Below are positions 1 to 64,000 of a DNA stretch of 64,000 bases, in pieces (position 1 is the first letter of the stretch; the number at the start of each line of letters is the position of its first letter). The notes under the pieces were generated by a model. The model was not told the origin of the DNA, ran no database searches, and saw nothing but the letters and a program-made list of their open reading frames with translations. This DNA comes from Myroides pelagicus (lineage in GTDB: Bacteria > Bacteroidota > Bacteroidia > Flavobacteriales > Flavobacteriaceae). Position numbers and translations under genes: made by a program. The stretch lies in contig NZ_WMJY01000009.1 of NCBI RefSeq assembly GCF_009711055.1, positions 1 to 64,000 on the forward strand, written 5' to 3'.

Positions 1-16
1 ACTGAGCTAAGGAGGA
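1..16 (-). tRNA. 5' end of a tRNA cut by the window edge, probably tRNA-Asn
   Basis: Read on the minus strand, the first 16 bases give a 7-nt acceptor arm TCCTCCT, then T8 A9, the D-stem half GCTC and A14-G15-T16, which is the standard order for a bacterial tRNA. Bacterial tRNA-Asn usually starts TCC, hence the tentative identity; the anticodon lies outside the window. A well-formed Bacteroidetes promoter sits just upstream at 41-71. Confidence 0.55.
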
Positions 17-40
17 AGGTGTGTTACCTTTATTGCGGTG

Positions 41-71
41 CAAATATAAAACGTTTTTTAATATCTACAAA
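41..71 (-). promoter_or_regulatory. Bacteroidetes-type promoter for the tRNA at the left edge
   Basis: On the minus strand there is a -33 TTTG (68-71), a 19-bp spacer and a -7 TATATTTG (41-48), matching the TTTG-N19-TAnnTTTG consensus. The tRNA 5' end is about 25 nt downstream. The promoter lies just past the rseP stop codon. Confidence 0.6.
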
Positions 72-98
72 CACAACAAGCATTTTTTTACATCTTTT

Positions 99-1448
99 TT
101 ATTTGACAAATATAGCTTTATAAATATCATTTCCATTTGCAAAGAGTAATAAAGCAATAAGTATAAAGAAACCAACCATTTGCGCATTCTCTAAAAATTT
201 ATCACTTGGTTTGCGGCCTGAAATTATTTCATATAATAAAAACACCACATGTCCTCCGTCTAAAGCTGGAATAGGCAATAAATTCATTACCCCTAGCATA
301 ATTGACAACATCGCAGTGATATTCCAAAATACTTCCCAACTCCAATATTGCGGAAAAATATCATAGATAGCCTTGAAACCACCAACCCCTTTATAAGCAC
401 CTGTCTCAGGTTTAATCATCTTTTTCAGCTGATCTAAGTACCCTAATACTTTTTCTTTACCTTTCACTAAACCGACAGGAATAGCCTCTAATAAAGAGTA
501 TTTTTCTTGAACAATTTTATAATACCCTAACTTTTCGTGATTACTAATCGGCAAAACTGGAGGGAAAGACACCGCTAACTTACCTTCTTCATTGATAACT
601 AAATTAGTAGCTACTTCTGAACCATCACGCTCGACAACAGCAGCAACGGTTCTTCCTTTATTAATAGTCAATTGATCCATAACTACGTCAGCAAATGGTG
701 TTGGCATACCATTGATACTAATGATGCGATCCATAACTTTTAAATTTGCTTCATTTGGAGAGTTTTCAGCAAAACCATTAACCACAAAAGGTACACGTAA
801 ACCAAATAAAGGTCCAGACTTCGCACTACTGCTTAATTGCCCTAAAAAATCCGTCGGTAAATCAATCGTAATCCTTTCACCACGGCGATCTACTTCAAGA
901 GTATGCCCCATCAATACAGCATAGCTAACATCGTTAAAATGCTCAAACTCCTTACCATCCACACTAGCGATACGGTCACCATTTTTTAGACCAACCTCTT
1001 TCATCAAATCAGACTGAACCCAAACACCATGCTTCATATCTTTATTTGAAACATACAAATCACCATAAGCGTAAGTCATTCCAATATAAATAATAAATGC
1101 TAGCACAAAGTTAACAAAAACTCCCCCTAACATAATGATAAGACGTTGCCAAGCAGGTTTTGATCTAAACTCCCAAGGTTTTGGTTCGCTCGCTAATTGA
1201 TCCGTATCCATACTCTCATCAACCATCCCAGCTATCTTCACATATCCTCCAAGCGGAAGCCATCCGATACCATAAACTGTTTCACCTATTTTCTTTTTGA
1301 ACAAAGAAAACTTAATATCAAAGAATAAATAAAACTTCTCTACACGTGTTTTAAAGAGCTTAGCTGGGATAAAGTGTCCTAACTCATGCAAAATAATCAG
1401 TAGAGATAAACTCAATAAGAATTGAGATAATTTAATAAGTATTTCCAT
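99..1448 (-). CDS. rseP: RIP metalloprotease RseP (site-2 protease)
   Basis: This is an intramembrane zinc metalloprotease that cuts membrane-anchored anti-sigma factors and leftover signal peptides within the inner membrane. The HELGH zinc motif is at residues 21-25 in the first membrane segment. The third zinc-ligand motif (PxPALDGG, Asp about 397) lies in a C-terminal membrane helix. Between them are one further membrane segment (about 100-125) and PDZ-like sequence, including a clear repeat around 'LKVMDRIISING'. The 449-aa length is normal for the family. It is transcribed towards the left-edge tRNA and is divergent from serS. No bamA or dxr neighbour is visible, unlike the gammaproteobacterial arrangement. 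Confidence 0.95.
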   Translation of the reverse strand: MEILIKLSQFLLSLSLLIILHELGHFIPAKLFKTRVEKFYLFFDIKFSLFKKKIGETVYGIGWLPLGGYVKIAGMVDESMDTDQLASEPKPWEFRSKPAWQRLIIMLGGVFVNFVLAFIIYIGMTYAYGDLYVSNKDMKHGVWVQSDLMKEVGLKNGDRIASVDGKEFEHFNDVSYAVLMGHTLEVDRRGERITIDLPTDFLGQLSSSAKSGPLFGLRVPFVVNGFAENSPNEANLKVMDRIISINGMPTPFADVVMDQLTINKGRTVAAVVERDGSEVATNLVINEEGKLAVSFPPVLPISNHEKLGYYKIVQEKYSLLEAIPVGLVKGKEKVLGYLDQLKKMIKPETGAYKGVGGFKAIYDIFPQYWSWEVFWNITAMLSIMLGVMNLLPIPALDGGHVVFLLYEIISGRKPSDKFLENAQMVGFFILIALLLFANGNDIYKAIFVK

Positions 1449-1666
1449 TTCGTACGTTTAGTAACTTAAATATAAGTAGACAAAAATAGAGTTTTACTTT
1501 TAGTAATTCATATTTTTTAGGTAAGAAATAGTTTTTATAGAGTAGAGAGTAAAACAATTCCAGATATACCACCTTCTCAACAGATAAAAAGTAACCTAAA
1601 AGGATAAATACAATAAAATAAAGTGATAGACTTAGACAAAAAGGCCTTTAATCGAAAACTATTTTC

Positions 1667-1674
1667 TAAATTTG
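1667..1674 (+). promoter_or_regulatory. -7 element upstream of serS
   Basis: TAAATTTG fits the Bacteroidetes -7 consensus TAnnTTTG and lies 25 nt before the serS ATG. No convincing -33 TTTG is seen at the right distance. Confidence 0.4.
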
Positions 1675-1698
1675 CTTTATTAATTAATTACAATATAT

Positions 1699-2970
1699 AT
1701 GTTACAGATAGCTTTTATTAGAGAAAATCAAGAGCAAGTAGCTAAAGGATTAGCCAAAAGAAATCTTGATGTTACGGCGTTGCTAGAGGAAGTGTTAGCT
1801 TTAGATGAGAAAAGAAGAAGCACACAGGTGGAATTAGACAATGTATTAGCTGAATCTAACAAGCTATCCAAAAGCATAGGTGAATTGATGAAAAATGGTG
1901 AGAAAGCGAAAGCGGAACTTATCAAAGAAAAAACATCTAACCTACGCGAGCAAAGCAAAGAATTAACTGAAAAGTTAAACTCAATAAGTGCTGAGCTTAA
2001 CGAAAAACTATATACACTACCAAACGTACCAAATGATATTGTCCCAGCAGGAAAAGATGCTGATGACAACTTAAATGTGTTTGAAGCAGGAGAAGTTCCA
2101 ACACTTCACGAAGGAGCTATGCCACATTGGGAATTAGCGAAAAAATACGACATCATTGATTTCGAATTAGGTAATAAAATTACTGGAGCAGGATTTCCAG
2201 TATATAAAGGCAAAGGAGCAAGGTTACAAAGAGCCTTAATCTCATATTTTTTAGACAAAAATACAGAGGCAGGTTATAAAGAATACCAAGTACCGCACTT
2301 AATCAATGAAGCATCAGGCTATGGAACAGGTCAATTGCCAGATAAAGAAGGTCAAATGTACCATGTAGGAGTTGACGACTTATACTTAATTCCAACAGCT
2401 GAAGTACCTGTAACTAATATGTTTAGAGATGTAATCTTACAAGAAAGCGAATTGCCAATTCTATGTACAGGATATACACCATGTTTCCGTAGAGAAGCAG
2501 GATCATATGGAGCACATGTAAGAGGACTAAACCGTTTACACCAATTTGACAAAGTAGAGATTGTTCGCATCGAGCATCCAGACAATTCATACAAAGCATT
2601 GGATGGAATGGTTGAGCATATCAAAGGAATACTAGATGAATTAAAATTACCCTATAGAATTTTACGTCTATGTGGTGGTGATATGGGATTCACATCAGCC
2701 TTAACATACGATTTCGAAGTATTTTCTACAGCACAGGATAGATGGTTAGAAATTAGTTCAGTTTCCAACTTTGAAACTTTCCAAGCAAATAGATTAAAAT
2801 TACGATTCAAAGACAGTGAAGGTAAAAATCAATTAACGCATACCTTAAATGGTAGCTCATTAGCATTACCAAGAGTACTAGCTGGGATTTTAGAAAATTA
2901 CCAAACACCTGAAGGTATCGTAATTCCTGAGGCATTGAGACCTTATACAGGATTTGATATTATTGACTAA
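1699..2970 (+). CDS. serS: Serine--tRNA ligase
   Basis: This cytoplasmic class II aminoacyl-tRNA synthetase charges tRNA-Ser (and tRNA-Sec where present). Residues 1 to about 105 form the long antiparallel coiled coil that grips the tRNA long arm. The catalytic domain follows, with motif 2 around residue 261 (FRREAGS) and motif 3 around 384-395 (NGSSLALPR). The length of 423 aa is standard. It leads a co-directional run that continues with DUF4286, rsmA and mgtE, but a strong terminator follows serS at 2994-3036. Confidence 0.97.
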   Translation: MLQIAFIRENQEQVAKGLAKRNLDVTALLEEVLALDEKRRSTQVELDNVLAESNKLSKSIGELMKNGEKAKAELIKEKTSNLREQSKELTEKLNSISAELNEKLYTLPNVPNDIVPAGKDADDNLNVFEAGEVPTLHEGAMPHWELAKKYDIIDFELGNKITGAGFPVYKGKGARLQRALISYFLDKNTEAGYKEYQVPHLINEASGYGTGQLPDKEGQMYHVGVDDLYLIPTAEVPVTNMFRDVILQESELPILCTGYTPCFRREAGSYGAHVRGLNRLHQFDKVEIVRIEHPDNSYKALDGMVEHIKGILDELKLPYRILRLCGGDMGFTSALTYDFEVFSTAQDRWLEISSVSNFETFQANRLKLRFKDSEGKNQLTHTLNGSSLALPRVLAGILENYQTPEGIVIPEALRPYTGFDIID

Positions 2971-2993
2971 TCTTATTAGTACAATTTCAATAC

Positions 2994-3036
2994 AAAGCAC
3001 CAAATCCTATCAAGAGCGACTTTGGTGCTTTTTTTG
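2994..3036 (+). terminator. Rho-independent terminator after serS
   Basis: Perfect 11-bp arms AAAGCACCAAA (2994-3004) and TTTGGTGCTTT (3021-3031) enclose a 16-nt loop and run into a T tract. Confidence 0.8.
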
Positions 3037-3084
3037 TCCTAATACTAACTGAAAACACCAACAAAAACTCAAACAAGAATACAA

Positions 3085-3396
3085 ATGATTATATACAATA
3101 TCACAATCAATATACATGATACTGCACATGATACTTGGATGCAGTGGATGGAAAACGCTTATATCCCTGGAATTTTAGCAACTGGAAAATTCGACAAAGC
3201 CAGAATGGTAAAAGTCTTGATCGAAGAAGAAATGGGGGGGCAGACTTATTCTGTACAGTTTGAAACGAAAGATAAAGCACATCTAGAACAATTCTACAAA
3301 GAAGACTTTGATAAATTTGAGAATGAAGCAAAAAAACTATTTGGTGAAATGATGCTTACATTTAAAACAGAACTAGCATTAATCAAAGAATACTAA
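3085..3396 (+). CDS. DUF4286 family protein
   Basis: This is a 103-aa soluble protein without signal peptide or membrane segment. Its opening ([10 protein letters not shown]), a tryptophan-rich helix ([12 protein letters not shown]) and a predicted alpha/beta pattern fit the DUF4286 family, which is found in Bacteroidetes next to rsmA. The fold is probably ferredoxin-like. Function is unknown. It lies 10 nt before rsmA, so the two are probably co-transcribed. Confidence 0.8.
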
Positions 3397-3406
3397 ACTA
3401 ACCACA

Positions 3407-4186
3407 ATGGAAAAAGTAAGAGCAAAAAAGCATCTAGGACAACACTTTTTAACTGATGAGAGTGTCGCTAAACGCATAGCAGATACACTATCATTAGATG
3501 GGTATAATAAAGTGCTTGAAATAGGTCCAGGAATGGGAGTATTAACCAAATACATTTTAGACAAGCCTATTGAAACATTTGTGGTAGAGATAGACACAGA
3601 ATCAGTAGATTATTTAAACAAACATTACGAAAAACTACACGATCATATATTTGGACAGGACTTTTTAAAGTTTGACATCGTAGGAGCATTCAACCAAGAA
3701 GCATTTGCTGTTATTGGAAACTTTCCATATAACATATCAAGTCAGATCGTGTTTCGCGTACTTGAATTAAAAGACTACGTACCCGAATTTTCAGGAATGT
3801 TTCAAAAAGAAGTAGCCGAACGCATCTGTGAAAAAAAAGGAAGTAAGACTTACGGTATACTATCAGTATTAACACAAGCGTTCTACGACACAGAATATTT
3901 ATTTACAGTATCAGAACATGTATTTAACCCGCCACCAAAAGTAAAATCGGGAGTAATGCGCATGAGACGTAAAGAAGATTACTCGCTACCGTGTAGTGAA
4001 CGATTATTCTTCAATGTTGTTAAAACAGCATTTAATCAACGCAGAAAAACTTTGCGCAACAGCTTAAAAGGGTTTAATCTACCCGATGAAATTAGAGAAC
4101 AAGAGATATTTAGCTTGCGACCAGAACAGTTAGACTATCTTCAATTTATAGAAATCACAAAAACAATAGAAGCTAATGGAGTTTAA
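3407..4186 (+). CDS. rsmA: 16S rRNA (adenine1518-N6/adenine1519-N6)-dimethyltransferase
   Basis: RsmA (KsgA) uses S-adenosylmethionine to dimethylate two adjacent adenines in helix 45 of 16S rRNA late in 30S assembly. The sequence shows GQHFL near residue 11, the SAM-binding motif [11 protein letters not shown] around 38-48 and the catalytic NFPYNISS near residue 104, a NxPY motif. The 259-aa length is normal. The last 11 nt overlap the start of mgtE, which suggests translational coupling. Confidence 0.96.
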
Positions 4187-5528
4187 AATCTGTAAAGAAT
4201 CTATCGAAGCAATCGAAAGCTTAATCGCAGAAAAAAATGAGAAAGAGCTATTACTAATCCTCGAAGATTTGCACTATGCAGATATTGCAGAGATAATGAA
4301 TGAGCTATCTGGTGATGAAGCAATTTATATATTCGATATACTTGATAGTGAAGTTACAGCAGAAATACTACTTGAGCTAGACGAAGGTATTCGTGAGAAG
4401 ATCTTAAAAAGCTTGTCCCCAAAAGAAATTGCTGAAGAACTTGATGAATTAGATACGGATGACGCTGCCGATATTATCTCAGAATTACCAGATGATCGAA
4501 AAGAAGAAGTCCTATCGGAATTAGAAGATTTAGAACACGCTAAGGACATTGTAGAATTATTAAGATACGATGAAGATACAGCTGGGGGGTTAATGGCGAA
4601 AGAGTTTGTATCGGTCAATGAAAATTGGTCGGTACTAACATGCGTCAAAGAAATGCGAAAACAAGCAGAACACGTCTCAAGAGTTCACTCCATATATGTC
4701 GTAGATGATGAGAATCGATTAAAAGGACGTTTATCCCTAAAAGATTTGCTTACGAGCTCAACAACTACTCATATCAGTGATGTCTATATCAGTAACGTAG
4801 ACTATGTAAAAGTAGATACTGAAGATATAGAAGTAGCACGTATCATGCAAAAATACGATTTGGAGGCAATTCCTGTTGTCGATGAAATGGGAAGATTAGT
4901 CGGGCGAATTACGATTGATGACATTGTAGATGTCATCAAAGAAGAGGCCGACAAAGATTACCAATTAGCAGCAGGTATCTCACAAGACGTAGAAGCGAAT
5001 GATAGCATTTTAGACTTAACGAAAGCAAGATTACCATGGCTTGTATTAGCGATGATTGGAGGGTTCGTAGCGGTAAATGTTTCCAGAAGTTTTGAAGGAG
5101 CAATGGAAAAATTTGGTGTACTCTTCTTCTTTACACCATTAATTGCAGCTATGGCTGGGAATGTAGGAGTACAATCCTCTGCAATTATTGTACAAGGACT
5201 TGCTAATAATACTATAACAGGCTCGATATGGAAGCGCTTAGTAAAAGAAGTTCTACTTAGTTTACTCAACGGTTTTTTCTTAGCTATTCTTATGATGATA
5301 GGAAGTCATTTCGTACTTGGAGTAGATTACCTCATTGGAATAACAGTATCTATCGCATTAGTCAGTGTTATTATAATTGCCAGCTTGATCGGAACCTTTG
5401 TTCCTATCTTACTGAATAAATATGGTATTGACCCCGCTTTAGCTACAGGTCCATTTATCACAACGAGTAATGATATCTTTGGAATCTTAATATACTTCTC
5501 CATCGCGAAAGTAATATTGGGATTTTAA
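4176..5528 (+). CDS. mgtE: Magnesium transporter MgtE
   Basis: MgtE is a homodimeric, Mg2+-gated Mg2+ channel of the inner membrane. The three-part family layout is visible: an acidic superhelical N domain (residues 1 to about 130), a pair of CBS domains (about 135-255) that sense cytosolic Mg2+, and five hydrophobic segments from about residue 280 to the end. The acidic residue density in the N domain is high. The 450-aa length is typical. The start codon lies inside rsmA (11-nt overlap), and a hydroxyacid dehydrogenase follows 21 nt downstream. Confidence 0.94.
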
Positions 5529-5549
5529 CTAAACAAAAAGCGTACAACT

Positions 5550-6491
5550 ATGTATACAAAAAAAGTATTGCACCTCGATAGTAACCACCCCTTAATGGTA
5601 GAGGAGCTAACTCTAATGGGATATACGAATATCGAAGATTATACCTCATCAAAAGAACAAATAGAAGAGCGTATAGACGAATATGTAGGAATCATTATAC
5701 GTAGCCGTTTTAAGATTGATAAACAATTTCTTGATCGAGCAACTAATCTTAGATTTATTGGACGTGTAGGTGCAGGACTAGAAAATATTGATTGTGAATA
5801 TGCCTCAACTAAAGGTATTAAGCTAATTGCTGGTCCTGAAGGTAACCGAACTGCAGTAGGAGAACATGCTTTAGGAATGCTCTTAAGTCTAATGAACAAG
5901 CTCAATTTAGTTGACCAAGAAATAAGAAATGGTATTTGGATACGTGAAAACAACAGAGGTGTAGAAATAGAAGGAAAAACTATTGGCATTATTGGTTATG
6001 GAAATATGGGAAATGCCTTTGCTAAACGCTTACAAGGTTTTGATTGCACAGTTATCTTTTACGATATACGTGAAGGGCTGACCAATCAATATGCCAAACA
6101 AGTTTCCTTAGCAGAACTACAAGCGCAAGCGGATATTATCAGTCTTCATACCCCTCAAACCTCTGAAACAATTGATATGATTAACAAAGAATTTATCAAC
6201 ATATGTAAGAAGCCTTTCTGGTTAGTCAATACTGCTAGAGGTAAATCAGTTAATACTAAAGATCTTGTTGATGCTTTGCAAGAAGGCAAAATAAAAGGGG
6301 CTGCACTAGATGTTTTGGAATATGAAAAATCAAGTTTTGAAAATATGTTTTCTGACCAGAGTTTACCAGAACCTATGAAATATCTAATACAAGCGAAAAA
6401 TGTTTTACTATCACCTCATATTGCGGGGTGGACTGTAGAAAGCAAACAAAAATTAGCTCAAACAATTATTGATAAAATAAGAGATCTATAA
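5550..6491 (+). CDS. D-isomer-specific 2-hydroxyacid dehydrogenase (PGDH-like)
   Basis: This is an NAD(P)-dependent dehydrogenase of the family that includes 3-phosphoglycerate dehydrogenase SerA. The Rossmann motif GYGNMG is near residue 150. The catalytic Arg is in NTARG (about 229), with a Glu around 258 and the His in SPHIAGW (about 289). At 313 aa it lacks a C-terminal ACT domain, so it is the short form. The substrate cannot be fixed from sequence; phosphoglycerate or another 2-hydroxyacid is possible. It sits 21 nt after mgtE and ends at a strong two-way terminator. Confidence 0.85.
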   Translation: MYTKKVLHLDSNHPLMVEELTLMGYTNIEDYTSSKEQIEERIDEYVGIIIRSRFKIDKQFLDRATNLRFIGRVGAGLENIDCEYASTKGIKLIAGPEGNRTAVGEHALGMLLSLMNKLNLVDQEIRNGIWIRENNRGVEIEGKTIGIIGYGNMGNAFAKRLQGFDCTVIFYDIREGLTNQYAKQVSLAELQAQADIISLHTPQTSETIDMINKEFINICKKPFWLVNTARGKSVNTKDLVDALQEGKIKGAALDVLEYEKSSFENMFSDQSLPEPMKYLIQAKNVLLSPHIAGWTVESKQKLAQTIIDKIRDL

Positions 6492-6537
6492 AAAGAGAAA
6501 AGACCATGCTAATAAATGCATGGTCTTTTCTCTTTTT
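6490..6537. terminator. Bidirectional terminator between convergent genes
   Basis: Perfect 20-bp arms (6490-6509 and 6518-6537) surround an 8-nt loop. A runs on one side and T runs on the other allow use from both strands, serving the dehydrogenase and the acyltransferase gene. Confidence 0.85.
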
Positions 6538-6587
6538 ATATAAATATACCTTCTGATTAGAAGTTGTTTTCCATTATTTATACACAA

Positions 6588-8432
6588 CTACCTATTAGCA
6601 CTTTTTTCCTCACACTCCTTTTGAAGTATTTCCTCTTGAATTTTGCGCTCTAACTCGGCTTCAAATTCCTCCATCACAGGCTTTACAGTACTCTCTGGCA
6701 AATCTGCTATCTTGATATACATTAGCCCATCAATAGCATTATTAAATAGCGGATCTACATTAAAAGCGATGACTTTTGCATTCTGTTTAATGTATTTTTT
6801 AATCAATACTGGAACCCTTAGTTTTCCAGGCTCCACGTCTTCAATAATTTTATCAAACTTATTCAAATCCGCTTCTGTCTCATTGAATATTAAATCGCGA
6901 TCAGACTCTTTCAAGTTCACTTTATACTCCATTTTTGGAGTAACGTACTGCGCAATAAAAGGATCAAAATAATGAGAACGCATAAACTCAATCATTAATG
7001 ACTTAGAAAAATCAGAGAATTGATTGCTAATACTTACTCCTCCAATCAAATATTTATGCTCAGGATAACGTAATGTTGTATGTACAATACCTTTCCACAA
7101 CAAGAATAATGGCATTGGTTTTTGTTGATATTCCTTAATAATGAAAGCTCTTCCCATCTCGATAGACTGAGCCATCATAGGGTAAAGTTCAGACTCAAAG
7201 CGGAATAATTCATTCAAATAAAAACCATTAATACCATGTTTCTTATAAATTTCTGATCCTAATCCCATACGATACGCTCCACAGATTTTCTCAGCTTCAA
7301 CATCCCACAAGAACATATGGTGGTAGTAATCGTCATATACATCTAGATCTGTTGAATTATTCGTTCCTTCACCTACTTCCCTAAAAGTAATTTCCCGTAA
7401 ACGACCTAATTCATTCATTATAGTAGGTATCTTATCTGCCTTACTTAAGAAAACCTCATAGTTTTTTGATTGCAATAAGCGACAGTTTTCTTGTCTCAAC
7501 CCTTCAACCTCAGCCTTTATTCTATCAGTTGGGAATGGATCAGCAATATCTTTAACAGCTTTTGGAAATTTAAAATTAAATGAAGGCACTTTTATCCAGC
7601 GATTACTATCTCCTTTATAGGCATTAGATAACAAATAGGTCTTGAATCTTAAGAAGTTTCCGTAATCAGATAGGTCATAGTGTTCATTCTGTTCCTCAAC
7701 AGATATAGGACGACCTATGCGAATCTTTATCGTTCTATTCTTTTGTGTCAATAATTCAGAGGGTAACTTGGCAGTACGTAACGTTGGATTGATTTTAGAC
7801 AATGAGTAAAACAGCTTACTATTTTTTGCATGAAAATAAATAGGTACGACTGGGACATTGGCTTTTTTAATCAACTTAATTGCCCCTTCTTCCCATGGTT
7901 TGTCTACAACTAACTTACCATCTTTATATGTAGATACTTCTCCTGCAGGAAAAATACCTAACGGTTTACCATCACTTAAATGTCGAAGTGTTTCCTTCAG
8001 CCCAATTACACTAGACTTTACATCCTTGTTGTTCTCAAAAGGATTGACAGGCATAATATACGGCTTTAAAGGTTCAATACGATGCAATAAAAAATTAGCA
8101 ATAATCTTGAATTCAGGATCATGCTCTAGCATCAATTTAAGTAATAGTATACCATCTATACCACCCAATGGGTGATTAGATATAGTGATATAAGGACCTT
8201 TTTTAGGTAGTCTTTTAAGTTCTTCTGGATCTATTTCAAAGTCTATTTGAAACTCCTCTAATATGGAATCAATAAATTCTAAATCACTTAAATGCTTATT
8301 ACGGTCGTAGATCTTATTTAATGTAGTAATCTTAAGCGTTTTCATTAACATCCAACCCGTAAAGGTTCCTAAAAACCCATATTTATCTGCATTAATTGCC
8401 TTAGCTACTTCCTTAGCTGTTACTAAACCCAT
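6588..8432 (-). CDS. Two-domain acyltransferase, OlsF-like ornithine/amino-acid lipid synthase
   Basis: The N-terminal half is a PlsC-type O-acyltransferase: the HX4D motif NHPLGGID is at residues 86-93 and an FPAGEVS motif is near 160. The C-terminal half, from about residue 300, resembles the GNAT-like acyltransferases of the OlsB/hemolysin group (regions around FREVGEGT and MGRAFI). Known OlsF proteins of this architecture, including one from Flavobacterium, make ornithine lipids, with the C-terminal part doing N-acylation and the N-terminal part O-acylation. The 614-aa length fits. The amino acid used here (ornithine, glycine or serine) is inference. It is monocistronic at the inner membrane face, since no membrane helix is obvious. 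Confidence 0.75.
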   Translation of the reverse strand: MGLVTAKEVAKAINADKYGFLGTFTGWMLMKTLKITTLNKIYDRNKHLSDLEFIDSILEEFQIDFEIDPEELKRLPKKGPYITISNHPLGGIDGILLLKLMLEHDPEFKIIANFLLHRIEPLKPYIMPVNPFENNKDVKSSVIGLKETLRHLSDGKPLGIFPAGEVSTYKDGKLVVDKPWEEGAIKLIKKANVPVVPIYFHAKNSKLFYSLSKINPTLRTAKLPSELLTQKNRTIKIRIGRPISVEEQNEHYDLSDYGNFLRFKTYLLSNAYKGDSNRWIKVPSFNFKFPKAVKDIADPFPTDRIKAEVEGLRQENCRLLQSKNYEVFLSKADKIPTIMNELGRLREITFREVGEGTNNSTDLDVYDDYYHHMFLWDVEAEKICGAYRMGLGSEIYKKHGINGFYLNELFRFESELYPMMAQSIEMGRAFIIKEYQQKPMPLFLLWKGIVHTTLRYPEHKYLIGGVSISNQFSDFSKSLMIEFMRSHYFDPFIAQYVTPKMEYKVNLKESDRDLIFNETEADLNKFDKIIEDVEPGKLRVPVLIKKYIKQNAKVIAFNVDPLFNNAIDGLMYIKIADLPESTVKPVMEEFEAELERKIQEEILQKECEEKSANR

Positions 8433-8591
8433 TTAACAATTATAATTAATAATACAAATATACTATTTTTTTTAGGCAATCTCTTTTCTTTCAACATTAC
8501 GGAATGTTATTTACTTGTAAACCATTTAAAAAAAATATAAATATCTGATTAAAGCATACATAAGATATTATAATCCCAAACACATTTTTTC

Positions 8592-8599
8592 TATTTTTG
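8592..8599 (+). promoter_or_regulatory. -7 element upstream of exonuclease III gene
   Basis: TATTTTTG matches TAnnTTTG and lies 21 nt before the ATG. TTAT at 8568-8571 is a weak -33 candidate with a 20-bp spacer. Confidence 0.4.
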
Positions 8600-8619
8600 A
8601 AGAATTAAAACAAACCGCA

Positions 8620-9381
8620 ATGAAAATAATATCATATAACGTGAATGGCATACGTGCCGCAATAAAAAAAGGTTTCCTAGATTGGATTCAAACAGAAGCG
8701 CCAGATGTAATCTGTATACAAGAAACAAAAGCCAAAGAAGATCAAGTCCCTGTTGAAGACATTAAAGATGCTGGCTATCCATACCAATATTACTATTCTG
8801 CCAATAAAGCAGGCTATAGTGGAGTTGCCATTTTTAGTAAACAAAAACCTAAACAAGTAGTTTATGGTACAGGTATCGATTATATGGACTTCGAAGGACG
8901 TAACGTTCGAATTGATTTCGATGATATCTCTATCATGTCATTATATTTACCTTCTGCATCTAATATTGATCGCTTAGATTTTAAGTATAAATACATGGAT
9001 GACTTTTTCGATTATATTACCCAACTAAAGAAAGAAATCCCTAATCTTGTTATCTGTGGAGACTATAATATCTGTCATACAGCCATCGATATTCACGATC
9101 CTGTACGCAATGCTAAAGTTTCAGGATTCTTACCTGAGGAAAGAGCTTGGTTAGATAAATTTATCAATAGTGGATTTATCGATAGCTTCCGTATGTTCAA
9201 CAAAGAACCTCATAACTACAGCTGGTGGACCTACCGAGCAAATGCAAGAAACAATAATAAAGGTTGGCGTATTGACTATAACTTAGTCACAGAGTCTTTA
9301 AAAGACCGTATTCAGTCTGCTGCAATTTTATCTGATGTTGTTCACTCAGACCATTGTCCTATTGTTGTAGTAGTTAAATAA
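8620..9381 (+). CDS. xth: Exodeoxyribonuclease III / AP endonuclease
   Basis: This Mg2+-dependent endonuclease/exonuclease/phosphatase-family enzyme cuts abasic sites and removes 3' blocks in base-excision repair. It shows the N-terminal YNVNGIRAA, the metal-binding Glu in CIQETKA, the catalytic GDYNICH and the C-terminal SDHCPIVV with the conserved Asp-His pair. The 253-aa length is normal. The family name ExoA/XthA is equally possible. It is followed 33 nt later by an OmpA lipoprotein gene. Confidence 0.94.
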   Translation: MKIISYNVNGIRAAIKKGFLDWIQTEAPDVICIQETKAKEDQVPVEDIKDAGYPYQYYYSANKAGYSGVAIFSKQKPKQVVYGTGIDYMDFEGRNVRIDFDDISIMSLYLPSASNIDRLDFKYKYMDDFFDYITQLKKEIPNLVICGDYNICHTAIDIHDPVRNAKVSGFLPEERAWLDKFINSGFIDSFRMFNKEPHNYSWWTYRANARNNNKGWRIDYNLVTESLKDRIQSAAILSDVVHSDHCPIVVVVK

Positions 9382-9414
9382 AAAAAAGTATCAACCTAAA
9401 CTTATCATTACCCC

Positions 9415-10320
9415 ATGAACATTCGTCCCCTATTAATTGGCTTATTAGTACTTCCTCTAGTATCATCATGTGTTACGCGCAGACTATACAATGATCTTGA
9501 CGCACAATATCAAAGTATTTTAAGTGAAAATGACAATCTTACCAATGAATTAGCACTGATGAACTCTTCTAACTCAGAACTAGAAAACATAAAAAAAGAT
9601 CTAGCTAAACAATTAAAACAACTCCAACAAGAGCGTAAAAATCTTGCTGCGGAAATAGCAACTGCAGAAAAACAACTTCTTGACCTAGAGAAGTCAAATA
9701 AAGAATTAGCTAGAACAAACAAAGAAGCTTTAGCTATTGAAGCTGAAAGACTTTCTAGAGCGAAGAGCGAACTAGCCGACAAGTCACTGCGCATTGCAGA
9801 ATTAGAAGCTATCTTAGAGGCAAACGACAAACAAATGCGAGCGCTTAAAGATAATTTGTCTACTGCTTTGAATGCTTTTGAAGGAAAAGGGCTTACCATT
9901 AAACAAAAGAATGGCCGTGTATATGTCTCTATGGAGAACAAGCTATTGTTTAAATCTGGAAGCTGGTCTGTTAATAAAGAAGGGGAATTAGCTGTCGTAG
10001 AATTATCCAAAGTATTAGCTAACAACCCTCAAATTACAGTTTTAATTGAAGGACATACTGACAATGACAAAGTACTGGGTGACCTTGGTGAAGGTGTGAA
10101 AAACAATTGGGATCTATCTACAAAAAGAGCCTTGGCAATCGTAGCTATAATAACAGCAAATCAAGATATTATAAAAAGTAATATTACAGCTGCTGGTCGT
10201 AGTGAATACGCTCCTCTAATGTCTAATGATATTCCAGAAGGAAAAGCGAAAAACAGAAGAATTGAAGTTATTCTTACACCTAATCTAGATAAAATCAACT
10301 CCATGTTGAATCAGCTATAG
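9415..10320 (+). CDS. OmpA-family outer-membrane lipoprotein
   Basis: A lipoprotein signal peptide ends at lipobox LVSSC with the acylated Cys at residue 19. Residues of about 30-145 form a long charged coiled coil. The last 130 residues are an OmpA C-terminal peptidoglycan-binding domain, with EGHTDND, the NWDLSTKRA helix and the KNRRIEV end motif. It should tie the outer membrane to peptidoglycan. The layout is related to Pal and to YiaD-type proteins, but the coiled coil is longer than in Pal. A terminator follows at 10328-10362. Confidence 0.9.
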   Translation: MNIRPLLIGLLVLPLVSSCVTRRLYNDLDAQYQSILSENDNLTNELALMNSSNSELENIKKDLAKQLKQLQQERKNLAAEIATAEKQLLDLEKSNKELARTNKEALAIEAERLSRAKSELADKSLRIAELEAILEANDKQMRALKDNLSTALNAFEGKGLTIKQKNGRVYVSMENKLLFKSGSWSVNKEGELAVVELSKVLANNPQITVLIEGHTDNDKVLGDLGEGVKNNWDLSTKRALAIVAIITANQDIIKSNITAAGRSEYAPLMSNDIPEGKAKNRRIEVILTPNLDKINSMLNQL

Positions 10321-10327
10321 TTCTAAA

Positions 10328-10362
10328 GGAAGAGATAACAATTGTTATCTCTTCTTTCTTTT
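10328..10362 (+). terminator. Terminator after the OmpA lipoprotein gene
   Basis: The GAAGAGATAACAA/TTGTTATCTCTTC palindrome, with a minimal loop, is followed by a T-rich stretch. Confidence 0.65.
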
Positions 10363-10443
10363 ACGCGTAAGGCTTTAAGTTTTTGTATTTAGAAAAAAAA
10401 TCCTAAACTTGTGTAACCATACAATCCTAAAATATCCACAACA

Positions 10444-11748
10444 GTGAACACTGATACAATTGATCAAATACTTGATCCCGAAAATTTCAATGGCTTTTAT
10501 AACTGGTTTTTTAATCTTTTATTAAACTTAGGTCTCTCTGAATACCAAACACACATTGCTACGACTATTGCTTTGTTATCAAGCTTTACCGTAGTTATGC
10601 TATTTATTGATTACATCATAAAAAACATCTGTATTGGACTAGTTAAATCATTTGCTATAAAAAGTAAAACCAAGTTCGATGACATTCTCATCGAAAACAA
10701 TTTACTACAGAATGTAACGCATTTAATCCCTGTGTTTGTTGCCAAATTACTCTTTCCTATTTTCTTTAGAGGTTTTCCTAATCTCACAAAGTTTATGATG
10801 GGGATAACTGATATTTTTTTTATTGTTACCATTACATTAGTTCTTCGATCTATTGTATTGAGTTTCAGAGACTACTCTAAGACTAAACCTAGTCTAGCAG
10901 ATAAGCCTATTGATAGCTATTCACAAGTAGTTAATATCTTTATCTACTTTTTTGCAGCAGTCTTTATTTATTCTACAATTACTGGTGACTCACCGAATAA
11001 CTTATTTATATCACTAGGAGCTGCTTCTGCTATCTTAATGCTAGTATTCAAGGATACAATTTTAGGTTTTGTAGCAAGTATTCAAGTATCTACAAATGAT
11101 ATGGTACGCGTAGGAGACTGGATAGAAATGTCCAAATTTGGAGCTGATGGTACTGTTTTAGAAATCAATTTAAGTACCGTGAAGATTCAAAACTTTGATA
11201 AAACAATCACAACGATCCCAACCTATTTCTTAATTAGTGATTCTTTTAAAAACTATAGAGGAATGCAGAACTCTGGTGGTCGACGTATCAAGCGAAGTAT
11301 TAATATCAAAATGTCTTCCATTCGATTCCTTGAAAAAGAAGAAATTGAAAACTTAAAGAAAATACAATTACTAGCACCCTATATTGAAGAGCGACAAAAA
11401 GAAATTGACGAATTCAATAAATCAACCAACGCTGATCAATCGATGCCTGTCAATGGTCGGAGAATTACCAATATAGGAATGTTTAGAGCATATGCTCTGC
11501 GCTATGCCCAACAGAACCCAAATATTCACAAGGAATTCTTTCTAATGGTTAGACATCTACAACCTACAGAACATGGACTACCTGTAGAACTTTATATGTT
11601 TACCAATAGTACACAATGGGTATTCTATGAGAATGTAATGGCTGATATCTTTGACCACCTCTTAGCCACAGTTACCTACTTTAATCTAGAAGTGTTTGAA
11701 TTACCTTCATCAGATGATGTAAGGCATGCTTTCGGAAAGACAAATTAA
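10444..11748 (+). CDS. Mechanosensitive ion channel, MscS family
   Basis: This is a small-conductance mechanosensitive channel homologue of the inner membrane that would release solutes on osmotic downshock. Four or five hydrophobic segments lie between residues of about 20 and 215. The pore-lining helix and MscS beta domain follow (GDWIEMSKFGADGTV, about 220-235), then a soluble C-terminal cage. Translation appears to start with GTG, as no in-frame ATG lies near. The 434-aa length makes it the longer YbdG/YnaI-like type rather than the minimal MscS. Confidence 0.88.
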   Translation: MNTDTIDQILDPENFNGFYNWFFNLLLNLGLSEYQTHIATTIALLSSFTVVMLFIDYIIKNICIGLVKSFAIKSKTKFDDILIENNLLQNVTHLIPVFVAKLLFPIFFRGFPNLTKFMMGITDIFFIVTITLVLRSIVLSFRDYSKTKPSLADKPIDSYSQVVNIFIYFFAAVFIYSTITGDSPNNLFISLGAASAILMLVFKDTILGFVASIQVSTNDMVRVGDWIEMSKFGADGTVLEINLSTVKIQNFDKTITTIPTYFLISDSFKNYRGMQNSGGRRIKRSINIKMSSIRFLEKEEIENLKKIQLLAPYIEERQKEIDEFNKSTNADQSMPVNGRRITNIGMFRAYALRYAQQNPNIHKEFFLMVRHLQPTEHGLPVELYMFTNSTQWVFYENVMADIFDHLLATVTYFNLEVFELPSSDDVRHAFGKTN

Positions 11749-11760
11749 TCATAAACTAAA

Positions 11761-11788
11761 AACTCTCCTTTTTAAAAGGAGAGTTTTT
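11761..11788. terminator. Bidirectional terminator
   Basis: AACTCTCCTTTTTAAAAGGAGAGTTTTT is close to a perfect palindrome between the convergent MscS gene and xseB. Confidence 0.75.
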
Positions 11789-11983
11789 CTATCCTAATTT
11801 ATCGATAATTTCTTCAACCTTTCTTTCTGTATTTGTAAGCTTCTCCTTACAGTATACGATCAACTGAGATGCTCGTTCAACTTTCTCCGCCAAATCATCT
11901 ACTGTTACTTCATCATTTTTTATAGCCTTTAATATCTCATCTAGTTCATTTGCGGCTTTTTCGTATGTGATTTTTTCATCCAT
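11789..11983 (-). CDS. xseB: Exodeoxyribonuclease VII small subunit
   Basis: The 64-aa helical-hairpin subunit binds XseA to make the ssDNA exonuclease VII. It starts MDEKITYEKA, like other XseB proteins, and shows the ANELDEIL helix and the VERASQLIVYCKEKL helix. Its first 43 nt lie inside the 3' end of xseA in another frame. That long overlap suggests coupled translation, fitting a complex with many small subunits per large one. Confidence 0.93.
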   Translation of the reverse strand: MDEKITYEKAANELDEILKAIKNDEVTVDDLAEKVERASQLIVYCKEKLTNTERKVEEIIDKLG

Positions 11984-13431
11984 TCCTCTACTTCTTTTAT
12001 ATTATCAATCGTTATCTGATATCGTTTATTGTATATTTCTACTTCTATTTCATCTCCTGACTCTAATGAAGTATGCTCTTTTATTGTCTCTCCATTAAAA
12101 CGTATTATTGCAAAACCTTTTTTCAACAGAGAATCGAAATTAAAATAAGTAGGTATACTTTCTAAGTGCTCCAACCTTTTTTTTTCTCTATCAATAACTG
12201 ATTTAGATTGCAAAAATATTGCTTCTTCCTTAGAAATTAATTCTCTTCTCGACGTCTGTAACTTCTGTTCCATAAAGAATGACAACAAGCTACCTTTTTC
12301 TCTTAACCTAACCTCTTCGGCTTGCAACTCTCTTAAGGGCTTATACTTTAATACTTGCTTTGCCACTTCTATTGTTGAAGTTTCCACGTGCAATCTATTC
12401 TTAGAATACATGACAGTCTCATTCATTGCTGCTAATAGCTTTCGCCTTTTTTCCAAAACCCATTGTCTTGTATAGGTATTAAAACTAATAGCCATATTAT
12501 TCATTTCTAGTCGTTCCACTTCCAAAATATGCTTACTAGAAGATAAAATATGGTCAAAACTTTCTTGAATATGCACACTAAATTGATAAGCCTTTTCAAC
12601 TATAAAAGCTGCAACAGCACTTGGTGTTTTAAATCGAGTATGTGCTACACAGTCTGCTATAGTACTATCTATCTCGTGTCCTATACCTGTAAATACAGCT
12701 GTGTGCATCTTGGCAATCGCTTCTGCCAAATTATAGTTATTAAACTCACTAAGATCTAATACAGACCCTCCTCCTCGAATAATAACAATTACATCGTAAA
12801 TATCCTTAGGTATTTGTGATAGTTTTTCAATTATCTGTATATGTGCATTATCTCCTTGTACCCTACAATTGAAATAATCTATTTCAAATACAAAACCATA
12901 ATCATTTTCTTCTAATTGATTGACAAAATCAATAAAACCTGCTGTATCTACCGACCCTACTAAAGCAATACGCTGGATTACTATTGGATAAGCTAACTGT
13001 TTGTTCAAGTCTATTAACCCTCTTTCATTTAACAACTTTAAGGTCTCCTGCTTTATCCTTTCAATCTCCCCTAAAGTAAAGCTAAAATCAACATCTAAAA
13101 CATTAATAGACATACCATAGATAGGGCTATAAACCAATTCACAAAAGCACAAAACCTCTGTCCCTACCTTTAATACCTCACTAACTTCTTCTCCTAGCTT
13201 CCCGTATAAGTGGTTAACCGTTTGACTCCAGATTGTAGCCCTTGACTTAGCAACTATATAAGCACCGTTGTGCTCGACGAGATCTAAATAAATATGCCCT
13301 TTTCGGTCTTTCTTAAGCTGAGCAATTTCAACCTTTATCCAAAACGAATGTGCAGAAATCTGTTCATCAAATATCTGCTGTACACGTCCCAAGATTTTAC
13401 TGAGTGTAAACCACTTATTCTCCTTCTTCAC
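11941..13431 (-). CDS. xseA: Exodeoxyribonuclease VII large subunit
   Basis: This is the catalytic subunit of the ssDNA exonuclease VII that trims single strands during repair and mutation avoidance. An OB-fold wHTH domain (residues 1 to about 110, with FWIKVEIAQLK) is followed by the catalytic core, containing VIIRGGGS, FTGIGHEID and TPSAVAAFI. Then comes the long coiled-coil shaft that carries XseB and a C-terminal tail. The 496-aa length is normal; family members range from about 400 to 500. Its 3' end overlaps xseB by 43 nt. Confidence 0.95.
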   Translation of the reverse strand: MKKENKWFTLSKILGRVQQIFDEQISAHSFWIKVEIAQLKKDRKGHIYLDLVEHNGAYIVAKSRATIWSQTVNHLYGKLGEEVSEVLKVGTEVLCFCELVYSPIYGMSINVLDVDFSFTLGEIERIKQETLKLLNERGLIDLNKQLAYPIVIQRIALVGSVDTAGFIDFVNQLEENDYGFVFEIDYFNCRVQGDNAHIQIIEKLSQIPKDIYDVIVIIRGGGSVLDLSEFNNYNLAEAIAKMHTAVFTGIGHEIDSTIADCVAHTRFKTPSAVAAFIVEKAYQFSVHIQESFDHILSSSKHILEVERLEMNNMAISFNTYTRQWVLEKRRKLLAAMNETVMYSKNRLHVETSTIEVAKQVLKYKPLRELQAEEVRLREKGSLLSFFMEQKLQTSRRELISKEEAIFLQSKSVIDREKKRLEHLESIPTYFNFDSLLKKGFAIIRFNGETIKEHTSLESGDEIEVEIYNKRYQITIDNIKEVEEWMKKSHTKKPQMN

Positions 13432-13534
13432 AATGCAATAACTTAAAAAACAAAGCTACGACCTTTCTTAGCAAAAATCAAAAACACTATTGCTAGTTTC
13501 CATAGCATAATAAAACGGTGTATAACTGTTAGCT

Positions 13535-13787
13535 GTTATAATAGGAGATCAGATGATATTTCTGCAACTAAACAACCTAGGGTAATTTAAAAAAACACGG
13601 TATGCTATCCTTTTTACTTCTCGAAAAACTACTACTATTTCTATTAATTTAGTAGTATGTGACTGAATGAGAAAACAATTTTTTGAAAACAAGCACCTTG
13701 TTTTAACTCATCAAAAAGTTAGAATAATAATATTTAGGGCCAAGCTACTGCAATAAGTGCAGTATACGTGCACTTATTGCAGTAGCC
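13535..13787 (+). repeat. Dispersed intergenic repeat, copy A
   Basis: This 253-bp stretch aligns, in inverse orientation, with 33564-33902. I estimate roughly 70% identity over the first 220 bases. Shared blocks in order are GTTATAATAGG, AGATGATATTTCT, AAACAACCTA, CGGTATG-TATCC, GACTGAAT, a TTTTTTGAAAACAAG run, CTTGTTTTA-CTCAT and a terminal GCAGTAGCC. Both copies sit in large gene-free gaps between divergent genes. No protein is encoded, so it could be a non-coding RNA gene or a decayed non-autonomous mobile element. Confidence 0.75.
13744..13786. repeat. Long perfect hairpin at the end of repeat copy A
   Basis: Perfect 18-bp arms (13744-13761 and 13769-13786) surround the 7-nt loop GTATACG. 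No T tract follows, so it is not a standard terminator. A smaller hairpin, AAAACAAG-CAC-CTTGTTTT, lies upstream at about 13686-13704 and is conserved in copy B. Confidence 0.85.
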
Positions 13788-14229
13788 TGATTTATTAAAA
13801 AAACAACAGTAACTAACGTATTAGACAGCCTGATTGATAAAATACCTATAGATATCCCTGTGAGCTATGAAGGGAGATAGGTTAATTTCTCACAATAGAG
13901 ATAATATAGAACGACTTATTATTGAAGTCTGTATATAGTTATGATAGTAAATGGAAATCCATTAAAAACTTAACATCAATTAGCACACAAATACCCTTTT
14001 GTACCCTATTAGTAGTTTATCGTATTACTTTATTCTATTAGATATACTATCTCTTAACTCCTCAAAAATCACATCGTCTATGATACCCCAATTATAAAAA
14101 CTAAGAATTGTGTATAATTATTCCTTTATTGTCATTTACTATGACAGATTATCAACTAACCTTCCCTCTAGATAATCTATATTTCACACTAGAATCGAGT
14201 AATTGTTCTTTAAAGAGGCATATCTTTTT

Positions 14230-14237
14230 TATATTTG
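14230..14237 (+). promoter_or_regulatory. -7 element upstream of dut
   Basis: TATATTTG fits TAnnTTTG and lies 22 nt before the dut ATG. Confidence 0.45.
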
Positions 14238-14258
14238 TAATCTATATAGTGAAAAAAT

Positions 14259-14696
14259 ATGACTACAATAAAAATTATCAATAAATCACAACACGCTCTT
14301 CCAAATTACGAAACAGCACAATCCGCAGGAATGGATTTACGAGCAAACTTAGAAACATCCGTAACCATAGGAAGTCTTGAAAGAGCTATTATTCCAACAG
14401 GCCTATACCTAGAGTTACCTGATGGATACGAAGCACAAATCCGTCCAAGAAGTGGATTAGCTGCCAAAAAGGGAATCACGTTATTAAATAGCCCAGGAAC
14501 TATTGATGCTGATTATAGAGGAGAAATAGGAGTAATCCTAGTAAACTTATCTAAAGAGCCTTTTACCATTGAAAATGGTGAGCGAATTGCCCAGATGGTT
14601 ATTGCACAATATGAACAAATAGAATGGAAACCTGTAGAAATCCTTTCAGAGACATCGCGTGGAGAAGGAGGTTTTGGTAGCACAGGACATAAATAA
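14259..14696 (+). CDS. dut: dUTP diphosphatase (dUTPase)
   Basis: This trimeric enzyme hydrolyses dUTP to dUMP and pyrophosphate, keeping uracil out of DNA and feeding thymidylate synthesis. All five motifs are present in order: [37 protein letters not shown] and the P-loop-like [10 protein letters not shown] at the C-terminus. The 145-aa length is standard. A sugar nucleotidyltransferase follows 21 nt downstream and is probably co-transcribed. Confidence 0.97.
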
Positions 14697-14717
14697 GATT
14701 AGTTAAAAAAAATATAT

Positions 14718-15728
14718 ATGAAAATTATTGTTCCAATGGCAGGAAGAGGTTCTCGACTACGTCCTCATACACTTACCGTACCGAAACCATTAATACCTAT
14801 CGCAGGGAAGCCAATTGTTCATCGATTAGTAGAAGATATAGCTAAAGTATTAAATGACACAATTGACGAGATCGCCTTTATTATCCATGAAAGCTTCGGA
14901 AAAGACGTAGAAAAGGATCTTGTAGCCATAGCAGAAAAGTTAGGTGCTAAAGGTACAATCTGCTATCAAAATGAAGCACTAGGTACAGCTCATGCTATCC
15001 TATGTGCAAAAGAAGCAATGCAAGGACCAATCGTAGTTGCTTATGCAGATACACTTTTCAGAGCTGACTTCAACTTAGATAAAAATGCTGATAGTGTTAT
15101 TTGGGTAAAGCAAGTAGAAGACCCAAGTGCATTTGGCGTTGTAAAAATGAATGAGCAAAAACAAATCATTGACTTTGTTGAAAAGCCAAAAGACTTTGTT
15201 TCTGACTTAGCGATTATTGGTATATACTATTTCAAAAGTGGGGAAACCTTACGCAGTGAATTAGAATACTTATTAGACAACAACATTATCAAAGGAGGAG
15301 AATATCAATTGACTGATGCTTTAGAAAACATGAAGCAAAAAGGTATGTTGTTTATGCCTGGGCAAGTAGATGAGTGGATGGACTGTGGAAACAAGAATGT
15401 AACCGTAGACACTAATAACAGAATGTTAGGTTTCTTAGAAGCAGAAGGAGCTAACTATGTATCTTCAACAGTTGTTAACGAAGGAAGTACGATCATTCCT
15501 CCATGTTATATAGGGGATAACGTAGTCCTAAAAAATGCTACTGTGGGACCAAATGTATCTCTAGGAAATAATACCGTAATAGAGAATGCTACGATTAAAA
15601 ACAGTTTAGTACAAACTAATAGCATAATTCGAAATGCAAATCTAGATAATGCAATGGTAGGAAATCATGCTGTCTATGATGGAAAACATACCAGTATCAG
15701 TATTGGAGATTATTCAGTATTAGAATAA
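14718..15728 (+). CDS. Sugar phosphate nucleotidyltransferase with left-handed beta-helix tail
   Basis: The N-terminal domain has the nucleotidyltransferase signature GRGSRLRPHT with the following KPLIPIAGKP, and would join NTP to a sugar 1-phosphate. From about residue 245 to 336 there are hexapeptide repeats of a left-handed beta-helix (for example NNTVIENATIKNSLVQ). This long form resembles GlmU/RmlA-long or GDP-mannose pyrophosphorylase-like enzymes. The sugar and nucleotide cannot be read from the sequence. It could feed the rfbC/rfbD pathway at 57-58 kb, but that is only a guess. Confidence 0.85.
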   Translation: MKIIVPMAGRGSRLRPHTLTVPKPLIPIAGKPIVHRLVEDIAKVLNDTIDEIAFIIHESFGKDVEKDLVAIAEKLGAKGTICYQNEALGTAHAILCAKEAMQGPIVVAYADTLFRADFNLDKNADSVIWVKQVEDPSAFGVVKMNEQKQIIDFVEKPKDFVSDLAIIGIYYFKSGETLRSELEYLLDNNIIKGGEYQLTDALENMKQKGMLFMPGQVDEWMDCGNKNVTVDTNNRMLGFLEAEGANYVSSTVVNEGSTIIPPCYIGDNVVLKNATVGPNVSLGNNTVIENATIKNSLVQTNSIIRNANLDNAMVGNHAVYDGKHTSISIGDYSVLE

Positions 15729-15738
15729 TAAAAATATT

Positions 15739-15778
15739 AAATCCGTTTTAAAAACAATTTAAAACGGATTTTTTTTAC
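15739..15778 (+). terminator. Terminator after the nucleotidyltransferase gene
   Basis: AAATCCGTTTTAAA and TTTAAAACGGATTT form the stem, followed by a run of T. Confidence 0.8.
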
Positions 15779-15809
15779 CTATCTTGGTTGCAAAATCGAT
15801 GCAATTACC

Positions 15810-16592
15810 ATGAAAAAGTATATTACACTATTCTGTTGCCTTACTCTGTTGGTCGGATGTAAAAAAGATAAAACAGCTTTTAACCTTACTGAAGGCAGTG
15901 CCTCAACGAGTAAAACAGCAATTACAATACTCAATGAGCACAATAAAAATATAGCAGACTTCAAAACAGCAATAATTCGTAGCTCTGCCACCTATGACAG
16001 TGATAAACAAAGTCAAAAGTTTAGCATTGATATTGCCATCGAAAGAAACAAACAAATTGTTGTCAATATCAAATATATTGGCTTCCCAATTGTCAAAGCA
16101 CTTATCACACCTGGACAAATCCAATACTATGACAAATGGAATAAAGAGTACTTCAATGGAAATTATGAAGTACTTAGTAAATGGTTGGGAACTGATCTTG
16201 ATTTCTACCGTTTTCAAAACCTTCTGCTAGGTCAAGCAATGGATAACGAAACTAACAATAACAAATTATTGGTCTCGATAACAGAAGGATTGCACAAATT
16301 AGAATCAACAACTGAGACTGATATTCAATCAGCTTACTACTTCGAAGACAAGAATGCATTACTAAAAAAAGAAGAAATAACTGAAGCCACTGGAAATCGA
16401 AGAGTAACTATCAGCTACCCAAATTATCAGAAAATCGGCAAGTATACAACACCTACAGAAATTAATATTAAAGCTGAACAAGAAAAAAGCATAAATTTGA
16501 ACATTCGTTACGATAAGGTCTCTTTTAATGAAGAAGCTAATTTCAACTATAAAGTACCTAATGGATATAACGAAATCAGTTTAAAGAATTAA
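15810..16592 (+). CDS. DUF4292 lipoprotein
   Basis: The N-terminus is a lipoprotein signal peptide with lipobox LLVGC and Cys at residue 17. The remaining 240 residues are rich in beta strands (SIDIAIERNKQIVVNIKYIG) and resemble the DUF4292 family, whose members have a LolB/LppX-like shape. A role in carrying or inserting lipids or lipoproteins at the periplasmic face is inferred from that likeness only. It is 16 nt upstream of an EnvC-like gene, a neighbourhood seen in other flavobacteria. Confidence 0.8.
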   Translation: MKKYITLFCCLTLLVGCKKDKTAFNLTEGSASTSKTAITILNEHNKNIADFKTAIIRSSATYDSDKQSQKFSIDIAIERNKQIVVNIKYIGFPIVKALITPGQIQYYDKWNKEYFNGNYEVLSKWLGTDLDFYRFQNLLLGQAMDNETNNNKLLVSITEGLHKLESTTETDIQSAYYFEDKNALLKKEEITEATGNRRVTISYPNYQKIGKYTTPTEINIKAEQEKSINLNIRYDKVSFNEEANFNYKVPNGYNEISLKN

Positions 16593-16608
16593 GGAATCTC
16601 TACTATCT

Positions 16609-17865
16609 ATGAAAACAAAATATATTACGCTATTACTACTATGCACCTCTACCTTTGCTTGGAGTCAACAAAAAGAGACACAGGTTCAACTAGAACGTAG
16701 AAAGCAACAGATCATGATAGAGATCAAATCTGTACAAAAACTATTACAAGTTGAAAGAACCAAAGAGCGTAATATCTTATCTGAAATAGGAGAATACAAC
16801 CGTAAAATATCCTTAAACAAGCAGTTGATTAAAAATGTTCAACAGCAAATCAACACAACGAACAATACAATAGCAAAGACACAAAAAGAGATAAATACAC
16901 TAACCGCTGAATTAGAAAAACTCAAAGCGGACTATGCAGATATCATCGAGAAATCATATAAAAATAAGTCTTCACAAAGTCGTATGATGTATATTCTTTC
17001 TTCTGATAATTTCTTACAAGCTTATAAACGCGTTCAATATTTAAAACAATATGCTGAATACAGAAAAGAGCAAGGTGAAGAATTAAAAGAAAAAACAATT
17101 GTACTCAATGAAAAGGTCGATAAATTAAACCTTGAACGTGAAAAACAGAAAGTCTTACTAAACGAACAACAAGCAAATCAAAAAGAGCTAGAACAAGACT
17201 TAATCGCTCAGACTGACTTAATGAACATCGTCAAAAAAGACCAAAAAAAGTATAACGAAGAAATCAAAAAGAAACAGCAGGAGACCAAAGAAATTGATCG
17301 AAAAATACAACAGCTAATTCGCGAGGCAATTGCTGAAGCCAATAGAAAAGCTAGAGAAGCAGCAGCGAAAGCAGGTAGTAAAACAACAAAGTCAAAATCG
17401 AGTAGTACATCTGCAGCATTTGAGCTAACACCTGAAGGTAAGTTAATTGCTGATGACTTTAAAGCTAACCAGGGAAAACTCCCTTGGCCTGTAGAAAAAG
17501 GGTACATTTCACTTCCGTATGGTGATCAGCCTCACCCAGTTCAAACACATTTGACGATTCACAATAGTGGTGTAGAGATAACAACCGAAAAGGGAACTAA
17601 TGCGCGAACAGTATTCCAAGGTGAAGTACTTCAAGTACAAGTACTGCCAGGAGGTAATAAAGCCATTCTTATCCAACATGGAGATTATATTACTGTATAT
17701 CAGAACCTAAGCGAAGTCTATGTGAAAAAAGGAGATAAGGTTAGCTTAAAACAAAGCATTGGTATTGTCAATACCAATAGCAGTAATAAGACAATATTAA
17801 AGTTCTTATTGACACAGAATGCGGACATAAAAAATCCTCAATCTTGGTTGAGCCGAAGTAACTAA
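16609..17865 (+). CDS. EnvC-like murein hydrolase activator (inactive LytM/M23 domain)
   Basis: A signal peptide (residues 1-19, ending AWSQQ) is followed by a long periplasmic coiled coil (about 20-255), an Ala/Ser/Lys-rich linker and a LytM domain (about 290-418). The four active-site positions of M23 peptidases appear lost: HxGxD reads NSGVE, the central His reads N in YQNLS, and the HxH region reads LKFLL. This is the pattern of EnvC and NlpD, which do not cut peptidoglycan but activate amidases at the septum, with the coiled coil contacting FtsEX. Partner amidases are outside the window. Confidence 0.88.
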   Translation: MKTKYITLLLLCTSTFAWSQQKETQVQLERRKQQIMIEIKSVQKLLQVERTKERNILSEIGEYNRKISLNKQLIKNVQQQINTTNNTIAKTQKEINTLTAELEKLKADYADIIEKSYKNKSSQSRMMYILSSDNFLQAYKRVQYLKQYAEYRKEQGEELKEKTIVLNEKVDKLNLEREKQKVLLNEQQANQKELEQDLIAQTDLMNIVKKDQKKYNEEIKKKQQETKEIDRKIQQLIREAIAEANRKAREAAAKAGSKTTKSKSSSTSAAFELTPEGKLIADDFKANQGKLPWPVEKGYISLPYGDQPHPVQTHLTIHNSGVEITTEKGTNARTVFQGEVLQVQVLPGGNKAILIQHGDYITVYQNLSEVYVKKGDKVSLKQSIGIVNTNSSNKTILKFLLTQNADIKNPQSWLSRSN

Positions 17866-17882
17866 AACCAATAGAAAAACAA

Positions 17883-18416
17883 ATGACCACGACACAAAGT
17901 ATCAATATATTCAAATGGATCAAAGAGAATAAAGATCTTCTTCGACCACCTGTAGGAAACAAGAACATTTACCCTTTGTCAGAGGACTATATTGTCATGG
18001 TTGTTGGGGGACCAAATGCGCGAAAAGATTTTCATTACAATGAAGCTGAAGAATTTTTCTTCCAACTTGAAGGAACCATCTATATCGATATTCAAGAGAA
18101 TGGTAAACGAAAACGCGTTACACTTGAAGCTGGTGATATATTTCTATTACCTGCAAAAGTACCTCATTCTCCAATACGCACAGAAGGTTCTGTAGGACTA
18201 GTTGTTGAAAAAAAGAGAAAAAACAATGCATTAAAAGATGGGCTTATCTGGTATTGTGATCACTGTAATCATAAACTTTATGAAGTATATTTTGAATTAA
18301 ACAATATTGAAACGGACTTCTTACCACACTTCAGAGATTTTTACACTTCAGAAGCACTGAGAACCTGCAGCAAATGCAATCACACTATGGAAAGTGATCC
18401 AAAGTATGTCAAATAA
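17883..18416 (+). CDS. nbaC: 3-hydroxyanthranilate 3,4-dioxygenase
   Basis: This non-haem iron cupin enzyme opens the ring of 3-hydroxyanthranilate in tryptophan breakdown or de novo NAD synthesis by the kynurenine route. Iron ligands His51, Glu57 and His95 are in place, as are substrate-binding Arg47 and Arg99. The C-terminal rubredoxin-like site of bacterial enzymes is present as two Cys pairs (125/128 and 162/165). The 177-aa length is typical. It is 17 nt downstream of an envelope gene, so it may be expressed from the same transcript. Other pathway enzymes are not in the window, apart from a possible dehydrogenase downstream. Confidence 0.94.
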   Translation: MTTTQSINIFKWIKENKDLLRPPVGNKNIYPLSEDYIVMVVGGPNARKDFHYNEAEEFFFQLEGTIYIDIQENGKRKRVTLEAGDIFLLPAKVPHSPIRTEGSVGLVVEKKRKNNALKDGLIWYCDHCNHKLYEVYFELNNIETDFLPHFRDFYTSEALRTCSKCNHTMESDPKYVK

Positions 18417-18446
18417 TAAATCGCCATTCAATCACATTATCATTAT

Positions 18447-18479
18447 AAAGGTCGTTCTTCAATAGAATAGACCTTTTTT
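18447..18479 (+). terminator. Terminator after the dioxygenase gene
   Basis: AAAGGTC and GACCTTTTTT arms, with further partial pairing in the loop region (TTCTTCAATAGAA), end in a T tract. Confidence 0.65.
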
Positions 18480-18673
18480 CATATCCATACATTTGAAAGA
18501 CGGAAGATATCTAAGTCTCCCCCAAGAAACAACTAACTAAAAGCATTTTCACGATACTGTTCTTAGTGATGGACACAAACATAAAAAAAGAAGTTAGCCC
18601 TTAAACGTACAAAACAATTGGCTATATTTTTTTATATTAGCATATAATCAACTATAAACTAATAAATTACAAA

Positions 18674-20221
18674 ATGACCAATCTAAATAAAGAATTCAGT
18701 ATCGATGAAGTTCTACAGCAACTAGGCTTAAAGGAGGTAAACCTTGGTTCATCAACGGGAGTTGATAATTTTGCTAATGGAACCATTTTAGAATCATATT
18801 CCCCAGTCGATGGAAAACTTATAGGTAAAGTACAAATAAGTACACCAGAAGATTACGAAAGAGTAATGCAAACGGCAACCGAAGCTTTCAAGTCTTGGCG
18901 ATTAGTACCTGCTCCAAAACGAGGAGAAATAGTCCGTCAAATTGGGGAAGAACTACGCCAAAACAAAGAAAACTTAGGTAGATTAGTTTCCTATGAAATG
19001 GGGAAAAGCTTACAAGAAGGACTAGGAGAAGTACAAGAGATGATAGATATCTGTGACTTTGCAGTAGGATTGTCACGCCAACTATACGGATTAACAATGC
19101 ACTCTGAGCGACCACAACATCGCATGTACGAACAATGGCATCCTATAGGCGTAGTCGGTATTATATCTGCTTTTAACTTTCCAGTAGCTGTGTGGAGCTG
19201 GAATACCATGTTAGCTTGGGTTTGTGGGGACGTCTGTATTTGGAAACCAAGTTCTAAGACACCTCTTTGTGGTGTAGCCTGTCAGCATATAATCGCGCGC
19301 GTGTTTAAAACAAATAATATTCCAGAGGGAGTGTGTAATCTTGTGATTGGAAATACTTGTGGAGATTTGATTAACAATGACAAACGAATTCCTTTAGTAT
19401 CATTCACAGGGTCAACACGCATCGGAAGACATGTGTCTCAAGCAGTGGCTACACGATTTGGAAAAACAATTCTCGAATTAGGAGGAAACAATGCTATTAT
19501 AGTATCGGAACATGCAGATATCAATATGGTTTTAGTAGGCGCTGTATTTGGTGCAGTAGGAACAGCTGGACAACGTTGTACAACTACAAGAAGGCTTATT
19601 GTACATGAAGATGTTTATGACAAGACGATTGACATCTTACAAAAGGCTTATGCACAATTAAAAATAGGAAATCCCCTAGATGCTTCCAATCACGTCGGTC
19701 CACTGATTGACCAGTCAGCCGTAAAAGATTACTTAAATGCTATTGAAAAAGCAAAACTTGAAGGAGGTAATATTATAGTAGAAGGAGGTGTATTATCAGG
19801 CGAAGAATATGAAAGTGGTTGCTATGTCAAGCCTTGTATCATTGAAGGAGAAAACCATTTCGAAATTATACAAGCAGAGACCTTTGCTCCTATCTTATAC
19901 ATTATGAAATATAAAGATCTAGAGGAAGCTATTGCTTTTCAAAATGATGTTCCTCAAGGATTATCCTCTTCTATTTTCACAACTAATATGATAGAAATGG
20001 AATTATTCCTTTCCCAAGCAGGTTCTGATTGTGGTATAGCAAATGTAAATATTGGAACATCTGGAGCAGAAATTGGAGGAGCCTTTGGCGGAGAGAAAGA
20101 GACAGGTGGTGGAAGAGAATCAGGATCTGATGCATGGAAAGTATATATGAGAAGACAAACGAACACGATCAATTATGGCACTGAATTACCTTTGGCTCAA
20201 GGTATAAAGTTTGATTTTTAA
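18674..20221 (+). CDS. amaB: Aldehyde dehydrogenase, ALDH7 (alpha-aminoadipic semialdehyde dehydrogenase) type
   Basis: This cytoplasmic NAD-dependent aldehyde dehydrogenase has the catalytic Cys near residue 302 (GQRCTTTRR) and the general-base Glu in ELGGNNA (about 267). The ELGGNNAI and GTAGQRCTTTRRL sequences and the C-terminal GGAFGGEKETGGGRESGSD match the ALDH7/antiquitin group, which oxidises alpha-aminoadipic semialdehyde in lysine catabolism. The 515-aa length fits. Because it follows the dioxygenase gene, a role on 2-aminomuconic semialdehyde was considered, but the motifs favour ALDH7. A 257-nt gap and a terminator separate the two. Confidence 0.87.
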   Translation: MTNLNKEFSIDEVLQQLGLKEVNLGSSTGVDNFANGTILESYSPVDGKLIGKVQISTPEDYERVMQTATEAFKSWRLVPAPKRGEIVRQIGEELRQNKENLGRLVSYEMGKSLQEGLGEVQEMIDICDFAVGLSRQLYGLTMHSERPQHRMYEQWHPIGVVGIISAFNFPVAVWSWNTMLAWVCGDVCIWKPSSKTPLCGVACQHIIARVFKTNNIPEGVCNLVIGNTCGDLINNDKRIPLVSFTGSTRIGRHVSQAVATRFGKTILELGGNNAIIVSEHADINMVLVGAVFGAVGTAGQRCTTTRRLIVHEDVYDKTIDILQKAYAQLKIGNPLDASNHVGPLIDQSAVKDYLNAIEKAKLEGGNIIVEGGVLSGEEYESGCYVKPCIIEGENHFEIIQAETFAPILYIMKYKDLEEAIAFQNDVPQGLSSSIFTTNMIEMELFLSQAGSDCGIANVNIGTSGAEIGGAFGGEKETGGGRESGSDAWKVYMRRQTNTINYGTELPLAQGIKFDF

Positions 20222-20249
20222 CCCAGAAGACAATATATGCTCTATAAAC

Positions 20250-20295
20250 AGAAAAGCAAAGGGGCTCTACAGTGTAGGAGCCCCTTTGCTTTTCT
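20250..20295. terminator. Bidirectional terminator between convergent genes
   Basis: Arms of about 21 bp (20250-20270 and 20274-20295) with a single bulge and a 3-nt loop; the stem includes GCAAAGGGGCTC. It separates the aldehyde dehydrogenase gene from the outer-membrane gene. Confidence 0.85.
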
Positions 20296-20312
20296 ATTCT
20301 ACTAATTCCTGA

Positions 20313-20876
20313 TTAGAATCTATATCCAATATTTACACCTGCATTGAATTCAATTGCAGAAAAACGGTCGTTCACCTCACTACTGAAATTACGTGCTATG
20401 TTCGCAAAAGGATTAATGGTAAATGAATCACCTAAAGCCCATTTATAACCAAACCCCATACCGAAGATAAAGCTATTCATATCTACTTTATCCATATAAG
20501 CTTCATTATTTACATCGTTCCATTTTGTCTCTTCAAAATCACCAAAGCGGTATTTCATAAATGGCGTTAAAACATAACCACTACCATTAGCGTCATCCTT
20601 TCCACCAAAATAATAGTTATAATTCACTGCTAAGCTGTTTGTTTTAAACTTCTGATTTCTGCTTTTCTTTTCTGCATGATAAGAAAAACGATCATTAATA
20701 TTAAAGTTTGCTCCTATTGATTGGTTATGATCAATAAAATGTTCATATCCCAACTCTACAGACGCCAGTACTAATGTATTCAAAACATTAACCTTAACCT
20801 CATTAACTGCTTGTGCTTTTGCACCAAAAGAACCAGCTAAAAATAACAGACCTAAAAGTACTCTTTTCATATTCAA
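20313..20876 (-). CDS. Outer-membrane beta-barrel protein
   Basis: A signal peptide (MNMKRVLLGLLFLAG, cut after AKA near residue 21) precedes a 165-residue region of alternating hydrophobic strands. The protein ends in aromatic GYRF, a typical outer-membrane insertion signal. Strand content fits an eight-stranded barrel resembling DUF3575 or porin-like small barrels. No enzyme motif is seen. It is a single gene; the next gene in the same direction lies 37 nt upstream. Confidence 0.72.
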   Translation of the reverse strand: MNMKRVLLGLLFLAGSFGAKAQAVNEVKVNVLNTLVLASVELGYEHFIDHNQSIGANFNINDRFSYHAEKKSRNQKFKTNSLAVNYNYYFGGKDDANGSGYVLTPFMKYRFGDFEETKWNDVNNEAYMDKVDMNSFIFGMGFGYKWALGDSFTINPFANIARNFSSEVNDRFSAIEFNAGVNIGYRF

Positions 20877-20913
20877 ATTTATTTTTAAAGCGCAAATATA
20901 ATAAAATGCGAAG

Positions 20914-21648
20914 TTAATTGTGATTTCTTCCTACTTCTTCTGGATATAATGTATACACAGGGTCACTTTGCCAATACTCCTTCGAATCAACATCTAATAT
21001 GGAAATCACTCCTTTGAATGCCGCTCCTGTATCAATATTCCAGACATTAGCGAAATGCTGTGGCTCAGAAAAACCAAATAACGTAACGGGTGTATGACCA
21101 ATAAAAATCTCCGAATAATGTTTTAACCTTCTCGGATACAATTCATCTTTAACCGTTAAGTTGGGGTCTTTTGCCATTGCTAATTCCCAAAGTGTACGAT
21201 CCCAATACAAATACTCTTCAAAGAACTCAGCATCAATTCCTTTAGGATTCGTAAAGCCCGCATGAACAAAAAGTCGATTATCACTATCAATATAATAGCG
21301 CTCTAATGACTCAAAAAAATCCATATGGCGGTCCACACTCAAAGGCTCCATCTCCTTGTAAACTTTCAACGTTGCATCTCCACCATGAAACTCCCAGAGC
21401 TTATTTACCTCCTTAGTAATTAGCCATTTGACCAAAAGAGTTTCATGGTTTCCTCTTAAAAAAACACAAGATTGTTTCTCCTTTAACTCAAGCAAGTAAT
21501 CGACTACTTTATCAGGCTCACTCCAGCCATCAACATAGTCTCCTAAAAATATAAGTTTATCCTCTATTGTTACTTCTGCACGTGATAATACCTGACGTAA
21601 CGCCTTGTATCCACCATGAATATCACCAATAACTAATGTTCTCCCCAT
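20914..21648 (-). CDS. Metallophosphoesterase, PPP-like (ApaH/PrpE-type)
   Basis: The calcineurin-like metallophosphoesterase motifs are all present: GDIHGGY near the start, GDYVDGW and RGNHE. The region GHTPV with a C-terminal IDTGAAF also matches bacterial serine/threonine phosphatase and diadenosine-tetraphosphatase relatives. The second motif reads GDYVDGW where PPP enzymes often have GDxVDRG. The substrate may be a phosphoprotein or Np4N; sequence alone does not decide. It starts 5 nt after the stop of the AlbA_2 gene upstream, so the two form an operon. Confidence 0.85.
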   Translation of the reverse strand: MGRTLVIGDIHGGYKALRQVLSRAEVTIEDKLIFLGDYVDGWSEPDKVVDYLLELKEKQSCVFLRGNHETLLVKWLITKEVNKLWEFHGGDATLKVYKEMEPLSVDRHMDFFESLERYYIDSDNRLFVHAGFTNPKGIDAEFFEEYLYWDRTLWELAMAKDPNLTVKDELYPRRLKHYSEIFIGHTPVTLFGFSEPQHFANVWNIDTGAAFKGVISILDVDSKEYWQSDPVYTLYPEEVGRNHN

Positions 21649-21653
21649 AGACC

Positions 21654-22793
21654 TTATTCCATTTCATATTTAAGCTTACGCAAGATACGCATAACTTCCT
21701 TAAAACCATTAAACAACTGAGGGTCACGGTGTGCCTTTAAATAATCTTTAACCTCAATTAACTCATCAATAGCCTGCTCAAAACCGTTGAGATAACACAA
21801 CATCATATTATAACATAACTTGTTTAATATACGCCCCTCCTTAGAAGTAAGCTTTAAGTTATTTTGGATTTTATAGATAACATTTAAACTATTCCTATAA
21901 ATATGTCCCAATATATTTCTGTTATATGTTGGAGGTTCAAACAATACCGTGTTGTAAATCGCATAGGTACCATTTTCGAAAAAGTGAATAGCAACCTCTT
22001 CAAAAGGGTAATAAGAGGTCTTGTCATTTAGTCCTAAATTCAGGTACTCAGTAATAACAAACTCATTATCATCATAGTAAATAGTAACAGCATCTAAATC
22101 CGAGTAAAAGAGTTGTATTTGCTCATTGACAAATAAAATATCAACTCTAGAATAGAAAGGAGTTCCCCGTACCACCTTCTTCTTACCTGCCCAACAAATA
22201 ATAAATTGCTCTTTAAACACACTATACTGTGCTTTCAAATCCTTATGTGTTCCAGCAATAAAACTAACAACCGTGTCCAGCAGCGTCTTGAAGTCAATCT
22301 GAGATACATTCTCTAAGCTCGTCACTACTTTACTATTATCTTCTCCTATGACTTCCTCATTGGGAACAGAAGTACTTCCTACTCTATAGAAAAACATACC
22401 TTCTTCTATATCGCTAATACTTCGCTTGAAAGAAGTCCGCAAATTATTCGGTTTAATAGTCACCAACCCGACCACTTTATCCTTTGGCAATAAATCAAAA
22501 GGAACATTGTCATAAACAATACTTGGTGCATTATCTAAATAAGCATTCACCAAGTTCTGAATTTTACTATCATCATAAAAATCTACGCCGATTATATAAT
22601 TATCAGTATCTTCAATGCCGACAAGCAAATAGGAATTATTCTGAGGATTGGAGTTAGATAGTGCACAGATGTGCTTGAGAAACTTAGCTTTTCCTGATTT
22701 GGTGTGTAGGTTAAGTTGTCTTTTCTTATCGTAAAAGCTATTTTCATCATAATAGCCCAATATATTTTTGATAAGTAAACGCTTGTTAATCAC
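21654..22793 (-). CDS. AlbA_2 (Schlafen-type) domain protein
   Basis: Residues of about 15-150 match the AlbA_2 putative nucleic-acid/nucleotide-binding domain: a N-terminal strand, then KAKFLKHICALSNSN, the SYLLVGIED strand and the IEEGMFFYRVGSTSVPN end. The remaining 230 residues have no motif I recognise and are mainly alpha/beta. AlbA_2 proteins are often annotated as transcriptional regulators or ATP-binding proteins. The fixed pairing with a metallophosphoesterase 5 nt downstream suggests one pathway, not identified. Confidence 0.75.
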   Translation of the reverse strand: MINKRLLIKNILGYYDENSFYDKKRQLNLHTKSGKAKFLKHICALSNSNPQNNSYLLVGIEDTDNYIIGVDFYDDSKIQNLVNAYLDNAPSIVYDNVPFDLLPKDKVVGLVTIKPNNLRTSFKRSISDIEEGMFFYRVGSTSVPNEEVIGEDNSKVVTSLENVSQIDFKTLLDTVVSFIAGTHKDLKAQYSVFKEQFIICWAGKKKVVRGTPFYSRVDILFVNEQIQLFYSDLDAVTIYYDDNEFVITEYLNLGLNDKTSYYPFEEVAIHFFENGTYAIYNTVLFEPPTYNRNILGHIYRNSLNVIYKIQNNLKLTSKEGRILNKLCYNMMLCYLNGFEQAIDELIEVKDYLKAHRDPQLFNGFKEVMRILRKLKYEME

Positions 22794-22959
22794 GGCTAAT
22801 TAATTTTAATTCTTAAAATTATAAAAAGAAAGTCACAATTGACACACAATTAAAAAAGAAGTATTTTAGATTTAACCATATATTAACAACTGTATAAAGA
22901 ATATTTTTCCAATTTGCGTAAAGGTTTAAAAAAGAGTCTATTTAACAAAACAAATAAGT

Positions 22960-23964
22960 ATGAATAATACAGCTTCAAATTATGATATCCGAGAATTAAA
23001 TGAGTTAATAGAAAAAGAAAGTGCTTTCATTGATCTATTAACAATGGAGATGAACAAAGCTATCGTAGGGCAAAAGCATATGATTGACCGACTATTGATT
23101 GGATTAATAGGTAAAGGTCATATTTTATTAGAAGGGGTTCCTGGTCTTGCGAAAACCTTAGCGATAAATACACTCTCTAAAGCAGTACATGGTAGTTTCA
23201 ACAGAATACAGTTTACACCTGATTTACTACCCGCTGACGTTATCGGAACAATGATCTACAACGTAAAAGAAAATGACTTTAGTATACGTAAAGGACCTAT
23301 ATTCGCTAACTTCATCTTAGCTGATGAGATAAACCGTGCTCCAGCAAAAGTACAATCTGCATTATTAGAAGCAATGCAAGAGAAACAAGTAACAATCAGT
23401 GACGAGACTTACTTATTAGATCAACCATTCTTAGTAATGGCAACACAAAACCCAGTAGAGCAAGAAGGGACATATCCATTGCCTGAAGCACAAATGGATC
23501 GTTTCATGCTTAAGACTGTTATTGACTATCCTAAACTAGAAGAAGAGCGATTAGTAATACGTCAAAACCTAGCAGGAGAAAAACCACAAATAAATCCGGT
23601 AGTTACACTTGATCAGATCAGAAGAGCACAAGAAGTGGTCAAACAAGTCTATATGGATGAAAAAATAGAAAAATACATTTTAGATATAGTATTTGCTACA
23701 CGTTTCCCCGAAGAGTTCAAACTAGAAAAACTAAAACCAATGATTAGTTTTGGAGCTTCTCCTCGTGGTAGTATTAACTTAGCAACAGCTGCAAAATGCT
23801 ATGCCTTTATCAAACGTAGAGGTTATGTAATTCCAGAAGATGTACGTGCCGTGGTCGTAGATGTACTAAGACACCGTATTGGGGTAACTTATGAAGCTGA
23901 AGCAGAGAATATTACTTCATTAGACATCATCAACCAAATTGTCAATGAAATTGAAGTGCCTTAA
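22960..23964 (+). CDS. MoxR-family AAA+ ATPase of the Bat operon
   Basis: This cytoplasmic chaperone-like ATPase is thought to act with VWA proteins on metal-cofactor or envelope targets. The Walker A variant GVPGLAKT is near residue 58, the Walker B region is LADEINRAPAKVQ, and the sensor/arginine-finger region is ATQNPVEQEGTYPLPEAQMDRF in part. The 334-aa length is normal. It is the first gene of an eight-gene Bat cluster running to 32638. Confidence 0.95.
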   Translation: MNNTASNYDIRELNELIEKESAFIDLLTMEMNKAIVGQKHMIDRLLIGLIGKGHILLEGVPGLAKTLAINTLSKAVHGSFNRIQFTPDLLPADVIGTMIYNVKENDFSIRKGPIFANFILADEINRAPAKVQSALLEAMQEKQVTISDETYLLDQPFLVMATQNPVEQEGTYPLPEAQMDRFMLKTVIDYPKLEEERLVIRQNLAGEKPQINPVVTLDQIRRAQEVVKQVYMDEKIEKYILDIVFATRFPEEFKLEKLKPMISFGASPRGSINLATAAKCYAFIKRRGYVIPEDVRAVVVDVLRHRIGVTYEAEAENITSLDIINQIVNEIEVP

Positions 23965-23990
23965 TCAATAACAGCTTGAAGATAAAAAAG

Positions 23991-24020
23991 AACCTATTTA
24001 TAATTTACTATGAATAGGTT
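23991..24020 (+). terminator. Weak hairpin between moxR and the DUF58 gene
   Basis: AACCTATT and AATAGGTT arms enclose a 14-nt loop, and only a short, broken T run (TTATA) follows. It may attenuate rather than end transcription of the Bat operon. Confidence 0.4.
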
Positions 24021-24050
24021 TTATAGGTTAAACACTTTGAAAAACTAATT

Positions 24051-24914
24051 ATGGAGACCAAAGACATTTTAAAAAAGGTCAAAAAAATCGAAATAAAGAC
24101 AAAGCGATTAAGTGATCATATCTTCTCGGGTGAGTATCATACTTCCTTTAAAGGAAGAGGTATGACATTCTCTGAAGTGAGACAATATCAGTTTGGTGAT
24201 GATGTTCGAGCGATTGATTGGAATGTTACTGCTCGATATAATGAACCATACATTAAAGTCTTTGAAGAAGAGCGTGAACTGACGTTAATGCTTATGGTTG
24301 ATGTCAGTGGATCAGAAAACTTTGGTTCTACTGATACCTTCAAGAATGAAATAGTTACTGAAATAGCTGCAACTTTAGCCTTTTCGGCAACACAAAACAA
24401 CGATAAAATTGGACTTGTCTTATTTTCTGATCAAATTGAGTTATTCATCCCACCTAAAAAGGGAAAGACACATGTCTTGCGTATTATACGTGAATTACTA
24501 GATTTCAAACCCAAAAGCCAGCAAACCAATGTATCATTAGCTCTTGAATACTTAACTAAAGTACTCAAGAAAAAGGCCATTGTATTTGTATTGTCTGATT
24601 ATATTACACCTGACTTCGAATCTACCTTGAGAATATCTGCCAAAAAACATGATATCACAGGAATTAGAGTCTTTGACAAGCGAGAACGGCTCATTCCTAA
24701 CGTAGGACTAATCAGCGTTTTGGATGCTGAAACAAAGGAAGAAACACTATTAGATACCTCTTCCAAAACAGTAAGAGATGAATACAAAGCTTACTTTGAT
24801 AAAAAGGAACAAAAATTCTTCAAAGTATTTCAAAAGTGTGGGGCAGGAACCATCAATATAGAGGTCAATGATAGTTATGTAAAAAAACTCTTAGGCTACT
24901 TCAAATCAAGATAA
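24051..24914 (+). CDS. DUF58 domain protein (VWA-like) of the Bat operon
   Basis: This 287-aa soluble protein has the DUF58 signature GRGMTFSEVRQYQFGDDVRAIDWNVTARY in the N-terminal part, of which RQYQFGDDVRAIDW is the diagnostic stretch. It is followed by a VWA-like fold with MVDVSGSENF, a MIDAS-like DxSxS site. The family always sits next to MoxR ATPases and probably forms a complex with them. The stop is followed 2 nt later by the next gene's ATG. Confidence 0.9.
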   Translation: METKDILKKVKKIEIKTKRLSDHIFSGEYHTSFKGRGMTFSEVRQYQFGDDVRAIDWNVTARYNEPYIKVFEEERELTLMLMVDVSGSENFGSTDTFKNEIVTEIAATLAFSATQNNDKIGLVLFSDQIELFIPPKKGKTHVLRIIRELLDFKPKSQQTNVSLALEYLTKVLKKKAIVFVLSDYITPDFESTLRISAKKHDITGIRVFDKRERLIPNVGLISVLDAETKEETLLDTSSKTVRDEYKAYFDKKEQKFFKVFQKCGAGTINIEVNDSYVKKLLGYFKSR

Positions 24915-24916
24915 GG

Positions 24917-26539
24917 ATGATTAACAAGAAAATATTATATATACTAACTAGTTTACTATTCTTTAGTACAGCAATACAAGCTCAACCTATCATTGAGTCA
25001 AAAGTTGATACAACAGCAATAAAAATAGGAGGTAATATTCACTATACCATCACTGCCCTAGCAGATAAAGGTACACGTGTCCACTTCCCTGAAAATAATC
25101 AACTAGGAGCATTTGAAATAACTCAAAGTTATCCAACAGATACGATTGTTAAAAATGGCAAAGTAGAATTAGTTAAGAGCTATGACCTAACTAACTTCGA
25201 TGAAGGGGCATACACTCTACCACAATTACCAATAATAGTAGACGCTTCTGTATTCAAAACAGATTCTATAAAGATCAATGTCTTAGGAGTTCAAGTTGAT
25301 ACTCTAAAAACACCGTTATACGATATTAAAGGGATTTCATATAATCAAGCTTCTTTTTCTACATATTGGTATTACATCATATTTGTTATACTCTCACTAG
25401 CCATTGGATTAGCTCTATACCTATTTATCAAATATCGTCAAGAAAAAAATCTTACTGAAGATGATAAATACAAGACACCTTATGAAAAAGCTGTAAAAAA
25501 GCTCAAAAAACTAGAAGAGAAGAAGAACTGGACACGTGGTGATGCTAAACCGTATTACTCTGAAATGAGTATTATCGTAAGAAACTTTTTAGAAGACACC
25601 TTTGACATCTCAGCTCGCGAGATGACAACACATGAAATAATGATGCTTCTGAAAAACACCTTGAATATCAAAAAGATAAAGCTAAAACCTGAAGTAGTTA
25701 AGGAGTTTAAACGTATTCTAGAAACTTCTGACCTCGTGAAATTTGCTAAGTCTCAGCCTTCAGAGAATGAAATAATTGGGGATACAAACAAAATTCAATC
25801 AATTATAGACAACTTAAATGAGGCTTACCCAATATCGGCTGCTACCCAGACTGAAAGAATTCGCTTAAGAGAAGAAAGAAAAAAACGTCGTATGCGATTT
25901 CGTATTTGGGTACCTGTAGGTGTATCAGTTGTATTAATGCTTATTACTGCAATAGGGTACTACTTTACAAGTGCTGGTGAAAGGGAATATAACTTATTCA
26001 CTTTCAACAAGACAAAACGATTACTAGAAAAAGAGTGGATAACTAGTACCTATGGTTCAAACCCAGGGATAACGATCTCCACGCCAACCGTTCTTGTTAG
26101 GAAAAATGAGACAGTATTACAAGAAGCAAAGTTTGAAGGTTTAGAATCAATTCAACAATTCAAATTCAATACACTTGAAGACCCTTTCTGTATTATGCTA
26201 AACAATTCAATAACAAAGAAAGAATTCAAAGCAAAAGAAAAAGATATTATTGCAAATGCAATTAAAATGATTACTCAAAACTACAAAGTGACAGACATCG
26301 AATATGACACTAGTGATTACGACAATGCAAACGGAGTAGTTGGAACAATCATTGAGGGACACTTCAAGATAGAAATCGTAAACTCTGGTAAAATAGAGGA
26401 GAAACTATTTGAAGGTGTATTAACTCAATATGGTGAAAACAGAAGCCTTATCTTTGGCTTTTATCAGAATAATGATGAATTAGGATCCGAATTACTTCAA
26501 CGAGTATTCGAGTCTATTCAATACAATTCAGAAAATTAA
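24917..26539 (+). CDS. BatD-like membrane protein with an unusual C-terminal domain
   Basis: A signal peptide (residues 1 to about 22, IQAQP) is followed by a periplasmic beta-rich region like the start of BatD proteins (about 25-145). A first membrane helix lies at about 151-172. A cytoplasmic segment (about 175-320) resembles DUF4381-type Bat proteins, with REMTTHEIM. A second membrane helix lies at about 330-350. The last 190 residues form an extra domain that starts NLFTFNKTKRLLEKEW; I see no match to a named Bat domain and describe it only as alpha/beta, resembling DUF1795-like folds. It sits between the DUF58 gene and batA, with a 2-nt gap on each side. Confidence 0.75.
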   Translation: MINKKILYILTSLLFFSTAIQAQPIIESKVDTTAIKIGGNIHYTITALADKGTRVHFPENNQLGAFEITQSYPTDTIVKNGKVELVKSYDLTNFDEGAYTLPQLPIIVDASVFKTDSIKINVLGVQVDTLKTPLYDIKGISYNQASFSTYWYYIIFVILSLAIGLALYLFIKYRQEKNLTEDDKYKTPYEKAVKKLKKLEEKKNWTRGDAKPYYSEMSIIVRNFLEDTFDISAREMTTHEIMMLLKNTLNIKKIKLKPEVVKEFKRILETSDLVKFAKSQPSENEIIGDTNKIQSIIDNLNEAYPISAATQTERIRLREERKKRRMRFRIWVPVGVSVVLMLITAIGYYFTSAGEREYNLFTFNKTKRLLEKEWITSTYGSNPGITISTPTVLVRKNETVLQEAKFEGLESIQQFKFNTLEDPFCIMLNNSITKKEFKAKEKDIIANAIKMITQNYKVTDIEYDTSDYDNANGVVGTIIEGHFKIEIVNSGKIEEKLFEGVLTQYGENRSLIFGFYQNNDELGSELLQRVFESIQYNSEN

Positions 26540-26541
26540 AA

Positions 26542-27543
26542 ATGACAAACGTAACTTTCTTAAATCCAGAACTGTTTTGGCTTTTACTTTTACTACCCGT
26601 ATTATTTTACGTGTGGTTTAAAACAAAAACAAAACAACGCCCAACCATAAAGCTTAGTTCTATCAAAGGAATTAAGAGCATTAAATCTTTCCGTATAAAG
26701 TTATTACCATTAACCATTGTATTACGCTTATTAGCTTTTGCTGGATTGATCACTGCTTTAGCACGTCCTCAAATCATCAGTGTAGAACATCAGGTTCATT
26801 CCACACATGGAATTGATATTATAATGGCAATGGATATCTCAGGAAGTATGCTTGCTAGAGATCTTCAACCAAATCGTTTGGAAGCATTAAAACACGTTGC
26901 ATCAGACTTCGTACAACAACGTGTAAATGACCGTATTGGCATTGTAATTTATGCAGCTGAAGCTTATACAAAAACACCTGCTACAAGTGACAAACCACTT
27001 ATTTTAAATGCCCTACGTTCTATTAAATACCGTAATGATATAGAAGACGGTACTGCAATAGGTGTAGGGTTAGGTACGGCTATAAATCGCTTAAAAGAAA
27101 GCCCTGCTAAAAGTAAAGTCATTATCCTATTGACCGATGGGGTAAATAACACTGGAGCTATAGATCCTATCATGGCGGCTAAAATTGCTGAAGAATACAA
27201 AGTTAAGGTCTATACAATCGGAATCGGAACAAATGGACTAGCTGATTCACCCGTGGGAATAAAAGCAAATGGAGAGATTGTATATGAAAAAATACCTGTA
27301 GAGATAGACGAAGAACTAATGAAAGAAATTGCTAAAATGACAGGGGGTAAATACTTTCGCGCAACAGACACTGAAAGCTTAAAAAGCGTCTATGAAGAAA
27401 TTAACACACTGGAAAAAACAAAAATAGACGAACAAAAGTTTGTGAATACAGAAGAAAAATTTCATCTATTTGCTTTAATTAGTTTCTTCTTACTAAGCAT
27501 CGAAATAGTTCTAAGAAAAACATTATTTAGAGGATTTATATAA
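26542..27543 (+). CDS. batA: VWA domain protein BatA
   Basis: The protein has a membrane helix near residues 10-26, another near 55-75, and a von Willebrand A domain from about 90 to 290. The MIDAS motif is DISGS from Asp98, with a following T in TDG (LLTDGVNN). A third membrane helix lies at about 310-328. BatA-type proteins form a membrane complex with BatB and the MoxR ATPase, linked to stress tolerance in Bacteroides and Leptospira. The exact role is unknown. Confidence 0.93.
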   Translation: MTNVTFLNPELFWLLLLLPVLFYVWFKTKTKQRPTIKLSSIKGIKSIKSFRIKLLPLTIVLRLLAFAGLITALARPQIISVEHQVHSTHGIDIIMAMDISGSMLARDLQPNRLEALKHVASDFVQQRVNDRIGIVIYAAEAYTKTPATSDKPLILNALRSIKYRNDIEDGTAIGVGLGTAINRLKESPAKSKVIILLTDGVNNTGAIDPIMAAKIAEEYKVKVYTIGIGTNGLADSPVGIKANGEIVYEKIPVEIDEELMKEIAKMTGGKYFRATDTESLKSVYEEINTLEKTKIDEQKFVNTEEKFHLFALISFFLLSIEIVLRKTLFRGFI

Positions 27544-27549
27544 GTCATT

Positions 27550-28593
27550 ATGTGGGAATTAGATAATAAAAAATACTTTCTATTACTTATCATTGTAGCA
27601 ATTGTCATTTTACTTATTGTTGCAGACTTTGTATGGAAGAAAAAAAAACAAACAACATTCGCCTCTAACAAAGCGATAAAAATATTGGCACCTAACCAAT
27701 CTAAAAACAAAGCTATTATTAAAGCAAGTATTTATACCTTAGCCTTAATTTCGATTGTATTTGGATTAGTAAATCCCAAAATAGGTACTAAGCTCATTAC
27801 TGTTAAGCGTCAAGGAATAGATATCGTGTTTACTTTAGATGTATCAAAAAGTATGCTCGCTCAAGATATGGCTCCTGATCGCCTATCTAAAATGAAGCAA
27901 CTTGTATCACAGATCATCAGTAACCTAGGCCCTGATAGAATTGGTATTGTAGGATATGCTGGTACGGCTTTTCCGATGCTGCCAATCACTACTGACCACT
28001 ATGCTGCTAAAATGTATTTGCAAACGATGAATACAGATATGGTTTCTTCTCAAGGAACTGCTTTTGAAGACGCTATTTTTCAAGCCAGCAATTTCTATGA
28101 CAACCCCAATACTAGTAAAGTCATGATTCTAATTTCTGACGGAGAAGACCATGGAGAAGAAATGGATGGAGCGATTGCGATTGCTAAACAAAAAGGAATT
28201 AAAATAATTACTATTGGTGTCGGTACTGAAAAAGGAGGTCCTATCCCCATTCGAACTGCAAAAGGTACTGAATACAAAAAAGATTGGAACAATGAAATCG
28301 TTATTACTAAGTTGACACCAAATACCTTAAAACATATTGCAGAAAAAACAGGAGGAAAATATTATTACGGTTCAAATACACAAGAAATCGTAGACCTAGT
28401 AAAAAATGATTTGAACAAAATACAAAAGACTGATTTCGAATCACAACAAATATCAGAATACCAATCTCAATTTCAATGGTTCTTAGCCTTTGCATTACTC
28501 CTTCTAATGATTGATTTATTTATCTTAGAAAGAAAGACACTTTGGATGAAGAACTTGAATTTATTTAATGAAAAGGACGATGATAATGCTTAA
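27550..28593 (+). CDS. batB: VWA domain protein BatB
   Basis: Similar in layout to BatA: an N-terminal membrane helix (about 10-27), a second near 57-75, a VWA domain with MIDAS DVSKS from Asp97, and a C-terminal membrane helix (about 307-325). The VWA core includes LISDGEDHG. The 347-aa length is typical. The gene begins 6 nt after batA, and the two are likely paralogues with tightly coupled expression. Confidence 0.93.
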   Translation: MWELDNKKYFLLLIIVAIVILLIVADFVWKKKKQTTFASNKAIKILAPNQSKNKAIIKASIYTLALISIVFGLVNPKIGTKLITVKRQGIDIVFTLDVSKSMLAQDMAPDRLSKMKQLVSQIISNLGPDRIGIVGYAGTAFPMLPITTDHYAAKMYLQTMNTDMVSSQGTAFEDAIFQASNFYDNPNTSKVMILISDGEDHGEEMDGAIAIAKQKGIKIITIGVGTEKGGPIPIRTAKGTEYKKDWNNEIVITKLTPNTLKHIAEKTGGKYYYGSNTQEIVDLVKNDLNKIQKTDFESQQISEYQSQFQWFLAFALLLLMIDLFILERKTLWMKNLNLFNEKDDDNA

Positions 28594-28605
28594 TGAAATT
28601 CTATA

Positions 28606-30084
28606 ATGAAAAATACTCTTTATATCATAATCACCCTTGTTTTCTCAGTATCCGCTCTTGCTCAAAGTGCAGGTAGAGCATTAAGCAAAGGAAACGAAGG
28701 CTACGAACACAAACAATATATACAAGCAGAAGCTTCATACAGAGTGGCTAATGCTAAACTAACAGATAGTGCTACAGCTGAGTACAATTTAGGAAATGCG
28801 CTATTAAAGCAAGGTCAAACCAAAGAAGCTATTTCTGCCTTTCAACGTGCAATAACTAAAACAGATAAAAAAACAGACAAACACCTTGCTTATCACAATA
28901 TTGGTAATGCTTATATGAAATTGAAAGATTATAAGAACGCTGAAGATGCATACAAAAACGCTCTACGCAATAATCCTAATGATGAGGAAACTCGTTACAA
29001 TTATGCAGTTGCTAAAAAACTAAACGAACAAAACCAAGACAAGCAAGACCAAGATAAGGACAAGCAAGACCAAGATAAGGACAAGCAAGACCAAGATAAG
29101 GACAAGCAAGACCAAGATAAGGACAAGCAAGACCAAGATAAGGACAAGCAAGACCAAGATAAGGACAAGCAAGACCAAGATAAGGACAAGCAAGACCAAG
29201 ATAAGGACAAGCAAGACCAAGATAAGGACAAGCAAGACCAAGATAAGGACAAGCAAGACCAAGATAAGGACAAGCAAGACCAAGATAAGGACAAGCAAGA
29301 CCAAGATAAGGACAAGCAAGACCAAGATAAGGACAAGCAAGACCAAGATAAGGACAAGCAAGACCAAGATAAGGACAAGCAAGACCAAGATAAGGACAAG
29401 CAAGACCAAGATAAGGACAAGCAAGACCAAGATAAGGACAAGCAAGACCAAGATAAGGACAAGCAAGACCAAGATAAGGACAAGCAAGACCAAGATAAGG
29501 ACAAGCAAGACCAAGATAAGGACAAGCAAGACCAAGATAAGGACAAGCAAGACCAAGATAAGGACAAGCAAGACCAAGATAAGGACAAGCAAGACCAAGA
29601 TAAGGACAAGCAAGACCAAGATAAGGACAAGCAAGACCAAGATAAGGACAAGCAAAACCAAGATAAGGACAAGCAAAACCAAGATAAGGACAAGCAAGAC
29701 CAAGACAAGGACAAGCAAAACCAAGACAAGGACAAGCAAAACCAAGACAAGGACAAGCAAGACCAAGACAAGGACAAGCAAAACCAAGACAAGGACAAGC
29801 AAGACCAAGACAAGGACAAGCATAATAAGAAAGATAACAAAAAGGATAACGAAGATAAAGGAGAAAAGGATAACGAAGATTCAAAAGGCAAAGAACAACC
29901 ATCAGCTTCTAATCCTAATAACCAACCTCAGCCGATGAGTGCCTCACAAGCACAAATGAACCAAATATTAGAATCTTTAGAAGCTAAAGAAAAACAAGTT
30001 CAACAACGTATTCTAAACAAAGGAAAAGCTGGTGAAACACCAGTTGGAGGAACTAAGAAAAAAGAAAACAAAAAAGATTGGTAA
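28606..30084 (+). CDS. batC: BatC TPR protein with a 37-copy heptapeptide array
   Basis: A signal peptide (about 1-19, SALAQS) is followed by TPR repeats (about 25-135, with AEYNLGNALLKQGQTKEAISAFQRA). Residues 145-403 are 37 tandem copies of the heptapeptide DKQDQDK, with Asn in place of the second Asp in several late copies (units 30, 31, 33, 34 and 36). A K/D/E/N-rich tail and a short helical C-terminus follow. BatC proteins in this family usually have a Q/K/D-rich charged linker, but this one makes up over half the protein. The total of 492 aa is therefore long. The TPR domain presumably meets BatA/B in the periplasm. Confidence 0.9.
   Translation: MKNTLYIIITLVFSVSALAQSAGRALSKGNEGYEHKQYIQAEASYRVANAKLTDSATAEYNLGNALLKQGQTKEAISAFQRAITKTDKKTDKHLAYHNIGNAYMKLKDYKNAEDAYKNALRNNPNDEETRYNYAVAKKLNEQNQDKQDQDKDKQDQDKDKQDQDKDKQDQDKDKQDQDKDKQDQDKDKQDQDKDKQDQDKDKQDQDKDKQDQDKDKQDQDKDKQDQDKDKQDQDKDKQDQDKDKQDQDKDKQDQDKDKQDQDKDKQDQDKDKQDQDKDKQDQDKDKQDQDKDKQDQDKDKQDQDKDKQDQDKDKQDQDKDKQDQDKDKQDQDKDKQDQDKDKQDQDKDKQNQDKDKQNQDKDKQDQDKDKQNQDKDKQNQDKDKQDQDKDKQNQDKDKQDQDKDKHNKKDNKKDNEDKGEKDNEDSKGKEQPSASNPNNQPQPMSASQAQMNQILESLEAKEKQVQQRILNKGKAGETPVGGTKKKENKKDW
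29038..29814 (+). repeat. 21-bp minisatellite of 37 units inside batC
   Basis: Unit gacaagcaagaccaagataag (one base over the limit is avoided here: the unit encodes DKQDQDK). Units 1-29 (29038-29646) look identical at the base level. From unit 30 on there are two kinds of change: GAC to AAC in the Asp codon, and GAT to GAC in the last Asp codon (units 32-37). The 21-bp length keeps the frame whatever the copy number, so gain or loss would change protein length only. All reverse frames are also open through the array, which is a by-product. Confidence 0.97.
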
Positions 30085-30085
30085 A

Positions 30086-31870
30086 ATGAAATCACTTCTG
30101 AAATACATACTTTTACTATGCTTGTTTATTGGTAGTCAGCATACCTGGGCACAATATACATTTGAAGCTAAAGTTAGTAGAGAAAGTGTGCCTTTAAATG
30201 AATCTGTACGTATTGATTTTACAATGAATGGTGATGGTGATAATTTCTCACCACCTTCATTCAATGGTTTAAAAATCGTGGGAGGTCCAAATCAATCCGT
30301 CAGTCAATCGTGGATACAAGGAAAGCGTACGTTTTCCAAAACATACTCTTATTTCCTACAATCGACAAAAAAAGGAAAGATAATATTAGGAACTGCTTCA
30401 ATTGAAATAGAAGGCAAAACCTATAAAACATCACCTATAGCCATTACCTTTACAGATGCAGTGCAGAAACAGCCTCAACAAAGCCAGCAAAGAGGGCTCA
30501 ATAGTATTCAACAACAGTCCCTTGAGCATATACACTTAGTGACTGAAGTTAGTAATACAAACCCTTATATTAATGAACCAATAAATGTTTCTTATAAAAT
30601 CTATTTCAGAGATGGTCTTTCAGGTTATGCAGGTAAAAAAATACCAAAATACGAAAGCTTTTGGGTTCACAATATTAGCCAACCTGCGCAACCTGTCTTA
30701 AAAAAGGGCAAATATAAAGGGGAGGAATATAACTACATAGAAATCAAGAGAGATGTCATCATGGCGCAAGAGTCTGGTAGTTTTACAATCGACCCTCTAG
30801 TGCTTGATGTACAAGCACAAGTCTATACTGGTAGACGTGATTTTTGGGGATTCCCTGAAGTAGGTCACATCGAAAAAGAAATAGGAACAAATAAGGTTAC
30901 CATTAATAGTAAAGCATTACCTGAAAAAGGAAAGCCTCAAAACTTCAGTGGCGGTGTAGGTAAGCTACAATTTAAAGCTATCCCATCAAAAACCGAAACG
31001 AAAGCAGGAGACGCGATTACATTAAAAGTTCAAATATCTGGACAAGGAAACTTAGATTTAATAAGTATCCCTACCCCAGAAGCACAATCTGCACTGGAGT
31101 TATACGATCCTGTTTATTCAGAAAAAACGATACCCGGTGTAAATGGATTACAAGGTCATCGCACTAATGAATACACTATCATACCTCAGTACAAAGGCGA
31201 TTATTACATTCGCCCTATGGAATTTTCCTATTTTGATTTAGCTTCTAAATCATATAAGACGATTATCACAGATAGTATTAAGATAGCAGTATTAGAAGGT
31301 CCCACTCTTCCTACAAACAAAGAAGCTCAAGAAGTACAAGGAACTGATAATACAGAAGAGAGTGAGCTTTTTCAACCTATCGAAGAAAAAGCAACATTTA
31401 TAAACAACTTAGATACAAATAGCTATTGGCTTTCAAATACTCATATTGCATTAACCTTATTACCTTTAATTGCAATACCTTGCTTTGTTGTTTTCATACA
31501 TAAAAAACGAGAGTTAGACGGAGATATAGAAAGTATTCGCTCACGGAAAAACAATCGATTAGCACGTAAATATCTAATTGATGCTAAGAAGTGTATCCTT
31601 GATAAAGACCGCTTTTACGAAGCTCTAGAACGTTGTTTACACAACTTTCTAAAAGCGAAATTAAAAATAGAGACTACTGAAATGTCTAACGAGACAATTC
31701 AAGAGTTATTACATGCTAATCAAGTTTCTGAGGAATTATCCGCTTCTTTTCTTTCGTTAAAGAACGCATGTGAATGGGCTAGATACACTCCTTCAGATCA
31801 AGTAGACCAAAACAAAGATTACAATACTGCTGTGCAAGTAATTAGTCAATTAGAAAAACAATTAAAGTAA
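30086..31870 (+). CDS. batD: BatD protein (Oxygen tolerance)
   Basis: The start is placed at 30086 because it gives a clear signal peptide (MKSLLKYILLLCLFIG, cut after WAQ, about residue 21) and begins 1 nt after the batC stop. An upstream in-frame start at 30032 would lie within batC and add a charged, signal-less tail. BatD domains of beta-sandwich type fill about 25-420. A membrane helix lies near 450-475 (LALTLLPLIAIPC), and a cytoplasmic helical tail follows. The 594-aa length fits the family. It belongs to the Bat complex of the inner membrane facing the periplasm. Confidence 0.92.
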   Translation: MKSLLKYILLLCLFIGSQHTWAQYTFEAKVSRESVPLNESVRIDFTMNGDGDNFSPPSFNGLKIVGGPNQSVSQSWIQGKRTFSKTYSYFLQSTKKGKIILGTASIEIEGKTYKTSPIAITFTDAVQKQPQQSQQRGLNSIQQQSLEHIHLVTEVSNTNPYINEPINVSYKIYFRDGLSGYAGKKIPKYESFWVHNISQPAQPVLKKGKYKGEEYNYIEIKRDVIMAQESGSFTIDPLVLDVQAQVYTGRRDFWGFPEVGHIEKEIGTNKVTINSKALPEKGKPQNFSGGVGKLQFKAIPSKTETKAGDAITLKVQISGQGNLDLISIPTPEAQSALELYDPVYSEKTIPGVNGLQGHRTNEYTIIPQYKGDYYIRPMEFSYFDLASKSYKTIITDSIKIAVLEGPTLPTNKEAQEVQGTDNTEESELFQPIEEKATFINNLDTNSYWLSNTHIALTLLPLIAIPCFVVFIHKKRELDGDIESIRSRKNNRLARKYLIDAKKCILDKDRFYEALERCLHNFLKAKLKIETTEMSNETIQELLHANQVSEELSASFLSLKNACEWARYTPSDQVDQNKDYNTAVQVISQLEKQLK

Positions 31871-31876
31871 ATCCAA

Positions 31877-32638
31877 ATGAACTATTTTTTTTACATATTC
31901 TTATTCCTCTTGCCTATCAGTATTAATGCTCAAGATAAGGAGCATTGGGATGTGAAGTTCGAAAATGCTAATAGCTTATACGTAAAGGAAAACTATGCAA
32001 AAGCAATAGAAATTTATCGTGATTTAATTAAAGAACGTGATAATTCTCCTGAGGTGTATTACAACTTAGCAAATGCTTATTATAAACTTCATAGTTATAC
32101 TGAATCGATCTATTATTATGAAAAATCGCTTAAGTTAGACCCTACAAAACAAGCATATACGACAAACCTCAACTATGCTCGAAAAAACTTACAAGACGAT
32201 ATTTCAATAACAAAAGACTATACAGAAAAAGACATTGTACACCAAGGATTAAGTCTATTCACCGTAAACCAATGGACCGTAATTAGTACTATTGCCACCC
32301 TTCTTATTTTTGCTGTTTTTGTTCTTTATTATATCTCAACGACAAGTGCACTTAAAAGATTATGGTTTACCTCTCTCATCATACTTGTGATTGTTAGCAT
32401 AGGTTCTGCTTATAGCGCCTATTTTGAGAATAACTACAAAAAATACGAGTACTCTGCTATTATTTTTGATTCAGAAATCGACTTTAAAACAGAGGCGAAA
32501 AACACATCTGAAACAATCCAACAACTACACGAAGGTACTAGAGTGCATATAATTGGAGAGAAAGGAATTTGGATAAATATTAAACTCGACAATCAAGAAG
32601 AAGGCTGGATAGAAAAAAGTTCTATTAGAAAAATATAA
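31877..32638 (+). CDS. batE: BatE protein (TPR and SH3 domain)
   Basis: A signal peptide (residues 1-18, INAQD) precedes TPR repeats (about 25-110, with EVYYNLANAYYKLHSYTESI). Two membrane helices follow at about 130-153 and 163-180. The C-terminus (about 190-253) is a bacterial SH3 domain (TIQQLHEGTRVHIIGEKG, ending GWIEKSSIRKI). This is the usual BatE layout. It is the last gene of the operon, with its stop codon built into a perfect palindromic terminator. Confidence 0.92.
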   Translation: MNYFFYIFLFLLPISINAQDKEHWDVKFENANSLYVKENYAKAIEIYRDLIKERDNSPEVYYNLANAYYKLHSYTESIYYYEKSLKLDPTKQAYTTNLNYARKNLQDDISITKDYTEKDIVHQGLSLFTVNQWTVISTIATLLIFAVFVLYYISTTSALKRLWFTSLIILVIVSIGSAYSAYFENNYKKYEYSAIIFDSEIDFKTEAKNTSETIQQLHEGTRVHIIGEKGIWINIKLDNQEEGWIEKSSIRKI

Positions 32639-32683
32639 GTACAAAAAAGGGCATCAAATGATGCCCTTTTTTGTACTTATATT
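32632..32683. terminator. Palindromic bidirectional terminator holding both stop codons
   Basis: The centre is a perfect inverted repeat with 25-bp arms (32632-32656 and 32659-32683) and a 2-nt loop. It contains the batE stop TAA (32636-32638) and, mirrored, the cvpA stop (32677-32679). GGGCATCA forms the core and the flanking A/T runs allow termination from either side. Confidence 0.9.
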
Positions 32684-33219
32684 GATTCTGTTTCTATTGG
32701 TGTGGTCAAAATATCAACACTCTGTTCAAACAAAGTCTTCACCATAGCATAAAGGCTAGGCAACAATTCCTCAGATAAAACCATATAAACTTGATAACTA
32801 TAGGACAGAAGTAACGTATCTTGGTTAACTAACTGAACAGCCTTATTTAATTCATCAAAAAAAGATAGTAATACACTACCTACTAATACAACAACCAATA
32901 CCTGAAATACAGCTCCAAAAAGCCGATTAACAAACCCTAAATAAACTGATTCAAATACCTTCGTTAGCATATTTGCAATAAACTTGACTACCAATATAGA
33001 TATAAAAAAGGCAGCTACAAATGAAATAATTGGCAATAAAGAAGTATTCCACCCTAATTCAGTATACAACCAAGCCTTAAGTACATTAGAGAATTTTAAA
33101 GCTCCTATAACACCAATTAAAATAGACAAAAAAGCCGCAACAGAAACAAATAATCCCTTCTGAAAACCAATATAAATACTATAAACTAAAGCTATTCCAA
33201 CAATTATATCTAATATCAT
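32677..33219 (-). CDS. CvpA family membrane protein
   Basis: Four membrane helices are visible (about 5-22, 25-45, 62-85 and 103-125), with a GFVNRLFGAVFQVLVV stretch typical of the family, and a polar C-terminus. CvpA-like proteins are named for colicin V secretion, but in most bacteria their role is unknown, with links to envelope homeostasis and bile resistance. The 180-aa length is typical. It is convergent with batE and sits upstream of a gene-free gap. Confidence 0.85.
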   Translation of the reverse strand: MILDIIVGIALVYSIYIGFQKGLFVSVAAFLSILIGVIGALKFSNVLKAWLYTELGWNTSLLPIISFVAAFFISILVVKFIANMLTKVFESVYLGFVNRLFGAVFQVLVVVLVGSVLLSFFDELNKAVQLVNQDTLLLSYSYQVYMVLSEELLPSLYAMVKTLFEQSVDILTTPIETESI

Positions 33220-33320
33220 GTACTTAATTTTAATACGAATATATTACAATTCACTCATTTATTATTAACTTAAGTCCATCAATTAGACTATTATTGTATC
33301 ACCTTCCAGAGTTATACGAG

Positions 33321-33356
33321 TTATTTGGAGAGGTAAACATTATCCTTTCCAAATAA
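33321..33356 (+). repeat. Stem-loop near the third repeat fragment
   Basis: 13-bp arms (33321-33333 and 33344-33356) with one G-U pair on the plus strand and a 10-nt loop. There is no T tract. Its function is unclear. Confidence 0.6.
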
Positions 33357-33393
33357 ACCAATATCAATATACAACCATTCCAAAAAAGTAGTT

Positions 33394-33419
33394 TAGGTTG
33401 TTTAGTTAGAGAAATACTA
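33394..33419 (-). repeat. Short third copy of the repeat's conserved block
   Basis: The 26 bases match 22 of 26 positions of the block in copy B (33859-33884) and a similar share in copy A: a TAGGTTGTTTA core followed by AGAAATA. The rest of the repeat is not recognisable nearby. Confidence 0.55.
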
Positions 33420-33563
33420 ATTCACCTTTCTTTAATACAGGAGATAGCCTTCCATTTACATATTTATTAGCATTACTAATCACAAACAAAATACACAATA
33501 AGCATTGATTATCAATTTTTTAATAAATAATGTTTTTTTCAATTCTTATTTAAAATTAATTTA

Positions 33564-33902
33564 GGCTACTGCGGTAGATAACATCCTTACCTGCTCTCTT
33601 GACCTATAGTTGCAGTATTCGTGCACTTTCCTTGCCAAGAGTCTACTCCTGGACTACTAAACTGCACAGCTACTGCACGTATAGCAGTAGCTCAGCACCA
33701 AATACTGTAATTTTGAAACCTCTATGAGCTAAAACAAGTAACTTGTTTTCAAAAAATTATTTTTCTATTCAGTCTCATACTGCTAACATCATAGAGAAAA
33801 TAGTGATTTTTGGAAAATAAATAAGGATAACATACCGAATTTACTTTTAAATAATCATAGGTTGTTTAATTATAGAAATATCATCTTATCCCCTATTATA
33901 AC
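33564..33902 (-). repeat. Dispersed intergenic repeat, copy B
   Basis: 339 bp, read on the minus strand, aligned with copy A (13535-13787). The first 220 bases align throughout. The hairpin part is longer than in A: GCTACTGC occurs at 33565-33572 and 33669-33676, and GCAGTAGC at 33684-33691, so the last can pair with either of the first two. That allows two alternative stems, a local one (33669-33691) and a long-range one. Nothing in it encodes protein. Confidence 0.75.
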
Positions 33903-34014
33903 ACCTAATGGACATACATGAAATATAATTATCGATTTGGCGATACAACTTATACAATACCTAAGTACCATTAACCCAAACCATCTTAATCGAAAACTAT
34001 AGGCATGCCACAAA

Positions 34015-34060
34015 AAATTGTAAAACAAATACAGGAAATTGTATAACAGAGGAAATTGTA
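34015..34060 (+). promoter_or_regulatory. Three AAATTGTA direct repeats overlapping a promoter
   Basis: Exact AAATTGTA copies start at 34015, 34036 and 34053 (21 and 17 bp apart). The last runs into the -7 element. They may be operator sites or simply repeated -33-like sequence. Confidence 0.4.
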
Positions 34061-34066
34061 TCTTTG
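34059..34066 (+). promoter_or_regulatory. -7 element for the conserved hypothetical gene
   Basis: TATCTTTG fits TAnnTTTG and lies 22 nt before ATG 34088. It makes a start at TTG 34064 unlikely, since that would lie within the promoter. Confidence 0.5.
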
Positions 34067-34087
34067 CATCACTCATTAAACAATAAT

Positions 34088-34444
34088 ATGGCTAGAGATG
34101 AACAATTAAAGCAACGCTGGGAGGCTGTTGTCACAAAAATATCTGACCGATTTGGCGATGGAGAGACGCTTGATTTAGAAGCGATCATCTATCTAATCGG
34201 TGTACAAGAACTAGGTAAGATAAAAAAGAAATACAAAAAAGACGAAAAAATTAATCTAATGCACATAGCAATATGTAAATTGCTTGAGCCTTACGGCTAC
34301 TATGAATTCGAATACTTTGACGAAGATGGTTGGCCACATTACAAAACACTAGAACACCTACCAGCACTAAAAGCGGGAGAACAAAGTGTACTGATGAAAG
34401 AAGCAATTGTTAACTATTTCTTGGAATCTAAATTTATTGAATAA
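34088..34444 (+). CDS. Conserved hypothetical protein upstream of pheS
   Basis: A soluble 118-aa protein without signal peptide or membrane helix. It has a helical N-terminus (MARDEQLKQRWEAVVTK) and a middle part with YLIGVQELG and KKYKKDEKINLMHIAI. It ends with an aromatic, acidic stretch (YYEFEYFDEDGWPHY). I do not recognise a named family. Similar small genes are found next to pheS in flavobacteria, as far as I recall. The ATG at 34088 is chosen over an upstream TTG that lies within the promoter. Confidence 0.75.
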   Translation: MARDEQLKQRWEAVVTKISDRFGDGETLDLEAIIYLIGVQELGKIKKKYKKDEKINLMHIAICKLLEPYGYYEFEYFDEDGWPHYKTLEHLPALKAGEQSVLMKEAIVNYFLESKFIE

Positions 34445-34510
34445 AGTTTTACGCCGAACAATTATAAAAATAATAAGGTTTTAAAATTTTATTGTCTAAT
34501 TGAAAAGCAG

Positions 34511-34518
34511 TAAATTTG
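34511..34518 (+). promoter_or_regulatory. -7 element upstream of pheS
   Basis: TAAATTTG fits TAnnTTTG and lies 19 nt before the pheS ATG. TTTT at 34487-34490 is a weak -33 candidate. Confidence 0.45.
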
Positions 34519-34537
34519 CACTTTACTTTTACTTAAA

Positions 34538-35554
34538 ATGATAGATAAAATAAAAGAATACATCGGTGAAGCCGAAGCATTTCACACCGATAGTAAAGAG
34601 ACACTTGAAGCATTTAGAATAAAATTCTTATCAAAGAAAGGGATCTTAAATGACTTGTTTGCGCATTTTAAAACTGTGCCAAATGAGCAGAAAAAAGAAT
34701 TCGGTCAAATCATCAACTCATTAAAAAATATTGTTGAAGGAAAAGTAAAATCAATCCTAGAAGAGTTAGAATCTAAAGATGTACAGGGCTTATATGGAGA
34801 CCTAACAAGACCTGGATACCCAATCGAGATAGGCTCAAGACATCCTATATCTTTAGTAAAAAATCAAATAGTTGATATCTTCAATAGTATTGGATTTAAT
34901 ATTTCTGAGGGACCTGAAATCGAAGATGACTGGCATAACTTCTCTGCATTGAACTTTCCAGAGTACCACCCTGCTAGAGATATGCAAGATACTTTCTTCG
35001 TGCAAACGAATCCAGAGCACCTATTGCGTACACATACATCATCTGTACAGGTGCGTTATATGGAAAAAAATGCACCTCCTTTAAGAACAATATCTCCAGG
35101 ACGTGTATTTAGAAATGAAGCTATTTCATCTCGTTCACATTGTATCTTCCATCAAGTTGAAGGTCTATATATTGATAAAGATGTTTCTTTTGCCGACTTA
35201 AAACAAACATTGTTGTATTTCACTAAAGAAATGTTCGGAAAGTCTAAGATTCGCTTACGTCCTTCTTATTTCCCTTTTACTGAGCCTAGTGCTGAAGTAG
35301 ATATTTATTGGGGATTAAAAACAGAAACTGACTACCGTATTACGAAAGGTACAGGTTGGTTAGAAATCGGAGGTTGTGGAATGGTTGATCCTAATGTACT
35401 TAAAAACTGTAATATCGATCCAAACATTTATAGCGGCTTTGCTTTTGGTATGGGAATTGAGCGTATTGCTATGCTATTATACCAAATCGGAGATATCCGT
35501 ATGTTCTTTGAGAACGATGTTCGTTTCTTAGAACAATTTAAATCGAATTTCTAA
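34538..35554 (+). CDS. pheS: Phenylalanine--tRNA ligase alpha subunit
   Basis: This is the catalytic class II subunit of the alpha2-beta2 PheRS. An N-terminal coiled coil (about 1-85) binds tRNA-Phe. The catalytic core has motif 1 ([16 protein letters not shown]), motif 2 ([21 protein letters not shown], in part) and motif 3 ([16 protein letters not shown]). The 338-aa length is standard. pheT is not adjacent, which is common in Bacteroidetes. A terminator follows at 35582-35613. Confidence 0.96.
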
Positions 35555-35581
35555 GTAAATTATTTACTTGATATAAAAAAC

Positions 35582-35613
35582 AAAAGGTCACCTCAATGAG
35601 GTGACCTTTTTAC
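35582..35613 (+). terminator. Terminator after pheS
   Basis: AAAAGGTCACCTCA (35582-35595) and TGAGGTGACCTTTT (35597-35610) form a 14-bp stem with a one-base centre, then TT. Confidence 0.8.
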
Positions 35614-35711
35614 ATACTACTAACCAAGTTATATAATAACCTTTGTTTCGTATCACTGTTACTTAAATTTATAAACAACAGTTTCCTTACAAAGTACTAT
35701 ATCAAAATCTT

Positions 35712-38204
35712 TTAAAAGTCTGTCTTGATTCCTATCATTACACCATCTTTGATGAATGAAGTACCATTATATGACCTTACATAATCGATTCTAAAAAACT
35801 TAAACTGACCAAAACCTACATTGGAAAATCCAACTGTAAACTCTTGATAGGGCTTATTATCACTCACAGAAGCGTGATGATAACCTAATACAGTATTCCA
35901 TCCTGTCAGACGCAACAATGGAACTTTGTTCATTAGAAATCCTTTAAAATCATATTGTAGATGTGTTTCTACAAATGACTTATTTGTACTTAACCTATAA
36001 TAAGGCAATAAATTAAATGACGACAAATAATTTGAACTTAAATTCAAATGCGACTCATTCCCAGTAAAGTGAACCCTATCAACAAAAGAAATATGCTCTC
36101 CTCCAAAGTAGTGTCCTCCTCGAATAGTATAAGCAAACTCCCCTTTATTACTCAATTCAACATTTTGTTTGACCTTTAACTGTACGTAATCGTAATTGTA
36201 CTTTCTCTCACTTCCACCAAAGCCCTTCTCATATGCTATATTAATAAGTGGATATTTTCTATTTGGCACATAATATCTCGTTTCTGGATAAGTAATATAC
36301 TTCTGTCCTAAATAGATATTTGCATTCAACTTAAATTTGAAAATAGAATGATCACTAATAGCTGCATTGTGGTAATCAGTCAGTGCTAAGGGGTTATTTG
36401 ATGTATAGTTTCTGTTCCCAGTATAGAATGAACCATTTGCATTGTTATAGAGCGGCTTTCTCTGCTCATACCCTATTAGGGTATTAAAACGCAAAGAACG
36501 ATCAAAAAATGAGCTCCTAACACCTACATACGCATTTTCATTATTATAATACTTTGCATAATTCTTGCGCATTAACAATGAAAATGCCGTATTCAAATAC
36601 TCTTCTATATTCTGCTTATGGAATTGGCTAATCTGAGTTCCTCCATACGCATAGATAGAAGTACGTCGATCATCGCCAAAATAATGCTCAACGCCTCCAT
36701 ATGCACGAAATCGTTCAGAAGCCGTTCCATAATTAAATGAGCTACTTAATTTCGTTAAGGATTTTTTCTCTCTATTATGGAATGACAGTGATATATTAGT
36801 TCCCATATAGAATCCTTGTACAGTGTTAAACCCAATTTTGTTTAGATCAAGGATACCTCCATAATTAAAAGTTACTTTATCCTCTTTTGATTTATATGTA
36901 TATCCTAACGCAATATCTTCCCAATGAAAAGTATTGTATTTACGGCGGATACTATCTATATAGACTGGAGATTCTTTAATCTTCAATATACTATCTTTCA
37001 CCCTATAATCATTCATCTCCTCAGTTGTCAATGAGAAATATCTGTTATCTTCCCAATAATCATCTGGTTTCTTATTGACATCTTTTGCAAAAGATAGAAG
37101 CTCTTTACCAAAAGTTGACTGAGTAAACTGAGGGTTAAAATTGTAATTATTAAATACACTCAAAAAAGCACCTTTCCCTTTTACCCCTAATACGTTAAAC
37201 ATCAATTCTATGTTTTGACTTTTCTTAATCCACTGCCTTACTTTTTCATCATATACAAAAGTCTGACTAATACTAACCGTCTCATAAAAAGGCTGTTGTA
37301 AACTCGTACCTGTAGCTTCTAAATCTAAACCATATAATGCTGCTCTCTCCTCTTCAATATAGATATACCCCGTAAACACAGGTTTTGTTCGAACCTTTGG
37401 GATTACCTTAACCTTATTAATTTTTTTACCATTATCTGTGAATATGGCTTCTATCTTGTAAGTATAATATGAAAGTGCTTGGTCAGCTATCGGAGAAATC
37501 ATTTTAGTCTTCACATCTCCAACTTCCACAATATTGTCATAGAAATCATAGAAAGACTCATCTGCAGTATTGAAACTATACCCGTTATTAGAACCGCTCA
37601 CTTTAGATGCTACGATATGCTCTCTAAGTTTATTTGGCTTTTGATACTTCACCTTCGATACAGTCTCTGACAAGTACAAAATACCCTTTCCTACAGAATC
37701 GATCCCTTGATTCTTAACTTCTCCTTCTTCTAATTTATTCAACAGTACTTTAGGGATTTTTAGCGACTTTATCATTCCCTTTGAATAAAAGTCAACCTCA
37801 AAAGCACTTACTTGACTCGTATTTGTCTTCTTACTTTGAATCGCTCTACGTATCAAAGCCTCACCTGAATCATTAACAACTTGAATTTCAATATCCGATA
37901 AAGCAATAGATTCTTCCACAAGTACAACATTTTTTTCCTCTACACCACTTTTTATATTTACGTTCTCTCGCTTAGTTTGATAACCAATTAATTGATAAAC
38001 TATCGTAGCAATATCTTTATTTATCCCCTTTGTAGATAAGGTATATTCACCCTTTTCATTACTTAGCACTCCTTGTTGTGTATCTTCTAAAACAACAGTA
38101 ACAAAAGATATTGGCTTGCCTTTACTATCTGTAATTATTCCTCTCACCTGAGCAGAAGCAAGCTGAATACTTAAGACAAAAATTATAGTCAAAATATATT
38201 TCAT
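35712..38204 (-). CDS. DUF5686 / carboxypeptidase-regulatory-like outer-membrane protein
   Basis: A signal peptide (MKYILTIIFVLSIQLASAQ) is followed by a CarboxypepD_reg-like beta-sandwich (about 20-100: GIITDSKGKPISFVTVVLEDTQQGVLSNEKGEY in part). The DUF5686 region then runs to a C-terminal beta barrel of about 500 residues with many alternating Tyr/Phe strands, ending in KTDF. There is no TonB box or plug like SusC. The 830-aa length is typical. The role is unknown; barrel proteins of this family are common in Bacteroidetes. It is a single gene facing pheS. Confidence 0.85.
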   Translation of the reverse strand: MKYILTIIFVLSIQLASAQVRGIITDSKGKPISFVTVVLEDTQQGVLSNEKGEYTLSTKGINKDIATIVYQLIGYQTKRENVNIKSGVEEKNVVLVEESIALSDIEIQVVNDSGEALIRRAIQSKKTNTSQVSAFEVDFYSKGMIKSLKIPKVLLNKLEEGEVKNQGIDSVGKGILYLSETVSKVKYQKPNKLREHIVASKVSGSNNGYSFNTADESFYDFYDNIVEVGDVKTKMISPIADQALSYYTYKIEAIFTDNGKKINKVKVIPKVRTKPVFTGYIYIEEERAALYGLDLEATGTSLQQPFYETVSISQTFVYDEKVRQWIKKSQNIELMFNVLGVKGKGAFLSVFNNYNFNPQFTQSTFGKELLSFAKDVNKKPDDYWEDNRYFSLTTEEMNDYRVKDSILKIKESPVYIDSIRRKYNTFHWEDIALGYTYKSKEDKVTFNYGGILDLNKIGFNTVQGFYMGTNISLSFHNREKKSLTKLSSSFNYGTASERFRAYGGVEHYFGDDRRTSIYAYGGTQISQFHKQNIEEYLNTAFSLLMRKNYAKYYNNENAYVGVRSSFFDRSLRFNTLIGYEQRKPLYNNANGSFYTGNRNYTSNNPLALTDYHNAAISDHSIFKFKLNANIYLGQKYITYPETRYYVPNRKYPLINIAYEKGFGGSERKYNYDYVQLKVKQNVELSNKGEFAYTIRGGHYFGGEHISFVDRVHFTGNESHLNLSSNYLSSFNLLPYYRLSTNKSFVETHLQYDFKGFLMNKVPLLRLTGWNTVLGYHHASVSDNKPYQEFTVGFSNVGFGQFKFFRIDYVRSYNGTSFIKDGVMIGIKTDF

Positions 38205-38318
38205 AGAATTATCCTTAATAAGATATTACAATTTAATTAGACGCACTTTATAGTTAATTGTTACACATCAAGACCAATAACTTAAACAAATAAACTTCCT
38301 TTTACTCAATCACTTTCG

Positions 38319-38326
38319 TATTTTTG
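38319..38326 (+). promoter_or_regulatory. -7 element upstream of the ferredoxin-reductase gene
   Basis: TATTTTTG fits TAnnTTTG and lies 20 nt before ATG 38347; it also rules out a GTG start at 38326. Confidence 0.45.
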
Positions 38327-38346
38327 TGCATCAAACTAAACTAACT

Positions 38347-39399
38347 ATGTCTAAATTCAACCGTTTAACTGTAAAGGAAGTTCGAAAAGAAACTCCTAAT
38401 GCAGTTTCGATAGTTTTTGATATTCCTTCTAATCTAAAAGATGAATATCAATTTAAAGCAGGTCAATACCTAAACATTAAACATCTGCACGAAGGGAAAG
38501 AAATCCGAAGAGCTTACTCAATCTGTTCAACTCCAAATAGCGGCGAAGTTCGAGTAGCAGTCAAAAAAGTAGAGCATGGGGTATTTTCTACTTACGCAAA
38601 TGACGTGCTAAAAGCTGGTGATCAATTAGAAGTTGAAGCTCCAGAAGGTAGATTTATATTTGAGCCTAAAACAGACAATGTAAAGAACTATGCAGCATTT
38701 GCTGCTGGTAGTGGAATCACTCCAATCATGTCGATCTTAAAATCTGTACTTGAACAAGAACCAAATAGTCAATTTGTTCTTGTCTATGGAAATAAAAATG
38801 CTGAGGAAACAATCTTTCACGATGAACTTTACAAACTTCAAGAACAATATGCCGAACGTTTATTCATTCATTTCGTTTATTCACGTATAAGAGAGAATGA
38901 CTCTATCTTTGGACGTATTGATAAAGCAGCTATAAACTTTGTTGTGAACAACAAACACAAAGAAAAAGAATTTGCAAAATTCTATATCTGTGGGCCAGAA
39001 GAAATGATTAATACAGTTAATGATACATTACAAGAACGAGGGGTTTCTAAGGATCATATCGCTTATGAAATCTTTACTCCTAATACAGATGGTGTAAATC
39101 CTGTAGAAGCAGAAGGTGGCTCGACAAAGGTGACTGTTTTAGTTGATGACGAAGAAACGAGCTTTGAAATGCCAAAAAGCGAAGTGTTATTAAATGGAGT
39201 ACTCAAAGAAGGTATTGATGCTCCTTATTCTTGTCAAGGAGGAATATGTAGCTCTTGTATGTGTAAAATTGTCAAAGGTTCTGCTATTATGAAAAAGAAC
39301 AGCATCTTGACAGACGAAGAAATTGCAGACGGATTAATACTTTCATGTCAGGCAATTGTTACTTCAGATGAAATCTATATTGATTACGACGATATGTAA
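38347..39399 (+). CDS. PaaE-like 2Fe-2S ferredoxin reductase (FNR family)
   Basis: This 350-aa flavoprotein has a FAD-binding barrel (about 1-100, RRAYSICSTP), a NAD(P)H-binding region (about 110-235, AAGSGITPIMSIL and FYICGPEEMI) and a C-terminal plant-type ferredoxin domain. The cluster Cys residues are in SCQGGICSSCMC and, further on, LSCQ. The layout is that of PaaE, the reductase of phenylacetyl-CoA epoxidase. No other paa genes are near, so a general role as reductase for oxygenases or desaturases is equally likely. Start at ATG 38347, as noted for the promoter. Confidence 0.88.
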   Translation: MSKFNRLTVKEVRKETPNAVSIVFDIPSNLKDEYQFKAGQYLNIKHLHEGKEIRRAYSICSTPNSGEVRVAVKKVEHGVFSTYANDVLKAGDQLEVEAPEGRFIFEPKTDNVKNYAAFAAGSGITPIMSILKSVLEQEPNSQFVLVYGNKNAEETIFHDELYKLQEQYAERLFIHFVYSRIRENDSIFGRIDKAAINFVVNNKHKEKEFAKFYICGPEEMINTVNDTLQERGVSKDHIAYEIFTPNTDGVNPVEAEGGSTKVTVLVDDEETSFEMPKSEVLLNGVLKEGIDAPYSCQGGICSSCMCKIVKGSAIMKKNSILTDEEIADGLILSCQAIVTSDEIYIDYDDM

Positions 39400-39402
39400 A
39401 AT

Positions 39403-39437
39403 AAAAAGGGCTATCTACATGGATAGCCCTTTACTTT
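39403..39437. terminator. Bidirectional terminator
   Basis: AAAGGGCTATC and GATAGCCCTTT arms with a 5-nt loop lie between the convergent reductase and DUF6327 genes, with A and T runs on either side. Confidence 0.8.
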
Positions 39438-39676
39438 TATTTTCTTTTAAAGAAACGCTTCAAGATATAGGTTATAAGAAATGCTTGAATGTTACCCGAG
39501 CTCTTCACATAAGAAGCAACTGATCCAACAGAATTTCTGACTAATCGATCAGGAGACAACTCTTCTTTAATGTTTTCTACTGACCTAAAGACCTTTTGGT
39601 AATGCAGCTCTCGTTTAACCTTTAATATTTCTAAATCCGAATTGACTTGATCAATTGATGTATACATCTTTCCCAT
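39437..39676 (-). CDS. Small DUF6327-like protein
   Basis: A 79-aa protein with a charged helix (VNSDLEILKVKRELHYQK) and a C-terminal helix ending in a basic RFFKRK tail. It is the last gene of a three-gene operon with a holin-like membrane protein (9 nt before it) and a YtxH protein. The same trio is usual in flavobacteria. The start could be Met1 or Met4 (MYTSID). Function unknown, probably envelope-associated. Confidence 0.7.
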   Translation of the reverse strand: MGKMYTSIDQVNSDLEILKVKRELHYQKVFRSVENIKEELSPDRLVRNSVGSVASYVKSSGNIQAFLITYILKRFFKRK

Positions 39677-39685
39677 ATATTCGAA

Positions 39686-40036
39686 TTAATCGTTAAATAC
39701 TATTTCTGATAGTTTTTTGATAAAAGGTCTTTCTACAATAGAGCGACGACAAGCATAAGCTAATATCGTTACTAATATGTAAACCAATCCGACAATCAGA
39801 AATCCTACAGACAGACTACCACACATTTCTCCAATGGCATAAGCAGCAAACAAAGATATAAACAACATTGCCATCATTGAAAACAATGCTACTAACAACA
39901 ACGTCATAAAGATTGTACCCGCTTTGACACTTACCTTAAAGCCCCATAAACGATAATACTCTAACGTTGATTGGATAAACTCTTCAGAGTTTTCCTTTAT
40001 GTTTGTCATCTCTGACTTTACCTCGTTAAACGCCAT
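39686..40036 (-). CDS. Phage holin superfamily 6-like membrane protein
   Basis: The 116-aa protein has two strong membrane helices (about 40-65 and 72-95) between charged ends, matching the Phage_holin_3_6/YqjE group. It is not phage-derived; such genes are core in Bacteroidetes. It is in the middle of the YtxH-holin-DUF6327 operon, 15 nt after ytxH. The likely role is in envelope stress or membrane organisation, which is inference. Confidence 0.75.
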   Translation of the reverse strand: MAFNEVKSEMTNIKENSEEFIQSTLEYYRLWGFKVSVKAGTIFMTLLLVALFSMMAMLFISLFAAYAIGEMCGSLSVGFLIVGLVYILVTILAYACRRSIVERPFIKKLSEIVFND

Positions 40037-40051
40037 AAATCAATACTTGGA

Positions 40052-40393
40052 TTATTTGTGTTTATCCTCTGTTACCTCATTAGCTTGACTTTTTAGCGCT
40101 GCTAACTTCTCTTCTAGTGAAGCTATTACTTCATCTCTTTTCTTTCCTGAAGAATGAACGAAATGATCTAAACTTTCTTCAATATCGTGTTTTTTCTTAT
40201 TAACTACGGTACGAACTTGTTTTTTCAGTTCATCAATTTTGTCTTCCAAGTCCTCTTTTGAATCGTCAAAAGTCTTTTTGATTTTTTTTCTTGTTTTTTT
40301 TCCTTCTTCTGGAGCAAATAGTATTCCTAAACTAGCTCCCACGGCTACACCAGCCAATACTGCTAACACAGTTCCTCCTACTTTATTTGACAT
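40052..40393 (-). CDS. YtxH domain protein
   Basis: A single hydrophobic segment (about 5-27, GTVLAVLAGVAVGASLGILFAP) is followed by a highly charged Lys/Glu helix (about 35-113), the typical YtxH/gas vesicle GvpP-like pattern. The GILFAPEEGKKTR sequence is the family hallmark. YtxH proteins are general-stress or cold-shock-related in Bacillus. First gene of a three-gene operon that runs leftwards. Confidence 0.85.
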   Translation of the reverse strand: MSNKVGGTVLAVLAGVAVGASLGILFAPEEGKKTRKKIKKTFDDSKEDLEDKIDELKKQVRTVVNKKKHDIEESLDHFVHSSGKKRDEVIASLEEKLAALKSQANEVTEDKHK

Positions 40394-40430
40394 AACAAAT
40401 GTTTTTTTGATTATTCCTTATAAAGTTATA

Positions 40431-40482
40431 AAAAAAGCACTCAATTAACCGTTAAAAATAAGTTAATCGAATGCTTCTTTTT
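40431..40482 (-). terminator. Terminator after glnS
   Basis: On the minus strand a 15-bp stem (AAGCATTCGATTAAC with its partner, two G-U pairs) ends in a T run just downstream of the glnS stop. Confidence 0.6.
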
Positions 40483-40508
40483 AAATATATAGGAAGATTT
40501 ACACTATC

Positions 40509-42191
40509 CTATTTTTGTTCTACCTTTGCCCAAGTATCTCTTAGGCCTACTGTTTTATTAAAAACTAAGGCTCCATCTGTACTTTCTTTATCTACACAGA
40601 AATAACCTAAACGTTGAAATTGGAACTTATCACCTTCACTAGCTGTTTTTAAACTTGGTTCCAAATATCCTTTAACTATTTCTAATGAGTTTGGATTTAT
40701 ATACTCTAAAAAGTCTACCTCCTTATTTCCATCAGGGTTTTCATTAGTAAACAAACGATCGTAAATTCTAACTTCTGCTTCTATTGCATGTGGAACTGAA
40801 ACCCAATGAATCGTTCCTTTTACTTTTCGTTTACTCGCCTCTGTTCCACTTCCACTTCTACTATCCGGATCATATGTAACATGTATTTCAGTAATACGAC
40901 CATTTTCATCTTTCACTACTCCCTCTCCTTTGATAATATAAGCATTTTTCAGACGTACCTCTTTCCCGATAGTTAATCTAAAGAACTTGTTGTTTGCCTC
41001 TTCTTTGAAGTCTTCTCTTTCAATGTATAACTCTTTAGAGAAAGGAACCTCTCTATAAGTCATTACTTCTTCTTCTGGATTGTTCTCTGCTTCTAACCAC
41101 TCTTCTTTCCCTTCAGGATAGTTCGTAATAACTAATTTTACAGGATCTAATACAGCCATTACTCGTGGTGCTATTTTATTTAGATCTTCTCGTACACAGA
41201 ACTCTAGTAAGGATACATCGATTAAGTTATCGCGTTTTGCAATACCAATTGTTTCTGCATAATTTTTTATAGAAGCTGGTGTGTACCCTCTTCTTCTTAG
41301 CCCTGAAATCGTAGACATACGTGGATCATCCCATCCCGTTACATATCCTTCTGCTACAAGTTTAGCCAATTTACGTTTACTAACTACTGTATGAGATAAG
41401 TTCCTACGGGCAAACTCACGTTGCTTTGGTCTTATATTTTGCTCTTCTACCACTTGATCTAAGAACCAATTATATAGTTCTCTGTGAGGCAAAAACTCTA
41501 ATGTACAAAAAGAGTGAGATATACTTTCAATATAATCACTTTCTCCATGTGCCCAATCATACATTGGATAGATACACCATTGATCTTTTGTTCGGTGGTG
41601 ATCTTTTTTCATGATTCTATACATAATTGGATCACGCATCAACATATTTTTTGCTGACATTGATATTTTCGCACGTAGAATATGGCTACCTTCATCGAAT
41701 TCTCCATTTTTCATCCTTTCGAACAAATCTAGGTTCTCTTCTACTGAACGATTTCTATAAGGACTATCCTCTCCTACTGTAGATGGGGTTCCTTTTTGCT
41801 GTGCCATTTCTTCTGAAGTTTGACTATCTACATAGGCCTTGTCTTCTTTGATCATCTGAACAGCCCAATCGTATAATTGCTGAAAATAATCAGAAGCATA
41901 TACTTCATTTGCCCATTTATACCCTAACCACTCTACATCGTATTTGATTGCGTCAACAAACTCCTGTTCTTCTTTTGATGGATTGGTATCGTCAAAGCGC
42001 AAGTTAACTGGCGCATTGTACTTCAACCCTAATCCAAAATTTAAACAAATTGAACTCGCATGACCTAGGTGTAAATAACCATTAGGTTCTGGCGGAAAAC
42101 GAAAATGAAGTTTTTCTGTTGGCAAACCATTTTTGATATCCTCTTCAATGATTTGCTCAATAAAGTTTAATGATTTCTCTTTTGTTGACAT
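40509..42191 (-). CDS. glnS: Glutamine--tRNA ligase
   Basis: This class I synthetase charges tRNA-Gln. The HIGH signature is in PPEPNGYLHLGHASS (about 32-46) and the KMSKS-like motif is VVSKRKL. The N-terminal catalytic domain is followed by two anticodon-binding beta barrels (about 345-560). The 560-aa length is normal. The presence of GlnRS means that this bacterium need not rely on the GatCAB route for Gln-tRNA. Confidence 0.97.
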   Translation of the reverse strand: MSTKEKSLNFIEQIIEEDIKNGLPTEKLHFRFPPEPNGYLHLGHASSICLNFGLGLKYNAPVNLRFDDTNPSKEEQEFVDAIKYDVEWLGYKWANEVYASDYFQQLYDWAVQMIKEDKAYVDSQTSEEMAQQKGTPSTVGEDSPYRNRSVEENLDLFERMKNGEFDEGSHILRAKISMSAKNMLMRDPIMYRIMKKDHHRTKDQWCIYPMYDWAHGESDYIESISHSFCTLEFLPHRELYNWFLDQVVEEQNIRPKQREFARRNLSHTVVSKRKLAKLVAEGYVTGWDDPRMSTISGLRRRGYTPASIKNYAETIGIAKRDNLIDVSLLEFCVREDLNKIAPRVMAVLDPVKLVITNYPEGKEEWLEAENNPEEEVMTYREVPFSKELYIEREDFKEEANNKFFRLTIGKEVRLKNAYIIKGEGVVKDENGRITEIHVTYDPDSRSGSGTEASKRKVKGTIHWVSVPHAIEAEVRIYDRLFTNENPDGNKEVDFLEYINPNSLEIVKGYLEPSLKTASEGDKFQFQRLGYFCVDKESTDGALVFNKTVGLRDTWAKVEQK

Positions 42192-42320
42192 GGATTTGAT
42201 TTATAATATACTTACAAAGGTATCAAAATCTAATCAATTTTGTTTTATTTATTCCTTTACCTTACCCTGTTCCGCAAAAAAATATCGTAATTTTAGCCTT
42301 TATTAATTTTTTTGAGACTA

Positions 42321-42677
42321 ATGGGAATTATACGTTTAAATAATATTCGCGTTTTTGCTTTTCATGGATGTATGGAAGAAGAAGCAAAAATTGGTTCGGA
42401 TTATAGAGTTGATGTAATGGCTAAAGGAACATTTCGAGATGCTGCAACTTCAGACAACTTAATTGATGCTATCGATTACGTACACTTAAACCAAATTGTA
42501 AAAGAAGAAATGGCCATTCGTTCTAACTTATTAGAACACGTTTGTGAACGAATCATCAAAAGAGTATTGCGCGAAATCGAAATGGTTAAAGAGATCAATG
42601 TTGCTGTTTCTAAAATTAACCCTCCTATCGGTGGTGATGTTGAATCCGTAACTGTTGAAATGCAAGAAGTTAGATAA
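42321..42677 (+). CDS. folB: Dihydroneopterin aldolase
   Basis: FolB converts 7,8-dihydroneopterin to 6-hydroxymethyl-dihydropterin in folate synthesis. The octameric tunnelling-fold protein shows FAFHGCMEEE, where the conserved Glu follows GC, and the C-terminal ISKINPPIGGDVESVTVEM region with the active Lys (KINPP). The 118-aa length is normal. The ATG at 42321 is preferred over a TTG at 42312 that adds three residues. It precedes a tRNA-Cys gene. Confidence 0.93.
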   Translation: MGIIRLNNIRVFAFHGCMEEEAKIGSDYRVDVMAKGTFRDAATSDNLIDAIDYVHLNQIVKEEMAIRSNLLEHVCERIIKRVLREIEMVKEINVAVSKINPPIGGDVESVTVEMQEVR

Positions 42678-42715
42678 CTCTTGAAAAAATAATTGTTTTT
42701 TTAGTTCAAAAGTGT

Positions 42716-42745
42716 TTTGAACTTGAAAATTATTTGCTAAGTTTG
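42716..42745 (+). promoter_or_regulatory. Promoter of tRNA-Cys
   Basis: TTTG (42716-42719), an 18-bp spacer and TAAGTTTG (42738-42745) match TTTG-N18/19-TAnnTTTG and end 20 nt before the tRNA. Confidence 0.6.
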
Positions 42746-42764
42746 CAGTCCAATTCGGAACAAT

Positions 42765-42835
42765 GGCTTCGTGTCCGAGTGGCTAGGAAGCGGTCTGCAA
42801 AACCGTCTACAGCGGTTCGAATCCGCTCGAAGCCT
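42765..42835 (+). tRNA. tRNA-Cys (GCA)
   Basis: 71 nt with acceptor arms GGCTTCG/CGAAGCC and discriminator T. The D stem is TCC/GGA, the anticodon stem GCGGT/ACCGT (one G-U pair), the loop CTGCAAA with anticodon GCA at 42797-42799, and the T stem AGCGG/CCGCT with TTCGAAT. CCA is not encoded. A terminator follows. Confidence 0.95.
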
Positions 42836-42840
42836 CAAAC

Positions 42841-42875
42841 AAAACGCCTTAGTGTAACTAAGGCGTTTTTTATTT
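42841..42875 (+). terminator. Terminator after tRNA-Cys
   Basis: AAAACGCCTTAGT and ACTAAGGCGTTTT form a 13-bp perfect stem with loop GTA and a T tract. Confidence 0.85.
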
Positions 42876-42916
42876 TATATAGATTATCTTAAGCGCTTAT
42901 TCTAAAAAAACCATAA

Positions 42917-42945
42917 AAAAACCTGAGTGTAATACTCAGGTTTTC
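42917..42945 (-). terminator. Terminator after the LysE-family gene
   Basis: AAAACCTGAGT and ACTCAGGTTTT arms surround loop GTAAT. On the minus strand it ends in a T run just past the stop. Confidence 0.75.
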
Positions 42946-42949
42946 TAAT

Positions 42950-43639
42950 TTATTTCTCTTGCTCTAAATTTGAAAAAGGCAATTTAATCGTTTCGTTTTC
43001 ATTCTTTGGTAAGACACCTTTTACCATTATAAAAAGTCCAAAGACAATCAAAATTATACTGCTTACCTTTTTAACCTTTAATATGTTCTCTGCTGTCAAC
43101 TTCCTTCTCAATTGTTTTGCTAAGATGATTTTAATCAAATCTGTAACAAAATATGCCGTGATAGCAAATCCAAAAAACGTAAACATACGCTCAGTGTTCA
43201 TGTCCATCTTCGGTCCTAACGTAATAATTATAGCTAACCAAAAACCTAATACTCCAACGTTAATGAAATTCAACAAAAACCCCTTAGCAAAGAGGTTTAA
43301 ATAATCTCTGTGTAAATTAGGAGGTGATAACTGTAAAGTATCAACTTGTACCTTCTTTAACCGCACAAAAGATATTATACCATACGTTAGCATAATAATA
43401 CCGCCAAATAAAAATAAGGCTGGATCATCTTTGATTGCATTAATTAATCTGAAACTACTGAAAAAGGCTATCGCAAAAAACAATGCGTCTGCCACAATCA
43501 CTCCTAAATCAAAAGCTACTGCAGCTTTGAACCCTTTTGTGATACTTGTTTCAATAAGAATAAAAAAAACAGGACCAATCATAAAACTTAGGAAAAAACC
43601 TAAAGAAATCCCTGTAATAAAATCGTCTAGCATTTTCAA
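42950..43639 (-). CDS. LysE/RhtB-family amino-acid exporter
   Basis: Six hydrophobic segments are seen in 229 aa (about 8-28, 40-62, 72-90, 117-137, 148-170 and 188-208). The N-terminal sequence GISLGFFLSFMIGPVFFILIETSITKGFKAA is typical, of which GPVFFILIETS is diagnostic. It should export an amino acid or small metabolite in exchange for protons. The substrate is not readable. It is a single gene with its own terminator. Confidence 0.85.
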   Translation of the reverse strand: MKMLDDFITGISLGFFLSFMIGPVFFILIETSITKGFKAAVAFDLGVIVADALFFAIAFFSSFRLINAIKDDPALFLFGGIIMLTYGIISFVRLKKVQVDTLQLSPPNLHRDYLNLFAKGFLLNFINVGVLGFWLAIIITLGPKMDMNTERMFTFFGFAITAYFVTDLIKIILAKQLRRKLTAENILKVKKVSSIILIVFGLFIMVKGVLPKNENETIKLPFSNLEQEK

Positions 43640-43645
43640 TTGTTA

Positions 43646-43676
43646 AAAAATGCCAATTATAACAATTGGCATTTAT
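43646..43676 (-). terminator. Terminator after the DUF2807 gene
   Basis: AAATGCCAATT and AATTGGCATTT arms with loop ATAAC; on the minus strand a T run follows. Confidence 0.7.
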
Positions 43677-43721
43677 TTGATTTTTGCAAGTTACAGCTTT
43701 TTGTAACAATATTGAAAAAGC

Positions 43722-44396
43722 TTATTCAACTTTTTTAATTGTCCCTCCTGCTATTGTCTTTTCGTTTAATGTTTTCGGGTTTCCATATACTGAAATACTT
43801 CCTCCTGCTCTTACTTTTGCATCTACTACATCTTTTACATGTACACTCGCTCTTCCTCCTGCGTTTACGGTTATAGTCGTCTGCTTTGTCATTAATTCTT
43901 CATTGCGAATATCAGCTCCTGAATTTGATAACGCATCTTGTACATCTGCTTTACCTGTCAAGCGAATTAACGACCCTGCTCCCGCTTTTACTATTACTTT
44001 CTCTACATCGATGTCCAACTTTATGGCAGATCCTGTTTTTCCTTGTACTTCAAGTGTGTTTGCTTTAACCTGCTTATCTCCTTCAATCATTGATCCTTCC
44101 CCCGCATTAATTTCTTTCAAATTATTATAGTATAGCGTTACTTGAATATCATCTCCTTGGAAGCTATTTGTAAAGTTCATCTTGATTTTTAAGTGCTTGT
44201 TCTTATTAATCACATTCACCTCTTTTTGTTTCTTCCCTTCTACTTCTATTTTGGCTTGCCCATTAGTAGGTACCAAAGTCACCCGAATTTGATCGTAAAC
44301 ACTAAGTTTATCAAATGTCCCCACTTCCATCTCTACTTGCTGAGCAAACGTTATATTTGCACAAAGCATTAGAAATAATAATACTAATTTTTTCAT
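43722..44396 (-). CDS. DUF2807 (head GIN domain) secreted protein
   Basis: The signal peptide (MKKLVLLFLMLCANITFAQQ) is followed by about 200 residues of regular beta strands with runs of Gly/Ala/Ser (GAGSLIRLTGKA, NAGGRASVHVKDV). This is the right-handed beta-helix-like pattern of DUF2807. Two repeats of the domain seem to be present. These proteins are extracellular or periplasmic in Bacteroidetes, of unknown role. The gene lies 2 nt after rnr, so they are one operon. Confidence 0.85.
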   Translation of the reverse strand: MKKLVLLFLMLCANITFAQQVEMEVGTFDKLSVYDQIRVTLVPTNGQAKIEVEGKKQKEVNVINKNKHLKIKMNFTNSFQGDDIQVTLYYNNLKEINAGEGSMIEGDKQVKANTLEVQGKTGSAIKLDIDVEKVIVKAGAGSLIRLTGKADVQDALSNSGADIRNEELMTKQTTITVNAGGRASVHVKDVVDAKVRAGGSISVYGNPKTLNEKTIAGGTIKKVE

Positions 44397-44398
44397 AC

Positions 44399-46576
44399 TT
44401 AATTTACTTTTTTTATGTAGTTATAATCTAGTTGTTTCTTTACTAAATCTGCATTCTTAACAGTTACAATTACCTCATCTCCTAATTGTAGTACATTCTT
44501 AGTTGCCTGACCAACCATAGCATATTGCTTTTCATCGAATACATAATAGTCATCTCTGATCTCTCGTACCCTTACCATTCCTTCACATTTATTATCGACA
44601 ATCTCTACATAAATTCCCCACTCTGTCACACCAGAGATAACACCCAAAAACTCTTGATCTTGATGCTTTTGCATATATTTGACCTGCATATATTTGATAC
44701 TATCTCTTTCTGCATTAGAGGCTAAGTTCTCCATAGATGAACAGTGCCCACACTTTTTCTCGTAGTCCTCTACTTTTACTGATGCTCCGTGGTCTAAGTA
44801 ATGTTGTAATAATCGATGAGCCATTACATCTGGATATCGACGAATTGGAGATGTAAAGTGTGAATAATAATCAAAAGCCAAACCGTAATGTCCGATATTG
44901 TTTGTCGAATAACTAGCCTTGCTCATCGTACGAATTGCTAAGGTATCTACTAAGTTTTGCTCCTTTTTCCCGTTTACATCTTTCAACAATTGATTTAAAG
45001 ACTGTGATATACCAGCCTTATCTCTTAAATTTAGTTTGTGTCCAAATCTCGATATGACATTTTGCAACGCAAATAACTTATCTTGATCTGGTTCGTCGTG
45101 AATTCGATAAATAAACGTCTTTTTCTGTTTCCCTATATACTCTGAAACCTTTCTATTCGCCAATAACATGAATTCTTCTATCAAGTGATTCGCTTCTTTT
45201 CCTTCTTTAAAGTAAACGCCAACAGGATTGTTGTTTTCATCTAACTTGAACTTCACTTCAATCTTATCAAACGAAATAGCTCCATAACTCATGCGTTTTG
45301 CTCGTAAGATATTTGCCAAATCATTAAGGGTCAATACAGCTTGCGCTACCTCTTCACTGATCTCTTGTTTTTCTCCTGTTATTGATATTTCAGCTGGCAC
45401 TACGCGATCCTTCGTCTCAATGATATATTGTGCTTCTTCATAAGCCATTCGTTGATCAGAATGAGTTACAGTACGTCCAAACCACTGATCTACTATCTCT
45501 GCTTTTTTATTTAATTGAAACACTGCAGAGAATGTAAACTTATCTTCGTTTGGTCGTAGCGAACAAGCAAAATTAGACAATACCTCTGGCAACATAGGTA
45601 TTGTTCTATCTACCAAATAGATTGATGTAGCTCGATTATAAGCCTCTTCATCTAGAATTGTACCTTCCTGCACATAATGAGATACATCAGCAATATGAAT
45701 ACCTATCTCGTAGTTCCCATTCTCTAATACTTGAAATGATAAAGCATCGTCAAAGTCCTTTGCGTCTTTTGGATCTATCGTAAAGGTCAATACTTCGCGC
45801 ATATCTCTACGCTTAGCAACTTCTTCTTCATTGATTGATGTATCTAGATTATTGGCAAAATCCTCTATCTCCTTTGGAAATTCTGCTGGAAGACCATACT
45901 CTGCCAAGATAGCGTGTATTTCCGTATTGTGCTCTCCTTGCTTTCCTAACACTTGAGTTACTCGACCAAATGGACTATCCGCTTTTTTCGGCCAATCTTC
46001 TATTTCTGCAATTACTACATCTCCACTCTTTGCTTCGCCAACTTTTTCCTTCGGTATAAAAATATCAGTGTACATCTTTGGATCTGCTGTTGACACAAAA
46101 GCAAAGTTCTTGTGTATTTCAATCGTTCCTACAAAGTGTGTTTTATGACGCTCAATAATTTCTACAACTTCTGCTTCTACTTTTTTACCTTTTCGTCTAT
46201 TGTATATATATGCTTTTACTAAATCTCCATCAAGGGCTTTGCGCAAGTTATTCGTCGGAATAAAAACATCTTCTTCTAATTCTTCACTGACCAAATAAGC
46301 CGTCTTACGCGTAGTCATATCAATGATTCCTTCAATGTAATTTGCCTCTGCTACAAACTGATACTTCCCTGGCTCTATCTCTTCTATCTTCCCTTTCGAT
46401 GCCAAGTGCTTTAGTTCTTTTATAATTTCATTTCTACCTTGAGTATCATTAATTTCTAATACTGCAGATACCTGCTTATAGTTCAAGGCTTTATTCCCAC
46501 TCATTGACAATGTTTGAAGTATCTTTCTAACAAAGTCAAACTCTTTCTTTTTCTTATTTTTAAATTTTTTAGTCAT
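44399..46576 (-). CDS. rnr: Ribonuclease R
   Basis: This processive 3'-5' exoribonuclease degrades structured RNA. Order of domains: an N-terminal helical region with a winged-helix feature (about 1-75), two cold-shock domains (about 80-230), the RNB catalytic domain (about 255-590, with the metal-binding DAKDFDDALS) and an S1 domain (about 640-720). The 725-aa length is normal. It leads an operon with the DUF2807 gene. Confidence 0.95.
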   Translation of the reverse strand: MTKKFKNKKKKEFDFVRKILQTLSMSGNKALNYKQVSAVLEINDTQGRNEIIKELKHLASKGKIEEIEPGKYQFVAEANYIEGIIDMTTRKTAYLVSEELEEDVFIPTNNLRKALDGDLVKAYIYNRRKGKKVEAEVVEIIERHKTHFVGTIEIHKNFAFVSTADPKMYTDIFIPKEKVGEAKSGDVVIAEIEDWPKKADSPFGRVTQVLGKQGEHNTEIHAILAEYGLPAEFPKEIEDFANNLDTSINEEEVAKRRDMREVLTFTIDPKDAKDFDDALSFQVLENGNYEIGIHIADVSHYVQEGTILDEEAYNRATSIYLVDRTIPMLPEVLSNFACSLRPNEDKFTFSAVFQLNKKAEIVDQWFGRTVTHSDQRMAYEEAQYIIETKDRVVPAEISITGEKQEISEEVAQAVLTLNDLANILRAKRMSYGAISFDKIEVKFKLDENNNPVGVYFKEGKEANHLIEEFMLLANRKVSEYIGKQKKTFIYRIHDEPDQDKLFALQNVISRFGHKLNLRDKAGISQSLNQLLKDVNGKKEQNLVDTLAIRTMSKASYSTNNIGHYGLAFDYYSHFTSPIRRYPDVMAHRLLQHYLDHGASVKVEDYEKKCGHCSSMENLASNAERDSIKYMQVKYMQKHQDQEFLGVISGVTEWGIYVEIVDNKCEGMVRVREIRDDYYVFDEKQYAMVGQATKNVLQLGDEVIVTVKNADLVKKQLDYNYIKKVN

Positions 46577-46925
46577 TTTCTTTTTTTATTTTTATCGAGT
46601 AATGAAACCCAATATTTATGCTTAAATGTACAAAATACAAACTGGTTTACTTGTATTTTATCAATTTTTTAAGTCCTATTTAATGATTACTTGACCTAAG
46701 GAATAGAATACGAGGAGTAAATTCTATCTAGATCCAACGGAGAGTAATACAAAAGTAAATACATTCTCGTGTATTTGCTAATATTTTCTAATAATTCAAC
46801 AATTCTTTAATCAAAATATCCTCGTTTATATACGAAAACACATCTTCTAAAGATAATATTTAATCCGTAAAAGTTTTCTCTTAATATTTTTTGTACTTTA
46901 GAAAAACCAACAAAAAACTAATTTT
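46577..46925. other. 349-base gap between divergent rnr and acyl-CoA synthetase genes
   Basis: No gene is seen. A hairpin with arms AAAATACAA (46632-46640) and TTGTATTTT (46651-46659) lies near the rnr side. The rest is AT-rich and probably holds promoters for both genes, though no clear TAnnTTTG element could be placed. Confidence 0.5.
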
Positions 46926-48539
46926 ATGAAAATGATCTCTTATGTGCATGGAGCTTCTTTAGTTCCACTGCTAGGCGAAACTATTGGTCAAAACTTAAAG
47001 AGGACTGTAGATAAATACCCTGACAAAGAAGCCATCGTCAGTGTCGGTCAGCAATATAGAGCAAGCTATAAAGAATTTTACGAACAGACGACTACAGTAG
47101 CAAAAAGCCTACTTGCAAAGGGAGTTGTCAAAGGTGACCGCGTCGGTATATGGGCTCCCAACTGCTACGAATGGGTATTGATGCAGTATGCTACTGCTCG
47201 AATTGGAGTTATTCTAGTCAATATAAACCCCGCATATCGTGCCCACGAATTAGAATTTGCAATTAATCAGTCCGAAATCTCGCTTATTGTTTCCGCAGAA
47301 AACTTTAAGACTAGCGATTATCGTCGTATGATTTCACTAGTTTTCGAGGACTGCCCTAGTCTAAGAGAAGTTGTCTTCTTGGGAGAAGAGTGGAATGCTT
47401 TCTTAGTAGAAGCTACCCATGTTTTAGATGACGATCTTCGTTTCATCGAAGACTCTGTTCAGTTTAGCGAACCCGTAAATATACAATATACCTCTGGAAC
47501 TACAGGATTCCCAAAAGGTGTGACACTTACACATCACAACATACTTAACAATGGATATTTCATTGGTGTACGACTAAAATATTCCGTAAAAGACAGAGTG
47601 TGTATTCCCGTACCTTTTTACCATTGCTTTGGTATGGTTATCGGCAATTTGTGTTGTACTGCTCATGCTGCTACTATTGTTATTCCTAGTGATGGATTTG
47701 ACCCTGAAAAAACACTACAAACTGTTCAAGACGAAAAATGTACTTCCCTCTATGGTGTACCTACTATGTTCATTGCCGAATTACAGTTACCCAATTTCAA
47801 AGATTACAACCTGACTTCTCTGCGAACAGGAGTAATGGCAGGTTCACTTTGTCCAGAAAGTGTAATGAAACGCGTAAAAGAAGAAATGCACATGGAAGAA
47901 GTAAGTATATGTTATGGTATGACTGAAACTTCTCCTGTATCCACACAAACACATATCGGAATTGATATTCGCAAACAAACAACAACTGTAGGTACTGTAC
48001 AAGACCACATTGAAATTAAAATTATCGATCCAGAGACTGGTAATATACTGCCCCGAGGAGAAGCTGGAGAACTGTGTACACGCGGATACTCTGTCATGCT
48101 AAAGTACTGGAATAACCGTACAATGACTGCTGAAGTGCTAGACGAAAACAGATGGATGCACTCTGGTGATTTAGCTACTATGGATGAAGAAGGTTATATC
48201 TCTATCACTGGTCGCATTAAAGACCTCATTATTCGGGGAGGAGAAAATATTTCTCCTAAGTGGATTGAAGATTTCCTTTACACTCACCCTGCAGTAGCAG
48301 ATGTACAAGTCATCGGCGTACCTAGCGAAAAATACGGAGAAGAAATCATGGCGTGGATCATACTGAAAAAAGATCATACTGTAACACCAGAAGAACTAAA
48401 AGCTTACTGTGATCAGAAAATTGCTCACTTTAGAATCCCTAAATATTGGAAATTTGTAACTGAATTTCCGATGACTATCTCCGGAAAAGTTAGAAAAGTA
48501 GAAATGAGACAAATAGCTGTAGAAGAATTAGGGTTATAA
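46926..48539 (+). CDS. AMP-binding acyl-CoA synthetase (FadD-like)
   Basis: This 537-aa enzyme of the ANL family activates a carboxylic acid through an acyl-adenylate and joins it to CoA. The P-loop YTSGTTGFPKG is near residue 189. The core motifs YGMTETSPV and GRIKDLIIRGGENI, and the C-terminal lysine region (ISGKVRK), are in place. It is closest in type to short/medium-chain and fatty-acyl ligases such as YngI/FadD. The substrate is unknown. It is a single gene. Confidence 0.9.
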   Translation: MKMISYVHGASLVPLLGETIGQNLKRTVDKYPDKEAIVSVGQQYRASYKEFYEQTTTVAKSLLAKGVVKGDRVGIWAPNCYEWVLMQYATARIGVILVNINPAYRAHELEFAINQSEISLIVSAENFKTSDYRRMISLVFEDCPSLREVVFLGEEWNAFLVEATHVLDDDLRFIEDSVQFSEPVNIQYTSGTTGFPKGVTLTHHNILNNGYFIGVRLKYSVKDRVCIPVPFYHCFGMVIGNLCCTAHAATIVIPSDGFDPEKTLQTVQDEKCTSLYGVPTMFIAELQLPNFKDYNLTSLRTGVMAGSLCPESVMKRVKEEMHMEEVSICYGMTETSPVSTQTHIGIDIRKQTTTVGTVQDHIEIKIIDPETGNILPRGEAGELCTRGYSVMLKYWNNRTMTAEVLDENRWMHSGDLATMDEEGYISITGRIKDLIIRGGENISPKWIEDFLYTHPAVADVQVIGVPSEKYGEEIMAWIILKKDHTVTPEELKAYCDQKIAHFRIPKYWKFVTEFPMTISGKVRKVEMRQIAVEELGL

Positions 48540-48553
48540 AAAGGAAAAAGTTT

Positions 48554-48561
48554 TAACTTTG
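48554..48561 (+). promoter_or_regulatory. -7 element upstream of rpiB
   Basis: TAACTTTG fits TAnnTTTG and lies 26 nt before the rpiB ATG. No good -33 is seen. Confidence 0.35.
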
Positions 48562-48587
48562 TCACGTATAACAGAACACAACGTAAA

Positions 48588-49019
48588 ATGAAAATTTCAA
48601 TCGGAAATGACCACGCAGGTCCAGAATACAAAAAAGCAATTGTCAAATACTTAGAATCAAAAGGAATTGAAGTAACTAACTATGGTACAGATTCTTTTGA
48701 CTCCGTTGACTATCCAGATTTTGGACACAAAGTAGCAAGTGATGTAGAAGAAGGAAAAGCTGACTTTGGTATCGTTATTTGCGGAAGTGGAAACGGTATT
48801 GCTATGACAGCAAACAAACACCAAGGCGTGCGTTGTGCGTTGTGCTGGACGAAAGAAATTGCTGAATTAGCAAGATTACACAATGATGCTAATGTAATTA
48901 GTATCCCTGCACGTTATACGTCAATTGAACAAGCAATTGCAATGGTTGAAACCTTCTTAAACACTGAATTTGAAGGTGGTAGACACCAAAACAGAGTTAG
49001 TAAAATTTCTTGCTCATAA
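48588..49019 (+). CDS. rpiB: Ribose-5-phosphate isomerase B
   Basis: RpiB interconverts ribose 5-phosphate and ribulose 5-phosphate in the pentose phosphate pathway. The family start NDHAGPEYK and the catalytic Cys region ICGSGNGIAM (about 64-73) are present, and the end fits the RpiB/LacAB family. The 143-aa length is normal. A strong terminator follows at 49047-49080. Confidence 0.95.
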   Translation: MKISIGNDHAGPEYKKAIVKYLESKGIEVTNYGTDSFDSVDYPDFGHKVASDVEEGKADFGIVICGSGNGIAMTANKHQGVRCALCWTKEIAELARLHNDANVISIPARYTSIEQAIAMVETFLNTEFEGGRHQNRVSKISCS

Positions 49020-49046
49020 CAAGTAATCAAAACGATAATAATCCAA

Positions 49047-49080
49047 AATAAGGAGCTGTTTTTATTAACAGCTCCTTATT
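49047..49080 (+). terminator. Terminator after rpiB
   Basis: AATAAGGAGCTGTT and AACAGCTCCTTATT form a 14-bp stem with a 6-nt loop and T tract. Confidence 0.85.
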
Positions 49081-49100
49081 TTTTTAGCTATTGATTTGTA

Positions 49101-49170
49101 ATGATCGGGATGTGGTCAGGACATGATCGAGATATTTTGTATTAAAAAGTCCCGACCATATCCCAATCAT
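49101..49170. repeat. Imperfect 22-bp inverted repeat
   Basis: Arms 49101-49122 and 49149-49170 match at 19 of 22 positions around a 26-nt loop. The loop starts with ATGATCGAGAT, a near-copy of the start of the left arm (ATGATCGGGAT). No T tract follows. It may be the remains of a mobile-element end or a regulatory site. Confidence 0.65.
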
Positions 49171-49463
49171 CACTTGACCTAAATAGTATCATAGCGGTAG
49201 CGAAGAGAGATTTATTCGTTTACAAAAACGCTAATTCCAAGTTGATCACTCTCTTTACACGTAGGCATACAACAAGAGTAATATACTAATGAACAAAAAA
49301 GAATATAATTGACTGTAAATCGAATCTGAGAAAAAAAAGACGTAAATCTGCTGTAAGAATGGTAGAACTGAACAGTTTTTAGTATGTTCGATCAGCATAG
49401 TGGCTATTTGTTGCTCAATTAAATAGTTGTGTTTTTCAACTGCATTATAAAAATAATAATTCA

Positions 49464-49663
49464 ATGGAAAGTCAAGAGAAAATATCAATCAATAATTTCG
49501 CAGGTGTTGAGGAATTAGAAATGGATATTAAGCTAATCAATATATTGATAGGTCCTCAAGATGTGGGGAAAAGTGTGGTGGTGAAGATGGTGAACTTAGT
49601 ATAGATATTCTTGGTGGATTAGATGATTTTATAAACGATAAAAATAAAATTAGAAAAGAGTAA
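49464..49663 (+). pseudogene. Remnant of an AAA/OLD-like ATPase gene
   Basis: From ATG 49464, 46 codons read like the start of an ABC/SMC-like ATPase: a strand ISINNFAGVEELEMDIK, then a Walker A motif GPQDVGKSVV, and a stop at 49602. In the next frame, from about 49590 to TAA at 49661, ELSIDILGGLDDF and a charged end look like the tail of such a protein. The simplest reading is that a gene of about 1 kb lost its middle by deletion. ATPases with this start are often found in defence or mobile regions, but this copy is too short to identify. Confidence 0.6.
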
Positions 49664-49786
49664 AGTACTAATTATATTGCTGAATTAAATATACAAGAGT
49701 AAATGTGATTTAGATATAGCATCTAATCAGAGAGAATACCACTATTGATACAGATAGGAATATTTGTAGTATTGTAAAGTAGCCTA

Positions 49787-50050
49787 TTACCTCTTAAACA
49801 AAATAAAAAAAACTGCTATTTGTATGGCCACAATAGCAAAAAACTTGACTTTAAAGGAGTCTTTAGAAATCTTATGCCTTAGCTTTTTCATCGCTATCCA
49901 ACCGCCAAGACTACCACCAAAGAAGCAGAGAGTAAGTAAATTTTTTTCCGCTACACGTCTACCATTTTTTATAGCTTTCTCCTTGTCGTATGCAAACATT
50001 GAAAATGCGAGATAGTTTATAATGATTAAGTAGGCTATTAAAAATTTCAT
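49787..50050 (-). CDS. DUF1294 membrane protein
   Basis: This 87-aa protein shows the DUF1294 hallmark MFAYDKEKAIKNGRRVAEKNLL, of which DKEKAIKNGRRVAE is diagnostic, then GGSLGGWIAMKKLRHK. There are two or three membrane helices (about 3-20, 43-55 and 70-85). Function unknown. It is a single gene, divergent from tex. Confidence 0.85.
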   Translation of the reverse strand: MKFLIAYLIIINYLAFSMFAYDKEKAIKNGRRVAEKNLLTLCFFGGSLGGWIAMKKLRHKISKDSFKVKFFAIVAIQIAVFFILFKR

Positions 50051-50106
50051 AAGATTTAATTATTGAAACAAAGGTAGTATTTTAGCTATTCTTAAAATAA
50101 TAAATT

Positions 50107-52230
50107 ATGACGTTGATAGAGTTTATTCAACAAGCTGTGAAGGCAAGTGCAAAAAGTATTGAGAGTACCATATTCTTGTTAGGAGAGGGCTGTACAATTC
50201 CTTTTATTGCTCGCTATAGAAAAGACAGAACTGGTAACTTAGATGAAGTGGTTATCGAAAAAATAGCTAAATACAGTGAATTATATGAAGGGATAGTCAA
50301 AAGAAAAGAATCTATACTTAACGCAATTGAAGAACAGGGTAAATTGACCGATGAATTAAAGACTAAGATTTCTAACAGTTATGATTTGACAGAAATAGAA
50401 GATTTATACCTACCTTATAAAAAAACGAGAAAAACAAAAGCTGATACAGCTAGGGAAAATGGTCTAGAACCATTAGCTAAAGTAATTATGTCTCAAAACG
50501 CTAATGATATCACCTCTATTGCTGAAAAGTATATAAATGACAAAGTAGGGAGTGAAGAAGACGCTATCCAAGGTGCATCTGATATTATTGCAGAGTGGAT
50601 TAATGAGAATATGTATCTGCGCAAGTCACTAAGAAGGAAGTTTCAACGCAATAGTATCATTAGCACAAAAGTAGTTAAAACAAAAAAAGAAGAAGAAGGG
50701 GCACAAAAATTTGAACAATACTTTGATTGGTCCGAACCAACGTATAAAATTCCCGCACACCGACTATTGGCAATCCTAAGAGCAGAGAAAGAAGGATATA
50801 TCAAATTTGGTGTAGGTATAGAGCGAGAAGAGGCAATTAGTTTTATCACAGACAATGTGGTGAAAGGAGCAAACCAATGTAGTCAAATTGTAGAAAAAGC
50901 AGCAGCTGATAGTTACAAACGCCTATTAGAACCCGCTTTAGCAAACGAAGCACTAGCTGAGGCAAAGGAAAAAGCAGATTTGAATTCGATTGGAGTGTTT
51001 GCAGATAACTTAACCCAGTTACTATTAGGCTCTCCTTTAGGCGAAAAACGCATACTCGCAATAGACCCAGGATATAAGACAGGTTGTAAAGTAGTCTGTT
51101 TAGACGAGCAAGGCGACTTACTCTACAACGAAACTATATATCCTCATGCGCCTCAGAAGGAAACAACAATGGCCATGAAAAAAATACGTTCAATGGTCAA
51201 TGCTTATAATATAGAAGCGATTGCTATTGGCAATGGAACAGCCTCTAGAGAAACAGAATTCTTCATCAAGAAGATTGCCTTTGACAAACCTGTACAAGTA
51301 TTTGTAGTCAATGAAGCAGGTGCTTCTATATATTCTGCCTCTAAAATTGCAAGAGAAGAATTTCCTTCTTATGACGTTACTGTAAGGGGAGCGGTGTCTA
51401 TCGGTCGCAGATTAGCCGATCCACTAGCAGAACTAGTGAAAATAGATGCTAAATCAATTGGTGTCGGACAATATCAACACGATGTCGATCAAACCTTATT
51501 GAAAAAGGAATTAGATAGTGTTGTGATGAAATGTGTTAACTCAGTAGGTGTAAATCTGAATACCGCAAGTAAATCACTACTAAGTTATGTTTCAGGAATT
51601 GGAGAAAAAATGGCTGACAATATCGTTCAATATCGTTCAGAAAATGGGCCATTTGAAAGCAGAACAGCACTAAAAAGAGTTCCTAGACTAGGAGAGAAGG
51701 CTTTTCAACAAGCAGCAGCCTTCGTTAGAGTTAAAAATAGTACTAACCCTCTAGATGACTCTGCTGTACACCCTGAAGCTTATGGTGTAGTAGAAAAAAT
51801 AGCCAAAGATATGAAGGTTTCTATAGGAGATATGATTTCAAATAAGGAGCTAATTGCCAGAATAGATACAAAACAATATATTACTGGTGAGGTTGGGATA
51901 CTTGCTTTACAAGATATTCTAAAAGAGTTAGAGAAACCAGGGCTAGACCCTAGACGCAGTGCTAAAGTTTTTGAATTTGACCCTAATGTAAAGCAGATTA
52001 CAGACCTTAATATTGGTATGGTTTTACCTGGGATTGTAAATAATATAACCAACTTTGGGTGCTTCGTAGATGTAGGAATTAAAGAAAGTGGATTGGTTCA
52101 TATATCTCAGCTCAAAGAAGGTTTTGTCTCTGATGTAAATGAAGTTGTTAAACTGCATCAACACGTTCAAGTTAAGGTAACAGATGTAGATTTAGGAAAG
52201 AAAAGAATACAATTAAGCATGATTTTATAA
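50107..52230 (+). CDS. tex: Tex family RNA-binding transcription factor
   Basis: Tex is a conserved cytoplasmic protein linked to transcription and RNA binding. Order of domains: an N-terminal helical region, a YqgF/RNase H-like domain (about 320-420, RILAIDPGYKTGCK), two helix-hairpin-helix motifs (about 485-560, LSYVSGIGEKMADNIV) and an S1 domain at the end (about 637-707). The 707-aa length is slightly short of the usual 720-780. A sigma-54-like promoter and a structured RNA follow right behind its stop. Confidence 0.95.
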   Translation: MTLIEFIQQAVKASAKSIESTIFLLGEGCTIPFIARYRKDRTGNLDEVVIEKIAKYSELYEGIVKRKESILNAIEEQGKLTDELKTKISNSYDLTEIEDLYLPYKKTRKTKADTARENGLEPLAKVIMSQNANDITSIAEKYINDKVGSEEDAIQGASDIIAEWINENMYLRKSLRRKFQRNSIISTKVVKTKKEEEGAQKFEQYFDWSEPTYKIPAHRLLAILRAEKEGYIKFGVGIEREEAISFITDNVVKGANQCSQIVEKAAADSYKRLLEPALANEALAEAKEKADLNSIGVFADNLTQLLLGSPLGEKRILAIDPGYKTGCKVVCLDEQGDLLYNETIYPHAPQKETTMAMKKIRSMVNAYNIEAIAIGNGTASRETEFFIKKIAFDKPVQVFVVNEAGASIYSASKIAREEFPSYDVTVRGAVSIGRRLADPLAELVKIDAKSIGVGQYQHDVDQTLLKKELDSVVMKCVNSVGVNLNTASKSLLSYVSGIGEKMADNIVQYRSENGPFESRTALKRVPRLGEKAFQQAAAFVRVKNSTNPLDDSAVHPEAYGVVEKIAKDMKVSIGDMISNKELIARIDTKQYITGEVGILALQDILKELEKPGLDPRRSAKVFEFDPNVKQITDLNIGMVLPGIVNNITNFGCFVDVGIKESGLVHISQLKEGFVSDVNEVVKLHQHVQVKVTDVDLGKKRIQLSMIL

Positions 52231-52253
52231 AAAAACACAACAAACACCTATCT

Positions 52254-52268
52254 TGGCACGATACTTGT
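52254..52268 (+). promoter_or_regulatory. Sigma-54-type promoter behind tex
   Basis: TGGCAC (52254-52259) and TTGT (52265-52268) with 10 nt between the GG and GT pairs match the -24/-12 layout, with GT in place of the usual GC at -12. The expected start is near 52280. There is no ORF behind it on the plus strand; tatA faces the other way. Confidence 0.6.
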
Positions 52269-52279
52269 ATTATTCTGAG

Positions 52280-52400
52280 TATCTAATTTGCACCAGATGC
52301 TACAAAAGAGTAGCGTTAATTAGATATTGGTTAAGTAGTGTTTTTATTATGTTTTATAAGTGAAATGCCTTTTTTAATTTAATTAAGAGGGGCATTTTTT
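52280..52400 (+). ncRNA. Candidate structured small RNA between tex and tatA
   Basis: The region begins at the predicted sigma-54 start. An outer stem TATCTAATT (52280-52288) pairs with AATTAGATA (52318-52326), and inside it GCTAC (52299-52303) pairs with GTAGC (52310-52314) around loop AAAAGA. A U-rich stretch and then a terminator hairpin (about 52362-52400) close the transcript at about 120 nt. No coding potential beyond an 8-codon reading frame is seen. It could be a known flavobacterial RNA class not recognised here. Confidence 0.6.
52362..52400 (+). terminator. Terminator of the tex/small-RNA region
   Basis: AAATGCC and GGCATTT arms enclose an AT-rich loop and are followed by TTTTTT. 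Confidence 0.65.
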
Positions 52401-52440
52401 CATTTATAACTATTTGCGTGAAATACAACATTATACAAAC

Positions 52441-52476
52441 AAAAAAAGCACTAATACCTAAAGGCACTAGTGCGTA
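52441..52476 (-). terminator. Terminator after tatA
   Basis: On the minus strand GCACTA and TAGTGC form a stem around GTGCCTTTAGGTAT, followed by TTTTTTT. Confidence 0.65.
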
Positions 52477-52498
52477 ATATCTTCAAAACGGAATAAGT

Positions 52499-52711
52499 TT
52501 ATTCTGTTTTACTGTCTTCTTTTGTCTCCTTTTTCGTTACTTGTTGAGCATTTTCCTCTTTAGTAGCATCTTTAAATTCTTTGATACCACTTCCAAGACC
52601 TTTCATCAACTCAGGTATTTTCTTTCCTCCGAATAACAATAAAATGATAGCAACAATCAAAATAATTTGCCAAGTACCTACCATACCTAAAAAAAAGTGT
52701 AATGCGTTCAT
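52499..52711 (-). CDS. tatA: Sec-independent protein translocase TatA/E
   Basis: TatA forms the protein-conducting part of the twin-arginine pathway in the inner membrane. A membrane helix (about 7-27, GTWQIILIVAIILLLFGG) is followed by the short amphipathic helix with FGGKKIPELMKGLGSGIKEFK, of which FGGKKIPEL is the family core, and a charged tail. The 70-aa length is normal. It is divergent from the M23-GH3-DUF6909 operon, the usual arrangement in this family of bacteria. Confidence 0.94.
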   Translation of the reverse strand: MNALHFFLGMVGTWQIILIVAIILLLFGGKKIPELMKGLGSGIKEFKDATKEENAQQVTKKETKEDSKTE

Positions 52712-52875
52712 AATAATTTGTTTGAAACATTAAGTCCCGCAAATATAGGAAGAAAAATGTAAAATGGTGAAATACGAATAAATTTATTATATATTTAAGA
52801 GTGTTTCCGATATTATAAATTACTTTTAGAGTGAATTAAAACAAAGGAAGTTAAAAGGGTAAGTAGTATAATTAC

Positions 52876-52883
52876 TATATTTG
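52876..52883 (+). promoter_or_regulatory. -7 element for the M23-GH3-DUF6909 operon
   Basis: TATATTTG fits TAnnTTTG and lies 21 nt before the ATG at 52904. A TTAA at 52851-52854 is a weak -33 candidate. Confidence 0.45.
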
Positions 52884-52903
52884 TTTATAAAAAGCGGCCA
52901 CTT

Positions 52904-53785
52904 ATGTCAACAAAAGACAAGAAATCAACTAGATGGAAAAGTAAACTTTTAAATAAGTATCGTATTGTCATTGTTAATGATAAGACTTTTGAGGATGTTA
53001 GGTCTTTCAAATTAAATCTACTCAATGTCGTGAGTGCTACTACCGCTTGGATATTCTTACTAATACTATCAACCGTAATCCTGGTAGTTCTAACACCTAT
53101 AAAGGAGTATATACCTGGATATTCTTCTGCTCAATTAAAGAAAAATGCTATTGAGTTAACTTTAAAAGTTGATTCATTAGAAGCTGAATCAGCGAAGAAT
53201 AAAGCCTATTTATTAGCTGTAAGAAAGATTTTACTAGGCGAAGTTGAATCAACGCATGGCAATTTAGATTCCCTTAAAAAAGCAGAGGTTCCCGTTGATC
53301 AAATTGTTCATAAAGAACCAGGAGAAAATGATTTAAAACTACGTGAAATGGTTCGTCTTGAGGATAAATACAACTTGTTTCCTGAAACCACAGCTAAGGT
53401 AAATCAAATTCTCTTCTCCCCAATTGACGGTGAAGTTATAAAGAGGTTTGACCCAGCTACAGAACATTTTGGTTTAGACTTTGTCGCTGCGAAAGGAACT
53501 CCAGTTAAAGCTATTTCAAAAGGTATTGTACTCTTTGTGGGCTGGACATTAAGAGAAGGTTATACCATGATTGTGCTACACGAGGAAGGTATTATATCTG
53601 TTTACAAACATATAGGTACAATCGTTAAAGAAGAATATGATAGTGTAAGCTCAGGAGAAGTGTTAGGAATATTCGAAGGAGTAAATAAAGAGAGTATACA
53701 GCCGAATAATACAGAATATTTTCACTTTGAATTATGGAAAGATACTTATCCGCTAGATGCTTCCATATTTATAGATTTAGAATAA
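52904..53785 (+). CDS. M23-family (LytM) membrane-anchored protein, altered active site
   Basis: A cytoplasmic N-terminus is followed by one membrane helix (about 40-62), a coiled coil (about 75-130) and a LytM domain (about 160-293). Zinc ligands His188 and Asp192 (HFGLD) and His274 (YFHFE) are present, as is the central His236 (YKHIG). The position of the first His in the HxH motif is Tyr272, so the second catalytic His of LytM (His291) is missing. The protein may bind rather than cut peptidoglycan, or cut weakly. It is 6 nt upstream of GH3. Confidence 0.85.
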   Translation: MSTKDKKSTRWKSKLLNKYRIVIVNDKTFEDVRSFKLNLLNVVSATTAWIFLLILSTVILVVLTPIKEYIPGYSSAQLKKNAIELTLKVDSLEAESAKNKAYLLAVRKILLGEVESTHGNLDSLKKAEVPVDQIVHKEPGENDLKLREMVRLEDKYNLFPETTAKVNQILFSPIDGEVIKRFDPATEHFGLDFVAAKGTPVKAISKGIVLFVGWTLREGYTMIVLHEEGIISVYKHIGTIVKEEYDSVSSGEVLGIFEGVNKESIQPNNTEYFHFELWKDTYPLDASIFIDLE

Positions 53786-53791
53786 AAATAT

Positions 53792-55285
53792 ATGTCATTA
53801 AAATCATTTGGAGCAAAAATATTTGCATCAATTATTAATAAAAAGACACAGCGATGGGTTAATAACCCTATAGAGACACAAGCCAAAGTCTTGACATCGC
53901 TAATAGAAGAGGCTAAGCACACTAGCTTCGGTCAAGATCATAACTTTGACGAAATCAAAAGTCACCATGATTTTGTTCAACGTGTACCAATCAGAGACTA
54001 TGAAGGATTACGTCCCTATGTAGATCGCGTAGTAGAGGGGGAAGCAGATGTTTTGTGGAAAGGTAAGCCTATTTACTTTGCTAAAACCTCAGGTACAACT
54101 TCAGGTGCGAAATATATTCCTTTGACAAAGGAATCGATGCCTTACCATATTGAAGCTGCCCGTAATGCTATTTTAGCCTATATTCACGAAACAGGTAAAG
54201 CAGATTTCGTTGATGGTAAAATGATATTCCTTCAAGGAAGTCCTATCCTTGAAGAGAAAAACGGCCTAAAGTTAGGTAGACTGTCTGGTATCGTTGCCCA
54301 TTATGTTCCAGCATATTTACAGAAAAACAGATTACCTAGTTGGGAAACTAACTGTATTGAAGATTGGGAAACAAAAGTTGATGCTATTGTAGAGGAAACT
54401 GTTGATCAAGACATGAGCGTCATCTCAGGTATTCCAAGCTGGGTGCAAATGTACTTTGAACGATTGGAAGCTAAAAAGAATAAGCCTGTAGGAGAAATCT
54501 TCAAAAACTTCAACTTGTTCATTTATGGAGGAGTAAATTATGAACCTTACCGTGCTAAATTTGAACAGTTGATAGGTAGAAGAGTTCCTTCTATTGAATT
54601 ATTTCCAGCATCTGAAGGCTTTTTTGCTTACCAAGATTCACAAACCGAAAAAGGGTTATTGCTATTGCTTAATGCAGGAATATACTATGAGTTTATAAAA
54701 GTTGATGATTTCTTTCAAGAAAACCCAACAAGACACACAATAGGTGAAGTAGAACTAGGCGTCAACTATGTGTTAATCATTTCCACAAACGCAGGACTAT
54801 GGGGATATAACATAGGAGATACAGTTCAGTTTGTCAATCTTAATCCTTACCGCATAGTCGTTTCTGGTCGTGTTAAGCACTATATCTCTGCCTTTGGAGA
54901 ACATGTAATTGGCAAAGAGGTCGAGACTGCAATCGAAGAAGTCATGCAAGGAAGTAACGTACAAGTCAATGAATTTACAGTTGCACCACAGATATCACCA
55001 AATGAAGGCGGTTTACCTTATCACGAATGGTTTATAGAATTTGGTAACGAACCCGATGACCTAAATAATTTTGCTATGCAATTAGATGAAGCTATGCGCA
55101 AGCAGAATGTTTACTATGACGATTTGATCGCGGGAAAAGTATTGCGAACAATTGTTATAAGAAAGATCCCAAAAGGAGGCTTTCAGCAATATATGAAAAG
55201 TATTGGAAAACTAGGCGGACAAAACAAATTACCTAGATTGAGTAATGACCGAAATATTGCAGATAAACTAGAGATTATTAATTAA
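53792..55285 (+). CDS. GH3 auxin-responsive promoter family acyl-acid amidosynthetase-like protein
   Basis: This 497-aa protein belongs to the GH3 group of adenylating enzymes, which join amino acids to acyl acids in plants. The ATP-binding motif TSGTTSGAKYIP is near residue 100, and GFFAYQ and GLWGYNIGDTVQF match the family's later motifs. Bacterial substrates are unknown. It is widespread in Bacteroidetes next to M23 and DUF6909 genes, suggesting an envelope or cofactor role. The operon spacing is 6 nt before and 15 nt after. Confidence 0.88.
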   Translation: MSLKSFGAKIFASIINKKTQRWVNNPIETQAKVLTSLIEEAKHTSFGQDHNFDEIKSHHDFVQRVPIRDYEGLRPYVDRVVEGEADVLWKGKPIYFAKTSGTTSGAKYIPLTKESMPYHIEAARNAILAYIHETGKADFVDGKMIFLQGSPILEEKNGLKLGRLSGIVAHYVPAYLQKNRLPSWETNCIEDWETKVDAIVEETVDQDMSVISGIPSWVQMYFERLEAKKNKPVGEIFKNFNLFIYGGVNYEPYRAKFEQLIGRRVPSIELFPASEGFFAYQDSQTEKGLLLLLNAGIYYEFIKVDDFFQENPTRHTIGEVELGVNYVLIISTNAGLWGYNIGDTVQFVNLNPYRIVVSGRVKHYISAFGEHVIGKEVETAIEEVMQGSNVQVNEFTVAPQISPNEGGLPYHEWFIEFGNEPDDLNNFAMQLDEAMRKQNVYYDDLIAGKVLRTIVIRKIPKGGFQQYMKSIGKLGGQNKLPRLSNDRNIADKLEIIN

Positions 55286-55300
55286 ATTATTGACGTAATT

Positions 55301-56980
55301 ATGAAAGAGATAAAGAATACTACGAGAACGAGAGCACAGGTATCGTCAGCAGCAGTGGAACGCATGTATATTACTATGCGCCATTTGTTCAATAGAGGGT
55401 TTTATAAACCGATGGGCGTTTCAGGAGATACCTTGAGAGAAGCCCTATTAGAGTTACGTCCAGAAATTTACGGATCTATTGCAGAAGAAAAAGTAGAACT
55501 TAATGGACTTCTTTATGTAATAGAGCGCTTACCAGTAGGTATAGAAGAATGCAGATACATTAACTTAACGTCTGATGAGGGTTATTCATTCTCTCATTTT
55601 AAAGCGATCGTTCCTCCTAAAAGGAGAAGGAATTGCTACCGCATAGACGATGAGCAAATGAATATTGAAATTACCAGAGGTAGATCTGATATTTATGATG
55701 TTCTAACTCACTTAACATTCATCTTTGTTGAATCACATAAAATAAAAGACAAAGTATTGATCGATGAAAATGGTAAAGTAACAAGAGATTGGAGGAAAAT
55801 AGAAGCAGCAGCTAAGAAAAGAGAACCATTAGAGCTAGAAGAAAAAGAAATAGTGATTTCTCATATGTCTAATGTACTTGGTCGTTCTTTTGTTGAAGTA
55901 CTAGATATCTACAATAAATTTGCCGTACCAGAAAACGCTGATCGCTTCCTTGACGTCATTTATTGGTTAGGAAAACTAGCTATCGAAGAGGAAATTAGCA
56001 ATGAAAAACGCACGATTACTTTCAGCCCATTACTAAGAGAACGCTTAGGACATCATATCTATGGTGAAATCTGGTCTGATAGAATTAAAAGAGTTTTAGA
56101 ATCTAAAGGTTTATTAGATCGACCAATTCACATAATAAGTGCAAATATGCACAGTGTGATGAATTCAATATTTGCTTCTGCTGTAATGAAAGGACAAATT
56201 GACAGCAAGAATGAATTGGCTATCTATGAAGAATTGAGTAAGCCCGAAAACAGCGATTTACGTCAACAAGTTAAAGAAAAAGCTGAACGCGAAGGCATGA
56301 CCTTTCTATTAGATGAATCGGGTACTAATATTGATATACAAATATTCGATACAGCAAAAATAGACTTCAAAAAGACAAGCTTCAACAAAGCCAATATTGA
56401 AGGTGAATTTCCTGTGTTAATCGTTATGGACTATGCCTTTGGAGAACAAGCTTATGAAACAATTGATGAATTGTTAAAACCTTACCTTAAGTCCACTAAG
56501 ATAAATGTACAGTCTGTCTCTATCATGGGGAAAGCTGGTATTTTAGTAGGAGGTAAAGGAGATATTATGATTCCGTTTGCACATATCAATGAAGGAACGG
56601 GTGACAACTATCCTTTTGACAACGAATTGACTGTAGATATGTTTAAAGAAAATGATATCCCTGTCTTTGGAGGAACAATGGTAACTGTGTTGGGGACATC
56701 ATTACAAAATAAAGATTTGTTGAAATTCTTCCACGATTCAACCTGGGGAGTAATTGGGCTTGAAATGGAAGGTGCACACTACCAAAAAGCTATTCAATCT
56801 GCTTCTAAAATTAGAAAGAGTATTAATCCAGACGTAAAAGTTAGATATGCTTACTACGCCTCTGATAACCCATTAGAAACAGGGAGTACACTAGCCTCTG
56901 GAGGATTGGGAACTACAGGAGTAAAACCAACTTATTTAATTACCATTAAAATTCTAGAACAAATCTTCAACATAAAATAA
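55301..56980 (+). CDS. DUF6909 family protein with nucleoside-phosphorylase-like C-terminal domain
   Basis: The N-terminal 300 residues have no motif I recognise: MRHLFNRGFYKPMGVSGDTLREAL and SGDTLREALLELRPEIYGS are characteristic of the family. The last 200 residues look like a purine-nucleoside phosphorylase fold: FPVLIVMDYAFGEQA, SIMGKAGILVGGKGDIMIP in part, and GLEMEGAHYQKA, the PNP-type substrate-binding motif. No signal peptide is seen, so it is cytoplasmic. Role unknown. It ends the M23-GH3 operon before a terminator. Confidence 0.75.
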   Translation: MKEIKNTTRTRAQVSSAAVERMYITMRHLFNRGFYKPMGVSGDTLREALLELRPEIYGSIAEEKVELNGLLYVIERLPVGIEECRYINLTSDEGYSFSHFKAIVPPKRRRNCYRIDDEQMNIEITRGRSDIYDVLTHLTFIFVESHKIKDKVLIDENGKVTRDWRKIEAAAKKREPLELEEKEIVISHMSNVLGRSFVEVLDIYNKFAVPENADRFLDVIYWLGKLAIEEEISNEKRTITFSPLLRERLGHHIYGEIWSDRIKRVLESKGLLDRPIHIISANMHSVMNSIFASAVMKGQIDSKNELAIYEELSKPENSDLRQQVKEKAEREGMTFLLDESGTNIDIQIFDTAKIDFKKTSFNKANIEGEFPVLIVMDYAFGEQAYETIDELLKPYLKSTKINVQSVSIMGKAGILVGGKGDIMIPFAHINEGTGDNYPFDNELTVDMFKENDIPVFGGTMVTVLGTSLQNKDLLKFFHDSTWGVIGLEMEGAHYQKAIQSASKIRKSINPDVKVRYAYYASDNPLETGSTLASGGLGTTGVKPTYLITIKILEQIFNIK

Positions 56981-56997
56981 GAAGCTTTTAATATAAT

Positions 56998-57031
56998 AAA
57001 AAGCCTAAGCAATATCTGCTTAGGCTTTTTC
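56998..57031 (+). terminator. Terminator after the DUF6909 gene
   Basis: AAAAAGCCTAAGCA and TGCTTAGGCTTTTT form a perfect 14-bp stem with loop ATATC. Confidence 0.85.
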
Positions 57032-57079
57032 TATTATAAATTTAATAGTATTTTTAAGCTCTTAGAAAAGCAGATACAA

Positions 57080-57628
57080 ATGAATATCATTCCTACACCA
57101 ATAAATAATTGTTTAATTATAGAGCCTAAAGTCTTTCACGACGAAAGAGGATACTTCTTTGAAAGCTTTAATAACGTTGTATTTACCAATGAGACAGGAA
57201 TAGAAGTCAGTTTTATACAAGATAATCAATCGCTATCGACCAAAGGTGTGTTAAGAGGTCTTCACTATCAGCGAGGAGAATTTCAACAAGCTAAACTAGT
57301 TCGCGTCATCGAAGGAGAAGTATTGGATGTTGTTGTTGATTTAAGAAAAGACTCAAACTCTTACGGAAAAACATTTACACAGACCTTATCTGATACTAAC
57401 TTTAAGCAAGTTTATATTCCTAGAGGTTGTGCACATGGTTTTTTGGTTAAAAGTGATCGAGCAATATTCGCTTATAAATGTGATAACTTATACAACAAGG
57501 AATCAGAAGGAGGTATCCTATACAATGATCCTTTTTTGAATATTGATTGGGAATACGATTTAGACAAGGTTATTGTCTCTGACAAAGATAAAATCTTACC
57601 ATTATTTGAAAATGCTTTACCTTTATGA
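57080..57628 (+). CDS. rfbC: dTDP-4-dehydrorhamnose 3,5-epimerase
   Basis: RfbC (RmlC) is a cupin-fold epimerase that makes dTDP-4-keto-L-rhamnose. It has the sugar-binding region RGYFFESFNN, the catalytic His in LRGLHYQRGE and the Tyr in FAYKCDNLYN. The 182-aa length is normal. Its TGA overlaps the ATG of rfbD (ATGA), so the two are coupled. rfbA and rfbB are not adjacent. Confidence 0.95.
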   Translation: MNIIPTPINNCLIIEPKVFHDERGYFFESFNNVVFTNETGIEVSFIQDNQSLSTKGVLRGLHYQRGEFQQAKLVRVIEGEVLDVVVDLRKDSNSYGKTFTQTLSDTNFKQVYIPRGCAHGFLVKSDRAIFAYKCDNLYNKESEGGILYNDPFLNIDWEYDLDKVIVSDKDKILPLFENALPL

Positions 57629-58395
57629 AAAAAGTACTCGTAACAGGAGCAAACGGACAAGTTGGTCAATGTCTTCAAACAATTCAAGAAGAACATCCAC
57701 TGATTGCGTTTACATTTGCTAGTTCAAAGGATTTAGACATTACTAATCCCTCTCAAATAGAAAAAAGCTTTAAGGAAGGGCAATTTGACTATTGCATAAA
57801 TCTAGCTGCCTATACGGCAGTTGATCGAGCAGAAGATGAAAAAGAAACTGCCTATCAGATCAATGCTGAAGCAGTAAAATCGTTAGCTGAATATTGTCAG
57901 CAATTTAATGTCATACTCGTGCATTTATCAACTGACTTTGTATTTGATGGACTAAAAACCACACCATATCTAATCTCAGATCAGCCTAACCCAATAAATA
58001 TTTATGGTGATTCTAAACTAAAAGGAGAACAGTATATACAAGCTTGTTTAAGCACCTATTACATTATTAGGACATCATGGGTTTACTCAGACTTTGGACA
58101 AAACTTTAAAAAGACAATGTTACGATTAGCTGAATCACAAAAACAAATTAATGTCGTTAATGATCAAATTGGTTGTCCTACTCATGCACTTGATTTAGTT
58201 CGATACATCCTTTCCTTAATCTTAACAGAACAATCATATGGGCTATATCACTTTAGTGGAGAGAAAATTTGTACTTGGTACGATTTTGCAGTAGATATAT
58301 TTAAAGCTAATCACATTGAAGTACAAGTTAACCCTATTTCTACAGGTGCCTACCCTACAAAGGCTGTACGTCCAAAATATAGTGTATTGCGTTAA
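57625..58395 (+). CDS. rfbD: dTDP-4-dehydrorhamnose reductase, shortened at the C-terminus
   Basis: RfbD (RmlD) reduces dTDP-4-keto-L-rhamnose with NAD(P)H. The Rossmann start GANGQVGQ, the catalytic Thr/Tyr/Lys region (STDFVFDG and YGDSK) and TAYTAVDRAEDE-like binding motif are present. The usual end of the family runs about 25-35 residues past the RPxYSVL motif; here a stop follows directly after RPKYSVLR, giving 256 aa instead of about 285. The stop codon lies in a 21-bp sequence that is repeated after the next gene. Function may be kept, but the C-terminal helix of the substrate domain is missing. Confidence 0.88.
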   Translation: MKKVLVTGANGQVGQCLQTIQEEHPLIAFTFASSKDLDITNPSQIEKSFKEGQFDYCINLAAYTAVDRAEDEKETAYQINAEAVKSLAEYCQQFNVILVHLSTDFVFDGLKTTPYLISDQPNPINIYGDSKLKGEQYIQACLSTYYIIRTSWVYSDFGQNFKKTMLRLAESQKQINVVNDQIGCPTHALDLVRYILSLILTEQSYGLYHFSGEKICTWYDFAVDIFKANHIEVQVNPISTGAYPTKAVRPKYSVLR

Positions 58396-58412
58396 TCTGT
58401 ATTCGAATTCTT
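58392..58412 (+). repeat. Left direct repeat flanking the UDP-sugar decarboxylase gene
   Basis: The 21 bases start with TTAATCTGTATTC and contain the rfbD stop. They match 59496-59515 at all positions except for one extra G. Confidence 0.75.
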
Positions 58413-58515
58413 AATTATAAATACACGAAATAATAAGCAGTTACTAAAATAGACATTATCATTAAGTCAATTATGCTAAAAGATAATTAACTTAGCGTTT
58501 AAAATAAAGAGAGAA

Positions 58516-59499
58516 ATGAAACGTATTCTAATTACAGGAGCAGCAGGTTTTTTAGGATCACATTTATGTGATCGATTTATATCAGAAGGATACCATGTTA
58601 TCGGCATGGACAATCTAATTACAGGAGACCTTAAAAACATAGAGCACCTTTTTCACTTAGATCGCTTTGAGTTTTATCATCACGATGTTACCAAATTCGT
58701 ACATATACCAGGGCAATTAGACTATATACTACATTTTGCTTCACCAGCAAGCCCTATTGATTACCTAAAAATTCCTATTCAAACCCTAAAAGTTGGATCA
58801 TTAGGCACACATAATCTATTGGGTCTTGCCCGTGTTAAAAATGCGCGTATTTTGATTGCCTCAACTTCCGAGATTTATGGAGATCCATTGGTTCACCCAC
58901 AAACAGAAGAATACTACGGAAATGTTAATACAATTGGCCCAAGAGGAGTTTATGATGAGGCTAAAAGATTCCAAGAGTCTATCACAATGGCATATCATAC
59001 CTTCCATGGCGTTGAGACAAGAATTGTACGTATCTTCAATACGTATGGTCCACGCATGCGTCTAAATGATGGTCGCGTTATTCCTGCTTTTATTGGTCAA
59101 GCCCTACGAGGTGAAGATCTTACCGTATTTGGTGATGGTGGTCAAACACGTTCATTCTGTTATGTTGATGATCAAGTAGAAGGAATTTATAGATTATTGC
59201 TTTCAGACTATCACCTTCCAGTCAATATTGGAAATCCAGATGAAATCTCTATTCTTGATTTTGCTAAAGAAATTATAGCCTTAACTAAAACTGAACAAAA
59301 AGTAATTTACAAAGATTTGCCAATAAATGATCCTATGCAACGTTGTCCAGATATCACTAAGGCAAAAAATATTTTAGGATGGGAACCTAAAGTTGGTAGA
59401 GCTGAAGGAATGCAAAAAACATTTGAATATTTCAAAGCTTTTACTGATAATGATTTACTTAAAGAAGAGCACAAAGACTTCAGTAAATTTATTTATTAA
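58516..59499 (+). CDS. UDP-glucuronate decarboxylase (UXS) type epimerase
   Basis: This extended SDR enzyme converts UDP-glucuronate to UDP-xylose. It has the Rossmann motif GAAGFLGSH, the catalytic TSEIYGDP and YDEAKR (Y-x3-K), and the UXS hallmark [21 protein letters not shown] in part. The 327-aa length is typical. It lies between two direct repeats and may be a recent insert at the rfbD 3' end. There is no partner such as UDP-glucose dehydrogenase in the window. Confidence 0.88.
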
Positions 59500-59515
59500 T
59501 CTGTATTCAATTCTT
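59496..59515 (+). repeat. Right direct repeat flanking the UDP-sugar decarboxylase gene
   Basis: 20 bases that start with TTAATCTGTATTC and contain the decarboxylase stop; a one-base deletion separates it from the left copy at 58392-58412. Confidence 0.75.
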
Positions 59516-59547
59516 CATTTAATAAAGAAAGTTTAATAACGATATAT

Positions 59548-59578
59548 AAGGCATTGGGTAACTAATGCCTTTTTTATT
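59548..59578 (+). terminator. Terminator after the decarboxylase gene
   Basis: AAGGCATT and AATGCCTT arms with an 8-nt loop and T tract. Confidence 0.7.
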
Positions 59579-59610
59579 TGTATGCTCTTTTTATAGTTGT
59601 CAAAATAGGT

Positions 59611-59618
59611 TATTTTTG
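59611..59618 (+). promoter_or_regulatory. -7 element upstream of purD
   Basis: TATTTTTG fits TAnnTTTG and lies 27 nt before the purD ATG. Confidence 0.4.
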
Positions 59619-59645
59619 ACCCTTAAATAACAAACAGCACAATTA

Positions 59646-60917
59646 ATGAAAATTTTATTATTAGGTTCAGGTGGACGCGAACACGCGTTAGCCTGGAAAA
59701 TGCTCCAAAGCAATAAATGTAAGGAGTTGTTTGTAGCTCCTGGAAATGCAGGAACAGCAAAAATAGCAACAAACTTATCACTTAATCCAAATGATTTTGA
59801 AGCAGTTAAATCTACCGTTTTAGAAAAGAATATCGATATGGTCGTTGTTGGCCCTGAAGATCCTTTAGTAAAAGGTATTGTTGACTTCTTTAAACAAGAT
59901 AGTGATATCAAACATATTCCCGTAATTGGTCCTTCAATGAAAGGAGCTCAATTAGAGGGAAGTAAGGATTTTGCAAAAGAGTTCTTATTTAAACACAATA
60001 TTCCTACAGCTGCGTATCAAAGCTTTACCAAAGATACTGTTGAAGCTGGAAAAGCATTTTTAGAGACATTAAAAGCTCCTTACGTACTAAAAGCTGATGG
60101 ATTAGCTGCCGGTAAAGGTGTTGTGATCTTAGAAGATATTAATGAAGCTAAAGCTGAATTAGAAAATATGCTTGTAGACGCTAAGTTTGGAGACGCAAGC
60201 TCTAAAGTAGTTATCGAAGAATTCTTATCTGGTATTGAACTTAGTTGTTTCGTTTTGACAGACGGAAAATCATATAAACTATTACCTACTGCAAAAGATT
60301 ACAAACGTATAGGAGAAGGAGATAAAGGTCTTAATACCGGAGGTATGGGGGCTGTATCACCTGTTCCTTTTGCAACAGAAGACTTCCTTAAAAAAGTAGA
60401 AGAGCGTGTTGTTATTCCTACGGTAAAAGGATTACAAGAAGACAATCTAGACTTTAAAGGTTTTGTATTTATTGGGCTTATTAAAGTAGGTGATGACCCC
60501 TATGTAATTGAATACAACGTTCGTATGGGAGATCCAGAGACTGAAGTAGTTATGCCAAGAGTAAAAACAGACTTAGTAGAGCTTTTTCAAGCTGTAGCTA
60601 ACGAAACTTTAAACACAATGGATATTGAATTAGACGAACGCACTGCTACTACGGTAATGTTAGTATCGGGTGGTTATCCAGAAGACTACGAAAAAGGAAA
60701 AATAATCACTGGAATTGAAGATGTGAAAGATTCGATAGTGTTCCATGCAGGTACTGCACTTAAAGATGGTGAAATAGTGACAAATGGAGGTCGTGTATTA
60801 GCAGTTACTTCGTATGGAGATAGTTACAATCAAGCACTAAAAAAATCTTATCAAAACATAGATAAACTAAATTTTGATAAGATTTACTATCGTAAAGATA
60901 TAGGTTTCGATCTTTAA
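59646..60917 (+). CDS. purD: Phosphoribosylamine--glycine ligase
   Basis: PurD (GARS) makes glycinamide ribonucleotide, the second step of purine synthesis. An ATP-grasp enzyme: N-domain start LLLGSGGREHALAWK, then the ATP-grasp core (about 105-330, LKADGLAAGKGVV and EYNVRMGDPETE), and a C-domain. The 423-aa length is normal. It is convergent with a small DUF6341-like gene, 8 nt away. Confidence 0.97.
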   Translation: MKILLLGSGGREHALAWKMLQSNKCKELFVAPGNAGTAKIATNLSLNPNDFEAVKSTVLEKNIDMVVVGPEDPLVKGIVDFFKQDSDIKHIPVIGPSMKGAQLEGSKDFAKEFLFKHNIPTAAYQSFTKDTVEAGKAFLETLKAPYVLKADGLAAGKGVVILEDINEAKAELENMLVDAKFGDASSKVVIEEFLSGIELSCFVLTDGKSYKLLPTAKDYKRIGEGDKGLNTGGMGAVSPVPFATEDFLKKVEERVVIPTVKGLQEDNLDFKGFVFIGLIKVGDDPYVIEYNVRMGDPETEVVMPRVKTDLVELFQAVANETLNTMDIELDERTATTVMLVSGGYPEDYEKGKIITGIEDVKDSIVFHAGTALKDGEIVTNGGRVLAVTSYGDSYNQALKKSYQNIDKLNFDKIYYRKDIGFDL

Positions 60918-60924
60918 GAAACTA

Positions 60925-61155
60925 CTATTTTAAAAATGAGTGGGCTGTAGTGTCTTGGTTATCCTCATTATTTGCTTTGAATATTTGAAGTTGTTTTAAC
61001 CAATATACAAGGAAATAACATGTAATAAGGATAAATACCCAAGTTAGAATATTTGCAGTCCACCAATTTTTAAGCTCTAATTTCGCGAAAAAATCCATCG
61101 GTAAGAAAAGAACTTTTTCGAAAAGGAATCCTATTCCGTTAAAAAATGAAGTCAT
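60925..61155 (-). CDS. Small membrane protein, DUF6341-like
   Basis: A 76-aa protein with a single strong membrane helix (about 33-55, ANILTWVFILITCYFLVYWL) and an amphipathic N-terminus with FFNGIGFLFEKVLFLPMDFFAKLEL. It is conserved between purD and DUF6427 in flavobacteria. Function unknown. Confidence 0.7.
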   Translation of the reverse strand: MTSFFNGIGFLFEKVLFLPMDFFAKLELKNWWTANILTWVFILITCYFLVYWLKQLQIFKANNEDNQDTTAHSFLK

Positions 61156-61266
61156 AATACTTTATTTTTAAATTAAATAAATTATTTATTAATCCGTTTA
61201 TATAAGTTACTGGAAAAAATAGTATTCAAATAACCTATACTAGGTACAAAAATATAAAATATATAA

Positions 61267-62205
61267 ATGTTAGCAAGTATTTTTAGCAAAACAAAGCCGA
61301 TTAATTATATCATTCTGACTCTATTAGTAGTGATATGCTATTCTTTGTTCCAATTAAGCAATGGAGAATCCGTGGATATTACATTCTACGAAGTGGCAAA
61401 AAGGTTTCTTTTTCTACTCTTATTCCTTTTAATGATGGTGCTTTCACAATTCATCGTCGCTAAGAATAGACTAGTCAATGACAACGCTTATGTTCCTCTA
61501 TTATTTGTGTCTTTCATATTGTTTTTTCCGTCAACTTTTACGGAAGGAAGGATTATTATCTCAGCCTATTTCATCATGCTTGCGTTGAGACGTATTTTCT
61601 CCTTACACTCTAATACTCATTCAAAAGAAAAGATTTTTGATGCATCCTTATGGATACTCGTAGCCTCATTATTTCATTTTTGGAGTATTTTATACTTGAT
61701 TCTTTTATTCTTTGCTATTATTTTCTTTGTTGCGAAAGATTATAAGAATTGGATTATACCGTTATTAGCCTTCTTTACAGTATTTATCGGTCTTACTATT
61801 TACTTATTAGTCAATGATATGACCTATCTAGAGTGGTTAACTAAGAAACTACAAGTGAGTTTAAATTTCATGTATTTCGAAAATACCTACCAAAACATTG
61901 CTCTCGCTGTCTTTTCTTCTATAGCCGTATTATTCTTTCTGTCAGAAGCAATTGACATTAAAAACAAAGCGTATAATATGCAAAGCACCTACAAGAAAAT
62001 GATTTTGTGTTTCCTCATAGGTGTCGCAATTTTTGTTGTATCTCCAGAAAAAAGTAATGGAGTTCTTTTATTTACTTTCTTCCCTCTAGCAGTACTAGGC
62101 ACTAAACACATCGAAGGCATTAAGCAAAAATGGAGAAAAGAGATTATACTAACGAGTATTTTCTTACTGGGATTATTCTTCTATGGAGCTCAACTATTTT
62201 TATAG
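61267..62205 (+). CDS. DUF6427 polytopic membrane protein
   Basis: The 312-aa protein has about eight or nine membrane helices starting near residue 13, 47, 75, 95, 125, 148, 168, 205 and 240, with a short Lys-rich N-terminus (FSKTKPINY). No enzyme motif is seen. It is syntenic with purD and upp in flavobacteria. The stop overlaps the convergent upp stop by 6 nt. Confidence 0.75.
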   Translation: MLASIFSKTKPINYIILTLLVVICYSLFQLSNGESVDITFYEVAKRFLFLLLFLLMMVLSQFIVAKNRLVNDNAYVPLLFVSFILFFPSTFTEGRIIISAYFIMLALRRIFSLHSNTHSKEKIFDASLWILVASLFHFWSILYLILLFFAIIFFVAKDYKNWIIPLLAFFTVFIGLTIYLLVNDMTYLEWLTKKLQVSLNFMYFENTYQNIALAVFSSIAVLFFLSEAIDIKNKAYNMQSTYKKMILCFLIGVAIFVVSPEKSNGVLLFTFFPLAVLGTKHIEGIKQKWRKEIILTSIFLLGLFFYGAQLFL

Positions 62206-62853
62206 TTTATGTCCATAAGCTAGATCTCCAGCATCTCCTAAACCAGGAACAATGTAATTGTGATCATCTAATTTATCATCTAGTGTCGCTACCCATAAGT
62301 GAATATGATCTGGTAACTGCTCTTCCAAAAGCTTCACACCTTCTGGGGCAGCAATTACTACAGCTATGTGCATTTCTTTCGGCGTTTCTTCTGTTAGCAA
62401 TTTATTGATTACAGCTACTAGTGACTGACCGGTCGCTAACATAGGGTCAATCAAAATCATAATCTTGTCTTGAAACGAAGGAGCTGCTTGGTACTCTACC
62501 AATATTTCACTCGCTTCTCCGTGCTTTCCATGACGTCTATAAGCAGATACAAATCCGTTTTCTGCATTGTCAAAGAAATTCATGAAACCTGTGTGTAGTG
62601 CTAAACCCGCACGCAAAATAGAACATAAAACTACTGGGTCTTTAACACAAGTAGTTTCTTTCACACCCAAAGGTGTCTGTACAGATAAGTCTCGGTATTC
62701 TAAAGTTTTGCTTAACTCATAAGCCATAATTTCACCGATACGCTCAATGTTTTTGCGAAAACGCATACTATCCTTTTGGATATTTACATCGCGTAGTTGA
62801 GCTAAAAAGTGATTTAGAATACTGTTTTCTGCTGAAATATAATGAATTTTCAT
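62200..62853 (-). CDS. upp: Uracil phosphoribosyltransferase
   Basis: Upp salvages uracil to UMP with PRPP. It has the PRPP-binding loop LIDPMLATGQS (about 136-146) and the uracil-binding YIVPGLGDAGDLAYG near the C-terminus. Its N-terminus is typical for the Bacteroidetes form. The 217-aa length is normal. It is convergent with DUF6427 and overlaps it by 6 nt. Confidence 0.93.
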   Translation of the reverse strand: MKIHYISAENSILNHFLAQLRDVNIQKDSMRFRKNIERIGEIMAYELSKTLEYRDLSVQTPLGVKETTCVKDPVVLCSILRAGLALHTGFMNFFDNAENGFVSAYRRHGKHGEASEILVEYQAAPSFQDKIMILIDPMLATGQSLVAVINKLLTEETPKEMHIAVVIAAPEGVKLLEEQLPDHIHLWVATLDDKLDDHNYIVPGLGDAGDLAYGHKL

Positions 62854-62887
62854 AGGAGTATAATTAGTACCATAAAAGTATAAAAAC

Positions 62888-62895
62888 TATATTTG
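62888..62895 (+). promoter_or_regulatory. -7 element upstream of the DUF4254 gene
   Basis: TATATTTG fits TAnnTTTG and lies 18 nt before ATG 62913. TTAG at 62864-62867 is a weak -33 candidate. Confidence 0.45.
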
Positions 62896-62912
62896 TAAAT
62901 AAAATTATTATT

Positions 62913-63518
62913 ATGTTTTCAGAATTAGCATTCCCTATATTCGAAGAGAGTATTCGTGACTATCATAAATTCGACAATGTAGATCAGCCAATTAACAATC
63001 CTTATCCAAAGGACGATATCAAACATTTATTATATCTTAAAAATTGGATTGACACAGTACAGTGGCACTTTGAGGATATTATCAGAGACCCTCAAATCGA
63101 CCCAGCTTCTGCATTGACTTTAAAACGTCGCATCGATGCTTCTAACCAAGAAAGAACAGATATGGTAGAATATATTGATAGCTATTTCCTTCAAAAATAT
63201 CAAGATGTAACGATAAAAGACGGAGCTAAAATCAACTCTGAAAGTCCTGCTTGGGCGATTGACCGTTACTCTATTTTAGCACTTAAGATCTATCACATGA
63301 ATGAAGAGGCTACTAGAGCTGAGGCTACACAAGATCACAGAGATAAATGTCAAGCAAAACTTGATGTGCTATTAGAACAGAAGAAAGACTTATCTACTGC
63401 GATTGATGATCTTCTTAACGACATCGCTAGCGGGGAGAAGTACATGAAAGTTTATAAGCAAATGAAAATGTACAATGATGAGGAACTAAATCCTGTATTG
63501 TATCAAAATAAAAAATAA
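62913..63518 (+). CDS. DUF4254 protein
   Basis: This 201-aa all-helical soluble protein shows WHFEDIIRDP and RRIDASNQERTDMVEYID, the core of DUF4254. There is no signal peptide. It sits directly upstream of GT9 glycosyltransferases in Bacteroidetes, so it may support envelope polysaccharide synthesis. A terminator follows before the GT9 gene. Confidence 0.85.
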   Translation: MFSELAFPIFEESIRDYHKFDNVDQPINNPYPKDDIKHLLYLKNWIDTVQWHFEDIIRDPQIDPASALTLKRRIDASNQERTDMVEYIDSYFLQKYQDVTIKDGAKINSESPAWAIDRYSILALKIYHMNEEATRAEATQDHRDKCQAKLDVLLEQKKDLSTAIDDLLNDIASGEKYMKVYKQMKMYNDEELNPVLYQNKK

Positions 63519-63546
63519 TACATTTTGTATTCAATCATAAAGTCAT

Positions 63547-63578
63547 AAAAGCGTGAATCAACTCTTCACGCTTTTTCT
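63547..63578 (+). terminator. Terminator after the DUF4254 gene
   Basis: AAAAGCGTGAA and TTCACGCTTTT arms with a 7-nt loop and T tract. Confidence 0.8.
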
Positions 63579-63605
63579 TTTTTGTTATTTAAATTGTGAT
63601 TATTC

Positions 63606-64000
63606 GTGGCAGATTTAAAACATATAATAGTTTTTCGCCTATCGGCGATGGGTGATGTAGCAATGACTGTTCCTGTATTACGTGCACTGACAGAACAACA
63701 TCATAATATTCGAGTTACTGTAGTCTCTCGACCATTATTCAAACCTTTTTTTAAAGACCTTGACCGCGTGGATTTCTTCTCTATAGACGTGAAGAAACGA
63801 CATAAAGGATTTCAAGGCTTATTGAGGCTATTTACAGACCTTAGAAAGCTCAAAGTAGATTACTTTGCAGATTTTCACAACGTTTTGAGATCAAGAATCG
63901 TCGGAACACTTTTTAAACTTGCAGGAGTAAAAGTAGCAACGCTAGACAAAGGAAGAGCTGGTAGAAAAGCGCTCACTAAACTTGAAAATAAAGTTTTTGA
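63606..64000 (+). CDS. Glycosyltransferase family 9 (heptosyltransferase-like), 3' end outside the window
   Basis: From the GTG at 63606, 131 codons are open to the window edge. An in-frame stop (TGA 63597-63599) lies three codons upstream, so no earlier start is possible. The start IIVFRLSAMGDVAMTVPVLRAL is the hallmark of GT9, ADP-heptose:LPS heptosyltransferases, of which FRLSAMGDV is the core. A later stretch DYFADFHNVLRSRIVG also fits. It probably adds a sugar in lipopolysaccharide core synthesis at the inner face of the membrane. It was read by hand, as it has no stop in the window. Confidence 0.85.
   Translation, partial: MADLKHIIVFRLSAMGDVAMTVPVLRALTEQHHNIRVTVVSRPLFKPFFKDLDRVDFFSIDVKKRHKGFQGLLRLFTDLRKLKVDYFADFHNVLRSRIVGTLFKLAGVKVATLDKGRAGRKALTKLENKVF

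Follow-up and report, generated by a model that had tools for sequence, protein, structure and literature searches.

The two diverged repeat stretches at 13.5 kb and 33.6 kb of the window (the 64,000 nucleotides of Myroides pelagicus DNA analysed here) are probably non-autonomous, non-coding mobile elements of the miniature inverted-repeat (MITE) type. Each is a copy of an interspersed repeat of ~590–640 bp that we call R-H-R: two direct copies of R (~165 bp) flank a core, H, of about 105–110 bp, and a consensus from 41 copies resolves the left part, the core and the right part. The element is of the MITE/palindromic-repeat kind and is unusual in its mirrored 11-bp core, which is spread through one clade.

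The two stretches are homologous, as the original prediction had proposed. In a DNA search with 13535–13787 as query, bases 1–241 (241 of the 253) aligned with 33660–33902 on the minus strand at 77% identity (E 1.4e-46), a likeness that is not due to chance. The existence of both copies therefore stands, but the limits first given to them were too short, with R matches reaching beyond. Both copies do sit in 0.8-kb gaps between divergent genes. The gap of copy 1 measures 827 bp and lies between xseA (11941–13431, minus strand) and dut (14259–14696, plus strand), and that of copy 2 measures 868 bp and lies between cvpA (32677–33219, minus strand) and a small ORF whose first base is 34088 (plus strand), which precedes pheS (34538–35554, plus strand).

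Copy 1, on the plus strand, begins with its first R, the left end of the ~165-bp MITE-like repeat, at 13518–13683 (110 bits with the R profile, whose training set includes it); this R is also backed by the upstream consensus of 41 copies. The small conserved hairpin noticed earlier, AAAACAAG/CTTGTTTT, can be read from the sequence at 13686–13704, between R and H. The core H of copy 1 is collapsed: repeat finding places it at 13741–13789, with 21-nt arms that are 95% complementary around 7 nt, and the H profile match covers 13725–13775. A partial second R in the same orientation as the first follows at 13850–13936 (R profile positions 4–90, E 3.7e-4). In copy 2, on the minus strand, the first R lies at 33752–33919 (92 bits) and the second, again oriented as the first, at 33291–33454 (68 bits), both being in the R training set; the second also scored 33.8 bits, in L029, with the profile built from upstream copies alone. 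Between them, at 33575–33711, is a core H of two mirrored arrays of 11-bp units (profile E 3.5e-35, in the training set), which was matched on both strands, as expected for a near-palindrome. The envelope of the R matches puts the entire R-H-R at 33287–33920, about 630 bp, and its end-to-end length is 627 bp. A third R-H copy lies on the same contig 1.4 kb past the end of the window (C93:65430–65563; loci L014 and L184). Elsewhere in the window, at 42765–42836, is a tRNA-Cys (GCA), the sole RNA gene found in it.

The left and right parts of the consensus are direct repeats of each other, with a local score of 150 compared to 71 ± 8 (maximum 98) in 300 shuffles. R carries imperfect terminal inverted repeats of 24 bp. 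Its consensus starts with taTGtATaTCtgTTtGATGTAATA, its ends are like TATGTATATCTGTTTGATG, and the other end of the consensus, when reverse-complemented, reads TATGTATCTCTATTTAGTATCATA, identical to the start at 18 of 24 positions; R is thus constructed as a miniature inverted-repeat element would be. When the outer ends were scanned at the 92 listed H loci, at least 16 of 23 positions matched in 16 of 92 flanks on the 5′ side (none in shuffles) and in 14 flanks on the 3′ side (2 in shuffles). R was recognised on both sides of H at 16 of the 92 listed loci with a profile of upstream copies only, and at 21 with a profile trained on upstream and downstream copies; a further 8 had R upstream alone, 3 had it downstream alone and 60 had it on neither side. 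At none of the 92 listed loci was R opposed in direction to H. We saw no long ORF shared among the element copies. At one locus (L052, G000:C60:61512, G000 being this genome), the left half of the element enters an insertion that starts with a putative transposase-like ORF.

The repeat is abundant in the genome (3.34 Mb in 103 contigs). DNA searches returned 28 and 46 rows, counting self-matches and rows from both strands, and a sequence-only H profile built from 35 core copies gave at least 92 sites after the best 150 of 1031 candidates were collapsed, 85 of the listed sites scoring at least 40 bits. The further genomic copies that the original prediction would have taken as support are therefore present. 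Because at least one array (C24:13774) appears in the pattern search alone, outside the 92 profile sites, this number is a lower bound. With respect to neighbouring genes, the 92 listed sites show no favoured orientation: 22 lie between tandem genes in the same direction, 20 between tandem genes in the opposite direction, 18 between divergent and 17 between convergent genes, while 8 overlap ORFs of 252–270 bp, which we take to be spurious, and 7 lie at contig edges. Single copies can be folded into stable hairpins, as transcription terminators or attenuators would. However, this even distribution, the 18 listed sites between divergent genes and the placing of both window copies in divergent-gene gaps leave us giving hardly any credence to such a role.

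The element is probably mobile and spread by transposition. For the earlier idea of a short mobile element, copy number, terminal inverted repeats and an empty orthologous gap all turned out in its favour, and target duplications are suggestive. MITEs are short (about 50–1000 bp), AT-rich and non-coding, with many copies. The size of the element, its number (at least 92 H sites, 21 of the listed ones with both R), the inverted ends of the R consensus and the outer ends that match above shuffles are all features of MITEs, as are empty orthologous sites, which we see at copy 2. The gap of 868 bp in this genome is 241 bp in Myroides albus (G020), whose locus is identical to that of M. albus BIT-d1 across 420 bases, and 93–96 bp in seven other relatives; these lengths cover G020 and those seven, with G216, G242, G181, G320, G194, bin47 and G064 outside the comparison. 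No match to H or R was found at the copy 2 locus in 16 related loci, and none to H in 80 named pheS loci.

Target-site duplications are suggested by 9-bp flank repeats, which matched at 8 or 9 of 9 positions in 4 of 11 well-placed full copies compared to 10 of 110 mispaired controls; a perfect 9 of 9 occurred in one of those 11 copies only. In a looser set of 28 copies, 3 had at least 8 matching flank bases where 3.3% would be expected, an unclear excess, and copy 2 of the window has a flank repeat of 7 of 9 and no clear target-site duplication. Four intergenic comparisons, of sequences too diverged for the purpose, gave no clean insertion junction. A putative transposase would act in trans on the R ends, and duplications of ~9 bp would be made at insertion. 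The entire R-H-R unit would have moved in this lineage, with copies then decaying where they stood. Since 60 of the 92 listed H sites have no recognisable R, R cannot account for their spread. H alone may be older and more widespread than R-H-R. A profile made solely from this genome found one solo R in the relative G181 (E 2.3e-12) and no other R in 150 loci (876 kb) from other species.

The core H has about four 11-bp units on each arm, laid out as two mirrored rows around a centre of ~13 bp, and the unit consensus in this genome is NAWWSNKCAMG. Among 35 aligned copies, ten gap runs fall inside H, six of 11 bp, one of 22 bp, two of 1 bp and one of 7 bp, such that 7 of the 10 length changes are 11 or 22 bp. 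Variable triplet positions fall at the matching place in every unit. The pattern CAMGNAWWSNKCAMGNAWWSNKCAMG, taken from this genome, matched 48 times here and twice in G020 (0 in the control); none of the 59 further genomes in the GTDB genus gave a match, and the control had 0 there too. We assembled four alignment sets: A1, from this genome (35 of 41 copies, leaving out L001, L023, L026, L027, L028 and L052), A2 and A3 (19 of 27 and 17 of 17 copies, respectively, that passed a filter), and A4, from other species (40 of the 49 copies found). Information content in A4 peaks at a lag of 11 (0.39), whereas in A1 the lag-11 signal is weak (0.16) and a lag of 24 gives 0.17. H is probably a row of putative protein-binding sites spaced one turn apart. 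The subunits of a putative DNA-binding protein would follow one another head to tail along both mirrored arrays, at a spacing of 11 bp or one helical turn.

Could the arms of H instead form the stem of an RNA? The consensus does hold a long imperfect dyad as well as the small hairpin, and the original prediction had offered a non-coding RNA gene as one reading. This did not bear out: we found neither the stem covariation that it had looked to, in the core or in the small hairpin, nor a supporting Rfam family. RNAalifold predicted 0 pairs on the 35 aligned cores of this genome, and compensated pairs in the core were not above shuffles when counted on named structures. For the small hairpin, 77.7% of cells were paired in 19 copies compared to 77.6% when shuffled, and 269 of 500 shuffles paired at least equally. 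Complementary arm cells numbered 1212 in this genome (1201 ± 9 in row shuffles). In the other species (A4), the arms were less complementary than shuffled rows (1038 vs 1096 ± 21, with 498 of 500 shuffles at least as high); the one exception was the A4 dyad shifted by one unit, with 998 vs 970 ± 15 and 15 of 500 shuffles as high. From these pair counts, the arms are inherited as like sequences and not maintained as a stem, and since they lack covariation, the RNA reading is not supported. Rfam gave no family at E up to 1 in the 33.2–34.1 kb gap and only weak animal and plant microRNA hairpin models at 13.4–14.3 kb, far below their cut-offs, all of the matches at copy 1 falling on one perfect inverted repeat. 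At the gathering threshold, tRNA alone was returned for the window. Overall, we regard a structured non-coding RNA family as very unlikely. The unlikeness of the arms in other species may instead reflect avoidance of a perfect palindrome: arms that stay unlike each other would prevent the extrusion or loss of a long palindrome.

Arrays of this design occur beyond M. pelagicus. Allowing one mismatch, CAMGNAWWSNKCAMGNAWWSNKCAMG matched in 14 of 398 genomes. Seven of the 14 are among the 15 genomes with a PheS at least 89% like the one here (131 matches in G000, 13 in G020, 8 in G146, 5 in G320, 4 in G181, 3 in G099 and 2 in G291); the other seven account for 8 matches among 383 genomes, which is no excess over the 6 control matches. 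The arrays of G020, G146, G181, G320 and G099 align without gaps across ~105 bases, and in their unit, CTWG-SRS-TWT-N, one half is conserved and a triplet varies. At E ≤ 0.01, the A4 profile of 40 arrays found arrays in 13 of 20 genomes, comprising 13 of the 15 Myroides-like genomes (none in G064 or G282) and none of the 5 others of the GTDB genus; its training copies came from five of the 13 positive genomes, with none from the other eight, which include this genome. The H arrays of most related genomes examined share the same unit design in different wording.

It is worth asking whether H is a functional chromosomal site under selection, for instance a nucleoid-protein, gyrase or partition-type array, which R merely acquired here. 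The 11-bp unit common to 13 of the 15 genomes of the clade despite differing wording, a varying triplet that recurs at a fixed position in the unit, and 13 cross-genome locus pairs with both flanking genes in common (among 222 loci in seven genomes, 218 of them distinct, as four G020 sites were counted twice) all argue for such a site. One H place is common to G000, G181 and G320, and the right-hand gene of another is common to G000, G146 and G020. However, most places are not common to species: G000 (92 listed) and G020 (49 distinct) share 4 both-flank pairs, where chance is estimated to give 1–2, and G146 (29) and G181 (21) share 1. One array of G181 is decayed in G146, two members of the clade have no arrays, and constraint looks weak, H being just slightly more conserved (275 of 295 identical columns) than the 120-base flanks (640 of 720) in three close orthologous pairs; in other orthologous pairs H aligned worse than its flanks. 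By eye, the strong arrays of G146 and G099 follow no consistent ori-ter pattern. Taken together, a selected chromosomal site seems to us possible, and clearly less probable than the MITE-type reading.

Two more specific proposals were rejected. Fixed H sites across species would need more than the 13 both-flank pairs, which are too few given the chance estimate for G000 and G020, and an ori-ter rule, sought from array positions relative to dnaA in complete genomes, was not retained, with long gaps in G146 and G181 and not in G099 (by eye, with rough arithmetic). Strong arrays are absent from ~1.1 Mb after dnaA in G146:C1 and from ~0.7 Mb in G181:C1, and no such absence is seen in G099. We also came across a second palindromic repeat of ~160 bp with matches on both strands (L436:13873–14032 in G181, L369:1856–2015 in G146 and L111:1295–1456 in G020), in several cases no more than ~100 bases away from an H array. 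L445:15442–16056 (G242) and L106 (G020) hold a series of near-identical 77-base stretches at a spacing of ~104 bases, which are probably clustered tRNA genes.

REP-RAYT systems consist of interspersed intergenic palindromic pairs whose sequence is species-specific. H is likewise interspersed and intergenic, with palindromic pairs in species-specific wording, and could be imagined as a REP/BIME-like palindrome mobilised by a RAYT-type Y1 transposase, present in a single copy and co-evolving with the wording of each species. REPs of the GTAG and CGTC super-families are described as stem-loops of 20–40 bp, often with G-T pairs (PMC3733652, PMC12306157). Similar to REPs and BIMEs, H has many small intergenic palindromic copies and paired inverted units; unlike them, it is ~105 bp long, is made of 11-bp modules and has arms without covariation (PMC3733652, PMC12306157). 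We noticed no GTAG/CGTC tag in H. Given its size and its 11-bp units, we consider a RAYT-driven origin improbable.

For the MITE-type element as a whole, we found no published account of the R-H-R repeat in the open-access literature. The nearest published relative found is a MITE of Porphyromonas gingivalis named BrickBuilt, which has 19 intergenic non-coding copies, terminal inverted repeats, internal tandem repeats that vary in number, no transposase and uneven target-site duplications (PMC4596501). Both elements occur in Bacteroidota and combine intergenic copies, inverted ends and internal repeats. In BrickBuilt, the direct repeats are 23 nt long and form a single array, and the 12-nt ends are IS5-like, whereas R-H-R has 11-bp units in two mirrored arrays, 24-bp ends and two whole R (PMC4596501).

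The core finds its closest parallels among protein targets. CarH/CarA operators carry three or four tandem 11-bp repeats, on one face of which a MerR-type protein oligomerises head to tail (PMC9304148). The same tandem spacing of exactly 11 bp is found in H, in the gap runs, in the pattern matches against 0 in the control and in the lag-11 peak of A4. In contrast, the CarH motif nnnnTnnACAn stands beside a promoter, and NAWWSNKCAMG is mirrored and occurs at dozens of sites (PMC9304148); TnnACA is absent from the H unit, which by eye offers TnnACG or TnnAAG at best. BldC of Streptomyces, a MerR-like protein, binds direct repeats as cooperative multimers, much as proposed here for the binder of H; it comes from a different phylum and is not known to be tied to mirrored interspersed arrays (PMC5859096).

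It is tempting to go further and speculate that the H arrays, as mirrored rows whose 11-bp units each have a variable triplet, are a novel clade-wide chromosomal binding element, its wording homogenised within each genome and co-evolving with a putative head-to-tail binder. We hold this to be rather doubtful; if true, species that share an intergenic place each have a dialect of their own there. The analysis corrects what could easily have been called a new RNA gene, and the arrays let one ask how a repeated protein target ends up inside a miniature transposon. Dozens of near-regular 11-bp arrays per genome, alike in design and not in wording across one bacterial clade, form an unusual natural series for following how a protein and its target change together.
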